NCBI GenBank assembly: GCA_022841475.1
Contig: JALHRJ010000017.1
Location: 1 to 64,000, forward strand
Direction of reading: 5' to 3'
Source: Cyclobacteriaceae bacterium
GTDB lineage: Bacteria; Bacteroidota; Bacteroidia; Cytophagales; Cyclobacteriaceae
Length of the DNA: 64,000 nt
Shown here: in pieces, positions 1 through 64,000 of the stretch
Numbering within the stretch: the stretch's first letter is position 1
Layout of the letters: each line of letters starts with the position of its first letter
Translations under genes and position numbers: made by a program
The notes under the pieces: model-generated
What the model was told of the DNA's origin: nothing
The model's input: the letters and a program-made list of their open reading frames with translations, nothing else
Database searches by the model: none

Positions 1-306
1 AAGGATCAATATCCCAATGGATATGAGGCGAGCATCACCCGCATCACCAATGCAAAGCGGGAACCTATTTTTGTTTTTCCACTGGAAACCGATGATTCTG
101 TTTACCTCGTTAAGGTTCCGGCTACTAAAAACAGCGATGGTGGCTACGATGTAGAATCAAGTGAGAAGCAAGAGTTTGAGGGAGATGATGATGACCTGCG
201 CACTCCCGCAGCCGGGGATGATGATTTTGACAATAGTGGTGGCGATGATTACGATAGTGATAGTCCCGCCAAGGAAGCCAGTTATGACCCTGACTTTGAT
301 AACTAG
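1..306 (+). CDS. C-terminal end of an unidentified protein with an acidic tail (partial)
   Basis: The window opens inside a reading frame (frame 1) that runs without a stop to TAG at 304-306, giving about 101 residues; the start lies outside. The first 45 residues look like folded protein (for example RITNAKREPIFVFPL). The last half is Asp/Glu/Ser/Gly-rich, with runs such as GDDDD and AGDDDF, a low-complexity acidic tail. I do not recognise the family. A hairpin terminator 25 bp after the stop supports this as the true gene end. No function is proposed. Confidence 0.6.
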   Translation, partial: KDQYPNGYEASITRITNAKREPIFVFPLETDDSVYLVKVPATKNSDGGYDVESSEKQEFEGDDDDLRTPAAGDDDFDNSGGDDYDSDSPAKEASYDPDFDN

Positions 307-330
307 TAGTCAACTAAAGAAATTATATGA

Positions 331-361
331 ACGCCATCTGAAACTAACAGATGGCGTTTTT
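331..361 (+). terminator. Rho-independent terminator
   Basis: A perfect 10-bp stem (ACGCCATCTG at 331-340 with CAGATGGCGT at 348-357) and a 7-nt loop are followed by a T-run. It lies just after the TAG of the upstream partial gene and ahead of uvrA, so it likely separates the two transcripts. Confidence 0.85.
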
Positions 362-426
362 GTTGTAAAGGTTTTGGATTACTCCCGAACTTTGAACCCA
401 TCCTAGGACTAGCCTCATTCATTTTT

Positions 427-434
427 TACTTTTG
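427..434 (+). promoter_or_regulatory. Predicted Bacteroidota −7 box of uvrA
   Basis: TACTTTTG matches the Bacteroidota −7 consensus TAnnTTTG exactly. It ends 9 nt before the ATG at 444, so the uvrA leader would be very short. A convincing −33 TTTG box at the usual spacing is not visible. The box overlaps the in-frame TTG at 432, which argues against that TTG as the start. Confidence 0.45.
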
Positions 435-443
435 CGGTTTCGC

Positions 444-3338
444 ATGCATTCAATCTTCAACGATTCTCATTTAGACGACCTCGATCCCAGGGAATATATT
501 ATTATTAAGCGCGCGCGGGTTAATAATTTGAAGAACCTGAGTGTAGCCATTCCCAGGAATAAACTGGTAGTTATCACCGGGCTCTCAGGATCCGGCAAAT
601 CATCCCTCGCCTTCGACACTTTGTTTGCTGAAGGCCAGCGTATGTATGTGGAAAGTTTAAGTTCTTATGCACGCCAGTTTTTGGGTCGCATGGAAAAACC
701 CGAAGTAGATTACATCCGTGGGGTATCGCCTGCCATCGCGATCGAACAAAAAGTCAATACGCGTAATCCGCGCTCTACGGTAGGAACCACTACAGAGATT
801 TATGATTACCTGAAGTTACTCTTCGCCCGCATCGGCAAAACTATTTCCCCTATTACAGGTAAAGAAGTAAAGCGCGATACGGTTACCGATGTGGTTGATT
901 TTATCAACAAGCGAAAAGAAGGAACCCGTATTATGGTGGCTTGTCCGCTGCGGGTAATGAAAGGCCGTAAGTTGGCAGACGAATTAAACCTTTTGCTTAG
1001 CAAAGGATTTACACGAGTGTTGATAGATGGTGAGGTGAAGTTTATTGAAGAGATGTTAAATCCCTCGCCCCAACCCCTCTCCCAGGGGAGAGGGGTGTCC
1101 GAGGAACGAGGACGGGGAGAGGGAAAGAAAAAAAAGACTTCCGTTAAACTTGAAACCCAAGAGGTGGAAATCCTCATCGACCGCGCAGCCGTAAATGCTA
1201 ATGACGAAGACTTAACGTTTCGACTCTCAGACTCAGTTCAAACCGCTTTCTTTGAAGGACATGGAGACTGCTTGATTTATGCTGAAGGAGAAAAGAAAGT
1301 TAACTTCTCCGATCGCTTTGAGCTGGATGGGATCTCTTTCACAGAGCCTTCTATTAATCTCTTCAGTTTTAATAATCCGTTTGGGGCTTGCCAGACCTGC
1401 GAGGGCTTTGGAAAAATTTTAGGCATTGATGAAGATCTCGTCATTCCCGACAAAAGTCTTTCTGTTTATGAAGGTGCCATTGCTCCCTGGCGTGGCGAGG
1501 TGATGAATGAATGGGCAAAGCCATTGATTAAAAATGGAATTAAGTTTGATTTTCCGATCCATCGTGCCTACGGAGAACTCAATCAAAAGGAACGTGACTT
1601 ATTATGGAATGGCAATGAATATTTTGATGGAATTCATGCTTTTTTCAAATACCTGGAATCAAAGACTTATAAAATTCAATACCGTGTAATGCTTTCACGT
1701 TATCGCGGAAGAACCACGTGCCCGGATTGCCGCGGAACCAAATTAAGAAAGGATGCTGCATACGTTAAGATTGCAAACGCGTCTATTACGGATCTTGTGC
1801 TGATGCCCATTGAAGAAACATTAGTCTTCTTTGAAAAGCTTAAACTTCCTGCTTACGAACAAAAAGTCTCCGATCGGATTCTAACAGAGATCCGTTCGCG
1901 CCTTGAGTATATGACCAAGGTTGGCTTAGGATACCTTACGCTCAATCGGGTTACATCAACCTTATCGGGAGGAGAGTTTCAACGAATTAAGTTAGCGACA
2001 TCTTTAGGTAGTGCTTTGGTGGGCTCCATGTATATCATGGACGAACCTAGCATTGGACTACATCCGCGTGACACAGCGAAAATGATTGAAGTTTTGAAAT
2101 CGCTGCGCGACATGGGTAACACAGTAATCGTTGTTGAGCACGAAGAAGAGATTATGCGCGCGGCAGATCAGATAATTGATATTGGTCCGGATGCCGGCTC
2201 GCATGGTGGCGAATTGATTTTTCAAGGTTCACAAAAAGACCTTAGCGGGAAAGTAAATTCACATACGGTGGATTATCTGAATGGTACCGAAAAGATTTCT
2301 GTACCTACTCTTCGCAGAAAATGGAAAGACTCCGTAACCGTAACAGGTGCGCGCGAAAACAACCTAAAAAATCTGACCGTTAAATTTCCATTGGGTGCGC
2401 TTACGGTTGTTACCGGAGTGAGTGGCTCGGGTAAGTCTACGCTCATCAAGAAAATATTATATCCGGCTATGGGCCGCCTGAACGGATCGGTAGCAGAAAC
2501 TCCGGGTAAGTACGATCGCCTGGAGGGAGATGTTACAAAAATATCGCAAGTAGAGTTTGTGGATCAAAATCCCATTGGTAAATCATCACGCTCTAACCCC
2601 ATCAGTTATGTAAAAGCGTATGATGCCATTCGCAATCTTTATTCCGAACAGCCACTCAGTAAACAGCGTGGTTATAAGCCTTCCCATTTCTCATTCAACG
2701 TGGAAGGCGGAAGATGTGAAACTTGCCAGGGTGAAGGCGAAATAAAAGTGGAGATGCAGTTTATGGCTGATATCTTTTTGAAATGCGAAAGTTGCCATGG
2801 TAAGCGTTTCAAACAGGAAGTATTAGAGGTGCAACATAAAGGCGCAAATATTTTTGATGTGCTGGACATGACGGTTGAAAATGGACTTGATTTTTTCAAA
2901 GACAAAAAAGCCGTGCATGACAAAATCCTTCCGCTGTTCGAAGTAGGTTTAGGCTATGTTAAACTAGGTCAATCTTCGAACTCACTTTCGGGTGGTGAAG
3001 CACAGCGTGTAAAGCTGGCTTCCTTTTTAGGAAAGAATAATTCAGACACCTCCGGCAACATACTTTTCATTTTTGATGAGCCCACCACGGGCTTACACTT
3101 TCACGACATCTCTAAACTGCTTAAAGCGATCAATGCGTTAGTCGATCAGGGGCACACCGTAATTGTGATTGAGCACAACATGGAGGTAATAAAATGTGCC
3201 GATTGGGTTATTGATCTCGGACCTGAGGGCGGTGAGAAAAAAGGCGGCAATCTTCTTTTTGCCGGCACTCCAGAAGAGATGGTGAAGAAGGCCAAGGGCA
3301 GTTATACGGCCGAGTTTTTAAAGCACAAACTCACTTAA
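444..3338 (+). CDS. uvrA: Excinuclease ABC subunit A (UvrA)
   Basis: This is the DNA-damage sensor ATPase of nucleotide excision repair; it scans DNA as a dimer and loads UvrB. The ATG at 444 gives 964 aa, slightly longer than the usual ~940. Visible in order: Walker A GLSGSGKS (46-53); the UvrB-binding region; zinc-binding CxxC pairs CQTC and CPDC; ABC signature [12 protein letters not shown]; second Walker [17 protein letters not shown] zinc finger; [12 protein letters not shown]; and Walker [10 protein letters not shown]. About 21 residues near 207-227 ([11 protein letters not shown]...) come from an inserted palindromic repeat, followed by a poly-Lys run, in the UvrB-interaction domain. 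All catalytic motifs are intact, so the protein is probably functional. Confidence 0.97.
1062..1123 (+). repeat. GC-rich palindromic repeat inserted in frame in uvrA
   Basis: The stretch contains a perfect hairpin, CCCCTCTCCC (1074-1083) with GGGAGAGGGG (1086-1095). It is bounded by CCCTCGCCCC and GGGGAGAGGG, which are inverted with one mismatch. It translates as [11 protein letters not shown]...RGEG, a run absent from the UvrA family core. Composition is sharply GC-rich against flanking coding DNA. No second copy was seen in this window. It resembles the short palindromic repeats that some bacteria tolerate inside genes. Confidence 0.75.
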
Positions 3339-3426
3339 TTCTATTGTTTATCCATTCAGGCACTTCCTCATATTTGGAAGTTTTTGAATCTTGTCTATAT
3401 TTACTTAACAAAATATAAGAATATAT

Positions 3427-3753
3427 ATGGCTAAGGAATACCTGGGTGAATTTGAGGAACTGATTTTAACACTAGTAGCCGCATTAAAAGAAGACGCGTA
3501 TGGAGCGGCCATTGCAGAAGAAATAGAATCTCGCATGAAGCGTGATGTAAACCTGAGTGCGGTACATGTAACGCTATATCGGCTGGAGGATAAGGGTTTT
3601 CTAAAGTCGAGCATGGGTGGCGGAACGAATGAACGAGGAGGCCGCAGAAAGCGCATTTACACCATTACCAATGCCGGTCTTGCCATGCTTAAGGCAATGA
3701 AAGAAGTGAGAATTGATTTGTGGAAGCTTGTGCCACAACTAAAAATTGGCTAG
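3427..3753 (+). CDS. PadR family transcriptional regulator
   Basis: This 108-aa protein has a winged-helix PadR fold: N-terminal EELILTLVAAL, AYGAAIAEEIE, then LSAVHVTLYRLEDKGFL as recognition helix and wing, and a Tyr-rich RKRIYTITNAG strand. In Bacteroidota such regulators usually sit directly upstream of an FtsX-like permease with an N-terminal prefix domain, as here (4377), and are thought to control it. Here the two are separated by an antisense toxin-antitoxin pair. Its TAG overlaps the toxin stop codon on the other strand by 3 bp, so transcription is convergent. Confidence 0.9.
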   Translation: MAKEYLGEFEELILTLVAALKEDAYGAAIAEEIESRMKRDVNLSAVHVTLYRLEDKGFLKSSMGGGTNERGGRRKRIYTITNAGLAMLKAMKEVRIDLWKLVPQLKIG

Positions 3754-4154
3754 TTAAACTTTTCTAAAAACTCTTTAGGTGAGATGATGGGAATGGTTTC
3801 AAATGGATTTAAGACCAGCAAGTCGGGATCGCCTGTGACAATGCAATCGGCTTTAGCAGAAAGAGCAAGCTCAAGGTATTTATTATCATCGGGATCGCGA
3901 CAGATATTCACCCGATGTGTTACTTGTACCATCACTGCTAAAGATTCATATTCTCTAATAAACTCAAGCCTTAACTCCTTACTTAAGTATCTATCGAATT
4001 TAGATCTCATTACCACATTCAGCAGTTCCGTTAAAGTAAAGATTGATATCAATATAACATCCGCTTTTTTAGCTTTCAGCAATGCTTGTCCTGATGAAGA
4101 GGCATCATTTAAAAGCGCGCTGATTAGCACGTTGCAATCGAGAACAATATTCAC
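3750..4154 (-). CDS. PIN-domain toxin (COG1569-like putative RNase)
   Basis: This is a 134-aa PIN-domain protein, predicted Mg2+-dependent RNase and toxin of a type II pair. The acidic residues expected in the active site are present: D6 (IVLDCNV), E43 (TLTELL), D89/D90 (CRDPDDN) and D109 (VTGDPDLL). The closing IPIISPKEFL is typical of the COG1569 PIN subgroup. The start is GTG at 4154, immediately after the antitoxin TAA (TAA|GTG), suggesting translational coupling. It is convergent with padR and overlaps its stop. The target RNA cannot be read from sequence. Confidence 0.88.
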   Translation of the reverse strand: MNIVLDCNVLISALLNDASSSGQALLKAKKADVILISIFTLTELLNVVMRSKFDRYLSKELRLEFIREYESLAVMVQVTHRVNICRDPDDNKYLELALSAKADCIVTGDPDLLVLNPFETIPIISPKEFLEKFN

Positions 4155-4364
4155 TTATTTTTCATTGAGTAGCTGCTCTAATATTTCAGGCGTCAGTCCA
4201 TTTTTGCGGGCCTGTTCACTGGCCTCTTTCATTATTTCCTCAAGACTTCTTTTTCTCCCAACAAGTAAGTCTAATGTTTCTGCAATAGATTTCTTCTCGG
4301 CAACAGACATCTTACTTAATTTTTCAGCTGTTGTGTCTTTTACTTCTAGTGTGATAGTTTTCAT
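4155..4364 (-). CDS. Antitoxin partner of the PIN toxin
   Basis: This 69-aa protein lies directly upstream of, and abuts, the PIN toxin. It starts MKTITLEVKDTTAEKL, a beta strand plus helix as in many ribbon-type antitoxins, and ends in charged helices (LEEIMKEASEQARKNGL, EILEQLLNEK) that would cover the toxin. Size, order and coupling fit a type II antitoxin that also autoregulates the pair; the exact family is not identified. Its ATG lies only 12 bp from the divergent ATG of the FtsX permease, so the promoter regions must overlap neighbouring coding sequence. Confidence 0.8.
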   Translation of the reverse strand: MKTITLEVKDTTAEKLSKMSVAEKKSIAETLDLLVGRKRSLEEIMKEASEQARKNGLTPEILEQLLNEK

Positions 4365-4376
4365 AAATCAAAGTTA

Positions 4377-7013
4377 ATGAAAACCGTTGTAAAAAATACT
4401 GAAAATCACCTCGCAATACGCCTATTGCGTGCATTCTGCCCACCACAGTTGCTCGAAGAAATAGAAGGCGACCTGATTCAAAAATTTGAACGGGATGCAA
4501 AGTTGTATGGCGAACGAAAAGCTAAACGAAAACTGCTGTGGAACACAATTCGGTTTTTAAGACCGGGAATAGTTTTAAGAAAGAAATCCTCACATCAAAC
4601 ACACCCAGTTATGTTTCTAAATTATCTGAAGTTTAGTTTTCGAAGCATGCGTAGGCATTCAGTTTTCACTTTTATTAATGTAGCCGGATTAGCTATGGGC
4701 ATAGCCGTTTGTCTGCTTATGCTAAATTATGTTTCATTCGAAAAAAGTTATGATACATTTTTTCCGCGATCCAAAGACATTGTACGCGTTGGCTACTCGC
4801 GCCTTATCGATAATGAGTTGCAATATACCAAGGCGCAGATTTTTCCAGCCGTTGGCGAAACGCTGAAAGCAGAGATTCCTAAGGTTGAAAACTACACGCG
4901 CCTGTTTCCGATAACTACTCACGTTGAGGCAGTGATGATGATTGACGAAGGTGATGAACAGAAAACCTTTATGGAATCATCGGTCTATGCTGTGGACTCA
5001 ACCTTCTTAACCATTTTTTCTTTAGATTTTATTGAAGGCGATCCTCTGACTGCGCTGAAAGGTGAGTTTAAAATAATTCTTTCAGAATCTGCTGCGCTAA
5101 AATATTTTGGAGATTCTGAAGCTATTAATAAGACAATCCATTGGGAAGGAATGGGCGACTGGATTGTTACTGGTATTTACAAGGATTTGCCGGCAAACTC
5201 GCACATGCAGTTTAATTTCTTGGCTTCGTGGATGAATGTCTATGAAGACCGAAGCGCCTGGAACTGGGATGGATTTTATACCTACCTGCTACTGAAACCC
5301 AATACTAATCTTGCCGAAGTAGAAACCACCATGCAAAAAGTATTGACTGCAAAAATGGAAAGCAATGAGAATGCCAATCGGGCAACAGCTAGTTTTTTTC
5401 TACAACCCCTTCAAGGCATTCATTTATATTCGAATCTCTTGGGCGAAATGCAGGCAAATGGAAACCAACGAACCATTGATGTACTTGAATGGGTTGCTGT
5501 ATTTATTCTCGTTCTCGCGTTGATTAATTATCTCAATTTATCGGTAGCTCGGGCAATCCGAAGAGCCAAAGAAATTGGTATCCGCAAAATTGTTGGCTCA
5601 AGTCGTTATCAACTACAAATCTTATTTTTTACAGAATCTTTTCTGATCAATCTTTTTGCGCTTGCTATTGCGGTAATGTTATCCTTAATCGTCTTACCAG
5701 TTTTCAACTCATTAACAGGAAAGCAAATGGAAATGATTGTGTTGCTAAATCCTGTTTTCACTTCTGCCGTTTTTGTATTGTTGTTAATCTTTTCAATAGT
5801 CGTTGGATTTTATCCCACAAGGAGTCTTGCCGCCATCAATCCAGTTCAGGCAATGAAGGGTGGTAAGCTTTCAAATTTAAATGGCCGGTTTCTTAGAAGA
5901 TCTCTACTATCTATCCAATTCCTAACGACTATTTTACTTATTAGTGCAGCGCTCACCATTCAACGACAGGTTTCCTTCATGCAAAATCAGGAACTGGGTT
6001 TTGATTTGGAGCACAATATTGTTATTAAAACGATTGGCGGACCCGGAGCCGAAATGGACAGCACGTTTACAAACAAGATAAGTCTCTTTAAAAGCAAGGT
6101 TAAAGATCAGGCATATGTCGTTAACGCCACCATTACTTCTTCTATTCCTGGCCGCGAAAATGAATGGTTGGGTCGTTTGAGAAAATCTGAAGATAATCCG
6201 GAATTGATTTCAACATCACGTACGCGTGTGGATGCAGACTTTATTGAAACTTATGGCTTAAACTTAGTTGCTGGAAGAAACTTCGCTGATGAAAATCCTG
6301 AACAGATTATTTTAAATGAAACAGCCGTTAGCATGCTTGGTTATAAGAATGCGCAAGAGGCCATAGGAAATTTGTTGATGGGCAGCAGCACAATTATTGG
6401 GGTAGTGAATGATTTTCACGAACGCTCATTGCAAGAACCCATTCTTGCCTCTTTCTATACACCGGGGCAAGGGTATCTGAAGTTCATTACGATTAAAATT
6501 AATTCAACGAATGTATCAGAAACGCTTACCTCTTTGCAGCAACAATGGCTAACTATTTTTCCAGAAAAGCCTTTTGATTATTTCTTTCTGGATGAATTTT
6601 TTAATCGCCAATATCAGCGCGAACAGCAATTACAAAAAGTCTTTAGTTACTTATCAGCTATCGGTTTAAGCATTGCCTGCCTCGGGCTTTTTGGGTTTAC
6701 CTACTTTATGACGTACCAGCGCACGAAGGAAATTGGTATTCGAAAAACATTGGGCGCCACGATGCTAAACATCATCCGATTACTTTCAAAAGAGTTTGCA
6801 ATCTTATTACTACTAGCCGGAGTATTTGCCTTTCCGATTAGTTATTATGCAAGCAACTTCTGGTTATCAAACTATCCAGTAAGGATTTGGTTAGGCTCAC
6901 TAGATTTTATCTTACCCTTTTTATTGGTAGCATTTTTTGCATTTGCCTCGATCATATTTCTTTTAATCAGATCCGCTAATACAAATGCCACAGAGGCGTT
7001 GAAGCATGAGTGA
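4377..7013 (+). CDS. FtsX-like (MacB-type) ABC transporter permease with N-terminal prefix domain
   Basis: This 878-aa inner-membrane protein has duplicated MacB/FtsX architecture. Residues 1-75 (LLRAFCPPQLLEEIEGDL...) form the cytoplasmic prefix domain seen in PadR-linked Bacteroidota permeases. TM1 is near 95-121, then a large periplasmic domain. TM2-4 lie at about 370-475 with the coupling motif AKEIGIRKIVGSS. A second copy follows with TM5 near 507-530, a periplasmic domain, TKEIGIRKTLGAT and TM6-8 at about 758-868. It probably works mechanically with an ATPase encoded elsewhere; the substrate is unknown. The ATG is preceded by AAAGTTA and has no room for its own promoter outside the antitoxin gene. 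Confidence 0.92.
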   Translation: MKTVVKNTENHLAIRLLRAFCPPQLLEEIEGDLIQKFERDAKLYGERKAKRKLLWNTIRFLRPGIVLRKKSSHQTHPVMFLNYLKFSFRSMRRHSVFTFINVAGLAMGIAVCLLMLNYVSFEKSYDTFFPRSKDIVRVGYSRLIDNELQYTKAQIFPAVGETLKAEIPKVENYTRLFPITTHVEAVMMIDEGDEQKTFMESSVYAVDSTFLTIFSLDFIEGDPLTALKGEFKIILSESAALKYFGDSEAINKTIHWEGMGDWIVTGIYKDLPANSHMQFNFLASWMNVYEDRSAWNWDGFYTYLLLKPNTNLAEVETTMQKVLTAKMESNENANRATASFFLQPLQGIHLYSNLLGEMQANGNQRTIDVLEWVAVFILVLALINYLNLSVARAIRRAKEIGIRKIVGSSRYQLQILFFTESFLINLFALAIAVMLSLIVLPVFNSLTGKQMEMIVLLNPVFTSAVFVLLLIFSIVVGFYPTRSLAAINPVQAMKGGKLSNLNGRFLRRSLLSIQFLTTILLISAALTIQRQVSFMQNQELGFDLEHNIVIKTIGGPGAEMDSTFTNKISLFKSKVKDQAYVVNATITSSIPGRENEWLGRLRKSEDNPELISTSRTRVDADFIETYGLNLVAGRNFADENPEQIILNETAVSMLGYKNAQEAIGNLLMGSSTIIGVVNDFHERSLQEPILASFYTPGQGYLKFITIKINSTNVSETLTSLQQQWLTIFPEKPFDYFFLDEFFNRQYQREQQLQKVFSYLSAIGLSIACLGLFGFTYFMTYQRTKEIGIRKTLGATMLNIIRLLSKEFAILLLLAGVFAFPISYYASNFWLSNYPVRIWLGSLDFILPFLLVAFFAFASIIFLLIRSANTNATEALKHE

Positions 7014-7039
7014 GGAATGGGTTACACAGAGTTCAATAA

Positions 7040-7068
7040 AAATGCCCGGTACATTATATCGGGCATTT
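7040..7068 (-). terminator. Terminator between convergent genes
   Basis: A 9-bp stem (AAATGCCCG at 7040-7048 with CGGGCATTT at 7060-7068) and an 11-nt loop. Read on the minus strand it is followed by TTTTATT, so it fits best as the terminator of the S10 peptidase transcript... which ends at 7090, and it may also act on the permease mRNA. Confidence 0.75.
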
Positions 7069-7089
7069 AAGTTTATCTAAATGTTGATC

Positions 7090-8571
7090 TTAGTATTTGG
7101 CGGGCGCTCCGGCTGCCGGAGTTGACTTCTTAATAAAATCGCGGATGTGATCGTTGGAAGAAACCAGATCTTCGGCACGTAAATACATCATGTGCCCGCT
7201 GCGATAGCCTTCAAATCGTAAACGATCTTTCATTTTTCCACTTGGGTCAAGTTGCCACATCGAATACTTTGCATCGAAGTAGGTGGTCGCGCCATCGTAA
7301 TAACCACTTTGAATCATCACATTCAAATACGGATTTTCAGCCATGGCCAGCCGCAGGTTCTCGCCCGTGTTGTCATTCGAGTTATCCCAGGGGCGCACAG
7401 GGCCAAACATATTGTATTGTAAATCGGTTTTGTATTTCAGCACATCACGCAAGTAATAATTGATTGCGGGCGTAAAAGAATGTAGCCACGAAGTAAGCTC
7501 CGAATTAAAATCCGGGCTACTGCCCGCTGCCATTTTATCAATGCCTTTGTAACGTGAATCCAATCGACCTACAGTAAAACCCTTATCGCGTAAAAGCTCT
7601 TTCCAGAAATATTGTGTGGGCACGGCCAGGTTGTGGTTCAGAATCACTTCTTCTTTTATACCCGAGTAGCGCGAAGCTTTGGCCGCAATCTCTTTTCGTT
7701 TGGTAGGATCAATAAATCCACCTTTGGATAACGCTGGAATAAATTCATCAATCGTAAACTTTTCAGATTCCGATAGTACCTCGAGTAAATCTTTTTGTTG
7801 CAAGTCGGCCGGAAGGGCTTTGTGATACCAGGCTGCGGCCGTGTAGTACGGTAAAGAAAGCGCATCGTTCACAGGACCATCACGCTTGATTCCGATTTCT
7901 GTAGGCGAAACTAAAATCACACCATTCAAATACATCCAATGATTATTCTGAAGGTCAAGTGCAAGACCCGATACACGCGTTGTTCCGTAACTTTCACCAA
8001 TCAGGTATTTAGCAGACGTCCACCGCCCTATGCGCGAAACAAAGTTATCCAGCCAATCGCCTAAGTATTTGATATCGGCATTCACACCAAAGAAAGTTGA
8101 CTTCTCTGCTTTCGGATCGAGGATGCGCGAGAAGCCTGTGTTAACAGGATCGATGTAAACGATGTCGGCTACATCCAGAATAGAATGCGGATTGTCTTTT
8201 ACTCCGTACGGTTGAACGGGATAACCTTCGCTATCAATATTTAAAACTTTAGGACCGGTATAGGCTACATGCATCCACACTGAAGCTGAGCCTGGGCCAC
8301 CGTTAAACGAAATCACTAATGGTCTGCGACTTTTATCACTTACATCGGTGCGTTCGTAATACGTATAGAAAAGGGCTGCACTTGGTTTGCCTTCCGCATT
8401 CCAAACAGGTTGGGTACCAGCCGTTACTTTATATGGAACAACCTTGCCTTTGATGGTTACCGAAGCCGTTGAGGTTATAGCCGACTCAGCCGTGAGCACT
8501 CTTTCAGATTGAGCGAAGGCAGCCATTGCGCTAATTATTAACACCGATACGAGCAGAATACGTTTGTTCAT
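7090..8571 (-). CDS. S10 family serine carboxypeptidase-like peptidase
   Basis: This exported peptidase has 493 aa from the ATG at 8571, chosen because it begins a clear signal peptide (MNKRILLVSVLIISAMAAFA-Q); an upstream in-frame start would add 27 non-signal residues. S10 features: oxyanion-hole region NGGPGSAS, nucleophile in LIGESYGT (Ser near 193), Asp in GYYDGAT (near 425) and His in SGHMMY (near 460). S10 enzymes remove C-terminal residues, often at acid pH, and this one is probably periplasmic. It appears monocistronic and divergent from the lipoprotein at 8775. Confidence 0.93.
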   Translation of the reverse strand: MNKRILLVSVLIISAMAAFAQSERVLTAESAITSTASVTIKGKVVPYKVTAGTQPVWNAEGKPSAALFYTYYERTDVSDKSRRPLVISFNGGPGSASVWMHVAYTGPKVLNIDSEGYPVQPYGVKDNPHSILDVADIVYIDPVNTGFSRILDPKAEKSTFFGVNADIKYLGDWLDNFVSRIGRWTSAKYLIGESYGTTRVSGLALDLQNNHWMYLNGVILVSPTEIGIKRDGPVNDALSLPYYTAAAWYHKALPADLQQKDLLEVLSESEKFTIDEFIPALSKGGFIDPTKRKEIAAKASRYSGIKEEVILNHNLAVPTQYFWKELLRDKGFTVGRLDSRYKGIDKMAAGSSPDFNSELTSWLHSFTPAINYYLRDVLKYKTDLQYNMFGPVRPWDNSNDNTGENLRLAMAENPYLNVMIQSGYYDGATTYFDAKYSMWQLDPSGKMKDRLRFEGYRSGHMMYLRAEDLVSSNDHIRDFIKKSTPAAGAPAKY

Positions 8572-8774
8572 GAATTTAGATTTTATGGAAGCAATATCCA
8601 GAGCTTCAATCGCATTAACAATGGGGATTATACCAGTGGAAGAAAGCACCATACGCGTTCGGATGTCGCTTGTCGGGTGGTAGTTATGCCAGAAGCCAAA
8701 CTAATGGAGCATCTGCCGTATACTTTGAGAGAGTTGGCACAACGTTGGTAAATGTTCCATTAAAATTACTCGAT

Positions 8775-9272
8775 ATGAAAAAGTTACTCTTCCTGATGAT
8801 TTTGGCGGTAGGCGTGGCATGTGAAGGCCCCATGGGTCCAGAGGGCATTCCCGGTGAGGACGGATCAATCATTGCTTCGAAGGCATTTGAGATTGAGGTC
8901 GACTTTACAGCAGCAAACGATTATGCACACCTCGAGCCCTATGGATTTGATGTGCTCTCTTCGGATGTTACACTGGTGTATGTGTTGTGGGATGTAAAGA
9001 ATAATAAAGACATCTGGCGATTGTTACCCCAGCAGGTGTTTTTTGAAGAAGGCCAGATGCAATACAATTTTGATTTTACGGATGTAGATGTGAATCTCTT
9101 CCTAGATGCAACGTTTCCTTTATCCATGTTGGATAACGAATGGACTATCAATCAGGTTTTCAGGGTAGTAGTTGTTCCAGCTGATCTGGTAGGAAGACCT
9201 AACTACGCAGATTACGATGCCACCATGAAGCGATTTAACCTGAGCGATGCAGATTTTCAAAAAAGGTATTAG
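8775..9272 (+). CDS. Small lipoprotein with a short collagen-like segment
   Basis: This 165-aa protein starts at ATG 8775 (MKKLLFLMILAVGVAC), an SPII signal with lipobox Cys16. Directly after it is a collagen-like Gly-X-Y stretch, GPMGPEGIPGEDG, followed by a beta-rich domain of unknown function (for example DVTLVYVLWDVKNNKD). A longer open frame reaches back to 8670 but adds no signal features. The domain is seen in short Bacteroidota 'collagen-like' lipoproteins; role unknown. It is followed by a dispersed two-hairpin repeat. Confidence 0.8.
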   Translation: MKKLLFLMILAVGVACEGPMGPEGIPGEDGSIIASKAFEIEVDFTAANDYAHLEPYGFDVLSSDVTLVYVLWDVKNNKDIWRLLPQQVFFEEGQMQYNFDFTDVDVNLFLDATFPLSMLDNEWTINQVFRVVVVPADLVGRPNYADYDATMKRFNLSDADFQKRY

Positions 9273-9291
9273 TAAAATATTACAATGTCAT

Positions 9292-9393
9292 AAAAGTCAT
9301 TAATAAAACGGTGTCATGCCGGGCCTGACCCGGCATCCCTTTATACCTCGAAACTGGATCGCGGCTCAAAGGCCGCGATGACAGAAGACTTTT
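9292..9393. repeat. Dispersed two-hairpin repeat, copy 1
   Basis: A ~102-bp unit bounded by AAAAGTC and GACTTTT. It contains hairpin ATGCCGGGCCTGACCCGGCAT and hairpin TCGCGGCTCAAAGGCCGCGA. A second copy is at 57984-58091 with the same order and nearly the same stems. It sits between the ends of convergent genes (8775-9272 and 9403-10188), where the hairpins could act as a bidirectional terminator or mRNA stabiliser. Confidence 0.85.
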
Positions 9394-9402
9394 CATGCAG
9401 CA

Positions 9403-10188
9403 TCATTTGGTGAGAAGCTCAATTAATTTTTCTGGCTCGTTGGTGGTAATCATTTGAATGTTTTGAGCAACGAGCCAGCGCATGGTTTCTTCATCGTTTA
9501 CCGTCCACGTATTAGTCGTAAGGTTAAGCGTGTGAGCATCGGACAACCATGCTTGGTTTCGCTTCAGAACGCTGAAATGATAATCAAATCCATTCAATCC
9601 GGAAGTAGCCAGTTGCTCAGGCGTTTTATCGCCATTCAAATATTGTACGTGAGCATATGGAGCTAACTTTTTTACTTGCAGACACACATCGAAATCAAAA
9701 GCAATGTAATCGGTAAGGTCGGCAACACCGGTTTTGTTTACCATGTCAATACATATTTTGGTGAGTGCGAGCGAGCGTTCTTTGCTGATGCTGGAGGATT
9801 TTATTTCGAGAATGAGCCGGGTTTTGTTTTGTGATTTTCCGGCCAGCAGGTATTCTTCTAGTGTTGGCAAAGATTCACCATTGGCAAGTTTTATTTTAAT
9901 AAGCTCGGCTGCATGGGTTTTTTCTATATGAATACCTTGGATGGAGTGGTCGTGCAACACAAATGGTACCGAGTCGGCACTCATGTGCACATCAAACTCA
10001 CTTCCATAACAACCCAAGCGTATAGCGTGTTGAAGTGCAGCAATGGAATTTTCCGGAGCATTGGTGTTTTTCCAGGCACCACGATGAGCGATTACGTAAG
10101 TGGTAATTTTATTTTGACTCACTGACTCAAAGATTATTGAACTGAATATGAAAAAAAGGGCAATTAATTTTAATGAGGCAATACTCAT
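9403..10188 (-). CDS. Glycerophosphodiester phosphodiesterase family protein
   Basis: This 261-aa protein starts at ATG 10188, which opens a hydrophobic signal (MSIASLKLIALFFIFSSIIF). The GDPD TIM-barrel motifs are present: HRGAWKNTNAPENS (His-Arg and Glu-Asn), then GSEFDVHMSAD (metal-binding Glu and Asp) and VLHDHSI (catalytic His), with LILEIKSSS further on. It would hydrolyse glycerophosphodiesters to glycerol-3-phosphate and an alcohol, probably in the periplasm. It lies 13 bp after the RlmL-like methyltransferase stop, so the two are likely cotranscribed, with no evident functional link. Confidence 0.9.
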   Translation of the reverse strand: MSIASLKLIALFFIFSSIIFESVSQNKITTYVIAHRGAWKNTNAPENSIAALQHAIRLGCYGSEFDVHMSADSVPFVLHDHSIQGIHIEKTHAAELIKIKLANGESLPTLEEYLLAGKSQNKTRLILEIKSSSISKERSLALTKICIDMVNKTGVADLTDYIAFDFDVCLQVKKLAPYAHVQYLNGDKTPEQLATSGLNGFDYHFSVLKRNQAWLSDAHTLNLTTNTWTVNDEETMRWLVAQNIQMITTNEPEKLIELLTK

Positions 10189-10201
10189 TGATCTTCGAAT
10201 T

Positions 10202-11386
10202 TTATTGTTGACTCTCCGCGGGTTTAGGCGCTCTTCGGCTTCCACCATACAATTCATACTCCAACAAACGACAATCAATTATACTTGTATAGAATTCAAT
10301 TCTGCGACTTGCTTTCAACCCGATCTTTTTAGCCAGATCAAGATTGCCGGTGAAAATGTAACCCAGATAGCCCTGGCATTTCTTTTTCATAAAATCACCC
10401 AGCCGGGCATAGGTTTCTTCCAGCGCGCTCACTTCTCCTAATCGTTCGCCATATTCCGGATTGAAATAAATTACTCCAGGTGTTGCGGGAATAGCCGTTA
10501 GTTCAAAATCACATTGTTGAAATTCAATTAATTGTTCTACACCCGCTATGCCCGCATTTATTTTTGAAATGTTAATGGCATCTTCGCTGATATCGCTTGC
10601 GAGAATCCTCAAACCAGGAACTTCCTTAATCTGATCTTGTAACGTTTTATTTTCTGACTCATACACATTCGCATCATAACCTTTTACATGCATAAACGAA
10701 TAATTCTTGCGAAATAAACCTGGCCTTCGGTTAGTAGCTATCAAAGCGGCTTCAATCGCCACCGTAGCGGAGCCACACATAGGATTGACGAAAGGTGATT
10801 TACGATCCCACTTGGTTGCCAGCACGGTAGCGGCTGCAAGCGACTCCAACATGGGAGCCTTGCCGGGAATTTTTCGGTAGCCGTGTTTGGCCAGCGTTTC
10901 TCCGGAGGTATCCAGAAAAATTTCAGCACGCTCATCTTTCCAATACAAATGAAACACAGCCCCCTTCAGTTCCGATCCTGAATCAGGTCTTCGCGTGGTT
11001 TCTCTTCGCATTCTGTCCGCAATGGCATCTTTCACTTTTACGTTCACAAACATTTCGTTGTTTACCGTAAAGTGCGTGGCATTGCTGGTTATTGACAAAT
11101 AGCCATCGGGTTCCAACAGGGCTTCCCATGGATAACGAACCAAATTATCATATAAAGAATCAGGTCCATCGCACGTGAATTCTTTTAACGAATAGAGGAC
11201 CTGACTGGCACAGCGAAGATTAAGATTCAGTTTGATGCAATCATTGACTGAGCCGCTTAACTCAACACCTGTAATAAAAGTACGCACAGGTTTAAAGCCA
11301 AGCTCTACAACTTCCTGTTCGAGAAAGGGCGCTAATCGTTTGCTACAGGTTACAATAATTCGGGCCGGAGTTGTGAATATAGACAT
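10202..11386 (-). CDS. THUMP-domain class I SAM-dependent RNA methyltransferase (RlmL N-half-like)
   Basis: This 394-aa protein has an N-terminal ferredoxin-like/THUMP region (about 1-160) and a Rossmann methyltransferase (about 165-380) with motif I-like NPMCGSATVAIEAAL, LASDISEDAI and motif IV NPEYGERLG. It corresponds to the family of RlmL/YpsC 23S rRNA guanine-N2 methyltransferases, without the RlmK half found in E. coli. Motif IV is usually (N/D)PP(Y/F); here the second Pro is Glu, a substitution worth checking against close relatives. It is probably transcribed with GDPD downstream and possibly with proC upstream. Confidence 0.88.
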   Translation of the reverse strand: MSIFTTPARIIVTCSKRLAPFLEQEVVELGFKPVRTFITGVELSGSVNDCIKLNLNLRCASQVLYSLKEFTCDGPDSLYDNLVRYPWEALLEPDGYLSITSNATHFTVNNEMFVNVKVKDAIADRMRRETTRRPDSGSELKGAVFHLYWKDERAEIFLDTSGETLAKHGYRKIPGKAPMLESLAAATVLATKWDRKSPFVNPMCGSATVAIEAALIATNRRPGLFRKNYSFMHVKGYDANVYESENKTLQDQIKEVPGLRILASDISEDAINISKINAGIAGVEQLIEFQQCDFELTAIPATPGVIYFNPEYGERLGEVSALEETYARLGDFMKKKCQGYLGYIFTGNLDLAKKIGLKASRRIEFYTSIIDCRLLEYELYGGSRRAPKPAESQQ

Positions 11387-11422
11387 GCCGCAATATACTA
11401 CTCCGCTAAGTACTTTTTCTGC

Positions 11423-11452
11423 AGTTGTTCTACATCTTTATGTAGAACAACT
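11423..11452. other. Perfect hairpin between proC and the methyltransferase gene
   Basis: A 12-bp perfect inverted repeat (AGTTGTTCTACA at 11423-11434 with TGTAGAACAACT at 11441-11452) and a 6-nt loop, in the 75-bp gap between two minus-strand genes. There is no T-run on the minus strand, so it is not a classical terminator. It may be an mRNA-processing or stabilising hairpin. Confidence 0.5.
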
Positions 11453-11461
11453 TGTGCATGG

Positions 11462-12259
11462 TTAAGAAACAATCTTATTATACGAAGCTCCAATTCCTCT
11501 TATCAACGAAGAACTAAACCCGCGATGTTCCATTTCATTGAGCCCAACGATGGTGCAACCCTTTGGCGTTGTCACTTTGTCAATCTCTTCTTCCGGATGG
11601 CGATTGCCTTTCAGTAATAGTTCAGCCGCGCCTTTTACAGTTTGTGCGGCAATAAGATTAGCTGTTTTAGCATCAAAGCCAATCTCAATTCCACCTTGTG
11701 TGGCGGCCCGAATGAATCGTAGTGCATAGGCAATACCGCAAGCCCCTAATACGGTAGCGGCATCCATCAGTTTTTCATCAATTGAAATGGTTAGTCCAAG
11801 TTGATTGAATAAATCGGTTACGTACCCAATCTGCGAATCGGTAGCACGGGTTTGACAAAGACACGTCACCGATTCTTGAATAGCAATGGCCGTATTGGGC
11901 ATAGCTCGAAACATAGGAACGCCATGATCAATGATAGCTGTTAAGTCTTTCAGAAAAATTCCCGTGACAACACTGATCAGAATATGCTTTTTCGGATCAA
12001 ATGATTTTTTCAATCCTTCTAATACCTCTTTAACATTGTAAGGCTTTAGCGCGACAATAATCACTTCACTATTATCAATAGCTGATTGATTGTTATCGGT
12101 AATGGTTACACCCTGGTCTTTTAATGATTGCAAGCGGGATACTGTTCTTCGGGTGACCGTTATTTGCTGGGGAGTTGCAAAGCCGCTCTTTAACAACCCC
12201 TCTGCCATAGCAGCGCCTAAATTACCTCCGCCAATGATGGCGATTTTCTTTGTGTTCAT
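11462..12259 (-). CDS. proC: Pyrroline-5-carboxylate reductase (ProC)
   Basis: Last step of proline synthesis: NAD(P)H reduction of 1-pyrroline-5-carboxylate in the cytoplasm. It has 265 aa, the normal size. The N-terminal Rossmann fold carries IIGGGNLGAAMAEGL; VALKPYNV and MFRAMPNTA are family hallmarks; the C-terminal helical dimerisation domain ends with TTPKGCTIVGLNEME (the usual TSPGGTT region) and HRGF. It is divergent from gdhA, with 129 bp between starts. The two share glutamate metabolism: GDH makes glutamate, the proline precursor. Confidence 0.95.
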   Translation of the reverse strand: MNTKKIAIIGGGNLGAAMAEGLLKSGFATPQQITVTRRTVSRLQSLKDQGVTITDNNQSAIDNSEVIIVALKPYNVKEVLEGLKKSFDPKKHILISVVTGIFLKDLTAIIDHGVPMFRAMPNTAIAIQESVTCLCQTRATDSQIGYVTDLFNQLGLTISIDEKLMDAATVLGACGIAYALRFIRAATQGGIEIGFDAKTANLIAAQTVKGAAELLLKGNRHPEEEIDKVTTPKGCTIVGLNEMEHRGFSSSLIRGIGASYNKIVS

Positions 12260-12388
12260 GATAAGTTGAAATTATTTGAGGCACTCAAGGTACTGAGTAT
12301 TTATGGTAAAGTTAACATCGGGTTCAAATGATCAATATTTGATTGTATTAAATCGATCTCTAAATTGTAGTCGCAAAACCGATAGCCC

Positions 12389-13741
12389 ATGACATCGCAA
12401 GAGATTATCGCGCTCGTAAAACAACGCAATCCTAATGAGCCAGAATTTTTACAAGCCGCAGAGGAAGTAATTCTTTCGGTTTGGCCTGTGCTGGAACGCA
12501 ATCCTGAATTTGTAAAGCTTCGTTTGCTTGAACGCATGCTTGAACCCGAGCGCATGATTACATTTCGGGTAACGTGGTTGGATGATAAGAACAATGTGCA
12601 AGTGAACCGCGGCTACCGTGTGCAAATGAGTAGCGCCATTGGTCCGTATAAAGGCGGATTACGTTTTCACCCTTCTGTGAATCCCAGTGTCCTGAAGTTT
12701 TTAGCTTTTGAACAAATTTTTAAAAATGCTTTAACCGGTATTCCGATGGGAGGTGGCAAAGGCGGCAGTGATTTTGATCCCAAAGGAAAGTCGGATGCGG
12801 AGGTGATGAAATTCTGCCAGGCGTTTATGGGCGAGTTGGCCCGACATATCAACCATAGATTAGATGTGCCCGCAGGCGATATTGGTGTGGGCGGTCGTGA
12901 GATTGGTTATTTGTTTGGAGCTTATAAAAAAATCAAGAATGAGTTTACCGGAGTTCTCACGGGCAAAGGAATTGGTTGGGGCGGAAGTTTAATCCGCACC
13001 GAAGCCACCGGTTATGGCCTCATTTATTTTGCTGAGCATATGTTGCAGGAGAAGAAAGATTCAATCAAAGGAAAAACGTGTCTTGTTTCAGGTTCAGGAA
13101 ATGTGGCGCAGTATGCGATAGAAAAAATAATTCACCTTGGCGGGAAAGTTGTGACGGCTTCAGATTCAAATGGATTTATCTATGATGCTGCTGGGATAAC
13201 ACAAGAAAAGTTAGAATTTTTGAAAGATTTAAAAAACAATCGCAGAGGCCGGATAAAAGAGTATGCAGACACTTTTAAGTGCGAGTATCAAACGCTGGAT
13301 GCAAACCAGAATCAAAACCCAATTTGGAATATTAAGGCTGATTGTGCATTTCCATGCGCGACACAAAATGAAGTACATGAAAAGGATGCACGTAATCTGA
13401 TAAAGAATGGTGTAAAGTTATTGGCGGAGGGCGCTAACATGCCTACCACCATTGATGCGATTAATATTCTGATTGAAAATGGCGTGATGTATGCACCCGG
13501 TAAGGCTTCCAATGCCGGTGGGGTTGCTACCTCTGGTTTAGAGATGACTCAAAACTACATGGGTTCGAGTTGGACAAGTGAAGAAGTTGATGCGAAACTG
13601 CATGTAATTATGAAGGACATTCATCAAGCCTGCCTGGATGCTGCGAAGGTGTATGGAAAACCAGGTAACTATCTGGTAGGTGCAAACATTGCTGGATTTC
13701 TAAAGGTAGCTAAGGCAATGCAGGCACAGGGAGTTATTTGA
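12389..13741 (+). CDS. gdhA: NADP-specific glutamate dehydrogenase
   Basis: It catalyses reversible reductive amination of 2-oxoglutarate with ammonium to glutamate. It has 450 aa, close to the 447-aa E. coli enzyme of the hexameric type. Visible: GPYKGGLRFHPSV, then MGGGKGGSDFDPKGKS with the catalytic Lys, VPAGDIGVGGREIGY, the nucleotide-binding Rossmann VSGSGNVAQYA, and AEGANMPTT. Cytoplasmic. A degenerate −7 box (TAAATTGT) occurs about 30 bp upstream, but no strong promoter call is made. No downstream gene is on the same strand. Confidence 0.96.
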   Translation: MTSQEIIALVKQRNPNEPEFLQAAEEVILSVWPVLERNPEFVKLRLLERMLEPERMITFRVTWLDDKNNVQVNRGYRVQMSSAIGPYKGGLRFHPSVNPSVLKFLAFEQIFKNALTGIPMGGGKGGSDFDPKGKSDAEVMKFCQAFMGELARHINHRLDVPAGDIGVGGREIGYLFGAYKKIKNEFTGVLTGKGIGWGGSLIRTEATGYGLIYFAEHMLQEKKDSIKGKTCLVSGSGNVAQYAIEKIIHLGGKVVTASDSNGFIYDAAGITQEKLEFLKDLKNNRRGRIKEYADTFKCEYQTLDANQNQNPIWNIKADCAFPCATQNEVHEKDARNLIKNGVKLLAEGANMPTTIDAINILIENGVMYAPGKASNAGGVATSGLEMTQNYMGSSWTSEEVDAKLHVIMKDIHQACLDAAKVYGKPGNYLVGANIAGFLKVAKAMQAQGVI

Positions 13742-13846
13742 TTTTAACGGTCGACATTTTTAATGGATACAATCGTTTTCCTATTAGAAAATAATTATGT
13801 CAAACGCTCTGCTGATTTCACCAACTTTATCATGCAGGTTTAATGT

Positions 13847-14338
13847 CTAAGTAGTAACACGGGAACTCTTAAAAGAAGCATTCCACGTAAGTGAATCTTC
13901 TACCTGCGAAATGATTCGTGAAGAACCCTCTATTACAATTTCATTTCCCCACGTTACGGTAACGGTTTCTACACCACCCCAATAGTTGAACAGCTTATAA
14001 AACCAGCTGGTAGCTACATAGCGCGTTGTATTTTCGGCAGTTTGGTCAGCACTCGTTCCCTGACTCAAAATGTTTTTGTTGAGCTTGTCTTCGAAGGATT
14101 CAATATTCTGATAGTCGTTAACGTACAAACAAATCTTTCGGGAGGTATAAGTAAAAACAGAGGCGAGCAAGATAGGTTGCATCAATCCTAAAACCCAGTT
14201 GTATTGAGACCCAAATAATGATTGATCACTGAATGCATTGAGCAAAACCATGAATCCGTTTAAAATGAGGAATAGAATCAGGGCTGAACGGATAAACAGT
14301 TTACCATCCCAGGAAGAGATTTCTTTACGGATGCGCAT
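13847..14338 (-). CDS. Hypothetical membrane protein with two TM segments
   Basis: This 163-aa protein has a cytoplasmic N-terminus, two predicted TM helices (about 17-37 ALILFLILNGFMVLLNAF and 46-66 WVLGLMQPILLASVF), a linker and a C-terminal beta-rich domain ending ...WNASFKSSRVTT. I do not recognise the family. It is encoded downstream of the broken membrane gene at 14455-15885 on the same strand, with a 116-bp gap, so a functional link is possible but unproven. Confidence 0.7.
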   Translation of the reverse strand: MRIRKEISSWDGKLFIRSALILFLILNGFMVLLNAFSDQSLFGSQYNWVLGLMQPILLASVFTYTSRKICLYVNDYQNIESFEDKLNKNILSQGTSADQTAENTTRYVATSWFYKLFNYWGGVETVTVTWGNEIVIEGSSRIISQVEDSLTWNASFKSSRVTT

Positions 14339-14454
14339 ACATTTTTAGTTTCCTTACAATATTAAACTTAAGTTATAAAATTTACAGCTGATTTGAAATA
14401 CTCAGTATCCGATTGATTACCTATGTGTTCTCAGCACTGCCTTCGAAAAAGTAT

Positions 14455-15486
14455 TTATCTCTTCTGTGCCTGCTTTAAATAGGTGCGTTCTTTTTCATTT
14501 GCAAAGTAAAAATATAGAGGGTATATGCTTGATAGTGTATCATGCAATGCGCGATCTTCCCAATACGTTTTCGCGAAATCATATTCTTTAGAGAACTGCT
14601 CACGCGCAAACTTCTTTCTAAGTTGAAGAATCGAAAGTCGTATTTGGTCTATAATAAAAACAAAATTCTGATAAGTCGACTCATCACCGCTTTCAATATC
14701 AATTGAATAATTTCCACTATTCGCCTTAACAAAATCCACTAGAAATCCATGCAAGTTAATCTTTGAAATCAGTGAATTGGCAACAAAAAATTGATCCTTG
14801 GTAATCTTAATGGTTAAGATTTTTGTCTGCTCTCGTTCTTTAAGAAATTCAGCATATGAGGGATGCCAATAACTCGTATCTTTTGTAAATTCAAAAAAGG
14901 TTGGCCAATTATTTACTCTTAACCCTTCGCATTTCGAGGTCATAAAATATAAGTGACGAACATTATTCTCCCTCAAAATATCAATTATGCTTATCATTGA
15001 GTTAATTTTAATGTTCTTATCAGCTTTTATGCAGATTGTAAATTGATCTGCCTCAAATTCATGCAAATATTTTTTTGATTCCTGTATCCATAGCGACAGA
15101 TTATCTTTCGTTAGTGGATTAATTACATCATTTGCTATAACTATTGTAGAATCGATTTTTCCTGTTTTAGGATACCCAATATAGAGATCTTGTGCAAGCA
15201 GCCTTCTTTCTAATGCTGTTGAGGTTTCGGCATGAGGCAAATCAATTGAATAATTATAACCAACAGTATGCTTACGCACTGCGTGATTAAAGGAATTATG
15301 ATCAAAGAAGGGGATTGCTGCCAGTAGGCCGGTAAAAATTGTAATACCAAATGCAGCTATCATCATGTGTTTTAGACTATTTCTCAAGTAGAGTCTAATT
15401 TTAATCCACTGATTGAAAAACAGCACGATTAATATCAGAGGAAACAAAAACCAGTATTCCTTATATAGGTTTAATTCCTTGTTCAA
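14455..15486 (-). CDS. Membrane-anchored protein, 3' part of a frame interrupted by TAA
   Basis: Annotated from TTG 15486 this would be 343 aa. It begins with TM segments (WFLFPLILIVLFFNQWI, MMIAAFGITIFTGLLAAIPFF), then a long extracytoplasmic part. The frame is open upstream of the TTG back to a TAA at 15592-15594, and those 35 codons encode another TM-like stretch (SVYLLTKLGLFYGILCW), so the TTG is probably not a real start. The soluble part contains two similar segments (about 115-185 and 235-310) whose pattern recalls ExbD/TolR periplasmic domains. That resemblance is weak. Possibly a pseudogene fragment; see the 15592-15885 entry. Confidence 0.55.
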   Translation of the reverse strand: MNKELNLYKEYWFLFPLILIVLFFNQWIKIRLYLRNSLKHMMIAAFGITIFTGLLAAIPFFDHNSFNHAVRKHTVGYNYSIDLPHAETSTALERRLLAQDLYIGYPKTGKIDSTIVIANDVINPLTKDNLSLWIQESKKYLHEFEADQFTICIKADKNIKINSMISIIDILRENNVRHLYFMTSKCEGLRVNNWPTFFEFTKDTSYWHPSYAEFLKEREQTKILTIKITKDQFFVANSLISKINLHGFLVDFVKANSGNYSIDIESGDESTYQNFVFIIDQIRLSILQLRKKFAREQFSKEYDFAKTYWEDRALHDTLSSIYPLYFYFANEKERTYLKQAQKR

Positions 15487-15591
15487 CTCAGCCGACCAAC
15501 AAAGAATCCCATAGAATAATCCAAGTTTGGTAAGAAGATAAACGGAGTACCATTGAAGTCCGCTAAAATCATTTGTTATGGAATACCTGAC

Positions 15592-15885
15592 TTATCCACG
15601 TAATCGAAATTGTGTCATGAGCAATGAATCTGCTGCGTATGATAGACCTGTAAGAATAGCCAAACCCGCAAAAAAGAAATTGTAAAAATAATTTTCGGAA
15701 TCAGACAAAATCATCATGTCGCCATATTCATCTATTGTCTGGTATCGCAACATCTCACGCCAGTAAATAAGGAAGAGGTATAGACTAAGCGAGTAGCCCA
15801 CTACAATAAATGTGGCCAACCAAAGTCGTTTTTTCTCAAAAAAGATTTTGGTCCGGTTTTCTGAAAAGGCGCCTCTTTTAATCAT
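15592..15885 (-). CDS. Membrane protein fragment, 5' part of a frame interrupted by TAA
   Basis: A 97-aa ORF from ATG 15885 with two TM segments (LWLATFIVVGYSLSLYLFLIYW near 22-43 in shortened form, and YNFFFAGLAILTGLSYA near 68-86). It ends at TAA 15592-15594. The same frame then continues open for 35 codons into the 343-aa ORF downstream. Together they would make a ~475-residue protein with about five or six TM segments at the N-terminus. Either the TAA is a nonsense mutation (pseudogene) or two proteins are made. The family is not recognised. Confidence 0.5.
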   Translation of the reverse strand: MIKRGAFSENRTKIFFEKKRLWLATFIVVGYSLSLYLFLIYWREMLRYQTIDEYGDMMILSDSENYFYNFFFAGLAILTGLSYAADSLLMTQFRLRG

Positions 15886-15959
15886 GCCTTCTTAATACCC
15901 AAGTGCTGGTAACTGTAAGTCTTAGTTTGGTTAAATTAATACTTATTTTCGCCCCGCCC

Positions 15960-17297
15960 ATGGAACTACGTTTAAACACCAGCTACAGACAAATCTTGTT
16001 CATGGCATTGCCCATTTCACTGGCTATGCTGGTGCCTCAGTTCAACTTCATTACCAATAATATTTTTTTGGGAATGTTGGGTGAGCAGGAATTGGCGAGC
16101 GCGGGGATTACCGGTGTGTACTACTTGATATTTGCGGTAATCGGCAACGGACTTAACAATGGCTTACAGGCATTGATTGCCCGCAGGGCCGGACAAAACC
16201 TTCCCCAAGAAATTGGTCGGTTATTTTTTAATGGTGTGTGGGTAGCATTGGCGATTGCGGCATTGGGAATTGGAGCTACCTATTTATTCGCTCCCATAGT
16301 ACTGCGTACGTTTATTCACGACCCCTTAATTGCCGATCAGGTAATTGAATTTTTGTTGATCCGGATCTGGGGGTTGCCCTTTCTTTATTTGTATGTGATG
16401 CGCAACGCCTTGTTGGTGGGCACCAATCAAACCCGGTTTTTAGTGTGGGGCACACTGGCGGAAGCACTCGTAAATATTGTGTTGGATTATGGAATGATCT
16501 TCGGACACTTCGGGTTGCCAGCGATTGGTTTTAATGGAGCAGCCTACGCTTCTATTATCGCGGAGGCATCGGGCTTGTTTGTGATTTATGCCGTAATTCA
16601 TTTCAAAGGCATTCATAAATCATTTGCATTTTTTGAACAGACTAAAATAGATTTTTCGATTATCAAATTAATACTCACCATGTCGGCACCACTCATTGTG
16701 CAGTTTGCCATCAGCATCATGAGTTGGGAATATTTTTACATACTAATTGAACATCATGGTCCACGCGCGTTAGCGATCTCCAATACCATGCGCAACATCT
16801 TTGGCTTATTTGGGATTTTTTGCTGGGCCTTTGCATCAACCACCAACACCATGGTAAGCAACATCATTGGTCAGGGACGGCAGGAAGAGGTCATGCCTTT
16901 GATAAGAAGAGTAGTAAAAATGAGCCTGGGCATTTCCCTTTTCATTTTTTTGATTTTGAATCTTGTGCCAGAATTCTTCTTATCCTTTTATAGTCAGGGG
17001 GATGAATTTATTGCAGAGGCTGTACCTATTGTCCGCATTGTGTCTGTGGCTTTGCTGATGATGTCGGTGGGTACAATCTGGCTCAACGCGGTAACGGGCA
17101 CTGGAAACACGCGTGTCAACCTGTTGATAGAATTTATTACGATTGTCATTTATTGCATATATGTTTTTCTCGTGTTAGAGTACTGGAACTTATCGATCAG
17201 TTGGGGTTGGGGTAGCGAATGGGTATATTGGCTCAGTATGTTCACGATGGCATTTTTCTATATGCGGTCTGGGAAGTGGAAAGGGAAGAAGATTTGA
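15960..17297 (+). CDS. MATE family efflux transporter
   Basis: This 445-aa inner-membrane protein from ATG 15960 has twelve hydrophobic segments in two halves, the layout of MATE cation-coupled drug/sodium antiporters. It starts MELRLNTSYRQILFMALPIS; family features include FITNNIFLG, the pseudo-repeat GLPAIGFNGAAYASIIAE and NTMVSNIIGQGR. An upstream frame adds 19 residues without support. A near-consensus −7 box (TATTTTCG, one mismatch) ends 9 nt before the ATG. Only 32 bp separate it from the P-type ATPase, so they likely form an operon. Substrate unknown. Confidence 0.92.
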   Translation: MELRLNTSYRQILFMALPISLAMLVPQFNFITNNIFLGMLGEQELASAGITGVYYLIFAVIGNGLNNGLQALIARRAGQNLPQEIGRLFFNGVWVALAIAALGIGATYLFAPIVLRTFIHDPLIADQVIEFLLIRIWGLPFLYLYVMRNALLVGTNQTRFLVWGTLAEALVNIVLDYGMIFGHFGLPAIGFNGAAYASIIAEASGLFVIYAVIHFKGIHKSFAFFEQTKIDFSIIKLILTMSAPLIVQFAISIMSWEYFYILIEHHGPRALAISNTMRNIFGLFGIFCWAFASTTNTMVSNIIGQGRQEEVMPLIRRVVKMSLGISLFIFLILNLVPEFFLSFYSQGDEFIAEAVPIVRIVSVALLMMSVGTIWLNAVTGTGNTRVNLLIEFITIVIYCIYVFLVLEYWNLSISWGWGSEWVYWLSMFTMAFFYMRSGKWKGKKI

Positions 17298-17329
17298 GTT
17301 GAAAGTCGAAATGTTTGAGAAATATTGAG

Positions 17330-19816
17330 ATGCACCAATCGCAAAAGCTGTCGGGCTTAACCGATCAGGAGGTGTTGGCCAGTCGTAAAATGTATGGCCG
17401 TAATGTTGTGCAAACAGAGAAGAAGCACCGATTACTGACCATCATCAAGGAGATAGCGGCCGAGCCACTCTTTATCATTCTGGTATGCACGGCTGCAATC
17501 TATTTAATACTGGGCGAAACAGGCGAGGCATGCATCATGTTGATTGCGCTGGGTTTTGTTTCCGGCATTTCAATTTATCAGGAGAACCGAAGTCGCTCGG
17601 CAGTAGAGGCGTTAAAAAAATTATCTGCGCCTTTGGCAAAAGTTATTCGCAACAGCATCACACTTGAGCTTAAGGCCGAAGATCTTGTGATGGATGATCT
17701 GGTTGTGCTGGAAGATGGCAACCTGGTGCCAGCCGATGCAATCATTCTGCAACAGAATGATTTTTCCGTCAACGAAAGTATTTTAACAGGCGAATCACTG
17801 CCTGTCTTTAAAGAATCGGAAGGATCAAAGATTTTTCAGGGCACCATGATTATGACGGGCTCTTGTACGGCACGCATAGTGGCAATCGGTAAGCAAACCG
17901 AGTTAGGAAAAATTGGCCAGTCTCTCGAGGCAATAGAAGATGTTAAAACGCCACTGCAACAACAGATCAAAAGTTTTGTGAAAATAATGGTAGCTGCCGG
18001 TGCAGTAGCATTTCTGATTGTGTGGGGAGTAAATTATTATTTATCGAAGGACATACTACACAGTTTGCTGCACGGATTAACGCTTGCCATGTCTGTTTTG
18101 CCGGAGGAAATTCCAGTTGCCTTCAGTACGTTTATGGCCCTTGGGGCTTATCATCTTTATAAGAAAAGAGTGATCGCTCGGTCACCCCATACGGTAGAAA
18201 CGTTAGGAGCGGCTACGGTTATCTGCGCAGATAAAACCGGTACCATCACCGAAAATGAAATGCGCCTTTCGGCTATCTATGATTTCACGCAGGATAAAAT
18301 CTATGACTATACATCAGAGCCAGTTCAATTTAATACGGTGCTGGAGTATGCAATGTGGTCCTCAGAAACAGCTCCCTTCGACCCGATGGAGAAATCCATT
18401 CATGCTGCATATGATACTGCAGCCCCACAGGATAGACGACCTGATTTCAAATTAATTCATGAATATCCGTTGGGTGGCAAACCACCGATCATGACTCACA
18501 TTTTTAACAATCAGCAAAATGAGCGCATCATTGCTTGTAAGGGGGGTGTAGAAGGTGTATTAAACCAAAGTAGTTTATCGGCTGATCAGAAGTCAACTAT
18601 TTTAAAGGTCACCAGTCAGCTTGCCGCCCGAGGATTTCGAATGCTGGCGGTAGGCCGGTCTGATTCTAAGGATCAAAATTTTCCTGCTTCTCAACAAGAG
18701 TTTGTTTTTGAATTTTTGGGATTGATCGGATTCTATGATCCACCCAAAAAGAACATGAAGGATATTCTTCAAAAGTTTTACGGAGCCGGCATCAATGTGA
18801 AAATGATAACAGGCGATTATTCAGAAACCGCCATTGCCATTGCCAATCAGATTGAGTTAAATAACAGTTCATCGGTACTAACCGGAGATCAGGTCATTGC
18901 CATGAATGATCGGGAACTACAATCGAAGGTTGGCTCAGTTAATATTTTTGCGCGTATGTTTCCTGATGCAAAACTAAAAGTAATTGAAGCGTTAAAAGCG
19001 AATGGTGAGGTAGTTGCCATGACAGGCGATGGGGTGAATGACGGACCAGCCCTGAAGGCTGCGCATATTGGAATTGCCATGGGCTTGCGCGGAAGTGAGG
19101 TAGCTAAGAGCGCGGCTTCGCTGGTATTGGCCGATGATGATTTGTTTCATATGACCGAGGCGGTAGCGTTGGGCCGCAGAATTTATGAGAATCTGAAAAA
19201 GGCAATACAATACATTATCTCCATTCACATTCCCATTATCCTGATTGTTACCATGCCCTTGCTTTTGATGTGGAAATATCTGGATATCTTTTCGCCTGTG
19301 CATGTTATTTTTCTGGAGTTGATTATGGGCCCAACATGTTCGGTCATTTTTGAGCGCGAGCCGATTGAACCAGACTCCATGCAAAAACAACCACGCAAGA
19401 TGAGCACGACTTTTTTTTCGTGGCCGGAGTTATCGATGAGCATTGTTCAGGGATTGATGATTACGCTGGCCTGTCTTGCACTGGGTTATTATTTTATGAA
19501 AGCGGGGCAGAGTGAGGAGTTTGTCAGAACCGTTATTTATTCTACACTTATTTTCAGCAACCTGTTTCTTACGTTAGCCAATAGATCATTTCGTTATTCG
19601 ATTTTTACCACGTTAAAATATAAAAACACCTTAATCCCGATCGTGCTCTCAATTTCATTGGCCATCCTGTTTCTATCGATTTATTTTCACCCCGTGCAAA
19701 GATTATTTCAGTTCGAAGAAATCCCGATTAATATAATAGGATTATGTCTTGCCGCTGCTTTTGCGGGAGTAATGTGGGTGGAGGTTTTTAAATGGATTAA
19801 GAGAAGCAATTCATAA
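17330..19816 (+). CDS. Cation-translocating P-type ATPase (P2-like)
   Basis: This 828-aa ion pump starts at ATG 17330; an upstream TTG (17315) would add five residues. Domains: N-terminal cation-ATPase domain, actuator with LTGES (153-156), TM4 motif VLPEEIPVAF (Pro near 258), phosphorylation site DKTGT (D301), nucleotide-binding domain, hinge TGDGVNDGPAL (near 565) and a C-terminal TM bundle. The TM4 PEEIP differs from the PEGLP of classical Ca2+ pumps, so the ion (Ca2+, Mn2+, Mg2+ or H+) is uncertain. It is probably cotranscribed with the MATE transporter. Confidence 0.92.
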   Translation: MHQSQKLSGLTDQEVLASRKMYGRNVVQTEKKHRLLTIIKEIAAEPLFIILVCTAAIYLILGETGEACIMLIALGFVSGISIYQENRSRSAVEALKKLSAPLAKVIRNSITLELKAEDLVMDDLVVLEDGNLVPADAIILQQNDFSVNESILTGESLPVFKESEGSKIFQGTMIMTGSCTARIVAIGKQTELGKIGQSLEAIEDVKTPLQQQIKSFVKIMVAAGAVAFLIVWGVNYYLSKDILHSLLHGLTLAMSVLPEEIPVAFSTFMALGAYHLYKKRVIARSPHTVETLGAATVICADKTGTITENEMRLSAIYDFTQDKIYDYTSEPVQFNTVLEYAMWSSETAPFDPMEKSIHAAYDTAAPQDRRPDFKLIHEYPLGGKPPIMTHIFNNQQNERIIACKGGVEGVLNQSSLSADQKSTILKVTSQLAARGFRMLAVGRSDSKDQNFPASQQEFVFEFLGLIGFYDPPKKNMKDILQKFYGAGINVKMITGDYSETAIAIANQIELNNSSSVLTGDQVIAMNDRELQSKVGSVNIFARMFPDAKLKVIEALKANGEVVAMTGDGVNDGPALKAAHIGIAMGLRGSEVAKSAASLVLADDDLFHMTEAVALGRRIYENLKKAIQYIISIHIPIILIVTMPLLLMWKYLDIFSPVHVIFLELIMGPTCSVIFEREPIEPDSMQKQPRKMSTTFFSWPELSMSIVQGLMITLACLALGYYFMKAGQSEEFVRTVIYSTLIFSNLFLTLANRSFRYSIFTTLKYKNTLIPIVLSISLAILFLSIYFHPVQRLFQFEEIPINIIGLCLAAAFAGVMWVEVFKWIKRSNS

Positions 19817-19834
19817 ACAACCTTCTCTTATACT

Positions 19835-20878
19835 TCATTGAAGAGCAATTCCATCTTTAAAGCTTAGTGTACCATCTGTTGCCACCCCCGTATTATATTG
19901 ATAAACAAAAGTGGAAGGGTTCGCTCCTGCTAATATTCTATCTTCGTAAAATACGTGTTGATGATCTTTGCTATAAGCTTCGAAGATTAGCTCAAAAGTA
20001 GATGGGTCGGCTGTTTCGATTGGCTTTCCATCAAAGTAAACGTTCGTTTTATCTGTAAAGTGATCGCGGCCAAGTTCTTGCCAGGTTGCTACGTCAGCTC
20101 CTGGTATCAGAAGACCATCCCTTATTAATTGGCCATTTACCACCAGGGTTCGTTCATTTAGTAACCGGATAGAATCGATATGATCAAAGTTGATTATCGC
20201 AAATTCATTTTTCCAATCTGAAAGTAGAATCATGTTTCCAATGCGGGCATAATCTTGTGAAATGGCCAAAGCTTCACCTGCCGGGCGCCTGAGTTTTTCT
20301 GAAACCACCGTCTTGTCATTCTTTGACAGGACAGCATAAACGAAATTGGTGTCAATCGCAATCGTTGCGTTAATTCTCACAAATGTTTTCCGGTCAACAT
20401 TTATTTTTTGTCCAGCGATATAATAGGCGTTAACATCCTGACACCAGAATTGATAGAAAGCGGTACTTCCTTCTTTGTAGAGATGATAGGTTTGCGGATC
20501 GGCCCCTATTACCACCTGTAGGTTATCTTGATAGTGCTGATCAAAATATACATGTTGTGCGTCCTTCGGGATATTTTCTTTATCGATATGGAAGGATGCA
20601 TAATCAACGGGTTGCTTCTGCCCTTTCCAATAAACGGATTGATGATCTTTTCCATATTCCCGCGCAAGGACAACAAATGTTTTGGGATCTGCGTCTGTTT
20701 CATGATACCCCAGTTCAAACCAGTTGCCCATAGGTGAATAAATAATTTTCTTTTTCCAGGTGTGATGATAGTGAGAATTTGAAAGGTCAATATTTACCGG
20801 CTTGCCAATGCGATAAAAAAAACCAACAATCAAAAGGAGAATAAGAAAAGCACTTCCGGCAAACAGGATAAAAAACAT
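19835..20878 (-). CDS. DKNYY-repeat protein with N-terminal membrane anchor
   Basis: 347 aa from ATG 20878, beginning with a TM/signal anchor (MFFILFAGSAFLILLLIVGFF in part). The rest is built of DKNYY-type repeats: recurring 'kDh.hVyf.g..i..aDp.tF' units such as GKDHQSVYWKGQ, KDAQHVYFDQH, SKNDKTV and SKDHQHVFYED with ADPKTF / ADPSTF / ANPSTF. These repeats are common in Bacteroidota cell-envelope proteins and have no known enzymatic role. It is convergent with the P-type ATPase (18 bp between stops). Confidence 0.85.
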   Translation of the reverse strand: MFFILFAGSAFLILLLIVGFFYRIGKPVNIDLSNSHYHHTWKKKIIYSPMGNWFELGYHETDADPKTFVVLAREYGKDHQSVYWKGQKQPVDYASFHIDKENIPKDAQHVYFDQHYQDNLQVVIGADPQTYHLYKEGSTAFYQFWCQDVNAYYIAGQKINVDRKTFVRINATIAIDTNFVYAVLSKNDKTVVSEKLRRPAGEALAISQDYARIGNMILLSDWKNEFAIINFDHIDSIRLLNERTLVVNGQLIRDGLLIPGADVATWQELGRDHFTDKTNVYFDGKPIETADPSTFELIFEAYSKDHQHVFYEDRILAGANPSTFVYQYNTGVATDGTLSFKDGIALQ

Positions 20879-21000
20879 TCTCAATGTATTATGATTTTAA
20901 TGTTGTAAATCTATTTGATGCAACAAAGTCAATTGTCAAAGTTGAAAAAAATAGTTCTGGTAGTTAACACTAATTTCCCTTTATAATCGTCTATTCTTGC

Positions 21001-22110
21001 ATGTTCTTAAAAATCGGTAAAATTCTATTAATCACACTAAGCTCATTCGGCTTAATACTTATTCTTTTTATGCAACAAAAATCATTTGGAAAACTTCCCC
21101 GGGGCGCACGCCAGCAACGTATTGAACAATCACCTAACTACAGGAATGGTAGTTTTCAAAATCTGGCCGAAACACCCATGATGATTGAAGGGGTATCCTA
21201 TTTTTCCATGCTCAGAGAGTTTTTTAAAGACAAACCTGAACGCTATCCGCATGCAGCCATCCCAACCGTTAAAACAAATTTAAAAGCGTGGCGTTCTGAT
21301 ATGCCTTCGATCATCTGGTTTGGACATTCATCTTATTTGATAGTCATGGATGGCAAGCGGATTCTGGTGGATCCGGTTTTTAGCGATCGGCCATCACCGG
21401 TACAATACCTGGGAACAAAATCATTTGAAGGCGCCAGAGTTTATTCAGCAGACGACTTTCCTGAAATTGATGTCTTGATGATCACGCACGATCATTACGA
21501 TCACCTGGATTATAACAGTATCTCTCAGCTAAAATCAAAAGCAATAAAATTTTATGCTCCTTTAGGAGTTGGACAGCATTTGGTTCATTGGGGTGTGGAG
21601 GAAACAAGGATTACAGAGTTTGACTGGTGGGATTCAGAAGAAATATTTCCGGGCATGCAATTAACGGCAACTCCTGCACGCCATTTTTCAGGCCGTGGAT
21701 TTATTCGCAATAAATCGTTGTGGACTTCTTATGTTCTTAAAACAGAGACACATAATATTTTTATTGGTGGCGATTCCGGCTATGACGCGGCTTTTAAAAC
21801 CATCGGAGAAAAGCACGGCCCCTTTGACATAGCTTTGTTGGAGTGCGGACAATACGATCGGCAATGGCCGCTTATTCACATGATGCCCGAGGAAACTGTG
21901 CAAGCCAGCATTGACTTAAAAGCTAGCGTATTGATGCCGGTGCACTGGGGAAAATTTGTGTTGGCCAATCATGCATGGAAAGATCCGATTGATCGTGCCA
22001 AGAAACAAGCTGAAGTTTTGCAAGTGAAAGTAACAACACCAAGAATTGGAGAACCAATTATTTTGGGCGGTGAACTTCCCTCGCAGGAATGGTGGAATTC
22101 AGTTAAGTAG
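21001..22110 (+). CDS. MBL-fold metallo-hydrolase (NAPE-PLD / RomA-like)
   Basis: This 369-aa protein has an N-terminal TM anchor (ILLITLSSFGLILILFM) and a metallo-beta-lactamase fold: WFGHSSYLI, ILVDPVFSDR, metal-binding THDHYDHLD, then ARHFSGRG, FIGGDSGYD and MPVHWGKF. The layout matches the NAPE-PLD/UlaG-related branch rather than beta-lactamases. It likely hydrolyses a phosphodiester or lipid-linked substrate in the periplasm; the substrate is unknown. TATTCTTG (one mismatch to the −7 consensus) ends only 2 nt before the ATG, suggesting a minimal leader. Confidence 0.88.
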   Translation: MFLKIGKILLITLSSFGLILILFMQQKSFGKLPRGARQQRIEQSPNYRNGSFQNLAETPMMIEGVSYFSMLREFFKDKPERYPHAAIPTVKTNLKAWRSDMPSIIWFGHSSYLIVMDGKRILVDPVFSDRPSPVQYLGTKSFEGARVYSADDFPEIDVLMITHDHYDHLDYNSISQLKSKAIKFYAPLGVGQHLVHWGVEETRITEFDWWDSEEIFPGMQLTATPARHFSGRGFIRNKSLWTSYVLKTETHNIFIGGDSGYDAAFKTIGEKHGPFDIALLECGQYDRQWPLIHMMPEETVQASIDLKASVLMPVHWGKFVLANHAWKDPIDRAKKQAEVLQVKVTTPRIGEPIILGGELPSQEWWNSVK

Positions 22111-22125
22111 AGATTCTTTTTTCTT

Positions 22126-22821
22126 CTAAGCCTTAAAATATTCCTCTAATTCCATTAAAAGGTTATCACTTCCTTTAAGATCCCGAATAACTTTTCCTTT
22201 TTCAAGAATAACGATGCGTTTGCAGATTTCAGTAACATGATTTAAATCGTGACTGGAAATTAAATAGGTGAGTGATCGCTCCTTTTGTTCTCGTTCCAAA
22301 AATTGTTTCAATCGAATCTGTGAAGTCGGGTCCAGGTTTTCAAATGGTTCGTCTAAGATTACAAGTTGTGGATTTCCGATAAAGGCAGCTGCAATGCCCA
22401 CCTTTTTTAAATTTCCTTTCGACAGATCGCTAATGTATTTGTTCTTTCCTGTGATCTCACCATGAAAGAGTTCTTCGAACTTCTCCAGAAATTCTTTTAG
22501 ATCTGCATCCGAATAGTTATGCAACTTCCCTACGAATTTAAAATATTCGTTGGGCGTGAGGTAAGAAATCAGAAAGTTTTCATCGAGGTAAGAACCTACA
22601 TAATGTTTCCACTCGTCATTGCCTTGCACATTTTTGCCGTTGATCTCTACGGTGCCTTCAGTGGGGCGGATCAGATCGAGAATCATCCGAAACAAAGTTG
22701 TTTTTCCGGCTCCATTATTCCCTACCAATCCAAAGCTTTCATTTTGCCCGATGTAAAGCTGATCAACATCAACAACAGGAGTTCCTTTGTACGATTTCTT
22801 AAGTGCTTGAATAGATATCAT
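22126..22821 (-). CDS. ABC transporter ATP-binding protein
   Basis: This 231-aa nucleotide-binding subunit has Walker A GNNGAGKTTLF, signature DLSKGNLKKVG, Walker B LVILDEPFENLDP and H-loop ISSHD. The Q-loop region reads GSYLDENFLISYLTP. It is of the CcmA/BcrA exporter type. The ATG at 22821 is 8 bp after the stop of the permease gene (22830), so they form one transcription unit and presumably one exporter at the inner membrane. Substrate unknown. Confidence 0.93.
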   Translation of the reverse strand: MISIQALKKSYKGTPVVDVDQLYIGQNESFGLVGNNGAGKTTLFRMILDLIRPTEGTVEINGKNVQGNDEWKHYVGSYLDENFLISYLTPNEYFKFVGKLHNYSDADLKEFLEKFEELFHGEITGKNKYISDLSKGNLKKVGIAAAFIGNPQLVILDEPFENLDPTSQIRLKQFLEREQKERSLTYLISSHDLNHVTEICKRIVILEKGKVIRDLKGSDNLLMELEEYFKA

Positions 22822-22829
22822 AAGGTGAA

Positions 22830-24311
22830 TTAATCTTTTCTGAATCCTGACGCTATGGTATATCTGCGCTCTTGAAGTCTACGGGTAGTAAGTTTCAAGA
22901 GAAAAGGACGCAACGCAATTCCAATTAAACCTGCGGCCGCAACTGCTAATATTCCTAAGTCGGGGTGACCCGAAAAACTAAAGGGTAAATAGAAGAGGTA
23001 TGGGCCAAGCAAAATGGGAATAGACATCACCCATTGTGCTGCACCAATCCCTTGGTAGTTAAGGGTGGCACCCTTTTGTAAATCAATCTTTTTTGGCTCC
23101 CACATGGCCATGTTGAGAATTACAAAGATGTTAACACCCAGATTAAACAGTGTCATGGCCGCATGAATAAAAATAATCTTCCAGCCAAAGTACACATAGG
23201 GGATACTGAGAAGAAAGCAAATCACCGTTACCGCGCTCAGCATCCAGTATTTCGATTCAACAAACTGACGAATAGAAATAGGTCGAGTAAGTGTAAAGTC
23301 AAAGTGACTGCCTTGCCAACTAAATAAAAACTGACCGTAGTTAATCATGAAAATACCTGTGATAAAAATTCCGACAAAAAGCAGGAAGCCTGGCATTTTT
23401 TCGGTGAAGGCATCTCGTGTATAGAAGATCAATCCGTAAAGGAGAAAGAAAGCACTCAGGAACAGGATAGTTCGCGGTCGTTTGTTTCTCAGAATCAGTT
23501 TTACTTCGAGGTTAATCCATTCGCCAATCGAACCAAAGCTTTGAAGAAAAGTCCAGTCCTGATTTTTACCCCACGTAGTAGTTTTATGAACCACCAGCTC
23601 ATCCGGATACATACTCTTTAGAAAAAACTGAAAGTTTAAAAAATACAGACTTCCAAACAGGAAGGAGACACCAATCAGTAAATAAGAATTGTGCACCGTG
23701 CTGAAAAAAAGTGGTGCCGTTAGTTCTGATAAACTGAACCAGCCATAATAATCAGAAGCAGCCAGTAACCCCAACGTACCCACTAAAGCCAGGAACCCAA
23801 GCAATGTATCATCCAGGCCTTTCTTAAAAATTAAGACGATATAGTGAACGCAAAGACTGATCAGGCACAATGAGATTAGCCAACTCCATCCGGCCGCTGC
23901 TCCGAATCGTTGCGCGACTACGGTTAAAGCAAAAGGTGCAAAAAGCAAAAAGACAGAACTATTAAGTACGTGCGCCAGGGATTTAATTAATAGATAGTGA
24001 ACAATGCGCGAGCGTTTCATGGGTAGGTGCAGGTAGGGTTGCACATCGAGCACCGGCAGGTTTTGCATGAAGTAGCGCATCATGAACTCAAATCCAAAAT
24101 AATAGATGAGTAAACTATTCAGGAATTGAAAACTGTCTTCCTGCTTAAGACCTTTTGTAATGATGCTGTCAAGAGCAAAGCCCAGGGCCAGCGAATAGCC
24201 CACCACCATCAAGGCAAAAAAAGAAAGAAAGATACTTGTAGCTAGTTCCTTTGTAAAAGAAACCGAGCGTCTCAATTTTTTCCAACTGTGCGAAAGAAGC
24301 GTAGGAATCAT
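22830..24311 (-). CDS. DUF5687 family ABC-type membrane permease
   Basis: This 493-aa polytopic membrane protein has about twelve hydrophobic segments. It begins MIPTLLSHSWKKLRRSVSF and contains YLHLPMKRSRIVHYLLIKS, a pattern typical of DUF5687 proteins, which in Bacteroidota accompany a BcrA-type ATPase like the one just downstream. Inferred role: membrane half of an exporter. It is divergent from the TPM cluster, with 98 bp between starts. Confidence 0.88.
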   Translation of the reverse strand: MIPTLLSHSWKKLRRSVSFTKELATSIFLSFFALMVVGYSLALGFALDSIITKGLKQEDSFQFLNSLLIYYFGFEFMMRYFMQNLPVLDVQPYLHLPMKRSRIVHYLLIKSLAHVLNSSVFLLFAPFALTVVAQRFGAAAGWSWLISLCLISLCVHYIVLIFKKGLDDTLLGFLALVGTLGLLAASDYYGWFSLSELTAPLFFSTVHNSYLLIGVSFLFGSLYFLNFQFFLKSMYPDELVVHKTTTWGKNQDWTFLQSFGSIGEWINLEVKLILRNKRPRTILFLSAFFLLYGLIFYTRDAFTEKMPGFLLFVGIFITGIFMINYGQFLFSWQGSHFDFTLTRPISIRQFVESKYWMLSAVTVICFLLSIPYVYFGWKIIFIHAAMTLFNLGVNIFVILNMAMWEPKKIDLQKGATLNYQGIGAAQWVMSIPILLGPYLFYLPFSFSGHPDLGILAVAAAGLIGIALRPFLLKLTTRRLQERRYTIASGFRKD

Positions 24312-24380
24312 ACCTTGCGAAAATACTAAACGAATAATAACTTACTTATATCAGGGATGAAAATTCAATTGGTTTCCTTG

Positions 24381-24388
24381 TATCTTTG
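24381..24388 (+). promoter_or_regulatory. Predicted −7 box of the TPM cluster
   Basis: TATCTTTG is an exact match to TAnnTTTG and ends 21 nt before ATG 24410. It overlaps an in-frame TTG at 24386, supporting ATG 24410 as the start. No clear −33 box was seen. Confidence 0.5.
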
Positions 24389-24409
24389 CCAACTATAATT
24401 CCTGTAATT

Positions 24410-25060
24410 ATGACAATTCAAGAAAGATTTAGTCCGGCTGAACTTGATCGCATTAAAAATGCAGTGAAAACAGCCGAGAGTAAAATATCCGGTGAAATTG
24501 TGCCGGTGTTTGTAGAAAAGAGCAGTCATTATACCATTGCCAATTACAGGGCCGCCTTGATTGGTGCCGCTGCTGTTTTTTTTCTGATTGTAATTTTCGA
24601 TCGGTATGTGCCCTCGCTGGCCGTGTATGATCCCGTGTTGATTTTTGTTTTGGTTATGCTAGGTGGATTTATTGGGGCAATGAAATCTCATTTCATCAAC
24701 CCCGTTAAGAGGCTTATGTTGAGTCAGTCTTACATGGATCAGGCTACGCGCAAACGGGCACAAACCGCTTTCCTGGAGGAAGAGGTTTTTAATACCCGGC
24801 AAAGAACAGGAATAATGATTTTCATTTCCTTCTTTGAACACGAAGTAATTGTTATGGCCGATAAAGGCATCAGTAAAGTGGTGGAGCAAAAGGAATGGGA
24901 TGCGATTGTTCGGAAAATTATAGAACATGTAAAGCAGGGAAAAATTACAGATGGAATTGAGGCAGCTATCTTACGCTGTGGCGAAATTCTTCTTGAGAAA
25001 GGATTTGTAGTTACACCTGATGACGTAAATGAATTGAAGGATGATTTGCGATTGGAATAA
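24410..25060 (+). CDS. TPM-domain membrane protein
   Basis: This 216-aa protein is the first of three consecutive TPM-domain genes. The N-terminal half contains FSPAELDRIKNAVKTAESKISGEIVPVFVE and two TM helices (about 50-70 and 78-97). The C-terminal half continues the TPM fold (RTGIMIFISFFEHEVIVMADKGI). TPM domains (thylakoid/photosystem II repair family) are found in bacterial membrane proteins of uncertain, possibly phosphatase-like, function. It has no glycine-rich tail, unlike its two neighbours. The next gene starts 12 bp after its stop. Confidence 0.85.
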   Translation: MTIQERFSPAELDRIKNAVKTAESKISGEIVPVFVEKSSHYTIANYRAALIGAAAVFFLIVIFDRYVPSLAVYDPVLIFVLVMLGGFIGAMKSHFINPVKRLMLSQSYMDQATRKRAQTAFLEEEVFNTRQRTGIMIFISFFEHEVIVMADKGISKVVEQKEWDAIVRKIIEHVKQGKITDGIEAAILRCGEILLEKGFVVTPDDVNELKDDLRLE

Positions 25061-25072
25061 TTGTATTGACGG

Positions 25073-25834
25073 ATGAATCATTCTCTTTTTAGTGTTCCAA
25101 TGAAATCACTTTTTTTTGTTTTCTTTTCTCTCTTGCTAACGCCAGCCATGGCGCAGCGAAGTATTCCGGCACATGAAGCTAAATGGGTACATGATGAAGC
25201 GGGTATTCTCTCTGCTTCCGCGAAAGCGCAACTGGAAGCCATTCTTCAGGCGCATCGGGATTCAACCTCCAATCAAATTGCTGTTCTTGTTGTTCCTAAT
25301 TTAGAAGGCGAAGACATTGAAGGCTATGCAGTGCGTGTTTTTGCGGAATGGAAACTGGGGCAGGCAGGAAAAGACAATGGGGTGCTGTTTTTAGTTGCCA
25401 TGGACGAGCGGCAAATGCGCATTGAAGTTGGCTATGGATTGGAAGGTGTACTAACCGATGCAATGTCCAGTCGCATTAACCGAAATGCTGTCGCTCCGCA
25501 TTTCCGGCAAGGAAATTACGATGCCGGCATTCAGGAGGGAACGATGGCTATTATAAAAACCATTGCAGGTGAATACGTGAACGAAGCGCCTACAGTACAA
25601 AAGCGAAAGAAAAAGTCGCCCTGGGGCACGGTGATATTTTTTGTGATCATGCTTTTATTGATGTCGCGCAAGAATAAAGGTGGCGGATCTGGAATGGGTG
25701 GCTATTGGACTGCCGCTATGCTGGGTTCCATGTTAGGTGGCTCTGGCCGCAGTTCGGGTGGCTGGGGCGGTGGTGGCGGTGATTTTGGTGGTGGTGGTTT
25801 TTCAGGCGGTGGCGGATCGAGTGATTCGTGGTAA
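25073..25834 (+). CDS. TPM-domain protein, YgcG type, with Gly-rich tail
   Basis: 253 aa from ATG 25073; ATG 25100 is an equally good start because it opens the signal peptide (MKSLFFVFFSLLLTPAMA-Q). The periplasmic TPM domain spans about 35-165 with VHDEAGILS, NQIAVLVVPNLEGEDIE, KDNGVLFLVAMDERQMRIEV-type strands and GYGLEG. A TM helix (VIFFVIMLLLM) and a Gly/Ser-rich tail (GGGGGDFGGGGFSGGGG) follow, as is usual in YgcG-like proteins. Function unknown; it is a paralogue of the next gene. Confidence 0.9.
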   Translation: MNHSLFSVPMKSLFFVFFSLLLTPAMAQRSIPAHEAKWVHDEAGILSASAKAQLEAILQAHRDSTSNQIAVLVVPNLEGEDIEGYAVRVFAEWKLGQAGKDNGVLFLVAMDERQMRIEVGYGLEGVLTDAMSSRINRNAVAPHFRQGNYDAGIQEGTMAIIKTIAGEYVNEAPTVQKRKKKSPWGTVIFFVIMLLLMSRKNKGGGSGMGGYWTAAMLGSMLGGSGRSSGGWGGGGGDFGGGGFSGGGGSSDSW

Positions 25835-25865
25835 GTATAGAACGTTAAGGAATTTTGAATTGACT

Positions 25866-26777
25866 ATGCGAGTAAGATTTTTGATTTTCTCTTTATTGAT
25901 ATCTCTTTCTGCGTTTAGTCAGAAAGTTGTTCCTGAATTATGGCACACACGGGTGCACGATGATGCTCACGTGTTGAAGCAAGAAACTATCGATGCATTA
26001 GAAAAACAGTTAGAAGTCTATGAGGATTCTACTTCTAATCAAATCGCGATTCTTATTATCAGTTCGTTAGATGGGGACCCTATTGAAAGTTATTCAGTTC
26101 GGGTTGCAGAAAAATGGCAACTCGGTCAGAAAGAAAAAGACAATGGAGTATTGTTATTGATTGCTGTTGATGATCATAAAATGCGGATTGAAGTTGGTGC
26201 GGGATTAGAAGGAGTACTTACCGATGCATTAAGCAGTCGCATCATTCGCAACGAGATGGCGCCTAATTTTCGCAGGGCAGATTTTGACACCGGGGTTACG
26301 GCAGCCGTCAACGGAATTATTGCTGCTATCGGGGGCGAATATACCGCAGACGATAGTAGCGAGATTATGGAGCTATCCATCACTGCGCGAGTGCTAATAG
26401 GATTAGGTATTTATATTTTCCTTAGCATATTCGCCTTCTTCGGATTATTTATAAAAGGAAGTTGGGGTTGGTTTATGTATGTTTTTCTGATTCCCTTCTT
26501 TTCAATTTTCCCGGCTTTTGTTTTTCCTTCCAATCTCTGGTACGTACCGGGCATTTCTTTTATCCTGATTTTTCCACTTATAAAATGGCTCGTTGGACGA
26601 ACCGCCTGGGGTAAGAACATGACCAAAAAATTTGAAGAGAGTAGCTCCGGTTCTGGTGGTTCTTCACGCGGAGGCAGTTGGAGTTCCTCATCCAGCAGCA
26701 GTAGTTGGGGTGGTGGCGGAGGATTCTCCGGAGGTGGTGGCAGTTTTGGTGGTGGTGGCAGCAGCGGTAGCTGGTGA
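25866..26777 (+). CDS. TPM-domain protein, YgcG type, second paralogue
   Basis: 303 aa from ATG 25866 (signal MRVRFLIFSLLISLSAFS-Q). An overlapping frame reaching back to 25737 only reads the Gly-rich coding end of the previous gene in another frame. The TPM domain closely parallels its neighbour (NQIAILIISSLDGDPIE, QKEKDNGVLLLIAVDDHKM, GAGLEGVLTDALSSR). It is followed by three TM segments rather than one and a Gly/Ser-rich tail. It arose by tandem duplication; the extra membrane part suggests divergence. Confidence 0.9.
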   Translation: MRVRFLIFSLLISLSAFSQKVVPELWHTRVHDDAHVLKQETIDALEKQLEVYEDSTSNQIAILIISSLDGDPIESYSVRVAEKWQLGQKEKDNGVLLLIAVDDHKMRIEVGAGLEGVLTDALSSRIIRNEMAPNFRRADFDTGVTAAVNGIIAAIGGEYTADDSSEIMELSITARVLIGLGIYIFLSIFAFFGLFIKGSWGWFMYVFLIPFFSIFPAFVFPSNLWYVPGISFILIFPLIKWLVGRTAWGKNMTKKFEESSSGSGGSSRGGSWSSSSSSSSWGGGGGFSGGGGSFGGGGSSGSW

Positions 26778-26788
26778 TCCCATGTGCA

Positions 26789-26803
26789 AGCGGTCTGACC
26801 GCT
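26789..26803. other. Short palindrome between convergent genes
   Basis: AGCGGTCTGACCGCT forms a 7-bp stem with a 1-nt centre in the 36-bp gap between the TPM and FAH gene ends. The T-content after it is low; it is possibly a weak terminator. Confidence 0.3.
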
Positions 26804-26813
26804 CTGACTTACG

Positions 26814-27650
26814 TTATAAAACGGACACCACATTCGACAACACTCCAATTCCCTCAATCGAAATAATTACTTCATCATTTTCTTGTAGCGTAAAATCATT
26901 GGGCGGCACAATGCCAGTGCCTGTCATCAGAAAACAACCCACGGGAAATTTTAATGATTTATAAAGCCAGCTAGCCAGCTCCGGCAAATTTCGTTTCATG
27001 CGATTCAATTGAATGGAATTACTGAAAGCATCTTGGTTGTTTCTCTTAATTACAATTGAAATCTTTGTTTCAGCTGCGATGGGTTGTGCAGGCACAAATA
27101 AACATGGACCTAAAGCACAACTGCCTTCGTAAATTTTTGCCTGTGGCAGGTAAAGTGGATTTTCCCCTTCAATACTTCGCGAACTCATGTCGTTGCCGAT
27201 GGTATAGGCCTGAATTTCTCCAAAAGAATTTATATACAGTGTTAATTCCGGTTCTGGAACATTCCACGAGGAATCGGATCGAATATAAACACGTTCACCG
27301 GGTCCGGCTACACGTGCTGGTAATGCTTTAAAGAATAATTCCGGGCGGTCCGCCTCATACACTTTCTGATACACATCAGCCGCGCCTGATTCTTTCGATT
27401 CCTCCATCCGCGCATCGCGACTACGCAAGTAGGTAACTCCAGCTGCCCACACTTCCTGATTGCCAATGGGGGCAGAAGACTTTTTTATCAATGATTGTGC
27501 TTCAGAAATTTTTTTGGCTTTCTCTGATAAGTGGTTCAGATGTTGATTAAGATCAGCTTGGTTGATAAGAGTATTCCACTCTTCATGTAAAAGATATGCG
27601 TTGCCTTGCGAAATCCATAGCGGGCCTTCAGTAGTTTTATACAGATGCAT
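26814..27650 (-). CDS. Fumarylacetoacetate hydrolase family protein (2-keto-3-deoxy sugar acid dehydratase-like)
   Basis: This 278-aa cytoplasmic protein has the FAH C-terminal fold. [17 protein letters not shown] and [11 protein letters not shown] (metal-binding Glu residues), [27 protein letters not shown] and GTGIVPP are visible. The first motif is characteristic of 2-keto-3-deoxy-D-arabinonate dehydratase-like members, which act in oxidative pentose or sugar-acid breakdown. Exact substrate unproven. It is monocistronic, between the TPM cluster and the DUF5916 gene. Confidence 0.85.
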
Positions 27651-27738
27651 GATTATTTTCTTAAGTCATTTAAGTCGAACCCCAAAAGTTGTATGGCTAG
27701 CAAATTTAATTGATTAAAATTTTTTTCTATTGGCCAGG

Positions 27739-29913
27739 CTATATATTCCACCAGTAGGTAAACTTGACTACCAACGAATGATTTTTTACGGACATGGTTG
27801 AAGGTAGATAATTATCGGTGTAGACAATGAACAAATCAGACGCTGGCCGGTAACGCCATTGAAAGCGCGTGTTGAGATTCATGTTATTTAGTTGTTCGTT
27901 ATACTGGAGAAATGTAGTCCAGAAAATTTTGTTGGTGAACGTAATGTCTATTCTTGGCCCCACTAGCCAAAACGTATTTCGTCCCCAGGGTTCTGGCATC
28001 CGAATGTCGTTATAACTTGAGCTGAAGAGTAAGCTTACATAGGGCTGCACACGATATCCGATATCACTACTAAAAAATTGTCTTGTTCCGTCCTCGTAAT
28101 ACCCCCCCGACCGCCACGAAAAGGCATAGGTGAAAGTACTTTGTGGTTTTGAAAAGAACTCACCACCAAAGGAATTCCAGGAATGCTCGGTTCCGGCAGC
28201 GAGCATTTCTTTTCCAGAACGGGTTGGGTCAAAGGGCTGAAGCAGTTTTACATAATCGTGGGCAACCCACAAGGTAAGTGAACTAAGATTTCGGAAGTTA
28301 AGAAGGTACGCCATGTATGTTTCACTATCAGTTTGCTTAAAGGAGGGATCAAAGAAAATACTGGTAGCAACTCTTGGGCCATGGCTTAAAAGTGTTTTTC
28401 CTTTCGGGAAAAATAAATAGGAGGCTTGTGGGTTGGTTCGGATATAATTATTGCGAGGCACATAACCTACTTCGGCTGTGTAGCCACTGCCCACGTATTC
28501 ATATTGTCCATTGATCATGAGTTTACGACTGGCATATTGCAAGTTTCCGGCATAGGTAAAATCCTTCTCTACCTTTTGCGGGCTAAATGATTTAAGAAAT
28601 AATGCCTTTCCGGTCCACCGATTATTGGACGAGGCAAGATTGTATTCAAAGCCCAGATTGCGATTATATTCTGAATAAACAGGCCCGGATGTTATTTCAG
28701 ATGGATTGTAGTTGAGTGATTCTTTATTGATCACCAGTATACCAATGTTTGATCGGGCGAAGACTTTGCGTTGCAGTGCCATCACCGCAAAATTTTGTGC
28801 AGGCAGCGCATCTTTATCAACAGCTCCGGTTTGCATGTCCATCATAGCGATTCGCCAGTTCTTATCAATTTTTCCGCTTAGCCGCGCACCAAATTGAATA
28901 GGCGCTGAAAGCCCAATGCGTCTTGAAAAGAACGGCCGAATGGTGTTGTACCCGAAATTGTTAAACATGTCTCCGTTCTCAAGAAAAAACTGTCGCCTTT
29001 CGGGAAAGAATAATTCAAATCGATCGAGATTAGTGACTTGCCGATCAACATCTACTTGCGAAAAATCAGGATTCACCGTAAGGTCCAGATTGAGCGAAGA
29101 GGTAACAGCTACTTTTACATCTAGACCTACCTCACCACGATGGGAAGTTGGCGTTTCATTCTCGTATTCTTTTGTTACACCACCCAATGCATAGGGAATT
29201 ACGGAAACGTTTGCCCCCGCATTTTTAGGGGGCGCATCCCATACGAGCGATCCGCTGAAGGCAAGAGCCGCAGATGGAAACTGTCGCGGCACCGGTGCCC
29301 AGCTCGACTTTTCAGTTGTCTTTAAATCCAGTCGACTGAAATTTATACCCCACTTGGTTATGCCATTTTTGTACCTAATCGTTTTGAATGGAATCGCGGC
29401 TTCAAAAATCCATTTGTCTTCATAATTTTTTACAGCCGAGGTCCATTGATTGTCCCAGTTCAGGTCCACCTTGCCGCCTTCAAACATAAGTCCATCCCAC
29501 TGGGCTCCGGCTGCATTAGCGCCAAAGGAAAACCCATTCGTCATGTCATCGAAGGTGTCCATGAAGAGCAGAAAGTTGTCATTCTTACCAAATGAAAAAT
29601 CTCTGCGCAGCGATTCCACAATGTAAGGCCCGGGAAGAGCGTGATAACAGATAGCCAGCAGGTAAAGGTTTTCATCATCATAGGTCATCTTTACTTCGGT
29701 TCTTACCTGGGCACTACTGGTGTCCATAGGTGTAATCATAAAAAAGTCAGTGGCCGTAGCGCTTTTTTCCCAGTCTATTTCGTCAACAATGCCATCGATG
29801 CGAATAGCATTCGTTGCTTTACGGATAGCAAGCTGGTAAGCTTCATTCTTTTTCTGAGCGCTCATGGTTGAAACGCATAGTATAAAGACAAAAAGAAGAG
29901 CAAGTCGCTTCAT
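27739..29913 (-). CDS. CBM9-like / DUF5916 outer-membrane protein
   Basis: 724 aa from ATG 29913, which opens the signal peptide (MKRLALLFVFILCVSTMSA-Q). Residues about 25-230 are a CBM9-like beta-sandwich (AIRIDGIVDEIDWEKS, KWIFEAAIPFKTIRY). The remainder is the DUF5916 region, starting near VDLNWDN... and LTVNPDFSQVDVDRQV, NLDRFELFFPERRQFFLEN, predicted to form an outer-membrane beta-barrel ending ...KFTYWWNI. Members are common in Bacteroidota and are thought to bind glycans or act in transport. No TonB-linked partner is adjacent. Confidence 0.9.
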   Translation of the reverse strand: MKRLALLFVFILCVSTMSAQKKNEAYQLAIRKATNAIRIDGIVDEIDWEKSATATDFFMITPMDTSSAQVRTEVKMTYDDENLYLLAICYHALPGPYIVESLRRDFSFGKNDNFLLFMDTFDDMTNGFSFGANAAGAQWDGLMFEGGKVDLNWDNQWTSAVKNYEDKWIFEAAIPFKTIRYKNGITKWGINFSRLDLKTTEKSSWAPVPRQFPSAALAFSGSLVWDAPPKNAGANVSVIPYALGGVTKEYENETPTSHRGEVGLDVKVAVTSSLNLDLTVNPDFSQVDVDRQVTNLDRFELFFPERRQFFLENGDMFNNFGYNTIRPFFSRRIGLSAPIQFGARLSGKIDKNWRIAMMDMQTGAVDKDALPAQNFAVMALQRKVFARSNIGILVINKESLNYNPSEITSGPVYSEYNRNLGFEYNLASSNNRWTGKALFLKSFSPQKVEKDFTYAGNLQYASRKLMINGQYEYVGSGYTAEVGYVPRNNYIRTNPQASYLFFPKGKTLLSHGPRVATSIFFDPSFKQTDSETYMAYLLNFRNLSSLTLWVAHDYVKLLQPFDPTRSGKEMLAAGTEHSWNSFGGEFFSKPQSTFTYAFSWRSGGYYEDGTRQFFSSDIGYRVQPYVSLLFSSSYNDIRMPEPWGRNTFWLVGPRIDITFTNKIFWTTFLQYNEQLNNMNLNTRFQWRYRPASDLFIVYTDNYLPSTMSVKNHSLVVKFTYWWNI

Positions 29914-29995
29914 TATTCGCAATATTATCAAAGCCTAAAGAGCGAACAAGCGATTCGTGACCATTGGCGAAACGCGGTTAGGAACTACGGATTTT

Positions 29996-30604
29996 CTACT
30001 TCCTGAATCCGGGCAAGGACAGCTTGTACTTTACAGAAAAAAGCCTGATAAGAATGATAGCTGAGATAGAAATGACCAGGTTATAGTTTCTTTCGAGAGG
30101 TGTTTGCAAATCTAAAATCAGGTAAATGATGGCACCCGTCAGGCACGCTGTTGCGTAAATCTCTTTCCGAAAAATTACGGGCAATTCGTTGGTTAGCGTG
30201 TCGCGGATAACGCCACCCATCACCGCGGTAAACATGCCCATAATGGCCGCGATCTCAGGGCGCACACCTAACCCGATTGCTTTCTCTACACCCAGTATGG
30301 TAAAGAAGGAAATCCCCAGTGTATCAAAGAGCAGAAAGGTTTTCCTGAATCGGATAATATTTCTATGAAAAACAATGGCAACAACAACACCCACAAGGAT
30401 TGAATACAAGAAGTTGATGTCCTTTACCCACACCAGCGGATAGCTGCCCAGCAATATATCGCGCAAGCTGCCGCCTCCAATAGCGGTAATAAATCCTGTA
30501 AAGCCGGCACTAAACCAATCCTGATCTTTGTCTTGCATGGCCAACGCACCCGACACGGCAAAGAAGAAGGTGCCAAAAAGTTCAAGAATGTATTGAAATG
30601 CCAA
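29996..30604 (-). CDS. Trimeric intracellular cation channel (TRIC/UPF0126) family protein
   Basis: This 202-aa protein has seven hydrophobic segments in two repeats, each with a conserved glycine/arginine motif: GGGSLRDILLG and GGVIRDTLT. This is the hallmark of prokaryotic TRIC channels (YadS/YicG family), which conduct K+ or may move other small solutes. The frame starts at TTG 30604; no in-frame ATG exists before the first conserved helix. Acts in the inner membrane. Confidence 0.9.
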   Translation of the reverse strand: MAFQYILELFGTFFFAVSGALAMQDKDQDWFSAGFTGFITAIGGGSLRDILLGSYPLVWVKDINFLYSILVGVVVAIVFHRNIIRFRKTFLLFDTLGISFFTILGVEKAIGLGVRPEIAAIMGMFTAVMGGVIRDTLTNELPVIFRKEIYATACLTGAIIYLILDLQTPLERNYNLVISISAIILIRLFSVKYKLSLPGFRK

Positions 30605-30690
30605 AAGCGTATGATTATTTATAAAAATAGAGATTCCGTTTGAGAATTAATTGTTCCGGGTAATATGAACACTCATTGACTGCTTCCTGT

Positions 30691-30698
30691 TACTTTTG
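30691..30698 (+). promoter_or_regulatory. Predicted −7 box of the NIPSNAP gene
   Basis: TACTTTTG matches TAnnTTTG exactly and ends 17 nt before the ATG at 30716, giving a leader of about 12 nt. No −33 box at standard spacing. Confidence 0.5.
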
Positions 30699-30715
30699 AG
30701 GGTAAACAAATAAAT

Positions 30716-31492
30716 ATGAAAAAGTCAGTTAAACTTAGCTTCCTGTCATTGTTAATGATGATAGCTATTAGCGTTCAGGCTGCCCCCCGGGAGTTTTTTG
30801 AATTAAGGATCTATCAATTTAAAACCTTAGATCAGCAAACCCGAACCGAGAACTATCTGGAGAAAGCTCTCTTACCTGCGCTACATAGGGCAGGAATAAA
30901 AAAGGCAGGAGTATTTAAACCTTTGGAAACGGATACCACGTATGGAAAACGATTATACGTTCTGATTCCCTATACCTCATTAGATAAATTTGTCAACCTC
31001 GAAGAAACTTTGGCAAAAGACAAAGTTTACAATACGGATGGTAAAGACTATATCGATGCCACGTTTGACAACCCACCGTACTTCCGTTTCCAGACAATCG
31101 TATTAAAATCTTTTTCAGGAATGCCCCAGTTAGCAGCTCCTGATTTGAAAAATCTGGTGAGCGAAAGGGTGTATGAGTTACGAAGTTATGAAGGCCACAC
31201 AGAAAAAATCTATCGCAACAAGGTAGATATGTTCAATGCCGGTGATGAAATCGGGTTATTTAAACGGCTTGGGTTCAATGCCGTGTTTTATGGCGAAGTG
31301 CTAAGTGGGCCGCGGATGCCCAACCTGATGTACATGACAACTTTTGAGAATAAGGAAGCCCGGGATGCACATTGGAAGGCATTTGGGGAGGATCCGCAAT
31401 GGAAAAAACTCGTTGCTATGCCCGAGTATCAAAAGAATGTGTCGAAGAACGAAATAACATTTCTTCGCCCTACATCTTATTCCGATCTGTAG
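30716..31492 (+). CDS. NIPSNAP family protein (exported)
   Basis: 258 aa with a signal peptide (MKKSVKLSFLSLLMMIAISVQA). It has two NIPSNAP (ferredoxin-like) units: FFELRIYQFKT... near 27 and RVYELRSYEGHTEKIYRNKVDMF near 150. The conserved closing region MTTFENKEARDAHWKAFG matches the family. NIPSNAP proteins occur widely in Bacteroidota as periplasmic proteins in sugar-catabolic regions; the biochemical activity is not established. Confidence 0.9.
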   Translation: MKKSVKLSFLSLLMMIAISVQAAPREFFELRIYQFKTLDQQTRTENYLEKALLPALHRAGIKKAGVFKPLETDTTYGKRLYVLIPYTSLDKFVNLEETLAKDKVYNTDGKDYIDATFDNPPYFRFQTIVLKSFSGMPQLAAPDLKNLVSERVYELRSYEGHTEKIYRNKVDMFNAGDEIGLFKRLGFNAVFYGEVLSGPRMPNLMYMTTFENKEARDAHWKAFGEDPQWKKLVAMPEYQKNVSKNEITFLRPTSYSDL

Positions 31493-31586
31493 CAATTACC
31501 AGCAATTAAAAACTTGTATACACGTTACAGGACAGGATAGTGGGTATAGTGGATTTGGCTTGGTAATTGACGAATTAACTTAAAAA

Positions 31587-33029
31587 ATGATTGCAGAGAA
31601 AAAATCCAGGTTAAGTCGTGTTGTACTGGTTTGTCTGGTATTCACATTATTGATTCTCCCTTCGTGTGATAAAGATGAACCCGAACATCCCAATGTATAT
31701 GTGAACAATTGGATCTTAACCAACATGGACTTCTGGTACTATTGGAATAGTACCTTGCCGGAAAATCCCGATAAAAGTAAGGAGCATGAAGAGTTTTTTA
31801 AATCATTACTTAATTCACAGGATCGCTTCTCCTGGATTCAGGATGATTTTCAAGACCTCATCAATTCTTTGCAGGGAGTAAGTAAGGAGGCTGGGTATGA
31901 GATTGCACTTTTTCGTGAAGGCACGGATAACAATAATGTACTTGCCCAGATAGTATATGTTAAACCAGGTTCACCTGCTGAAACATCAGGATTAAAACGC
32001 GGAGATGTAATAACCCGAATTAATAGCGAACAACTTACGCTGTCCAACTACCAGACCTTGTTAGGCGCCATCACAGAAAATCATTCCGTTGCTTATCGTG
32101 AACTTGATTTAGCAACTCAATTATTTAAAACAGAGCAAACAAAAAGTTTGACTACCGTAGTGTATGCAGAGAATCCAAATTTCCTGAACAAAGTATTCGT
32201 GTACAACGACCGCAAAATTGGGTACTATGCTTATAATCTGTTTTCAACGGGGCCTGCTCAAGGGAACACCCAATACAATACAGAGATGGATCAGATCTTT
32301 GCCGGGTTTCAATCCGCAGGAATAACGGATCTGATTATAGACTTGCGTTTCAATAGTGGCGGAGCGGAGACAGCTACGAACAACCTCGCAAGTTTAATTG
32401 GCAAAGGTGTAGACGCAACCAAGGTATTTAGTATTCGTGAGTACAATGCCGAGGTAACAGCTGAAATAAAAAATGACCCTCAATTGGGCGAAGATTTCCT
32501 CTCGGTAGAGTTTTTAAATAAGTCTCAGAACATTGGTAGTCAGTTACAGAACAATCGCGTTTATATCCTTACCGGAACGCGCACAGCTTCTGCCAGTGAG
32601 TTACTGATCAATGGCCTGCTTCCATACATGGATGTTTTTCTAATCGGAAATAAAACAGTGGGTAAAAATGTGGGCTCGATTACGCTCAATGAAGAGAATG
32701 ATCCTAAGAATACTTGGGGTATGCAGCCAATTATCACTAAATCATTTAACAGCTTAAAACAATCCGATTACGATAATGGATTTAATCCGCAGGTTTTAGT
32801 GGAAGACAATAATCTGATCATCTATCCGCTCGGTGATCCGCGCGAGCGTTTACTTACCCGGGCATTACAGGAAATTACCGGGCTCACCGATTTTGGAAGG
32901 ATAAAAGCATCGAAAACTCTGGGCTCCGAAATTGGTAATTCGTTGGACTTAAAAAGAAGAAGCAATGTGTTGGTTATTGACCCTGCGGTTCAAAAGTCGT
33001 TGCTTGAGCGCAAGCAAGTTTACCAATAG
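31587..33029 (+). CDS. S41 family (C-terminal processing) peptidase, lipoprotein
   Basis: 480 aa with an SPII signal, lipobox LLILPSC with Cys27. Order: N-terminal helical region, PDZ domain (about 105-180, AQIVYVKPGSPAETSGLKRGDVI), then the S41 catalytic fold with LIIDLRFNSGGAE, nucleophile Ser in TASASELLINGL, and the Lys in NKTVGKNVGS. It would cleave exposed C-termini in the periplasm. Its TAG is directly adjacent to the stop of the convergent beta-barrel gene (0 bp spacing). Confidence 0.93.
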   Translation: MIAEKKSRLSRVVLVCLVFTLLILPSCDKDEPEHPNVYVNNWILTNMDFWYYWNSTLPENPDKSKEHEEFFKSLLNSQDRFSWIQDDFQDLINSLQGVSKEAGYEIALFREGTDNNNVLAQIVYVKPGSPAETSGLKRGDVITRINSEQLTLSNYQTLLGAITENHSVAYRELDLATQLFKTEQTKSLTTVVYAENPNFLNKVFVYNDRKIGYYAYNLFSTGPAQGNTQYNTEMDQIFAGFQSAGITDLIIDLRFNSGGAETATNNLASLIGKGVDATKVFSIREYNAEVTAEIKNDPQLGEDFLSVEFLNKSQNIGSQLQNNRVYILTGTRTASASELLINGLLPYMDVFLIGNKTVGKNVGSITLNEENDPKNTWGMQPIITKSFNSLKQSDYDNGFNPQVLVEDNNLIIYPLGDPRERLLTRALQEITGLTDFGRIKASKTLGSEIGNSLDLKRRSNVLVIDPAVQKSLLERKQVYQ

Positions 33030-33689
33030 TTAATCGCCCACAACTACCTTTTTGCCTTTCGTTATCATGGTTGTTAAAGAGATGTGAAAGGTGTTTACTT
33101 CCAGATTTTGAAACGGCTGCGTTGAAACTCCATTGACGGTTTGCGTGTAGTTCTTGTTGAAGAAAGGAGTCAGGTAGTATTTGAACTTTAAACTGATGCC
33201 ATGCGGAAACCGAACTCCGGCAAAGAGAGCGTGGTAAAACGCAGGAGTGCGACTACTGAACCACACATTGAACTTGTCTTCCTTGTTTTCATTGACAAAG
33301 GTTTTCTCCTTGTAGTTGACAGGCACTTCAAATTCATAACCACCATACACATAATAATTATCCATGTCACCAATTTTTATGGCGATGGGCAGGCCTACGT
33401 TATACGTTCTGTATTTTTTGCGGGTGGAGGCATCCTGATCGTAAATGAACCCTACATTTCGAAGCGAGAGTCCGGTAAAAAATCCAAAATTCTTGCCTTG
33501 GTCGAAATGAGCCAGAGATTGACCATGAAAGAACATCGTAAACCGTGGAATAGATTGTTCCTCAATTCCATTTTGAGTTATCCTGGCGAACCCGAGTATC
33601 ACCTCACCATCCCCGGTTATGTAGGGTTTTTGAGCCTTTAATTCGCCAGCAAGCATAATTAATGTCAACAGGATAAGGGTTTTCTTCAT
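33030..33689 (-). CDS. Outer-membrane beta-barrel protein
   Basis: 219 aa with a signal peptide (MKKTLILLTLIMLAGELKA-Q). The mature part has alternating amphipathic strands (NFGFFTGLSLRNVGFIYD, YNVGLPIAIKIGD, YYVYGGYEFEVPV, HISLTTMITKG), typical of small 8- to 10-stranded porin-like barrels in Bacteroidota. Specific family not assigned. It is divergent from glyA (125 bp) and convergent with the S41 protease. Confidence 0.8.
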   Translation of the reverse strand: MKKTLILLTLIMLAGELKAQKPYITGDGEVILGFARITQNGIEEQSIPRFTMFFHGQSLAHFDQGKNFGFFTGLSLRNVGFIYDQDASTRKKYRTYNVGLPIAIKIGDMDNYYVYGGYEFEVPVNYKEKTFVNENKEDKFNVWFSSRTPAFYHALFAGVRFPHGISLKFKYYLTPFFNKNYTQTVNGVSTQPFQNLEVNTFHISLTTMITKGKKVVVGD

Positions 33690-33781
33690 GGAGTTGTAAG
33701 TTTTAGGTTTTATACGGTTTTTAATACCAGATTGATTCCAATTTTCTACAGTAATTACCTGTCCTTCTTAATGATAATCTC

Positions 33782-33789
33782 TATTTTTG
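33782..33789 (+). promoter_or_regulatory. Predicted −7 box of glyA
   Basis: TATTTTTG matches TAnnTTTG exactly, 25 nt upstream of the glyA ATG (33815). Confidence 0.5.
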
Positions 33790-33814
33790 GCCCCTGAATT
33801 AGAATCCCTCCACT

Positions 33815-35086
33815 ATGAAGCGTGATAAAGTAATCTTTGACCTGATTGAAAAAGAAAAACAACGCCAGGAGCATGGCATTGAATTAATAGCTTCTGAGAA
33901 TTTTGTATCGCTTCAGGTAATGAAGGCACAAGGTTCTGTCTTGACAAATAAATATGCGGAAGGCCTACCGGGCAAGCGTTATTATGGAGGCTGCGAAGTG
34001 GTGGATGAAGTGGAGCAGCTTGCCATAGACCGTATCAAGAAGTTGTTTGGTGCTGAGTGGGCTAACGTGCAACCGCATTCGGGCGCGCAAGCTAATGCTG
34101 CGGTCATGCTGGCTTGTTTGAAACCCGGAGATAAAATTTTAGGGTTTGATCTTTCGCATGGTGGTCATCTTACCCATGGTTCACCGGTAAACTTTTCTGG
34201 TAAACTGTATCAGCCTTCATTTTATGGTGTAGAACAAGAAACAGGCGAAATAGATTTTGACAAAGTTATTGAAATTGCAGAACGTGAAAAACCAAAGATG
34301 ATCATCTGCGGTGCCTCTGCCTATAGCCGCGATTGGGATTATGAAAAGTTGCGGATGGCTGCCGATAGTGTAGGAGCTTTATTGCTAGCTGATATTTCGC
34401 ACCCTGCCGGGTTGATAGCCCGTGGCCTTCTCAACGATCCCATGGAACATTGCCATATCGTAACCACCACCACGCATAAAACCTTGCGCGGACCTCGTGG
34501 CGGTTTGATTCTTGTGGGAAAAAATTTCGATAACCCGTTTGGACTAAAAACTCCGAAAGGCGAATTGCGGAAGATGTCGTCCCTATTGGATTCCGGAGTG
34601 TTTCCGGGCACACAGGGCGGCCCTCTGGAGCATGTGATTGCCGCCAAGGCAGTTGCTTTTGAGGAAGCGCTCAGTGAAGAGTATTTAAACTACATCGTTC
34701 AGGTGGCTAAAAATGCCAAGACCATGGCGAAAGCCTTTGTTGATAAAGGTTATAAAATTATTTCAGGCGGTACGGATAATCACCTGATGTTGATTGATCT
34801 TCGCTCCAAGAACCTGACTGGTAAAATTGCGGAAGAAGCTTTGATTCAGGCGGACATTACCATTAACAAAAATATGGTTCCGTTCGATACGCAATCACCA
34901 ATGGTAACTTCAGGGATGCGCATTGGTACTCCGGCAGTTACTACCCGCGGCCTGATGGAAAAGGATGTGATTAAAGTTGTTGACCTGATTGATGAGGCAT
35001 TGAAGAAACCTGAGGATGCTAAACACCTAAAGGCTGTGAAGCGCAAGGTGAACACATTCATGAAGAAGTTCCCATTGTATTTGTAA
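33815..35086 (+). CDS. glyA: Serine hydroxymethyltransferase
   Basis: A PLP enzyme that interconverts serine and glycine while loading a one-carbon unit on tetrahydrofolate. It has 423 aa, normal for the family. [11 protein letters not shown] and [17 protein letters not shown] form the N-terminal hallmark; PLP lysine is K222 in [25 protein letters not shown] and GTPAVTTRG follow. Cytoplasmic. A hairpin terminator follows 17 bp after the stop, so it is probably monocistronic. Confidence 0.97.
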
Positions 35087-35102
35087 GAAGTTAAACCATT
35101 TT

Positions 35103-35128
35103 ACTTCGCCCAATGGCGAAGTTTTTTA
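35103..35128 (+). terminator. Rho-independent terminator of glyA
   Basis: A perfect 8-bp stem ACTTCGCC (35103-35110) with GGCGAAGT (35115-35122), tetraloop CAAT, then six T's. It separates glyA from tatC. Confidence 0.88.
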
Positions 35129-35143
35129 TAGGGATTTGAAATT

Positions 35144-35983
35144 ATGAGTGAAGAAGCAGAAATGTCATTTCTTGATCATCTTGAAGCACTGAGATGGCAT
35201 GTGGTAAGGGCCGTGGCCGCGATTTTTATTATGATGATATTGGCTTTCATCTATACACCAGAGATTTTTAAGTATGTCGTTTTAGCTCCGGGCGAAATTG
35301 ATTTTATAACCTTTCGCTGGCTATGCCGGTTGGGGGAATTAACAGGGGCTGCAGGCCTTTGCGTTACGGAAATCCCCATGAAGATTCAAAGCCGTTTTCT
35401 GATGGGGCAATTTACCATGCAGTTGCAAGCTTCCTTCGTAATCGGATTAGTGGTAGCCTTTCCTTATGTGGTTTGGGAGCTGTGGAGTTTTGTTAAGCCC
35501 GGTCTATATAGCAAAGAAAAACAAAGCTCAAGAGGTGCCGTGTTTTCTATTTCAGCTCTCTTCCTTCTAGGCGTTTCTTTTGGCTATTTTATTCTCAGCC
35601 CGATGACGATTGCTTTCCTGGCTAATTATTCCATAAGTCCAAAGATATCCAATGAATTTGATATCACCTCGTATGTATCTACCATTACCATATTGGTGGT
35701 GAGTTGCGGAATCTTGTTTCAGTTACCCATTGTTGTTTTCTTTTTAACCAAAGTTGGGATTGTTACCCCTAAGCTGTTAAGAAGTTATCGCAAGCATGCG
35801 GTAATCGCTATTTTGATTTTGGGGGCAATCATAACACCCAGTTCTGATCCTTTGAGTCTTTCCCTGATCTCTGTGCCGGTGTACTTCTTATATGAAATGA
35901 GTATTTTGATATCAACGATAGAGTTGAAGAGAAAAGCAAAACGTGAAATGGAAGAAGCATTGTTAGATCAACAATCCAACTAA
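35144..35983 (+). CDS. tatC: Sec-independent (twin-arginine) translocase subunit TatC
   Basis: This 279-aa inner-membrane protein is the receptor for twin-arginine signal peptides. It begins with SFLDHLEALRWHVVRA (the conserved DHL.ELR motif) and has six TM segments; VAFPYVVWELWSFVKPGLY and ITPSSDPLSL are family signatures. Compared with E. coli TatC it has an extra loop (about 55-80, ITFRWLCRLGELTGAAGLC). tatA is not in the window. rpiB follows 2 bp later, and then a protein with a Tat signal, so substrate and translocase are neighbours. Confidence 0.95.
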   Translation: MSEEAEMSFLDHLEALRWHVVRAVAAIFIMMILAFIYTPEIFKYVVLAPGEIDFITFRWLCRLGELTGAAGLCVTEIPMKIQSRFLMGQFTMQLQASFVIGLVVAFPYVVWELWSFVKPGLYSKEKQSSRGAVFSISALFLLGVSFGYFILSPMTIAFLANYSISPKISNEFDITSYVSTITILVVSCGILFQLPIVVFFLTKVGIVTPKLLRSYRKHAVIAILILGAIITPSSDPLSLSLISVPVYFLYEMSILISTIELKRKAKREMEEALLDQQSN

Positions 35984-35985
35984 CT

Positions 35986-36414
35986 ATGAAAATTGCTATC
36001 GGTGCTGATCATGCCGGATTCGAGTATAAGGAGCTGTTGAAGAAACAACTTTCTAAACTTGGACATGAATCAAAAGATTTTGGCACCCATAGTCTAGATT
36101 CCGTTGACTATCCAGACTTCGCACATCCCGTAGCCAATGCCGTTGAAAGAAAGGAGTTTGAAATAGGTGTATTGATTTGTGGCAGCGCTAACGGTGTAGC
36201 GATTACGGCAAATAAACATCAGGGTATTCGGGCGGCTATTTGCTGGACGGAAGAAATAGCATCACTCGCCCGCCAACATAACAATGCTAATGTTGTCTGT
36301 ATACCCGCACGATTTGTATCTCCTGAACTGGCAGAAAAAATTTTGGAAAAGTTTCTAACCACCTCTTTCGAAGGCGGACGCCACGAAAACAGGGTGAATA
36401 AGATCAGTTGTTAA
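35986..36414 (+). CDS. rpiB: Ribose-5-phosphate isomerase B
   Basis: This 142-aa cytoplasmic enzyme interconverts ribose-5-phosphate and ribulose-5-phosphate. Family marks: IGADHAGFEYKE, then DYPDFAHPVA, the catalytic Cys in LICGSANGVAITANK and the His in ARQHNNANVVC. It lies 2 bp after tatC and is clearly cotranscribed. The tatC-rpiB pairing seems to be operon convenience rather than a common pathway. Confidence 0.95.
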   Translation: MKIAIGADHAGFEYKELLKKQLSKLGHESKDFGTHSLDSVDYPDFAHPVANAVERKEFEIGVLICGSANGVAITANKHQGIRAAICWTEEIASLARQHNNANVVCIPARFVSPELAEKILEKFLTTSFEGGRHENRVNKISC

Positions 36415-36456
36415 ACAACTTGTAGCAAGCACTTCTTTTCAATAACTTGGGTTATC

Positions 36457-37374
36457 ATGACTCATACTAGATCTCGCAGGGATTTTTTACAAACCAGTGC
36501 TGCCCTGATCACCACAACGCTTGGTGTCTCCGCGTTTGATTTCAGAAAGAAAACACCTCGTCTGGCTTTCTCTACGTTGGGTTGCCCCGACTGGTCGCTT
36601 GCCCAAATTGTCGAGTTTGCCGCTCAGCATGGGTTTAAAGGAATTGAGGTACGCGGACTGAAAAGAAAAATGGATCTCACCACGTGTCCGGAGTTTAGTA
36701 AAGAAAACATTGCTGCATCGTTACGCATGGTGCGAGACGAGGGACTGGAGTTTATTAATCTTGGATCTTCATCTACCTTGCACTTTGCTGACGCTGACAC
36801 GCGAAAGAAAAACATGGATGAAGGAAAGCGATACATCGATCTCGCACAAGAACTCAAATGCCCATACATCCGCGTCTTTCCAAATAACTTTCCCAAGGAT
36901 CAGGAAAAAAATCAAACGATGGACTTAATCGCGAAGGGCTTACTGGAGCTAGGCGATCACGCTAAAGGAAGTAACGTGGCTGTGCTGCTTGAAACACATG
37001 GTGATTTGATTTATGTAGAGGACCTTCAGCAAGTGATGAGTGCTTCGGAACATAAAAACGTAGGGTTGGTCTGGGACATTACCAACATGTGGATCAAAAC
37101 TAAAGAGGCGCCTTCTATGGCGTACAAGAAACTAAAGAACTACATTCGTCACACGCACATCAAGGATGCAAAGCAGGTGAATGAAACGATCACCTATACA
37201 CGCCTGGCGCAAGGCGATGTTCCCATCTTCGAAGCGATTGATGCCTTATCAAAAGGTGGTTACAAAGGGTATTACAGTTTTGAGTGGGAAAAATTATGGC
37301 ATCCGGAACTGGAGGCGCCTGAATTAGCGATTGCTGATTACGCAGTAGTGATGAAAAAATATTTTCTACAATAA
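36457..37374 (+). CDS. Tat-exported sugar phosphate isomerase/epimerase-like protein
   Basis: 305 aa with a twin-arginine signal (SRRDFLQTSAALITTT). The mature part is an AP endonuclease 2/xylose isomerase-like TIM barrel: FSTLGCPDWSL, GFKGIEVRGLK, LLETHGDLIY, GLVWDITNMW, HTHIKDAK and YSFEWEKLWHPELE, with metal-ligand Glu, Asp, His and Glu positions. These proteins usually act on sugars or inositol derivatives; the substrate is not known. It follows tatC-rpiB by 42 bp and faces the PQQ dehydrogenase convergently across a degenerate palindrome. Confidence 0.88.
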   Translation: MTHTRSRRDFLQTSAALITTTLGVSAFDFRKKTPRLAFSTLGCPDWSLAQIVEFAAQHGFKGIEVRGLKRKMDLTTCPEFSKENIAASLRMVRDEGLEFINLGSSSTLHFADADTRKKNMDEGKRYIDLAQELKCPYIRVFPNNFPKDQEKNQTMDLIAKGLLELGDHAKGSNVAVLLETHGDLIYVEDLQQVMSASEHKNVGLVWDITNMWIKTKEAPSMAYKKLKNYIRHTHIKDAKQVNETITYTRLAQGDVPIFEAIDALSKGGYKGYYSFEWEKLWHPELEAPELAIADYAVVMKKYFLQ

Positions 37375-37379
37375 ATCCT

Positions 37380-37401
37380 CGGACTGTGTCCCCACAGCCC
37401 G
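37380..37401. repeat. Degenerate copy of the GGTCTGTG palindrome
   Basis: CGGACTGTGTCCCCACAGCCCG aligns with the palindrome family found at 43441-45924 (consensus cGGTCTGTG-N4-CACAGACCg), with a few changes. It is placed exactly between convergent gene ends, where it could serve as a terminator hairpin. Confidence 0.6.
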
Positions 37402-37405
37402 AAAC

Positions 37406-39523
37406 TTACTTGTTTGCGGCTTCCTGTTTCTGATATCCTTCAATCTGTTTCTTCAACAAATAGTGATGTATTGCCTCAACATCTTCCTCGCTAAGTGAAT
37501 TACTAAAATTTGCCATGCCGTTTTGTGAAAGAATTCCTTTCAATAAAATATCATTGAATACCATATGCTTTGCCGGTGTCAGCTTCGATAGATCAGGGTG
37601 TTGAGAAAGATGTTTGTCACCGAAGTCCCCATGACAGATAAAGCAGTAGAAATCATAAAGGGTTGCTCCTTTCGCAAGTAACTCGGTCTTGATTTTTGTA
37701 TCCGGAGGCGCTGGTGTTTCAATTGGCTTTTTCTTAGGCGGTATAGGAGTTTCACCGCCTCCAAGTTTAAATGCGATGATCCTTGTTTTGTTTTCATATT
37801 GAAAGACAACCCCATCTGGCAAGTAAGCGCTGGTCTCTGCTCCGCCATAGCCTGCCATCACGGCAACGTATTGTTCGCCATCGATGCTGTAGGTTGTAGC
37901 ACCAGCCATGATGCCTGTGGCTGTAAATATTGATTTCAATTTCTCACCGGTTCTCGCATCATGCACATTGAAGTATCCGGTGCGTGTTCCCTGAAAAACT
38001 AAGTCAGGTGTAGACATGATGCCGCCATCCGGTCCGCCCTCAGTAAATTTCCAAGCTACTTTTTGGGTTACCGGATTCCATGCCAATAAACTTTCTGATC
38101 TCAATGTATCCTCAGCGCTCTTGATCTGATCGGCTACATTCTTTTTGAATTTGAACATATTCGCATAATCAAGATTGGTATTGTCCACATCAGGCAACCA
38201 ATTATACGTATCAAAACTTTTAAACACTTGTGGCACGGCACGCTCTGGGATATAGACCAATCCTGTGGTGGGATTGAATGACATCGGTTGCCATACATGC
38301 CCGCCTCCGAGATAGGGCACGACAAGCCTGGGTTTATCTTTATACCATTGTCCATTTTCTGTTAACACAGGTCGTCCGGTTTTCAAATCAACATGACTGG
38401 CCCAATTGACTTTGGTATATTTTTCTGCGGAGATCAATTCTCCGGTTGCTCTATCCAATACATAAAAAAATCCATTCTTGGGTGCCATCATTAAAACCTT
38501 TCTTTGTTTTGCATCGATGTCAATATCCGCCAACACTATGTTTTGTGTAGCGGTGTAATCCCAAATCTCAGCCGGAGTAGTTTGATAGTGCCAAACTAAT
38601 TTTCCGTTGTCGGGATTGATGGCCAGAATAGAAGAGAGAAATAAATTGTCACCACCGGCAGGACTACGAAACCAAATCGGATAGGGTGTTGAATTGCCTG
38701 TGCCTACATAAAGCAAGTTTAGCTCAGGATCATAAGCGGATTCACCCCAGGCTGTTCCGCCCATACCCGATTCCCACTGTGAATTGGGATCCCATGTTTT
38801 AGCGGCCATCTCCATTTCTTCACTTTCATAACCTTTGGTGGGATCGCCCGGCACAATCCAGAAGCGCCACTTCTCTTCACCGGTTTTTAAATCATAAGCC
38901 GTAATATATCCACGCACGCCATACTCCCCTCCGGAATTTCCAATCATCACAATGCTGCCAGCCACTTGGGGCGGGCTCGTAATCGTATACGCTTTGGTGC
39001 GATCGGTAAACGTGTCTTTACTCCAGAGCACGGAACCATTCTCAGCATTCAAACAAATTAAATATCCATCCAGCGTTCCTACATACACTTTTCCTTCCCA
39101 TACGGCAACACCACGATTCACTACATCACAGCAAGCTCTGCGACCATACGATGCATCTACTTCTGGTTTGTATATCCACAGTTGCTTTCCGGTTTTTGCA
39201 TCGAGGGCATACACCGCTCCCCATGCTCCTGAGGTGAACATAATTCCGTCTACCACAATCGGTGTTGCTTCCAATCCCCTAGGCACATTGCCTATGATCG
39301 TACTGGCATCATACTCCCATGCATAGCCAAGATCTTTCACATTTTCTTTGGTGATCTGATTTAGCGGAGAATAATGCTGCATCATGTGATCCCCGCCTAA
39401 CGACAACCAATCTTTTACTTCGCGATGTGTTAATCGTTCATAATCGATCCAGCCAATGGGTTTTTCTTCTTTGCAGCTGATGATGAAAACAAAAAACAAT
39501 ACAGCATAACATGATTTTCTCAT
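37406..39523 (-). CDS. PQQ-dependent dehydrogenase with C-terminal cytochrome c
   Basis: 705-aa periplasmic lipoprotein from ATG 39523 (MRKSCYAVLFFVFIISC, lipobox Cys17). The main part is an eight-bladed PQQ propeller with repeated 'LYALDAKTGKQLW'-type blades, the vicinal disulfide pair C131-C132 (RRACCDVV) that contacts PQQ, and catalytic Asp in EIWDYT. The C-terminal ~80 residues are a c-type cytochrome (CFICH, axial Met in NGMANF). It would oxidise an alcohol or sugar and pass electrons to haem c. PQQ biosynthesis genes are not in the window. It is probably cotranscribed with the symporter upstream. Confidence 0.92.
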   Translation of the reverse strand: MRKSCYAVLFFVFIISCKEEKPIGWIDYERLTHREVKDWLSLGGDHMMQHYSPLNQITKENVKDLGYAWEYDASTIIGNVPRGLEATPIVVDGIMFTSGAWGAVYALDAKTGKQLWIYKPEVDASYGRRACCDVVNRGVAVWEGKVYVGTLDGYLICLNAENGSVLWSKDTFTDRTKAYTITSPPQVAGSIVMIGNSGGEYGVRGYITAYDLKTGEEKWRFWIVPGDPTKGYESEEMEMAAKTWDPNSQWESGMGGTAWGESAYDPELNLLYVGTGNSTPYPIWFRSPAGGDNLFLSSILAINPDNGKLVWHYQTTPAEIWDYTATQNIVLADIDIDAKQRKVLMMAPKNGFFYVLDRATGELISAEKYTKVNWASHVDLKTGRPVLTENGQWYKDKPRLVVPYLGGGHVWQPMSFNPTTGLVYIPERAVPQVFKSFDTYNWLPDVDNTNLDYANMFKFKKNVADQIKSAEDTLRSESLLAWNPVTQKVAWKFTEGGPDGGIMSTPDLVFQGTRTGYFNVHDARTGEKLKSIFTATGIMAGATTYSIDGEQYVAVMAGYGGAETSAYLPDGVVFQYENKTRIIAFKLGGGETPIPPKKKPIETPAPPDTKIKTELLAKGATLYDFYCFICHGDFGDKHLSQHPDLSKLTPAKHMVFNDILLKGILSQNGMANFSNSLSEEDVEAIHHYLLKKQIEGYQKQEAANK

Positions 39524-39649
39524 AGCGAAAGAATTAAAGACAAGACACTGTTGACTGAGATCTCGCAACACAATGTAATCATAAGTTATGAAAAAGTATG
39601 TCGCGTCCCTTCAATTTCCCGGCCTACGTAGTGTGCTCTACAGTAAGCA

Positions 39650-39689
39650 CCACAGATTCATTGATTCAATAAAATCTGTGAATCTGTGG
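39650..39689. repeat. Inverted repeat upstream of the PQQ gene
   Basis: An 11-bp perfect inverted repeat, CCACAGATTCA (39650-39660) with TGAATCTGTGG (39679-39689), in the 177-bp gap between the symporter and PQQ genes. It resembles other CCACAG...CTGTGG hairpins at 50972 and 53262. The rest of the gap shows nothing clear. Confidence 0.6.
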
Positions 39690-39700
39690 CTAATGTATCA

Positions 39701-41386
39701 TTACGCCAATCCCCATGGGCTGAACAACACCCACAAGAAGATCACACAACCAATCAATATAATCGTTAACCAAAAATCGGTGGAGTGCCCTTCTCCTTTT
39801 ACGGATGGCGTATGCTTATAGGTAACTAATTTCAATTGCTCTTCGGATTGTTGTGGTGCGGTGAGACTCACCAGGATTAATATTACTCCACAAACCAAAA
39901 AGAGAAACAAGGCATAGTGCAGGAAGTTGATGCCTAACATCATGTGAAGCAAGCTTCCTTCTTCAATCCGAATCATTCCTTCTTTTGCCATAAACTCTGT
40001 TACCAATCGTGAAACGCCCAATACAAATCCTGCCCACAAGGAAACAATAGCACCGCGTGCATTGATGCGCTTGATAAAAAGTCCTAATAGAAATACAGCG
40101 GCTATCGGTGGTGAGATGTAGGCTTGAATACTTTGCAGATAATGAAACATACCTCCGCCCATCAGGGTTCTCATAAACGGAATCCAACTTAAACTCACGA
40201 TGACTAACACTACGGTTGCAATTTGCCCAACCAACACCAATTGCTTTTCTGAAGCCCCGGGCTTATACCGTTTATAAAAATCGATGGTGAATAATGTTGA
40301 TGATGAATTGAAGGCAGAAGATAATGAACTCATGAGCGCAGCAAGCAGTGCTGCAATCGCTAACCCTTTCAGCCCGACCGGAAGTAAACTCGTAATCATC
40401 GCGGGCATGGCCTGATCTGGGTTATCCAATGAAAAGGCAAGCAGTCCTTTTTGAGCGAGCGCAAAGGCAATAACGCCTGGCATTAAGAAAATAAACACCG
40501 GGAGAAGTTTTAAGAAGCCCGCAAACAAAGTGCCCTTGCGCGCCTGGCTGATGTCTTTTGCGGACAATACTTTCTGAACGATAAACTGATCGGTGCACCA
40601 ATACCAAACGCCAAGAATAGGAGCACCGAAAAGCATTCCTGTCCACGGATATTCGGAATCGGAAATCGGTCGCCACATGTTGAAGAAGCGTTCGGCTGGA
40701 GGTGTGCCTGATTGAACGTGTGCATCCGCCAGGGTCTGTGTCATTTCATTCCAGCCGCCCAACTCATGCAATCCAAAAAATGTGACAGCAATGGTTCCTG
40801 CCAATAAAATAATGGTCTGAATTAAATCCGTATAAATTACGGCAGTCAATCCTCCCAGGACAGTATAAAATCCGGTGGAGAGTACTATGATGATCGCGCC
40901 CGTCCAGAACGGAATGCCAAACATGTCGAAGATCAATGCTCCGGAAAAAATGATGAGTGAAATTTTCGTGAGCACATAAGCAAGAATGGAAACTACAGAA
41001 AGATACGTGCGAGCAGCGGGTGAATAGCGCATCTCTAAAAACTGCGGCATGGTATACACACCCGTTTTCAGATAGAATGGAACGAATACCCATCCCAAAA
41101 TAATCAGCACCAGCGAAGCAAGAATTTCAAATTGTGCATTGGGCATATCGGCTCGGGCACCAGAGCCGGAAAGTCCGAGAATGATTTCTGAGCCAACATT
41201 AGACGCAAAGAGTGCAGCGCCTATGACAAACCATCCTTCACTTTTGCCTGACAAGAAATAATCAGCTGATGCGGTGTCACTATGGCTGTGTGTTCGCCTG
41301 AGTGTGGCCCATCGGGCAATGTAAAAGACCACGCCAAAATAAGCGAACACAATTATGAGATCGAGCGTACTAAGGTTTGCAATCAT
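39701..41386 (-). CDS. Sodium:solute symporter (SSS/SGLT type)
   Basis: 561-aa inner-membrane protein with about 14 TM segments. It begins LSTLDLIIVFAYFGVVF and has the SGLT-like block ADYFLSGKSEGWFVIGAALFASN (shown in part), GLSGSGAR, then TGGL-like GLTAVIYTDLIQT and the Na+-site helix ALMSSLSSAFNSSSTLFTIDFYKRY. The close match to Na+/glucose-type carriers suggests a sugar or polyol substrate, fitting the adjacent PQQ dehydrogenase and AraC regulator. It lies 46 bp downstream of araC-type gene. Confidence 0.92.
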   Translation of the reverse strand: MIANLSTLDLIIVFAYFGVVFYIARWATLRRTHSHSDTASADYFLSGKSEGWFVIGAALFASNVGSEIILGLSGSGARADMPNAQFEILASLVLIILGWVFVPFYLKTGVYTMPQFLEMRYSPAARTYLSVVSILAYVLTKISLIIFSGALIFDMFGIPFWTGAIIIVLSTGFYTVLGGLTAVIYTDLIQTIILLAGTIAVTFFGLHELGGWNEMTQTLADAHVQSGTPPAERFFNMWRPISDSEYPWTGMLFGAPILGVWYWCTDQFIVQKVLSAKDISQARKGTLFAGFLKLLPVFIFLMPGVIAFALAQKGLLAFSLDNPDQAMPAMITSLLPVGLKGLAIAALLAALMSSLSSAFNSSSTLFTIDFYKRYKPGASEKQLVLVGQIATVVLVIVSLSWIPFMRTLMGGGMFHYLQSIQAYISPPIAAVFLLGLFIKRINARGAIVSLWAGFVLGVSRLVTEFMAKEGMIRIEEGSLLHMMLGINFLHYALFLFLVCGVILILVSLTAPQQSEEQLKLVTYKHTPSVKGEGHSTDFWLTIILIGCVIFLWVLFSPWGLA

Positions 41387-41432
41387 AACTGAAAGTAGGT
41401 TTGGGGGTAGAAGGGGTTATTTACTTGTGGGG

Positions 41433-42293
41433 TTAATTCAGTGCGTGTACATGTCGTTTTTTAAAATGCATGGGATTTTCCTGGGCATACTTATTAAAGG
41501 TCTTATTAAAATACGACAAGTTGGTGAAGCCACTTTCGAAGCACGCTTCACTTACATTATAATTCTTGAGTAATAATTTCTTGGCCTGGTTCACCCGATA
41601 TTGATTTAAAAATTCCGTGAAGGTCATGTTTGTCATGCGTTTGAAGTAGCGACAAAAGGCAGCTGTCGATAAATTACATAAGTCGACCACTTGATGAATA
41701 TCCACCTTCTCATGATAATGTTCTTCCACGAACCGATATATTTTTTTGATGCGCTCTTGCTCCTTGAGATTATAATTATGCTCTACGGGCGGTATGTTGA
41801 GCACATCGCTTTCTAAACTTGTTGCCAACAGCTGAAAAATTTCCAGTAATAAGATCCACTGCCGAAAGTGATTTTCATGCATCAACTCTTTCAACTTATC
41901 ACCAACGATTCTTTTAGTTTCTCCATGAAAGGCGATGGCTCTTCGTGCTTTTGCAAACAAAGTTCGGATGTCCGACAGCTCTGGAATATCTGCCAGTGCT
42001 TCCTGCAAAAAATCTTCCTGCAACTGGATCACAATTTTTTCATACTCGGTGCGAATACCAAAATCAAAATTCAGGTGGGGAATGTTGGGGCCCATGAACA
42101 CCAGGTCACTTCCCTCAAATTTCGAGATGTGATCTCCGATGTGCCGCGTGCCATTCGCGCCAGCGATAAAAATCAATTCATACTCCGGATGATAGTGCCA
42201 ATAGAAAAGCTCATTCAGTCGCGGATTTTTTAAAATCCGGAATGAACTTCCCTCATCGGGCTGAACCTTCTCCAGTTTGATCTTCATGGACAT
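41433..42293 (-). CDS. AraC family transcriptional regulator
   Basis: About 286 aa from ATG 42293 (a second ATG at 42287 is possible). The frame is open further up to 42539, but that extension overlaps the divergent PhyH gene and reads MAPT repeats backwards. It has an N-terminal cupin effector domain (YWHYHPEYELIFIAGANG) and a C-terminal double HTH (VDLCNLSTAAFCRYFKRM, FLNQYRVNQAKKLLL, FESGFTNLSYFNKTF). It is probably a sugar-responsive activator of the symporter downstream and perhaps of the divergent dioxygenase. Confidence 0.92.
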   Translation of the reverse strand: MSMKIKLEKVQPDEGSSFRILKNPRLNELFYWHYHPEYELIFIAGANGTRHIGDHISKFEGSDLVFMGPNIPHLNFDFGIRTEYEKIVIQLQEDFLQEALADIPELSDIRTLFAKARRAIAFHGETKRIVGDKLKELMHENHFRQWILLLEIFQLLATSLESDVLNIPPVEHNYNLKEQERIKKIYRFVEEHYHEKVDIHQVVDLCNLSTAAFCRYFKRMTNMTFTEFLNQYRVNQAKKLLLKNYNVSEACFESGFTNLSYFNKTFNKYAQENPMHFKKRHVHALN

Positions 42294-42404
42294 TCTTCGA
42301 TTTTTTGACCATGAATGTACCCAAAATATCATTATCTTCGACAAAAGATCAATGGAGAACAAAAAATGGCAATTCCAGCAGAAGTTTCCACCTGAAAGCT
42401 GAAA

Positions 42405-42412
42405 TACATTTG
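42405..42412 (+). promoter_or_regulatory. Predicted −7 box of the PhyH gene
   Basis: TACATTTG is an exact TAnnTTTG match, 23 nt before ATG 42436. The −33 position has only TTTC. It lies in the divergent control region shared with the AraC-type gene. Confidence 0.5.
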
Positions 42413-42435
42413 ACCTAACAAAAAACATATACCTC

Positions 42436-43422
42436 ATGGAAAAAAAGACTCCCGCTACCATGGCTCCCACAATGGCCCCCACCATGGCTCCTGTGCATAA
42501 GGAAATTCCCGGCAACCCTTCTGTTGCCAAATCGAGCACGCAGAAATTAAATGATCGCTCTAATGGAAAGCCTCTACGTGTGCTCTCTGAAGAGGATTGG
42601 AAATTCTGGATTCACAATGGCTACATCGTAATCAAGAATGCAGTACCCAAAGAAAACTGCGAACGCCTTGCTAAACTGCTTTGGGAGTTTGAAGAAAAAG
42701 ATCCGAACGATCCCTCTACCTGGTATGCACCACCGCGTGCCGAAATGCAAATGAAGGAACTCACCAATACGGGCATGGTGGAAATTTATAATCATCAATA
42801 CCTATGGGATAATCGTTCTGTTCAAAAAGTATATGATGCATTTGTGGATATCTGGGGAACCGAAAAACTTTGGTGCACCATCGATCGTGCTAATCTCAAC
42901 TTTCCGATCCGTCCGGGTTATGAATACAAAGGTTTTATCCATTGGGATTATGATCCGGAAACAAAACCACAAAATGTACAGGGGGTATTGGCGATAGCCG
43001 ATCAAACGGATGAGAACATGGGCGGCTTTCAATGCATACCCGAGTTGTATAGGACGTATGACACGTGGAAGTTAACACAGCCAGCCGACCGCGATTACTT
43101 TAAACCAGATGTAACCGGCTTTGAAAAAGTAAAAGTAAAAATGGAAGCCGGAGATCTGCTGATCTTCAACAGCACAGAACCACACGGCATACGCCCAAAT
43201 AATTCCAAAGATAAAGTGCGCATTGCTCAATACATTTCGATGATGCCTGCGGAAGAAGACAATGAAACCTTGCGTCAATGGAGAATAAACTCGTGGCGCG
43301 ATCGCATTGCTCCTGAAGGTTATGCTTTCCCGGGCGATCCCCGTAAATGGGAACAAACCAAATATAAAACTGCTGAGCTTACACCACTCGGCAAGAAGTT
43401 GTTGGGATTGGAGAAGTGGTGA
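42436..43422 (+). CDS. Phytanoyl-CoA dioxygenase (PhyH) family protein
   Basis: 328-aa Fe(II)/2-oxoglutarate-dependent oxygenase. After a low-complexity N-terminus (TMAPTMAPTMAP, encoded by three 12-bp units) the fold shows HNGYIVIKNAV, the facial-triad HxD in FIHWDYDP, the distal His in STEPHGIRPN and the 2OG-binding Arg region DKVRIAQYIS. It hydroxylates an unknown substrate. Divergent from the AraC regulator, hence probably part of the same catabolic locus. It is followed by a MITE-containing intergenic region. Confidence 0.92.
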   Translation: MEKKTPATMAPTMAPTMAPVHKEIPGNPSVAKSSTQKLNDRSNGKPLRVLSEEDWKFWIHNGYIVIKNAVPKENCERLAKLLWEFEEKDPNDPSTWYAPPRAEMQMKELTNTGMVEIYNHQYLWDNRSVQKVYDAFVDIWGTEKLWCTIDRANLNFPIRPGYEYKGFIHWDYDPETKPQNVQGVLAIADQTDENMGGFQCIPELYRTYDTWKLTQPADRDYFKPDVTGFEKVKVKMEAGDLLIFNSTEPHGIRPNNSKDKVRIAQYISMMPAEEDNETLRQWRINSWRDRIAPEGYAFPGDPRKWEQTKYKTAELTPLGKKLLGLEKW

Positions 43423-43458
43423 GTCTTCTTTAAATTATTCCTCGGTCTGTGTCCTCAC

Positions 43459-43773
43459 CATAGTCGTTAACTTAAGAAATGCATTGGTATTGTGTAAGCT
43501 ATGATTGCCATCTTTGGCCAGGTATTTTATATATCGTCCCTACAGGACTTGAAATGCATAATTTTTCATTTTCTATTACCAACATGTCGTCCCTAACGGG
43601 ACTTGTTTTCGATATTTTGAACTTGTATTTAAAGTCCCTTTAGGGACGACATGTTGGTAATAACCCAATCGAAATAAGTATCAAATCCCTTTAGGGATGA
43701 CATATAGTTTTCCCACTTCAAAGCGTTAACACTAACAACTCATTTCTATCTCATCCTTAAGTTAACGACTATG
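43459..43773. mobile_element. MITE-like element, 315 bp, with 18-bp TIRs and 10-bp target duplication
   Basis: The ends are perfect inverted repeats CATAGTCGTTAACTTAAG (43459-43476) and its complement (43756-43773). Direct 10-bp copies of GTGTCCTCAC flank it (43449-43458, 43774-43783). No ORF of useful length lies inside, so it must be moved by a transposase supplied in trans. Inside are four related short palindromic units around 'GTCCCT...AGGGAC'. The rest of the 43423-43939 gene-free region contains only A/T-rich DNA. Confidence 0.88.
43575..43661. repeat. Internal 30-bp inverted repeat of the MITE
   Basis: 43575-43604 and 43632-43661 are inverted copies (29 of 30 positions agree), each containing the core GTCCCT/AGGGAC. 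Related single units sit at about 43534-43550 and 43684-43702. They would fold into strong stems in RNA or single-stranded DNA. Confidence 0.85.
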
Positions 43774-43939
43774 GTGTCCTCACAGACCGAGCCTTTTTCC
43801 ATTCAATTACGAGTCCTTTGTTTTAACACCGAACGAATTTCTTAAAAGAACAAAACTATTAGGTCTGGCTATGAGCTTGATTACAATCAAAAAAAATTGC
43901 AAAACTTATAATCACTCTATATCTTAAACAATCAAAATT

Positions 43940-44803
43940 TTGGAATCATTGAATCTTCGTATTAGCGTTTTTTTGTGCTTTTTCTTTTTTGCTGCCCTCA
44001 CGGGCAACGGGCAGAGCGAGTTCCTATTTCGTATTCTGGCTGCCAAAGGTACCGTCTGGATTAATGGAAGCCCTGCTAAAGTAGGCGCTTCATTGTTCGA
44101 GGGAGATTCTTTAGAAATTAAATCAGAATCTTATGTTGGACTGGTGCATGGTTCGGGGAAGGCTGTTGAGGTAATGGATGAAGGAACTTATTCCACCTAC
44201 GATTTAGAAAACATGATACCCAAAACTTCTGATCTACTTTTGCGTCTACAAAATAGGCGTCCATCTGTAAAGCCCAACGCGAATGAAGGTATCTATACCC
44301 TTACATCATTCCAACATCCGATATTGTTTTCCAAGGTTACTCTACTCTGGTGCCCTGATACTCTTACAATTAAAGAGTATCGAATCGATATCGAAAACAT
44401 GTTTGACGAAGTATTGACGACCTACGTAACCACGAATACATATTATGAATTGGATTTAACTGATGAAACACTTCAAGGTGAGATGGTTTTGCTCGTTAAA
44501 ATCAAGTCAAACGAACCGAATTCAAAGTTTAAGTCAGCGCAGATCCTGTTAAAGAAAGGAAGTCAGAAAAGTATCGATCAGGAACATGTGCTTGAAGGTA
44601 AACTCAACTCCAATTCAAAAGATCCAAAATACTGGATAGAAATCGGTGATGAATGTGCAAGCAAAAAATTCTTGTATAGTGCCCTTTATGCCTATTATAA
44701 AGCCATGATTACCTCGCACGAAGCAATCTACAGGGATAAGCTTATTGATTTTGTCAAAACAGAGTTTAATGCTGATCCGGATTTTATTCGATGTTTTAAT
44801 TAG
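43940..44803 (+). CDS. Secreted protein with FecR-like domain
   Basis: 287 aa. No ATG is available at the 5' end; TTG 43940 (or TTG 43949) opens a signal peptide (LRISVFLCFFFFAALTGNG-QS). Residues about 30-85 resemble FecR-type domains (AAKGTVWINGSPAKVGASLFEGDSLEI in outline, LVHGSGKAVEV). The rest has a beta-rich domain and a C-terminal helical part (SALYAYYKAMIT). No sigma/anti-sigma partners are near, so a structural envelope role is as likely as signalling. Confidence 0.65.
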   Translation: MESLNLRISVFLCFFFFAALTGNGQSEFLFRILAAKGTVWINGSPAKVGASLFEGDSLEIKSESYVGLVHGSGKAVEVMDEGTYSTYDLENMIPKTSDLLLRLQNRRPSVKPNANEGIYTLTSFQHPILFSKVTLLWCPDTLTIKEYRIDIENMFDEVLTTYVTTNTYYELDLTDETLQGEMVLLVKIKSNEPNSKFKSAQILLKKGSQKSIDQEHVLEGKLNSNSKDPKYWIEIGDECASKKFLYSALYAYYKAMITSHEAIYRDKLIDFVKTEFNADPDFIRCFN

Positions 44804-44826
44804 TCTGGCAATCAGAAAAAAAATAA

Positions 44827-44912
44827 ATGAATCAACTCTATACAACCCTCAACAACGGTATCATCATGCCTTTGCTGGGCTTAGATGTTTATTACATGTA
44901 CAACCGCGAAGC
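44827..44912 (+). pseudogene. 5' remnant of a second aldo/keto reductase gene
   Basis: 86 bp beginning ATG 44827 match the first 86 bp of the intact reductase at 45059 at about 88% identity (10 differences). They encode NQLYTTLNNGIIMPLLGL..., then identity stops abruptly 8 bp before a GGTCTGTG palindrome. The frame continues open for a short distance into unrelated sequence, but no reductase domain remains. Confidence 0.85.
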
Positions 44913-44918
44913 TATGCC

Positions 44919-44950
44919 CTCGGTCTGTGTCCTCACAGACCGGTTTTTTT
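44919..44950 (+). repeat. GGTCTGTG palindrome with T-run (intact copy; terminator-like)
   Basis: The stem CGGTCTGTG (44921-44929) pairs with CACAGACCG (44934-44942) around loop TCCT and is followed by eight T's. This is the intact version of the target into which the MITE inserted. It could act as an intrinsic terminator on the plus strand. Confidence 0.85.
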
Positions 44951-45013
44951 CATTACCTAATTGTCGATTGATATCTCTTAGCATCATGGCAATTAAAATT
45001 TATTTGCCATTAG

Positions 45014-45037
45014 CTGGTCTGTGAGGACACAGACCAG
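45014..45037. repeat. GGTCTGTG palindrome, inverted-loop copy
   Basis: CTGGTCTGTG and CACAGACCAG form a 10-bp stem around loop AGGA. It is identical to the copy at 45901-45924 and lies 21 bp upstream of the intact reductase ATG. Confidence 0.88.
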
Positions 45038-45058
45038 GGAAGAAGAATAAAAATTAGT

Positions 45059-45874
45059 ATGACTCAACTCTATACAACCCTCAACAACAGCATCACCATG
45101 CCCTTGTTGGGATTAGGTGTTTACGACATGTACAACCGCGAAGCGGAAGAGGCTGTTGGCAACGCACTTGAAATTGGCTACCGACTGATCGATACGGCTG
45201 CGATGTATAAAAATGAAACGGAAATCGGCAATGCGATTCGTACAAGTGCCGTTACACGTAAAGAAATTTTTCTTACCACCAAAGTAGCTGATGGTGATCA
45301 GGGTTATGATAACACGTTGCGTGCGTTTGATGAGAGCAGTAGAAAACTCAATTGCGATTACGTAGATCTGTATCTCGTTCATTGGCCGATTAAGAAAACA
45401 CGCAAAGAAACCTGGAAGGCGCTTGAAAAATTGTATGCCGACAAACGCGTGCGCGCCATTGGCGTTGCCAACTACCTGCTTCCGTTTTTGAATGAACTCG
45501 AATCCTATAGCGAGATAACTCCCGCTGTTAATCAGGTAGAGTTTAGTCCATACCTGTTTCTGGAAGACCTGCTGAATGAATGCAACCGAAAAAATATTCA
45601 ATTGCAAGCCTACACACCTCTTGTGCGTGGGCAGAGATTTAGTGATCCTAAACTTATTTCACTTGCCAGTCAGTACGAAAAAACACCGGCACAAATTATC
45701 CTTCGGTGGATGTTACAATTGGGTGTGTCTACGATCCCAAAATCATCGAACATAATTCGACTGAAAGAGAATTTTGATGTGTTTGATTTTCAGATTTCGG
45801 ATAGCGACATGAAGAAGATCAATGCCTTTAATGAAAACTTCAGAGTGGTGGATGATCCGATGATGATGCTGTAA
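45059..45874 (+). CDS. Aldo/keto reductase (2,5-diketogluconate reductase-like)
   Basis: 271-aa cytoplasmic NADPH-dependent reductase. The (beta/alpha)8 AKR tetrad is present: Asp in RLIDTAAMYKN with the catalytic Tyr, Lys in FLTTKVAD and His in YLVHWPI. NADP-binding motifs IPKSSNIIRLKEN and QVEFSPYL are present. The family reduces aldehydes, ketoses or keto-acids. It is bracketed by two identical palindromes (45014 and 45901), with the 5' and 3' ends of a second, lost reductase gene outside them. Confidence 0.94.
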   Translation: MTQLYTTLNNSITMPLLGLGVYDMYNREAEEAVGNALEIGYRLIDTAAMYKNETEIGNAIRTSAVTRKEIFLTTKVADGDQGYDNTLRAFDESSRKLNCDYVDLYLVHWPIKKTRKETWKALEKLYADKRVRAIGVANYLLPFLNELESYSEITPAVNQVEFSPYLFLEDLLNECNRKNIQLQAYTPLVRGQRFSDPKLISLASQYEKTPAQIILRWMLQLGVSTIPKSSNIIRLKENFDVFDFQISDSDMKKINAFNENFRVVDDPMMML

Positions 45875-45900
45875 ATTTTTCTCGCTGGTTTGTAAGGATG

Positions 45901-45924
45901 CTGGTCTGTGAGGACACAGACCAG
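45901..45924. repeat. GGTCTGTG palindrome, copy downstream of the reductase
   Basis: Identical in 24 bp to 45014-45037 (10-bp stem, loop AGGA). It lies 26 bp after the reductase stop and 10 bp before the 3' remnant of the second reductase gene. Confidence 0.88.
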
Positions 45925-45934
45925 CATAAGTGGA

Positions 45935-45964
45935 GTGATGGATGATCCGATGATGCTACTGTGA
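45935..45964 (+). pseudogene. 3' remnant of a second aldo/keto reductase gene
   Basis: The 30 bp encode VMDDPMMLL-stop, matching the end of the intact reductase (VVDDPMMML-stop). The nucleotide match continues a few bases upstream (45930-45934). Together with the 44827-44912 remnant it marks the two ends of one former gene. Confidence 0.7.
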
Positions 45965-45970
45965 GGCGCT

Positions 45971-46183
45971 TTATTTACTCTTCTTTCGAGTTGTTGGTTT
46001 TTTATCTGATAACGCAGCCTCCACATCCTGATCAATAGATCGCAAGCTTGTTTCGCAATAGTCAATTAATTCTTTGGCTTGCTTTACTTTATCGGCAAGG
46101 GTGTCAAGTTGAATTTTGTCGTCTTCGATCTGGTCAACAAGTTTTGAGAGCTCGTTGTAGGCCTGGTTATAAGTCAAGTTCAT
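45971..46183 (-). CDS. xseB: Exodeoxyribonuclease VII small subunit
   Basis: A 70-aa coiled-coil protein, normal size for XseB: YNQAYNELSKLVDQIEDDKI, LADKVKQAKELIDYCETSL. Several copies bind one XseA to form the exonuclease VII that degrades single-stranded DNA. It overlaps the end of xseA by 17 bp, as expected in this operon. A basic tail (KKPTTRKKSK) ends the protein. Confidence 0.93.
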   Translation of the reverse strand: MNLTYNQAYNELSKLVDQIEDDKIQLDTLADKVKQAKELIDYCETSLRSIDQDVEAALSDKKPTTRKKSK

Positions 46184-47318
46184 TTTTTGATTTTTTGGTA
46201 ACGGTGCTGTGAATGAATTCGTTTTTCAGAATAGTTTTTATTTCCGAATTCGGCTTGATGTCTTTGGGATCGATGATGATCTGATCGTTGCTGGTAATAA
46301 TCGCATATCCTTTATTCAAAATCGTGGACGGGCTATACGCTTTCACCGTTCTTTTCATTTGAAGCAGATTGTCCTTGGCTTTGTCGATCATCCGTTCAGT
46401 GGTTTCTAGCAGGCGATCTTTTAATTCGATGATTTCACTTTCAAAGTTGAAATTGTGCTCTACGATGCTGCTCGCCACTTTGGTGGGTGTCTTATGCTGA
46501 CGGGCCATCAGATCAACAATGCTCGTGTTTCTATCATGACCGATACCGGTAAAAATCGGTAACGGAAAAGACGCCACGTATTTTGATAATTCGTAATCAT
46601 CAAAGGGTTTGAAATCGATTTGCGAGCCACCACCGCGCACAATAGCTACCACATCGAAGCTTTCTTTTTCGGTTTCAATCTGTTTTAGTTTTTGAATGAT
46701 CAGGTTGCTGGAGTTATCTCCCTGTATCTGCGTTAAAAACTCAGATACCGAAAAGGCGTAACCATAAGGATTGTTTGCGATCTCTTGTTTGAAATCCCGT
46801 TGCCCGTCCGACTCTGGTGCGGTGACTAACGCAATACGCTGCAACACGATTGACAATACCAATGACTTGTTGCTGGTGAAATATTGCCCATCAACAAGTC
46901 GAATGTGTTTTGCGTTTTCATTGACTAACCGATCCAGTGTTTGTTGTTTCTCCTGTTCCAGTTTGCCAAGCGCATAGGTGTGATCGATCTCCAACACTTC
47001 CAGGTCAATGCCGAAGCGTTTATGAAAACGCACTCTGACATTGCACGTGATCTCCAGGCCGTTGGCAAAGGTTTGACCAGAAAGTTTTTCAAAACGCACC
47101 ACATTGTCATACGCGTTTGACCAGAATACCCCTTTGATTTCTGCGGTGATGAGGCTACCTTCTTTTTCAATGAACTTTAAAAAGCACCAGCGTTTGTCGG
47201 CTTGTTTTTTTACATCAGTGATTTCGGCAGTGATCCAAAACGTTTCGCCCGCAAAGCGATCTTGAATGACGTCATCTATTTCTCCAATGAGTTCTGAAAG
47301 TCTTAGGCGCTTGGGCAT
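46167..47318 (-). CDS. xseA: Exodeoxyribonuclease VII large subunit
   Basis: 383-aa catalytic subunit. N-terminal OB-fold (LSELIGEIDDVIQDRF, FWITAEITDVKKQ), central nuclease domain with VAIVRGGGSQIDFKPFDDYEL-type motifs and GIGHDRNTSIVDLMA, then a coiled coil and the C-terminal ILNKGYAIIT strand. It is shorter than E. coli XseA (456 aa), mostly in the coiled-coil region. Cotranscribed with xseB. Cytoplasmic DNA repair and recombination. Confidence 0.94.
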   Translation of the reverse strand: MPKRLRLSELIGEIDDVIQDRFAGETFWITAEITDVKKQADKRWCFLKFIEKEGSLITAEIKGVFWSNAYDNVVRFEKLSGQTFANGLEITCNVRVRFHKRFGIDLEVLEIDHTYALGKLEQEKQQTLDRLVNENAKHIRLVDGQYFTSNKSLVLSIVLQRIALVTAPESDGQRDFKQEIANNPYGYAFSVSEFLTQIQGDNSSNLIIQKLKQIETEKESFDVVAIVRGGGSQIDFKPFDDYELSKYVASFPLPIFTGIGHDRNTSIVDLMARQHKTPTKVASSIVEHNFNFESEIIELKDRLLETTERMIDKAKDNLLQMKRTVKAYSPSTILNKGYAIITSNDQIIIDPKDIKPNSEIKTILKNEFIHSTVTKKSKNELDL

Positions 47319-47347
47319 TATTACACAGAAATAACAGTATGAGTTTT

Positions 47348-49348
47348 CTACCTCTTCGGTGGCAACTTCTCATTCAGTTTATCCGAATGCATATACTTGT
47401 TGAACCAATCGAGGTAGCGTGTCATCCGATCTTTCTGATAGCTTGGCACGGCAAGGCCATGGTTTTGTCCGGGGTAAACAACAAACTGCGTAGGCACTCC
47501 GAGTGTTTTCAATGCCTGGTACATCTGTTCGCTGCCAGCAGCGGGCACATTAAAGTCTTCTTCGCCTACCATATAGAGTGTGGGTGCTTTTATTTTCTCA
47601 ACATTCAAAAATGGATATGAGACTTTCATCCACTTGTCCATGTTCTTCCACGGCACACCCAACTCGGTTTCATATTGAATGGTGTATTGATCGGTTCCAT
47701 ACATGGACAACTGCATGGCACTACCAGCGCCACTGGCGGCTGCTCTGAAGCGTGGATCGGTAGCCGTAACATAGTCAGTAAGAATGCCACCATAACTCCA
47801 GCCGCCAATGCCCAACTTATTTGGATCGGCTTTACCTATCTTGATAAGATGATCGGTAGCCCCAATAATGTCCATCACTTCTTTATTTCCCCAATCTCCG
47901 GAGATTGCCTTACTATAGGCAAGTCCGCGCCCATTGCTACCGCGATAATTTACGGTAGCAACTGCATAACCTTGTGCCGCTAAAATCTGGGGGGTTAAAT
48001 CAAAACTAAAATCATCCTGCGATGTTGGGCCGCCATGAATCCATAAGATCAGCGGAAGCTTTTGATCTTTCGGTTTACCGGCCGGCCAGAAGAGGAAGTT
48101 GCCAACACGTGTGCCGTCTTTGCTTTTTGAATCAAAGGCTTCTACGGTAGCTAGCGTCAACGATTTTAAAAACTCATCGTGAATGTGTGTGAGTCTGCGT
48201 GCGGTTCCATTTTCAATCACATAAATTTCGTTCGGTGTCATTGGGTCGCTCGATAAGGTTACCCAGGTATCTCCAACTCCGTGTTGCAGTGAATTGAATA
48301 CACGGTCGCCACTGGTGATGGCTTTCATCTTTCCTTCCAAATCAAATGAAGTAACGTGACTTCTGCGATCATCCTCCACGGTCACCATCACCGACTTGCT
48401 ATCTGCCGACCAGCGTGGTGCTGATACATCGCGATCTAATTTGGCGTTTAGAATTTTTGATGCTCCACCTTCGGCAGGAATAATGGCGATTTGTGGTTGA
48501 TCATAAATATCATACTCGGGTGTTTGTGATTTCAGGTAGGCAATCCATTTTCCATCGGGGCTCCATGCCGGGCTGTTGTCTGCATCAGACCAAGTAGTCA
48601 ATTGTTTTAAGGGTGATCCTTTCTTTGCTTCCATCGACCAAAGATCACTGTTGCCGTTGCGATCAGGATCGGCTGTGCGGTTACTTACAAAAGCAATCTT
48701 CTTGCTATCAGGCGACCAGATCGGATTGGCCTCATCAAAATCTCCGGTGGTCAGTGTATCCAACTTTTTAGTTTCAACATCAAACACATAAAGATGATTG
48801 CGCTTGCGTTCGAGGTAGCCTGCGCCATCTTGTTTGAAGTGATAACGATCGATCATGATGGGTTTGGCTTTCTTATCTTTTTTTTCTTCTTCCTCTTTCG
48901 ACTCCTGATCTTTAATAACTAACGCAATCTTTTTGGAATCAGGGCTCCATACATAATCGCTGATGCTGTATTTCAGGTCGGTTAGTTTTTCTGCTTCGCC
49001 TCCTCTGCGGTCCATACGCCAGATTTGTGATTTCTTGGTTTCATAGCGTGATGAAAGAAAGGTGAGGTATTTTCCATCGGGCGTCCATCGGGGTTTGCTT
49101 TCGCCTTCTTTGCTGGCGGTAAGTTTTACGGATTCTTTTCCATCCCAGCTGATCATCCAGATGTCGCTATCCGATTTATCTTTTACCGAATCGGGAGCAG
49201 ATAACACATACGCCACCCATTTGCCATCTGGCGAAACCTGCGGATCGCTGATGGAGCGCATTTTATAAATGTCGGATGGTGTGATGAGGCGCTGAGCAGT
49301 GGATGTCAGGGCGAAAAAAAGGAAAGGAAGTAGGCAAAGTTTTTTCAT
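47348..49348 (-). CDS. S9 family peptidase (prolyl oligopeptidase type)
   Basis: 666 aa with signal peptide MKKLCLLPFLFFALTSTA-Q. Residues about 30-400 are a WD40-like TolB/DPP propeller (repeated WSPDGKWIAYL, WSPDSKKIAFVSNR units). The C-terminal alpha/beta-hydrolase carries the nucleophile in GIGGWSYGGIL, Asp in EEDFNVP and His in GQNHGL. It likely trims oligopeptides in the periplasm. It is divergent from mntA, with 78 bp between starts. Confidence 0.95.
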   Translation of the reverse strand: MKKLCLLPFLFFALTSTAQRLITPSDIYKMRSISDPQVSPDGKWVAYVLSAPDSVKDKSDSDIWMISWDGKESVKLTASKEGESKPRWTPDGKYLTFLSSRYETKKSQIWRMDRRGGEAEKLTDLKYSISDYVWSPDSKKIALVIKDQESKEEEEKKDKKAKPIMIDRYHFKQDGAGYLERKRNHLYVFDVETKKLDTLTTGDFDEANPIWSPDSKKIAFVSNRTADPDRNGNSDLWSMEAKKGSPLKQLTTWSDADNSPAWSPDGKWIAYLKSQTPEYDIYDQPQIAIIPAEGGASKILNAKLDRDVSAPRWSADSKSVMVTVEDDRRSHVTSFDLEGKMKAITSGDRVFNSLQHGVGDTWVTLSSDPMTPNEIYVIENGTARRLTHIHDEFLKSLTLATVEAFDSKSKDGTRVGNFLFWPAGKPKDQKLPLILWIHGGPTSQDDFSFDLTPQILAAQGYAVATVNYRGSNGRGLAYSKAISGDWGNKEVMDIIGATDHLIKIGKADPNKLGIGGWSYGGILTDYVTATDPRFRAAASGAGSAMQLSMYGTDQYTIQYETELGVPWKNMDKWMKVSYPFLNVEKIKAPTLYMVGEEDFNVPAAGSEQMYQALKTLGVPTQFVVYPGQNHGLAVPSYQKDRMTRYLDWFNKYMHSDKLNEKLPPKR

Positions 49349-49415
49349 AGGCTGACAAGATAAAAAGAAAATGCAATTAGACGAGTTAGCATCTTTATAT
49401 AAAATTGCAGATCAC

Positions 49416-49423
49416 TATATTTG
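49416..49423 (+). promoter_or_regulatory. Predicted −7 box of the MNT-HEPN operon
   Basis: TATATTTG is an exact TAnnTTTG match, ending only 3 nt before ATG 49427. If used, the mRNA would be leaderless or nearly so. The box overlaps an in-frame TTG at 49421. Confidence 0.4.
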
Positions 49424-49426
49424 TCC

Positions 49427-49717
49427 ATGCTTACGCAAAGAGATATTGAATATAAACTGACTGAACTCAAACCGATTCTCAAAGAGAAATTCTTTGTTAA
49501 TCGTATTGGCTATTTCGGATCATACGCAGATGGGACTGCCACAGAAACTTCAGACTTAGATATTATTGTTGAATTCACTAAGCCCCTGGGCTGGGATTTT
49601 TTTGATTTGGAATCATTATTGGAGAAAAATCTTCAACTAAAAATAGATTTAGTTTCTGCAAAGGCGCTGAAATCTCAACTAAAGGAAATCATTCTCGATC
49701 AAGTAAAATACGTATGA
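49427..49717 (+). CDS. MNT-type nucleotidyltransferase antitoxin (MntA-like)
   Basis: 96 aa from ATG 49427. Minimal nucleotidyltransferase with the GSx10DxD motif: FGSYADGTATETSDLDIIV, plus the third acidic residue in LKIDLVS. In characterised MNT-HEPN pairs, MntA transfers AMP to a tyrosine of the HEPN toxin and neutralises it. The stop overlaps the next ATG by 4 bp (ATGA), so the pair is translationally coupled. Confidence 0.92.
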   Translation: MLTQRDIEYKLTELKPILKEKFFVNRIGYFGSYADGTATETSDLDIIVEFTKPLGWDFFDLESLLEKNLQLKIDLVSAKALKSQLKEIILDQVKYV

Positions 49718-50067
49718 AGCAACAAAGACGCGAGGATCTTTATTTGCTTGACATGATCACCTCTGTTGAACGGATTATTCAATATACTGAAGGACTTGAC
49801 TTCGAATCCTTTCAAAAAAACTTCTTGGTGGTGGATGCTGTGGCCCGAAACTTTGAGATTATTGGTGAAGCGGCCCGAAAAATTCCAATGGATCTTCAAA
49901 AACGGTATCCCGAAGTTCCTTGGGATAAAATGTACCGTCTACGAAATATTGTAAGTCACGCATACTTTCAAGTAGATCATGAAACACTTTGGGAAATAAT
50001 TACCAAGGATCTATCAAAGAATGGTAACGAATTAAAAGGAATTTTAAAGAAAGAATTCCCTCGGTAA
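49714..50067 (+). CDS. HEPN (HepT/DUF86) toxin RNase
   Basis: 117 aa, all-helical HEPN domain. The catalytic Rx4-6H signature and the following Tyr are present as RNIVSHAYF, where His-X-Tyr matches the site AMPylated in known HepT proteins. N-terminal LYLLDMITSVERIIQYTEG and AVARNFEIIGEAARKIP are typical of DUF86. It is the toxin of a type VII-like MNT-HEPN system. Convergent with the 3-hydroxyacyl-CoA dehydrogenase, stops 8 bp apart. Confidence 0.92.
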   Translation: MKQQRREDLYLLDMITSVERIIQYTEGLDFESFQKNFLVVDAVARNFEIIGEAARKIPMDLQKRYPEVPWDKMYRLRNIVSHAYFQVDHETLWEIITKDLSKNGNELKGILKKEFPR

Positions 50068-50074
50068 TAGTTTC

Positions 50075-50956
50075 TCACCCCTTCAAAAACCCCACATCGC
50101 GATATGCAGGCTTGGGATATTTATAGAAACCCTCTCCGGTTTTTTCTCCCAGCTTTCCCTGATCTATATATTCCTTCAGCAGCTTCGCGAAAGCTTGCGA
50201 TGCGGCATCCTCTCTTTCTTTCACCACATGCCATGCTGTGTCAAGACCGATATTATCAATGATTCCAAACGGACCGGTGGGCGTGTGAAAATTCACCATC
50301 CAGGAGCGATCAATATCCTCCATGCTGGCGATGTCTTTGGTTTTTAATCTTCCGGCCGCACCCAAGACAGCCATCAACATGAAATTAAAAATGTAGCCAG
50401 GTGATTCTTTCTTTACAATCACGGGCACCTGATTCAGTGATTTACCCAATTCCTGCAAAAGCGGAATCAATGTAGGATCTGTCGTTGGATGTGGCATGAT
50501 ATCTACTACGCGCGCATAAAACACATCGTGAAAATGAAATGCACAGAATTTTTCCGGGCGACCTGAAATGTTGGCTAGCTGCGAGGGAAGCAGATATGAA
50601 GTGTTAGTCGTGAAAATGGTTTTCGCAGGAGCCACTTCACCGATTTGCTTCCATACTTCTTCTTTGATCGATAATTCTTCGGTTACGCTTTCGCTGATGA
50701 GATCACAATCTGACAAAGCGCTTTCTAAATCAGTTGAATAATTGATCCGCGACAGCGTGGCTTGCTTCTTATCATCCGTAAGAGTTCCGGCTTTGATTAG
50801 TTGAAAAATTATTTTATCAATCACCGACTTAGCTTTTTCAATAGCCGTATCCGAGATGTCGTAAAAAATTACCTGATAGCCTGAGATTGCCGCCTGCAAG
50901 CCAATGCGCGTACCCAAGTTACCGGTGCCAATGATGGTGATGTTTTTTATTTCCAT
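50075..50956 (-). CDS. 3-hydroxyacyl-CoA dehydrogenase
   Basis: 293 aa. N-terminal Rossmann fold with IIGTGNLGTRIGLQAA, catalytic Ser/His region TTNTSYLLPSQLA and FCAFHFHDV, Asn/Glu in KESPGYIFN, and a C-terminal helical domain (FGIIDNIGLDTAWHVV). It oxidises 3-hydroxyacyl-CoA to 3-ketoacyl-CoA with NAD+ in beta-oxidation-type pathways. It is the last gene of the minus-strand run from the SDR gene at 56351, separated from the PQQ gene by a hairpin repeat. Confidence 0.93.
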   Translation of the reverse strand: MEIKNITIIGTGNLGTRIGLQAAISGYQVIFYDISDTAIEKAKSVIDKIIFQLIKAGTLTDDKKQATLSRINYSTDLESALSDCDLISESVTEELSIKEEVWKQIGEVAPAKTIFTTNTSYLLPSQLANISGRPEKFCAFHFHDVFYARVVDIMPHPTTDPTLIPLLQELGKSLNQVPVIVKKESPGYIFNFMLMAVLGAAGRLKTKDIASMEDIDRSWMVNFHTPTGPFGIIDNIGLDTAWHVVKEREDAASQAFAKLLKEYIDQGKLGEKTGEGFYKYPKPAYRDVGFLKG

Positions 50957-50971
50957 TTTATGCTGTGTTTT

Positions 50972-51040
50972 CCTCGGTGACTCTCCGTGTTCTCCGTGGT
51001 GAGAGCATTAACCACAGAGAACACAGAGTTTTCACAGAGG
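50972..51040. repeat. CTCCGTGGT/ACCACAGAG hairpin repeat, copy 1
   Basis: CTCCGTGTTCTCCGTGGT (50983-51000) pairs with ACCACAGAGAACACAGAG (51011-51028), with two wobble positions; outer arms CCTCGGTGA / TCACAGAGG extend the stem. It occupies most of the 88-bp gap between two operon genes. A related copy is at 53262. Confidence 0.75.
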
Positions 51041-51044
51041 TAAT

Positions 51045-53231
51045 TTATTTTTTCTCAGGCAATGCAAAGGCTATATAGCTGTCGCCCGACTTACTTCCAA
51101 TTTTTCCACCTCCGCAGGCAATCACTACATATTGTCGACCTTCAATTGAATAGGTTGCAGGCGTAGCATAGCCTGCGGCAGGAAGTTTTGCTTCCCATAG
51201 AACCTTACCACTTGTCTTATCAAAGGCACGGATTTTTTCATCTTTAGTCCCCGCGATAAATATAAGACCACCTTTTGTTACCAGTGGACCTCCATAGGTT
51301 TCAGTGCCGGTGGGTGGTATGCCTCGTTTTGTCAACTCTTCATACTCACCAAGCGGCACCTTCCATAATAATTTTCCACTGTTCAGGTCAACTGCATTCA
51401 ATGTACCCCACGGAGGTTTAATGCCGGGATAACCATTCTTATCCAGGAAGCGATTGTAGCCAGTTGTTGCATAGGGCACTTCATCTAATATACTTTTTGT
51501 GGAACTTGCAGTGGATACCGGCTCCTTCGATGCGCCTGGTTCTTTTCCTTCCAGGTCCAATAAAAAAGCAAGCAGTGCTTCTCTATCAGTACTCTTGATA
51601 TGAGCAAAGGCGGGCATCATGTTCTTTCCTTTTTCAACAATGCTCCACAACTGTTGTGCATTGTATTTTGCTTTCATGTTCAGCACCGATGGAAACGAAC
51701 TTCCGTTTCCTTTTCGATCGGCCCCATGGCATGAAACACAATATCTTCCATAGACGGCTTCTCCCATTCCTTTCAACGATGTATCACCGCCTTTACCGGG
51801 AACGTTAATGATCGTAAGTGACCATGGCAACTCACTGCTGTTTATATACATGATGGCTGTTTCGGGATCAACCGCGGCACCGCCCCACTCACCTCCACCA
51901 TCAAAGCCAGGGAAAATCCAGACTCCATTTTTACTAGGAGGAGTAAATGGTTCTCCATATTTGATTGTCAGAAATCGCTCAAGCATTTCCGTATGGGTAG
52001 CACTGTCGAGATCTGAAACATCTTCTTTTGTAAAAGATTGTCTGGCAAATGGTTCAGGTAATGTTGGAATTGGTTGTGTGGGCCACGCTACTTCTCCGGG
52101 TAAATCGGATGCCGGAACGGGTCGTTCTTCAATCGGAAAAACCGGCTCACCCGTTGCGCGGTCAAAGACATACACATATCCATTTTTGGTGATTTGCGCA
52201 ACGGCATCAATTTTCTTACCGTTCCTATTGATGGTCACAAGATTAGGATTCGCGGGTAAGTCGCGGTCCCATATGTCGTGATGCACAACCTGATAATGCC
52301 ATTTATACATACCGGTTCCTGCGTCAAGCGCGATCAGTGAGTTGCCAAACAAATTTTGTCCTTTGCGAATGCCGCCATAAAAATCGCCACCGATGGATCC
52401 TGTAGGAACATATACAATTCCTCGTTTTTCATCGAGTGACATGCCGGCCCAATTGTTGGCACCACCAAATTTTTTCCATGCATCCGGATCTTCCCAGGTG
52501 TCATAACCTAATGAACCCGGCCGTGGTATGGTATGAAACATCCATTTGAGTTCACCGGTGCGCACATCAAACGCTCGGATATGTCCAGGAGCCGCATCTG
52601 CTGATTCGGCTACACGGTGGCCCATGATCAGCAAGTCTTTGTAAATTACCCCTGGTGTAGTACCTGAAACAAAAGGATTGAACGTACCCGGTTCGCGATC
52701 CAGATTTTCTGAGAGATCAATGAAGCCACCTTTACCAAAACCGGGTATGTGCTTTCCGGTGGCAAGATCAATTGCCCAGGTCTTTCCACCTGTGTTGTAT
52801 AAGATACGTTTGTCCTCTCCGCTTTCATCCTGCCAATAGACAACACCACGATTTACTTTATAAAATGCATACTTGTCATTATTCGCGGTACTATCAATAT
52901 CAGCAGGATCAAAAATCCATTTCGTTTCACCGGTGGCAGCATTGAGCGCAAATAGTTTCAGGCGTGGAGTTGTGCCATAGAGAATTCCATCCACCATGAT
53001 GGGATTGCATTGGTTTTGTGATCGGTTGTCTGGGTCTTTATCGCCTGAAGAGAATGTCCATGCTACCTCTAGCTGAGAAACATTTTCTGGTGTGATGTGG
53101 GTATTAGATGAATAACGATTTCCTTCCTTTGAACCCGCATAGGTTTGCCAGCCGCTGTAATCAGTCTTCTCTCTATCCTGGCAAGAAAGCATAAGAGAGA
53201 GCACCAGAGTTGTTAAAAGAAATTGCTTCAT
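51045..53231 (-). CDS. PQQ-binding quinoprotein dehydrogenase with inserted cytochrome c
   Basis: 728-aa periplasmic lipoprotein (MKQFLLTTLVLSLMLSC, Cys17). PQQ propeller blades such as GWQTYAGSKEGNRYS, LFALNAATGETKWIF, YKWHYQVVHHDIWDRD (catalytic Asp region) and IRAFDKTSGKVLWEA. A c-type cytochrome (YCVSCHG, axial Met in MMPAF) is inserted at about 485-560, between the body and the last blades, not at the C-terminus as in the 37406-39523 protein. It has no vicinal Cys pair. It resembles glucose/polyol quinoprotein dehydrogenases; substrate unknown. Confidence 0.92.
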   Translation of the reverse strand: MKQFLLTTLVLSLMLSCQDREKTDYSGWQTYAGSKEGNRYSSNTHITPENVSQLEVAWTFSSGDKDPDNRSQNQCNPIMVDGILYGTTPRLKLFALNAATGETKWIFDPADIDSTANNDKYAFYKVNRGVVYWQDESGEDKRILYNTGGKTWAIDLATGKHIPGFGKGGFIDLSENLDREPGTFNPFVSGTTPGVIYKDLLIMGHRVAESADAAPGHIRAFDVRTGELKWMFHTIPRPGSLGYDTWEDPDAWKKFGGANNWAGMSLDEKRGIVYVPTGSIGGDFYGGIRKGQNLFGNSLIALDAGTGMYKWHYQVVHHDIWDRDLPANPNLVTINRNGKKIDAVAQITKNGYVYVFDRATGEPVFPIEERPVPASDLPGEVAWPTQPIPTLPEPFARQSFTKEDVSDLDSATHTEMLERFLTIKYGEPFTPPSKNGVWIFPGFDGGGEWGGAAVDPETAIMYINSSELPWSLTIINVPGKGGDTSLKGMGEAVYGRYCVSCHGADRKGNGSSFPSVLNMKAKYNAQQLWSIVEKGKNMMPAFAHIKSTDREALLAFLLDLEGKEPGASKEPVSTASSTKSILDEVPYATTGYNRFLDKNGYPGIKPPWGTLNAVDLNSGKLLWKVPLGEYEELTKRGIPPTGTETYGGPLVTKGGLIFIAGTKDEKIRAFDKTSGKVLWEAKLPAAGYATPATYSIEGRQYVVIACGGGKIGSKSGDSYIAFALPEKK

Positions 53232-53261
53232 AGGTTATGGTTAAGTGTTTTTTGTGATTTA

Positions 53262-53320
53262 CCTCTGTGTCTTCTCTGTGCTCTCCGTGGTTATATGCTT
53301 TCACCACAGAGGACACGGAG
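53262..53320. repeat. CTCCGTGG/CCACAGAG hairpin repeat, copy 2
   Basis: CTCTGTGCTCTCCGTGG (53274-53290) is largely complementary to CCACAGAGGACACGGAG (53304-53320), 13 of 17 positions. It resembles the hairpin at 50972-51040 and lies in the 90-bp gap between the kinase-like gene and the PQQ gene. Confidence 0.7.
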
Positions 53321-53321
53321 T

Positions 53322-54377
53322 TTAGATCGTATTCCTTTCAATTGCTCTTCTTGCATTTTCTCCACACGCTTTGATAACATAAATCAGCGAAGCGAATCGC
53401 GGATCTTTTGTTAGTCCTTGCTTATATCTGTAATAAATCTGCTGACAAATTACACCTACTTTAAAAGCACCAAAAGCATAGTAGAAAACAATATTATCAA
53501 TCAGTGTTCCTGATTGTTGTTGATAATATTCAACTACTTCCTTCCTCGTAAAATTCCCTGGCATCCAGGTAAGGTTAAAGGGTTTCAAAGCATCCGGATC
53601 GCTCGCTTCGGCCCAATAGGCGAGTGTTGTTCCCAAATCCATCAGCGGATCGCCAACGGTTGCCATCTCCCAATCAAGAATAGCAATGATATCGGTAAGA
53701 TCATTCGGGTTCAATACAAGGTTGTCGTATTTAAAATCGTTGTGAATAAATGATGTGCGTGATGATGCTGGAATATTCTTCTGCATCCATGCTGCTACTT
53801 CATTCATCGAAGTGATGTCATCTGTTTGTGAATTGCTGTAACGTTTTATCCAGCCTTCTACTTGTCGTTGCACGTAGCCATTCGGTTTGCCGAGTGCATC
53901 AAGACCTGAAGAATGAGTATCGATTTGATGTAGTTGCGCTAATTGATCAATGGTAGCCTTTGATAATGATTTGAATGTTTTTTCGCTTATTGAAATATCT
54001 TTCGGAAGTCGGTTTCTGAGAATCACACCCTTTACCAGTGTCATCAGGTAAAACTTTACGCCCATCACACTCTCGTCCAAACATAAATGAACGGCATCGG
54101 GCACTTTTGAGAAACCAGCTTCTTGCAATTTGGTCAGCACCGTAAACTCGCGTTCCATATCATGAGCTGATTTGATGTTGGCACCAAATGGTGGTCTGCG
54201 TAATACATATTCATGATTACCGGCTTGTATAGAATATGTCAGATTAGAATAGCCACCAGGAAATTGTTTGATTGAAATTTCCTGAGCGAAGCCCGGTACT
54301 TTGTCGCGCAGGTAATCCTGTAATTTTATAGAGTCAAGTTCTTCGCCTGCACGGGTATGTGTGGGTTGATCAAGCAT
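53322..54377 (-). CDS. Phosphotransferase (APH/choline-kinase-like, ACAD10/11-associated)
   Basis: 351 aa. Protein-kinase-like fold with GGYSNLTYSI as glycine-rich loop, HNDFKYDN as catalytic loop and ILDWEMATVGDPLMDLG as the metal-binding Asp region (about 210-240). It corresponds to the APH domain of ACAD10/11 and the LvaA-like kinases that phosphorylate 4-hydroxyacyl-CoA. The ACAD gene ends 3 bp upstream, so both are certainly in one operon. Confidence 0.9.
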   Translation of the reverse strand: MLDQPTHTRAGEELDSIKLQDYLRDKVPGFAQEISIKQFPGGYSNLTYSIQAGNHEYVLRRPPFGANIKSAHDMEREFTVLTKLQEAGFSKVPDAVHLCLDESVMGVKFYLMTLVKGVILRNRLPKDISISEKTFKSLSKATIDQLAQLHQIDTHSSGLDALGKPNGYVQRQVEGWIKRYSNSQTDDITSMNEVAAWMQKNIPASSRTSFIHNDFKYDNLVLNPNDLTDIIAILDWEMATVGDPLMDLGTTLAYWAEASDPDALKPFNLTWMPGNFTRKEVVEYYQQQSGTLIDNIVFYYAFGAFKVGVICQQIYYRYKQGLTKDPRFASLIYVIKACGENARRAIERNTI

Positions 54378-54380
54378 TGG

Positions 54381-55580
54381 CTATTGCATGTATTTTTTCA
54401 GGATGCTTTTTGCGAGCGAAGATTTATGCACTTCATCGGGGCCATCATATATTCGTGCGGCCCGCTCATGTCGATACCAGAATGACAGCAGCGTATCATC
54501 AGTAACGCCCAACCCACCATGCACCTGAATCGCCCGATCAATTACTTTCATCAAGACATCTGCCGCATAAAATTTGATAGTAGAAATTTCATCTTTGGCT
54601 GCCTTGGCTCCCTCTTTATCAATTTTATGAGCGGCATTTAATACCAGCAACCGCGCTGCATTAATTTCAGCACGGCTTTCGGCTATCCAGAATTGAATAG
54701 CCTGTTGATGAGCCAATACTTTTCCTTCTTTGATTTGTCGCGCAACAGCACGCTTGCACATCATGTCAAAGGCGCGTTCGCAGATTCCAATCCAGCGCAT
54801 ACAATGATGAATGCGGCCCGGACCTAATCGTGCTTGTGCCAAAGCGAAACCCTTTCCTTCTTCGCCAATGAGATTCGTTACCGGAACTTTGCAATTCGTA
54901 AACTGTACTTCTCCGTGACTTAAATAATCTTCACCCACATCACCCATGATGGGAATGTTGCGAATTAATTTATAACCTGGATTGTCAAGAGGAACCACAA
55001 TCATGCTCGCACGCAAATAGGGATTTTCGTTTTTCGGGTCGGTGATTGCCATCACAATAGTAAATGAAGCTCCATCCGCAGCAGTGGTAAACCATTTATG
55101 TCCGTTGATTATATAATAGTCTCCATCACGGACAGCTGTGGTAGCCATTTCCACAGGATTAGAACCTGCAAACTCGGGTTCTGTCATAGCAAAGCAGGAA
55201 CGTATGTCTCCGTTCATCAATGGCTTCAGGTATTTTTTTTTCAAGTCTGCCGAAGCGAACTGATGCATCAACTCCATGTTACCAATATCAGGCGCATTGC
55301 AATTAAAAATATAATGCCCGAGGGGAGAAGTGCCCAACACTTCGCTTACATGAGCAAATTCGGAAAGAGATAAACCAACTCCGCCATCATCTACTGGCAA
55401 ATGTGGCGCCCATAGTTTTTGTTCTTTCGCTTTCGAGCGAAGCGATTTTAATAATGGAAGTGATTGCCGGAAAGGATGAGAAATAATGTGCAACTCAATT
55501 GGATAGACTTCTTGTTCGAGAAAAGATTTGTATTGAGGAAGAAGTGATTTGACTTTGTCAGAATAAAATAAATCAAGCAT
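54381..55580 (-). CDS. Acyl-CoA dehydrogenase (ACAD10/11-like)
   Basis: 399-aa flavoprotein with the ACAD fold: N-terminal helical domain, FAMTEPEFAGSNPVEM, KWFTTAADG, LIGEEGKGFALAQARLGPGR, and IQVHGGLGVTD...WYRHERAARIYDGPDEVH. The IYDGPDEVH ending is typical of the ACAD10/11 group rather than classical beta-oxidation ACADs. Proposed with the adjacent kinase: removal of a 4-phosphate from 4-phosphoacyl-CoA. It starts 9 bp after the SDR stop. Confidence 0.93.
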   Translation of the reverse strand: MLDLFYSDKVKSLLPQYKSFLEQEVYPIELHIISHPFRQSLPLLKSLRSKAKEQKLWAPHLPVDDGGVGLSLSEFAHVSEVLGTSPLGHYIFNCNAPDIGNMELMHQFASADLKKKYLKPLMNGDIRSCFAMTEPEFAGSNPVEMATTAVRDGDYYIINGHKWFTTAADGASFTIVMAITDPKNENPYLRASMIVVPLDNPGYKLIRNIPIMGDVGEDYLSHGEVQFTNCKVPVTNLIGEEGKGFALAQARLGPGRIHHCMRWIGICERAFDMMCKRAVARQIKEGKVLAHQQAIQFWIAESRAEINAARLLVLNAAHKIDKEGAKAAKDEISTIKFYAADVLMKVIDRAIQVHGGLGVTDDTLLSFWYRHERAARIYDGPDEVHKSSLAKSILKKYMQ

Positions 55581-55589
55581 AATCTCTCA

Positions 55590-56351
55590 TTAAATTGTAA
55601 ACCCGCCATCTGCAGTAAACACGCTACCTGTGCAATAGGCAGATTCGTCAGCAGCGAGATACAACGCCAGTGCAGCAATTTCTTCCGGTGTACCTACACG
55701 CTTGATGGGCAACATCTTCATCATGGTGTGCATGATTTTATCATTGCTCCACAACGCTTCACTAAATTTTGTCTTAATCAAGCCCGGACAAATTACATTC
55801 GCACGAATATTATCCGCGCCCCATTCTTTGGCCAAAACTTTTGTAAGGGAAATTAAAGCGGCTTTGCTCACGCTATAAATTCCCAGGCCAGGTTCGGGTC
55901 TTAATCCACCAATAGAACTAATATTAATGAGGGATCCTGATTTTTTCTGCTTCATGAAGGGATATGCTTTCTTCGCCAATTCAAAGGGGCCCTTTACATT
56001 TACATTCATAATTTTATCAAACACACTTCCATCTGTTTCTATAACCGGACCAAAAGCCGGATTGGCTGCGGCATTATTGACAATAATATCTATTGCGCCA
56101 TAGGTTGCAATTGTTTCTTCCACTAGTCGGGTAATATCAGCCACATCGCCCATATGACAGGCAATCGCTTTAGCCACACCACCCTTTTTAATAATTGAAT
56201 CAGCAACCTGATTAACTGCATCCAGTTTTCGACTTGATACCACCACGCGTGCACCGGCTGCGCCATAGATTTCTGCAATTGCTTCACCAATACCTTTGCT
56301 GGCACCTGTTACCACCGCAACTTTATCTGAGAGATTAAAAAGGGACTTCAT
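55590..56351 (-). CDS. SDR family oxidoreductase (DHRS4-like)
   Basis: 253-aa classical short-chain dehydrogenase/reductase: TGASKGIGEAIAE (nucleotide binding), NNAAANP, catalytic Ser in INISSIGG, YSVSKAA (Tyr-x3-Lys), and an ending TGSVFTADGGFTI. First gene of the operon SDR-ACAD-APH-PQQ-HADH. In the levulinate (lva) pathway an SDR accompanies the same kinase and ACAD. Substrate not proven. Confidence 0.93.
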   Translation of the reverse strand: MKSLFNLSDKVAVVTGASKGIGEAIAEIYGAAGARVVVSSRKLDAVNQVADSIIKKGGVAKAIACHMGDVADITRLVEETIATYGAIDIIVNNAAANPAFGPVIETDGSVFDKIMNVNVKGPFELAKKAYPFMKQKKSGSLINISSIGGLRPEPGLGIYSVSKAALISLTKVLAKEWGADNIRANVICPGLIKTKFSEALWSNDKIMHTMMKMLPIKRVGTPEEIAALALYLAADESAYCTGSVFTADGGFTI

Positions 56352-56497
56352 AATTTGGAAGGATTATAAATATTTGAATCAGCAACAAGTTAAAGAATGA
56401 TTTTGAGCTTGTTCAATCCTTTTGAAATCTTTTGGCGTGCACTTTGCGTATAAAACGATTTTGAATTTTGTAATTTTATCGTTCCAAATTATTCTTT

Positions 56498-57328
56498 ATG
56501 AAAATCAAGTATGTATTAGCCTTCGGTGCAGGACTATTTCTGATTTCCGCTGGCACACACGCGCAGGTTTTGAACAGGCTTAAAAACAGAGTTGAAAACA
56601 AAGCAGAACAAAAAGCCGGTCAGGAAATTGACAAACTTTTTAATGGAAAGAAAAAGGATCAGACAGGGGGGCAATCCGGACAAGGAGGGGCCAATGGTGC
56701 TGGTGGTCAGAACGGGCAAGCTGGTGCCGGTGGTAACAATCCCTCTAATAACAGTGGCGCTGGATTAATTTCTACACCGCCTGATGTAAAGCAAAATCTG
56801 GCAGATGCTGAAGTGGCCTATAAAAAGAACAGTTATGGAGAAGCGCGCTACTCTGTTCAGCAGGCTATGCTGGGAGTTGAACTCGAAATCGGAAATAAGA
56901 TTTTGAGGTCCCTGCCTGAAACGGTTAGTGCACTTAATAAAGTAGCGGATGAAGATCGCGTAACAAGTACTGGCTGGGGTTGGGCAGGTCTTACTATCCA
57001 ACGAGAATATAGTGATGGAAACGACAAACAGTTTACAGCAATTATTGCCAATAACTCAGTTTGGATGGCGGGAGTTAATGCTTACCTGACTTCAGGAGGC
57101 TATGCACAACAAACCAATGGCCAACAAAATTGGAAACAAACCAAGTTAAAAGGCTATCGTGCCATCATCGAATACAGTGATGGCAGTGGGTATAAGCTAA
57201 GTGTGCCGCTTGGACAATCATCTATCATCGTGTTTGAAGGCCGGAACTTTGCTACCGAACCCGATATGATGAAGGCAGCGGAGACTTTTAATCTGGATGG
57301 AATCAAAAAGGAATTAGGAGAGCAATAA
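56498..57328 (+). CDS. Secreted protein of unknown family, paralogue A
   Basis: 276 aa with a signal peptide (MKIKYVLAFGAGLFLISAGTHA-Q). It has an Ala/Lys-rich helical segment (VENKAEQKAGQEIDKLF), a low-complexity Gly/Gln/Asn linker (about 55-90) and a domain of ~185 residues starting ADAEVAYKKNSYGEARYSVQQ. Its C-terminal domain aligns over most of its length with the next gene (shared IGNKIL/IGKEIL, LP, AIIANNS/IEIINNS, KGYRAI/QGYKSI). No function known; not recognised as any characterised family. Confidence 0.75.
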   Translation: MKIKYVLAFGAGLFLISAGTHAQVLNRLKNRVENKAEQKAGQEIDKLFNGKKKDQTGGQSGQGGANGAGGQNGQAGAGGNNPSNNSGAGLISTPPDVKQNLADAEVAYKKNSYGEARYSVQQAMLGVELEIGNKILRSLPETVSALNKVADEDRVTSTGWGWAGLTIQREYSDGNDKQFTAIIANNSVWMAGVNAYLTSGGYAQQTNGQQNWKQTKLKGYRAIIEYSDGSGYKLSVPLGQSSIIVFEGRNFATEPDMMKAAETFNLDGIKKELGEQ

Positions 57329-57341
57329 ATCATAAGCAGAT

Positions 57342-57941
57342 ATGAAAAAATTAGCATGTATAGTAGTGGGATTAGCTACAACTATTTCTGTAGCAGCCCA
57401 GGAATTTGATAAAAATATTGCCACTGCACGATCCACTTATTCGTCAGGCAATCTTCAGGATTCTCGCTTTGCCATGGAGCAAATGCTTCGTGATTTAGAT
57501 ATGGCCATTGGCAAAGAGATTTTAACATTGCTTCCAACTAATATTGGATCCTTGTTGGCGGTTCAAAAAGAAGATAATGTGTCTGGCACAGGAGGCTATG
57601 TAGGATTATATGTCAACAGGCATTATGGTGCGGATCCCAAGAGAGCATCTATTGAAATCATTAATAATTCTCCCTTGATTAATTCACTCAATGCCATTTT
57701 AAGTATGCCTGTAATAGGAGGTATGATGCGGGACGAAAATCAAAAAATTGTGCGGGTGCAAGGGTATAAGTCAATTCTTAACAAACACGCTAACAGTGAA
57801 ACAGGAAAGACAAACTATGAATTACAGATACCCATGAACAACACCTTGTTGACACTGAAAATGGATGATACCACAGAAGCAGATATAACAACTGCTGCCA
57901 ACACAATTCAATTGGCTAAAATTGTTGAGATCGCGCAATAG
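57342..57941 (+). CDS. Secreted protein of unknown family, paralogue B
   Basis: 199 aa with signal peptide MKKLACIVVGLATTISVAA-Q. It is the same domain as paralogue A without the helical and Gly-rich N-terminal part: SRFAMEQMLRDLDMAIGKEIL, DNVSGTGGYVGLYVN, SIEIINNSPLINSLN. It starts 13 bp after the stop of A, so both are cotranscribed and arose by duplication. Function unknown; periplasmic location inferred. Confidence 0.75.
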   Translation: MKKLACIVVGLATTISVAAQEFDKNIATARSTYSSGNLQDSRFAMEQMLRDLDMAIGKEILTLLPTNIGSLLAVQKEDNVSGTGGYVGLYVNRHYGADPKRASIEIINNSPLINSLNAILSMPVIGGMMRDENQKIVRVQGYKSILNKHANSETGKTNYELQIPMNNTLLTLKMDDTTEADITTAANTIQLAKIVEIAQ

Positions 57942-57970
57942 AAAAGGTTTTACACTTTGAATTTTAATAC

Positions 57971-58104
57971 AAGAGGCTGTCTCAAAAGTCAATAATCATC
58001 AACGTTGTCATGCCGGGCTTGACCCGGCATCCCATTTTAACCAGGGAAAAACTGGATCGCGGCTCAAAGGCCGCGATGACACTAGACTTTTGACACCGCC
58101 TCTT
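57971..58104. repeat. Dispersed two-hairpin repeat, copy 2, inside 20-bp inverted ends
   Basis: The inner part (57984-58091) matches the repeat at 9292-9393, with hairpins ATGCCGGGCTTGACCCGGCAT and TCGCGGCTCAAAGGCCGCGA. Here it has longer imperfect inverted ends AAGAGGCTGTCTCAAAAGTC (57971-57990) and GACTTTTGACACCGCCTCTT (58085-58104), followed by more T's. It lies between convergent genes and may work as a bidirectional terminator. Confidence 0.82.
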
Positions 58105-58113
58105 TTTATTCAA

Positions 58114-59283
58114 CTATTGAAACACCCTTACATAATCTACAACCATTTCTTGAGGGAAAACAGTTGTTTCATCCGGTGGGCCCGGCCAGTTGCCGCCCAC
58201 GGCAACATTAAGAATAAAGAAGAAGGAATTGTTAAATGGATAGCCGGCAATATTAGTGTTTGAAAATATTTTGAATTCCTGATTGTCAACATACCACGTG
58301 ATTTTATTCTTATCCCAGACAATGCTGAAGACATGGAACTTATCAGAGAAATCACCCGCTGTCAAACTCGTGCTACTGCTTGAGTATTTATAGCCAGCGT
58401 TATTGTAATGAACGGTGCCATGAGCCACAGAGGGTTGGTGCCCGACTAATTCCATGATATCAATTTCTCCACACACGGGCCATCCTGCGGAAGTTATGTT
58501 ATCCCCCAGCATCCAGATAGCGGGCCAGATACCTTGCCCCTTCGGTAGTTTTGCGCGCACATCGATGCGACCATATTTAATTTTTACTTTTTCCTGTGTT
58601 TTTATTCGGGCAGATGTGTAGTTGCCAACACTCTCGCGGGCGGTTATAAATAATTTGCCATTTTCAAGACGTGAATTGTCAGGTGAATTAGTGTATTTCT
58701 CCAATTCATTATTCCCCCAGCCGCAAATACCAACATCACAACCATTGCCAATTTCATAAGTCCAGTGAGTGGTGTTTAATTGTGATGCTGCAAACTCATC
58801 ACTCCACGTTAATTGCATAGAAGGATATTCTGCTGGAGTATAGAAACCCTCGTCATCACTTAAAATCGCTTCCATCGAATCGTCATCAGTTATTTCTACT
58901 GGAAGGATGTATTCCTGACCCTCGAAAGCAAGAACAATTTCAAAACTCTCTGTTAATTCCAGAAATTGATCGCCCAAAATCTCTACCGATAATTGAGCTT
59001 CGGTTTGACCCGGCATAAATGTTAAGTTGCCAGAGAGCGCATTTAGATCTTGTCCAAATTTGGCAGTGACTTCCTTCAGTTGATACGATACCACGGTTTC
59101 AGACCCAATGACGCCTTTAACCTGAACAAATAAAATCTGGGTTGCCGTTGAATTCCCTTCATTCAATGTAATGGCTGAGAGGGAAAAGCCGGAGATGCTG
59201 GTTTCTGGCTCATCTTTACATCCTGGCAATAAAAACAACGCGAAGAGGCTTAGGCTATTGAGTATAATCTTGATACGCTTCAT
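58114..59283 (-). CDS. GH16 family glycosidase lipoprotein with Calx-beta domain
   Basis: 389 aa, lipobox LLPGC (Cys22). Residues about 30-135 form a Calx-beta-like domain (ITLNEGNSTATQILFVQVKG in outline, FLELTESFEIVLA). The GH16 domain (about 150-389) has LTWSDEFAASQLNT, catalytic ExDxxE in CGEIDIMELVG, WPAIWMLGDN and the final MVVDYVRVFQ. It resembles laminarinase-type (beta-1,3-glucanase) GH16 enzymes. Surface or periplasmic lipoprotein. Not next to SusC/D genes here. Confidence 0.92.
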   Translation of the reverse strand: MKRIKIILNSLSLFALFLLPGCKDEPETSISGFSLSAITLNEGNSTATQILFVQVKGVIGSETVVSYQLKEVTAKFGQDLNALSGNLTFMPGQTEAQLSVEILGDQFLELTESFEIVLAFEGQEYILPVEITDDDSMEAILSDDEGFYTPAEYPSMQLTWSDEFAASQLNTTHWTYEIGNGCDVGICGWGNNELEKYTNSPDNSRLENGKLFITARESVGNYTSARIKTQEKVKIKYGRIDVRAKLPKGQGIWPAIWMLGDNITSAGWPVCGEIDIMELVGHQPSVAHGTVHYNNAGYKYSSSSTSLTAGDFSDKFHVFSIVWDKNKITWYVDNQEFKIFSNTNIAGYPFNNSFFFILNVAVGGNWPGPPDETTVFPQEMVVDYVRVFQ

Positions 59284-59362
59284 AACATGGAGGTTAGTTC
59301 AAGACTCTAAAGTTAATAAAATGCAGATCGAAACTCACCACAAACTATTTTACTATATTTCA

Positions 59363-59902
59363 ATGGAAACTTGCAGAATCACAGTGAAGCCTTTAACCTT
59401 TTTGTTTTTTGTCTCAACCTTTTGTACCGCTCAAAGCCAGAAATTAAACAAGGACCATAGCCGGGAAGAAATTCTATTGGCAGCCCGCGAGATGATCAAT
59501 GCTGCCGGAACCTGTGCATTTGTTACGGTAGACGAAAATGGGCTACCGCACGCCCGAACCATGGATCCATTTGCACCCGAAACTGATTTTACAATCTGGT
59601 TAGCGACTAATCCGCAAAGCCGTAAAGTAATACAGATCAAAAGTAACCCCAATGTTCTCCTCCACTATGTTGATAAGAACGATAACGGATATGTTTCAAT
59701 TTATGGCAAGGCTGTTTTAGTAAATGAACAACATGAAAAAGATTTTCGGTGGAAAGAAGCATGGAAGACTTTTTATCCCAATCGGCAAACGCATTATCTA
59801 TTAATCAAATTCGTTCCAAGTCGGTTGGAAATCATTAACTATGCACGCGGCATCAACGGGAATTTCCAAACCTGGCAACCCGCTGAAGTTGATTTCAAGT
59901 AA
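59363..59902 (+). CDS. Exported pyridoxamine 5'-phosphate oxidase-like protein
   Basis: 179 aa from ATG 59363. Earlier in-frame codons back to 59171 overlap the GH16 signal region antisense and are not supported. It has a likely signal peptide (ITVKPLTFLFFVSTFCTA-QS) followed by the split-barrel PNPOx fold (MINAAGTCAFVTVDENGLP, ARTMDPFAPET, FTIWLATNPQSRKV, NPNVLLHYVDK, GYVSIYGKA). The family binds FMN, F420 or haem. An exported member is unusual because flavin enzymes of this type are usually cytoplasmic. Confidence 0.82.
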   Translation: METCRITVKPLTFLFFVSTFCTAQSQKLNKDHSREEILLAAREMINAAGTCAFVTVDENGLPHARTMDPFAPETDFTIWLATNPQSRKVIQIKSNPNVLLHYVDKNDNGYVSIYGKAVLVNEQHEKDFRWKEAWKTFYPNRQTHYLLIKFVPSRLEIINYARGINGNFQTWQPAEVDFK

Positions 59903-59977
59903 AGAGCAGTTAAACCTATTACATAATAGTGAATCGACACATTGACAAATGTTTTTTTGCATTGCATCTTTGAATAT

Positions 59978-62188
59978 ATGAAAGTGAATAGTGGAACGTA
60001 TCGTTTTTTCTCTGTTATAATACTTGTTCTGATTTTCTTAGGTTGTAGCCAAACGAAGGAGCACAAACAGATGCTCCGATATCTGGATGAATTAAAGAAA
60101 CGAAATGCAACGCGCGAAAACTTTTTTTATCCGGAAGCCAAAGTACTTCATTACGATTCGTTGATTTTAACAGCTAAAACAGAAGCCGCAATCTTAAGCA
60201 GCAATTATTATAAAGGCTATTTTCTTTTACAAGCCGGTGAGCCCGAGCAGGCTATTGAGATTTACAAGAATCTTCTTATCCGAATGGATTCAACCGATAA
60301 AGAAGCGATCAAATTGGTTAACCAATATCTGGGTGTTGCTTATTTACGATTGGGAGAACAAATGAATTGCATAACCAATCGCACCGCGGAGTCTTGTATT
60401 TTTCCTATTCAAGGAAAGGGAATTCATCTGGATAACATGGGTTCTAAAAATGCCATTGCTCATTTTGAATCTCTGTTACGGATATCACCCGATGATTTGG
60501 AGACCCGGTGGCTTTTGAATATTGCATACATGACGTTGGGTATTTATCCGGATTCTGTTCCGAAAGAATTTTTGATTCCAGGTTTATCCGATCAGGTTTC
60601 TAACGGCATAAAACCCTTTCAGGAAATTTCCAGCGAGCTGGGTATTGTTGAGAAGAACATGTCGGGCGGGGTTATCATTGAAGATTTTAACCTGGATGGA
60701 TACTTAGATATTGTAACATCAGCCTGGGGTCTTGACGAACCCATGCATTTTTGGTTGAATAATGGCAATGGCTCATTTACCGATTTGTCGGTTGAATCAA
60801 AACTAGGTGAGTTTACAGGGGGACTTAACATGATGCAGACCGATTACAATAATGATGGTTATCCAGACATTTTTATTTTACGTGGGGGTTGGATGAATAA
60901 ATTTGGGCGCCAGCCAAATTCTTTGTTACGGAATAATGGGGACAATACATTTACCGACATAACTCAGTCCAGTGGATTGCTCTCATTCGCTCCTTCGCAA
61001 ACAGCCACCTGGAATGATTTTAACAACGATGGGTGGCTGGATGTATTTATCGGTAATGAAAGCAATCAACCCGAATTGCATCCGTGTCAATTTTACATCA
61101 ATCAAAAAGATGGTACGTTTAAAAATGTAGCTTATGCGGCAGGTGTAGATTTGATCGACTTTGCCAAGGCGGTTACTTCAGGAGACTATGACAATGATGG
61201 CTGGCAGGATATTTTTGTTTCTACGATGAATCGGAAAAGTTATTTATTCCGAAATACAGGAATGGTGGATGGTACAGTAAAATTTGAAGATGTATCCGAT
61301 CGTGCTGGTTTTACCAATCAGGTAAGTAAAACATTTCCTACCTGGTTTTGGGATTATGATAATGATGGCTTGTTGGACATTTTTCTCTGCGCCTTTGAAT
61401 TTGATAAATCACTGGGCTATTACGAGGCAGCTGAAAAATTAGGACTTCCCTTGCGGGATGAATCGAAGATGAAACTCTATCATAATAATGGAGATGGCAC
61501 CTTTACGAATGTAGCTGAGCAGGTTGGCCTGGCTTCTGTGGCTAATGCAATGGGTTCTAATTTTGGCGATATTAATAATGATGGATTCCTGGACTTTTAT
61601 CTCGGCACCGGAAACCCCGATTCAAAGTCGATTATCCCCAATAGATTTTATTTAAATGATCAAGGCGCTTCATTTACAGATGTAACGGCATCAGCACGGT
61701 TAGGGCATTTACAAAAAGGCCATGGTGTTGCATTTGCCGATCTCGATTATGATGGTGATCAGGATATTTATTTACAGGTAGGCGGATCCTTCAAAGGAGA
61801 AAGTAACCAGAACTGTTTGTATGTAAACCCAGGCCAAAACGAAAACAACTGGATTGCCATCAAACTGGAAGGTGTTCAATCCAATCGTATGGGGATTGGA
61901 AGTAGAATAGAATTAACATTCAATGAAAATGGTAAAGTGCGACACGTTTATCGCGATGTCAATTCAGGCGGAAGTTTTGGATCTTCGCCCATTCTTGCTC
62001 ACATCGGTATTGGCACCGCAACGGTGATTGATCGCATTCAAATTCAATGGTCGGGAAGCAACCTTAAGCAGGAGTTTAATAAAATTAATCCCAACCAATT
62101 AATCTACATTAAAGAAGGGGCGGAGCAAATTGAAACCCGGTCACAACAAAAATTAAGCTTTGTCAAGCAAACACTGGCCAACCAATAG
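59978..62188 (+). CDS. TPR plus FG-GAP/CRTAC1-like lipoprotein
   Basis: 736 aa from ATG 59978, with lipobox LIFLGC. The N-terminal 60-210 is TPR-like (YFLLQAGEPEQAIEIYKNLL, NQYLGVAYLRLGEQ). From about 215 there are FG-GAP/VCBS repeats with Ca2+-binding DxNxDGxxD motifs (DFNLDGYLDIV, DYNNDGYPDIF, DFNNDGWLDVF, DYDNDGWQDIF, DINNDGFLDFY, DLDYDGDQDIY). An ASPIC/UnbV domain (NRMGIGSRIEL, RIQIQWSG) closes it. Such proteins are surface-exposed in Bacteroidota; role unknown. Confidence 0.9.
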   Translation: MKVNSGTYRFFSVIILVLIFLGCSQTKEHKQMLRYLDELKKRNATRENFFYPEAKVLHYDSLILTAKTEAAILSSNYYKGYFLLQAGEPEQAIEIYKNLLIRMDSTDKEAIKLVNQYLGVAYLRLGEQMNCITNRTAESCIFPIQGKGIHLDNMGSKNAIAHFESLLRISPDDLETRWLLNIAYMTLGIYPDSVPKEFLIPGLSDQVSNGIKPFQEISSELGIVEKNMSGGVIIEDFNLDGYLDIVTSAWGLDEPMHFWLNNGNGSFTDLSVESKLGEFTGGLNMMQTDYNNDGYPDIFILRGGWMNKFGRQPNSLLRNNGDNTFTDITQSSGLLSFAPSQTATWNDFNNDGWLDVFIGNESNQPELHPCQFYINQKDGTFKNVAYAAGVDLIDFAKAVTSGDYDNDGWQDIFVSTMNRKSYLFRNTGMVDGTVKFEDVSDRAGFTNQVSKTFPTWFWDYDNDGLLDIFLCAFEFDKSLGYYEAAEKLGLPLRDESKMKLYHNNGDGTFTNVAEQVGLASVANAMGSNFGDINNDGFLDFYLGTGNPDSKSIIPNRFYLNDQGASFTDVTASARLGHLQKGHGVAFADLDYDGDQDIYLQVGGSFKGESNQNCLYVNPGQNENNWIAIKLEGVQSNRMGIGSRIELTFNENGKVRHVYRDVNSGGSFGSSPILAHIGIGTATVIDRIQIQWSGSNLKQEFNKINPNQLIYIKEGAEQIETRSQQKLSFVKQTLANQ

Positions 62189-62300
62189 CTCTTTTGTTTC
62201 TCTCTGATTTACCATCGAAACATTAATCAGTCTACTTGTCAACAACGCTTCGTCATAGACGAAAAATATTCTTATATTGAATTTGCGAAACCCTCCACCC

Positions 62301-64000
62301 ATGAAGCAAGAGACAATTCAAGAATCCATCATCAAAAAAATTGACAGACGCACTTTTCTGAAAGCTACCGGAATCACTACAACGGGGCTTGTGCTGGGTC
62401 TTCAATGGGCATGCTCACCCACTACAGAAACCTCCAATGTTTCTTTTGCACCAAACGTTTATTTAACTATTAATCCCGATGGATCAGTTATTATAGTTGC
62501 ACATCGTCAGGAAATGGGCACGGGTATTCGCACGGGCCTTCCCATGATTGTAGCTGATGAATTGGAGGCTGACTGGAAAAAAGTAAGTCTGGTGCAAGCT
62601 GTTGGCGATGAGGCAAAATATGGCAACCAAAATACGGATGGTTCATTCTCTGTGCGAATGTTTTTTGAGCCGATGCGGAAGGCTGGTGCCTCGGCAAGGA
62701 TGATGCTCGAACAAGCAGCTGCCAAAAAATGGGGTGTTGATGTGAGTGAATGTAAAGCACTCAATCATGAAGTCGTTCATAGTAGTGGAAAGAAAATTGC
62801 ATTCGGTGATTTGACGGAAGAAGCATCGAAGTTGCTTGCTCCCGCAGATGATAAAATAGTTCTTAAGAAAAAGGGGGATTGGAAATACATCGGCAAACCA
62901 ATGAACTTGTATGATGTACCGGATATTGTAAAAGGTACAGCCGTATACGGAATTGATGTCGTTAAACCGGGGATGAAATATGCAGTGATACTACGGTGTC
63001 CTACAGCCGGAGGAAAGGTGAAGAGTTTTTCGGATGCAGAAGCAAAGAAAGTATCCGGTGTGGTGAAAATTTTTGAAATGGCCGCTTCAGGCTTTCCCGC
63101 AGGATTTGATGTGCCGCAAGGTGGCATTGTGGTGGTGGCAGATACAACATGGGCTGCGTTAAGTGCTCGTAAGGCGTTACAAGTAGAATGGGATTATGGC
63201 GTGAATGGTTCTTATGATACGGATGCTTATATCAATGAACTCAAAACGAAAGTAAAAAAGAAAGGTGATGTTCGCAGATCGAATGGCTCCATAGATAAAG
63301 CGATCAACGGGGCAGCTAAAGTTTTAGAATCAACCTTTGTCACACAACATTTGTCGCATGCACCGATGGAGCCACCCAATGCAACAGCATTATTTAAGGA
63401 TGGCAAGATGGAGCTTTGGGCACCAGTCCAATCACCCCAATGGATTCGTGATAGTGTGGCCGCAAACCTAAAGCTGGATGCCGCGAATGTAACCGTCAAC
63501 GTAACTTTACTTGGTGGGGCGTTCGGAAGAAAATCAAAGCCTGATTTTGCTGTGGAAGCCGCGTTGATTGCTAAGGAACTGGAAGGCACACCGGTTAAAG
63601 TCACCTGGACCCGTGAAGACGATTTGGCGCACGATTTTTTTCATGCGTGTAGTGTACAACAGATCCGTGTTGCTCTTGATAAGCAAAACAACGTTACTGG
63701 CTGGAATCATCGCAGCGCCTTCCCCCCGATTGGTGGCACCACCAATACCAAGGAAATTTCACCCAGTACAGGCGAACTTGGGTTAGGCGTCATTGACTTT
63801 CCTTACAACGTTCCTAATGTTTCCTGCGAAGCCATTGAATCACCTGCCAAAACAAGAATCGGTTGGCTAAGATCGGTAAGTAATATTCAGCATGCTTTTG
63901 CGGTAGGCAGTATGCTCGATGAAATCGCGCACTATCGCAAGGTTGATCCTGTAAAAAATTTACTGGAGTTGCTGGGTCCTGACAGAATGATTCCATTCAA
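62301..64000 (+). CDS. Xanthine dehydrogenase family molybdopterin-binding subunit (IorB-like), partial
   Basis: The frame from ATG 62301 is open to the window end (566 codons seen); the 3' part lies outside. A twin-arginine signal (DRRTFLKATG) is followed by a lipobox-like LQWAC, suggesting a Tat-exported lipoprotein. Recognisable IorB features: HRQEMGTGIRTGLPMIVADE, GDEAKYGNQNTDGSF, APMEPPNATA and LGGAFGRKSKPDF. It would bind molybdenum cofactor and hydroxylate N-heterocycles or aldehydes; a 2Fe-2S partner subunit (IorA) would be expected nearby but is not in the window. Confidence 0.9.
   Translation, partial: MKQETIQESIIKKIDRRTFLKATGITTTGLVLGLQWACSPTTETSNVSFAPNVYLTINPDGSVIIVAHRQEMGTGIRTGLPMIVADELEADWKKVSLVQAVGDEAKYGNQNTDGSFSVRMFFEPMRKAGASARMMLEQAAAKKWGVDVSECKALNHEVVHSSGKKIAFGDLTEEASKLLAPADDKIVLKKKGDWKYIGKPMNLYDVPDIVKGTAVYGIDVVKPGMKYAVILRCPTAGGKVKSFSDAEAKKVSGVVKIFEMAASGFPAGFDVPQGGIVVVADTTWAALSARKALQVEWDYGVNGSYDTDAYINELKTKVKKKGDVRRSNGSIDKAINGAAKVLESTFVTQHLSHAPMEPPNATALFKDGKMELWAPVQSPQWIRDSVAANLKLDAANVTVNVTLLGGAFGRKSKPDFAVEAALIAKELEGTPVKVTWTREDDLAHDFFHACSVQQIRVALDKQNNVTGWNHRSAFPPIGGTTNTKEISPSTGELGLGVIDFPYNVPNVSCEAIESPAKTRIGWLRSVSNIQHAFAVGSMLDEIAHYRKVDPVKNLLELLGPDRMIPF

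Follow-up and report, generated by a model that had tools for sequence, protein, structure and literature searches.

The locus analysed here raises the question of what has been inserted into a palindrome at positions 43441 to 43791 of the window (the whole 64,000-nucleotide stretch of Cyclobacteriaceae bacterium DNA under study), and of how the inserted element came to select such a target. All of the evidence presented below is computational.

The inserted element, which spans 315 bp (43459-43773, no strand assigned), is bounded by perfect 18-bp terminal inverted repeats (TIRs), the left one being CATAGTCGTTAACTTAAG (43459-43476, plus strand) and the right one its inverted copy (43756-43773, minus strand). 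It is flanked on both sides by a perfect 10-bp direct repeat, GTGTCCTCAC, located at 43449-43458 and 43774-43783 and representing the target site duplication (TSD), which is made up of the TCCT loop and the 3 bp of stem that adjoin it on either side; these coordinates confirm the anatomy described in the first-pass annotation. When up to 3 mismatches are allowed, the TIR has two matches in the window versus 0.05 expected from shuffled sequences, and this expectation together with the combined TIR and TSD anatomy led to the rejection of a chance inverted repeat. The element had also been described as devoid of a transposase, which was borne out, as the only open reading frame (ORF) of at least 60 aa extending into it is a 65-aa frame (43307-43504) that enters from the left and is not transposase-like. 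Its interior is occupied by a unit of four GTCCC-type hairpins, two in each orientation (43525-43710, limits approximate). An Rfam RNA family was rejected as the identity of the element, no match having been obtained at gathering thresholds in the interval 43300-45200.

GTCCC-type units related to this interior are also present on contigs C19 and C41 of the same genome, without an IS4 TIR nearby (best match with 7 mismatches). On C19, a Y1_Tnp gene (L098; 7386-7847, 153 aa), which we take to be IS200-like, lies between hairpins of this same kind (7288-7366 and 7864-8096). A second, diverged copy of the element was found on contig C20 of the window's genome (G000:C20); it is 200 bp long, its TIRs have decayed (5 and 2 mismatches), and it possesses its own 10-bp duplication with 1 mismatch inside a decayed REP-like palindrome (stem score 4). 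One intact and one diverged copy were found in the host genome, and the term MITE is to be taken here in a modest sense.

The sequence interrupted by the element is a REP-like hairpin, the left arm of which (CTCGGTCT) is located at 43441-43448 and the right arm (AGACCGAG) at 43784-43791. Deletion of the element plus one direct repeat generates CTCGGTCTGTG-TCCT-CACAGACCGAG. This sequence is palindromic over 26 bp, as had been noted, its stem being 11 bp long and its loop 4 nt. An intact version had further been reported 1.1 kb away (44919-44942); a copy is indeed present there, but it does not extend over the full 26 bp, since 24 of 26 positions match and GT replaces AG, and it is delimited here as a 22-bp palindrome (44921-44942, plus strand) which serves as a within-genome empty-site control. 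Two further intact copies, absent from the first-pass annotation, occupy 45014-45037 (minus strand), this being the inverted partner of 44921-44942 in a REPIN-like pair, and 45899-45926 (minus strand). Three intact copies of the 20-bp core of the palindrome are present further downstream in the window (at 44922, 45016 and 45903), and strong single-strand folding was obtained for all three (z -5.3 to -7.3). Across the genome the core is found at 12 places with up to 2 mismatches, versus 0 for a reversed control pattern, and ten of these are arranged as five inverted pairs, with starts separated by 48-94 bp. The inverted pair in the window (44921-45037) is positioned between a short and a full copy of the start of an ORF, presumably aldo/keto-reductase-like, the first 86 bases of which are duplicated (44827-44912 versus 45059-45144, 88% identical). 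Another dispersed hairpin pair, ATGCCGGG-N5-CCCGGCAT followed by ATCGCGGC-N6-GCCGCGAT, is present in the window at 9316-9379 and 58010-58077.

On contig C76, a RAYT-like gene (L082; 585-1151, minus strand) has the palindrome on both of its flanks, twice on one (477 and 537) and once on the other (1168). The encoded protein matches NF047646 (REP_Tyr_transpos) with an E value of 1.7e-20 and a score of 73.4 bits, which is under the cut-off of 80, and contains the motifs NHLH, WQ and YIHFNP. According to the TnpAREP classification (PMC6006769), subclass 2.6 of Bacteroidetes is associated with atypical structures and with NH[LIV]H, WQ and YIH[QN]NP, a motif row to which the C76 protein is near without being an exact fit. 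Because the palindrome is dispersed, occurs in inverted pairs and flanks the RAYT-like gene, it is regarded as a REP-like repeat of low copy number; this qualified name was chosen because the usual GT[AG]G foot is missing, neither GTAG nor GTGG having been seen by eye at the hairpin foot of the three C76 copies. The C76 gene probably accounts for the movement of the target palindrome. A T-run was seen after the palindromes at 43441/43784, 44921 and C76:537 and was missing after those at 45899, C76:1811 and C76:1878; since three copies are without a T-run, a role as terminator is not general.

Searching with the TIR for an autonomous element with the same ends gave a positive result, in that transposase-bearing elements were retrieved from other genomes. 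The exact TIR occurs in 40 stretches of the genome_contigs collection, some of which may be fortuitous, since in 257 billion bases an 18-mer should be matched approximately 7.5 times by chance; several of these stretches contain both ends together with an ORF for an IS4-family transposase. The window's TIR is carried by the full-length IS4-family elements L053, L067 and L091 (both ends) and L052 (one end, 1 mismatch), whose transposases match NF033592 with E values from 2.6e-49 to 4.8e-58. This model scored above its cut-off in all six transposases scanned, as did PF01609 in all three scanned. The Y-2-R-3-E-6-K motif was identified in 37 of 37 ORFs, and it fails to separate hairpin from non-hairpin elements because it is also present in five non-hairpin comparators and in the distant L266. 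Within the window's genus, genome G030 contains a 1555-bp element with identical TIRs and a TSD (GTCGGGAGAC) located inside a hairpin, and G025 and G816 harbour further full-length relatives. In the window's own genome (a 282-contig draft, 94% complete) a transposase-bearing relative was not found, the first-look candidates having all been scored, and 4 of 9-10 in the wider searches.

The duplication corresponds to approximately one helix turn, being 10 bp in the window and 9-12 bp (the only lengths sought) at other TSD sites, and the window's TIR fits the IS231 end pattern CAT-------AA--TAA---. Table 1 of the IS4-family survey gives CAT-------AA--TAA and direct repeats of 10-12 bp for the IS231 subgroup (PMC2266710). 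The sharing of the TIR with full-length IS4-family elements in the genus, the 10-bp TSD, the lack of a transposase ORF and the second diverged copy support the classification as a MITE that had been proposed for 43459-43773, a short element with ends common to transposase-bearing ones. A sequence search of the PDB returned only Tn5 transposase and a flocculin (E 0.33-0.6). Viral carriers were rejected as well: four stretches of viral_contigs matched a pattern in the comparison with the L052 protein, none of which was confirmed. In genome G1107 a distant IS4-type element (L266-L269) with ends CTTACCTTTACCCACAA has targets which by eye, and uncounted, resemble CTCCCC...GGGGAG hairpins; hairpin targeting may be wider in the IS4 family, because this element appears in such hairpins.

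Target choice was analysed in overlapping sets of genomes drawn at the level of order (390), class (395), family (390) and phylum (395), with at most 4 candidates scored per genome. Following the addition of 20 more stretches to the element set, 31 TSD-bearing sites were called by script, TSDs of 9-12 bp only being sought and the longest best match being taken; 30 sites were used for the reconstructed-site tests, L037 (Cellulosilyticum, with a doubtful second TIR) having been left out. A single-end test was performed on 60 distinct TIR ends (at most 2 mismatches), 15 of which derive from hand-listed non-Bacteroidota records. A palindromic duplication, defined by pairing of its outer 3 bp with lengths of 9-12 bp tried, was present at 35 of 45 TIR ends versus 73 of 1125 shifted positions, these being located upstream in the same loci, with the two ends of one element and near relatives counted separately. 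At the non-Bacteroidota ends with the same TIR it was present in 3 of 15 cases.

The complementarity extends beyond the duplication, as the arms outside it pair at 104 of 150 positions across the 30 sites, whereas 10,000 trials with arms re-dealt among sites averaged 49.5 and never exceeded 74. When restricted to one site per genome (24 sites), 81 of 120 arm pairs were formed, versus 37.9 upon re-dealing (maximum 59 in 20,000). This complementarity is specific to each site rather than a common consensus, because re-dealing the arms among sites lowers the pairing. Four or five of the five arm pairs are formed at 18 of 30 sites versus 2.1% of 36,351 random positions. All four pair types are encountered, both at column -2 (CG 16, GC 4, TA 4, AT 1) and at TSD position 3 (GC 8, CG 7, AT 4, TA 1). 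In the subgroup with GT..AC (8 sites), 31 of 40 arm pairs are formed versus 21.7 upon re-dealing, a value reached in 20 of 10,000 trials; the pairing in this subgroup is partly a common consensus, because re-dealt arms already give 21.7 of 40. Related IS4-family elements were found at the tips of hairpins of differing sequence in a dozen other Bacteroidota genomes, which suggests that the transposase reads DNA shape or symmetry, not letters.

Next, the length of the duplication was compared with that of the hairpin loop. A clear stem with its axis exactly at the TSD centre is present at 16 of 30 sites (13 genomes), versus 92 of 17,999 random positions, and in 14 of the 16 on-axis sites the duplication equals the loop plus 6. 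The TSD and loop lengths are 9 and 3 (two sites), 10 and 4 (eight), 11 and 5 (four) or 11 and 9 (two). Two of the eight 10/4 sites (L076 and L218) are perfect palindromes, a loop of 4 being the minimum of the script for an even axis. Of the four 11/5 sites, three are copies from the same genome, G971, which consists of a single contig; its four scored copies have a TGCCGCA...TGCGGCA stem in common, with a mismatch in one of them, and an 11-bp duplication each. Among single ends within G025, both the 10-type (GTCTCCCGAC) and the 11-type (GTGTTCTTCAC) were observed. When the axis is allowed to shift by 6 bases, a stem score of 5 is reached at 20 of 30 sites versus 237 of 1795 random positions (2315 of 17,999 in a larger sample).

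A number of sites do not fit. The stem score is below 5 at 10 of 30 sites (L229, L004, L136, L222, L062, L139, L259, L261, L044 and L251), and at four more it is at least 5 with the hairpin off axis (L212, L224, L260 and L216), two of which (L260 and L216) by eye also contain a shorter on-axis hairpin. By eye, no palindromic arms were seen at L232 and L251, nor at the AT-rich target sites occupied by other IS4-type elements in G1039, G963 and G526, the copies in G963 and G526 having ends that are not cleanly delimited. In a transposase tree with labels set by hand and with the reference IS231, ISH8 and IS4 transposases left out, the five non-hairpin rows group together (95/97), with long branches meeting there, and the on-axis rows do not form one clade. 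Of the 16 both-ended pairs that lack a direct duplication, five (L052, L067, L138, L219 and L225) have inverted-repeat flanks with a reverse-complemented loop at 0-1 mismatch, and L211 has them with 2 mismatches, where pairs required a TIR match of at least 14/18 and flanks of 10-12 bp were compared; the L052 contig starts 19 bases before the element. Such flanks possibly result from recombination between copies, quasi-palindrome correction or misassembly.

Taken from the sequence data, a probability of about three in four is assigned to the reading in which 43459-43773 would be a MITE of the IS4 family, moved by a trans-acting transposase that chooses hairpin tips by symmetry or structure, with its Bacteroidota relatives behaving alike. 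An IS4-type DDE transposase acting in trans would have moved the element into the tip of the REP-like hairpin, presumably by the cut-and-paste transposition that is a trait of the IS4 family. The two strand joinings would fall 3 bp below the loop, one on each side, so that the loop plus 3+3 bp would be duplicated because of the position of these joinings, and the length of the duplication would track that of the loop. The Bacteroidota IS4-family relatives would likewise pick hairpin-forming palindromes by symmetry or structure rather than by a fixed sequence. The first-pass annotation had suggested a transposase preference for secondary structure, and the hairpin targets of differing sequence, the site-specific complementarity of the arms and the loop-tracking duplication length support this suggestion.

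The hairpin may have been physically extruded, as a cruciform or a single-strand hairpin, at the time of attack; the alternative is a bent symmetric duplex. The general view of DDE transposases is that they cleave B-form DNA and that the enzyme itself sets the stagger. It is tentatively proposed, at somewhat less than even odds, that one group of Bacteroidota DDE transposases from the IS4 family has an extruded hairpin or cruciform as its true target. In this proposal the two element ends would be joined to the 5' sides of the two opposed hairpins, each 3 bp below the loop, and the length of the duplication would be set by the target (loop + 6), not by the stagger of the enzyme.

The alternative that survives best, albeit as an unlikely one, is that the transposase reads a symmetric duplex sequence, for example GTS-N4/5-SAC at the duplication edges, the palindromic arms being incidental and REP copies supplying many such sites at tolerated places between genes. 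A symmetric consensus is known for IS231A, whose target is GGG-N5-CCC. GT..AC at the duplication edges is common to many sites with the window's TIR, and at least 4 arm pairs are formed by 15 of the 132 GTSN4-5SAC matches counted as background over the window and the site loci, REP copies and insertion flanks included; insertion specificity is also reported for several IS4 groups (PMC2266710). Against a duplex consensus stand the loss of most of the pairing when arms are re-dealt among sites, the palindromic character of sites whose edges are GC..GC, CC..GG or GA..TC, and the tracking of loop length by duplication length at most on-axis sites.

Improbable to a marginally greater degree is guidance of the elements by a REP-bound host protein or by REP processing (RAYT cleavage, gyrase or stalled forks), not by the hairpin itself. 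Apart from the RAYT-like gene flanked by the window's palindrome, this explanation can draw on the binding of REPs by IHF, DNA polymerase I and gyrase (PMC6006769). The target was examined as a dispersed repeat in two cases, namely the window's palindrome and the GTTGGT type, and GTTGGT-N6/7-ACCAAC hairpins exceed the control in 10 of 13 genomes of the genus (17 versus 0 in G030, 19 versus 1 in G816), yet not in G031 (3 versus 3), G811 (4 versus 7) and G808 (0 versus 1). The stems, however, vary between genomes, whereas the joining point is constant at 3 bp below the loop at most on-axis sites. Finally, that 43459-43773 is a composite REP/BIME-like array with fortuitous terminal inverted repeats is highly improbable, for although its interior four-hairpin unit is also dispersed without TIRs, a pure REP array is contradicted by the perfect TSD and by perfect TIRs that transposase-bearing elements have in identical form, and the rebuilt palindrome and the second copy, which has a TSD of its own (1 mismatch), likewise stand against it.

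Targets which retain complementarity but not letters, together with duplications that track the loop, provide a natural test of structure-guided target choice. In addition, one mobile element (IS or MITE) would use another mobile repeat, the RAYT-linked REP-like hairpins, as a landing pad.

Among known systems, the MIC231 mobile cassettes of Bacillus cereus have IS231-type ends, lack a transposase and carry passenger genes. The window's element resembles these cassettes in having ends that fit the IS231 pattern and no transposase, and differs in that its interior consists of non-coding hairpins, not passenger genes. Within the literature surveyed (titles and abstract openings, mainly open-access), no account of these Bacteroidota elements was found. 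The IS4 family, as described by De Palmenaer et al. 2008 (PMC2266710), has the YREK motif, a DDE transposase and duplications of approximately 10 bp, all of which are shared by the present elements; unlike the family at large, their targets retain complementarity and not letters. A remark on arm specificity in PMC2266710 fits wider hairpin targeting in the IS4 family, as does ISRm22 of Sinorhizobium meliloti. Nine copies of this IS4-family element, all in one genome and with direct repeats of 6 bp, lie within REP elements at the axis of palindromy (Tobes and Pareja 2006, PMC1525189), whereas the present elements involve many hosts, many hairpin sequences, duplications of 9-12 bp and a MITE derivative. 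The targets of IS1272 (IS1182 family) are inverted repeats of unrelated sequence; this element, from an IS family different from that of the present elements, replaces the stem-loop and leaves no duplication (Wan et al. 2017, PMC5678879). In the hypothetical pathway c of the same paper the loop is duplicated, and the present sites are similar to that outcome, shifted by 3 bp (PMC5678879). ISRm22, with its REP axis, and IS1272, with its inverted-repeat targets, are precedents for the present elements.
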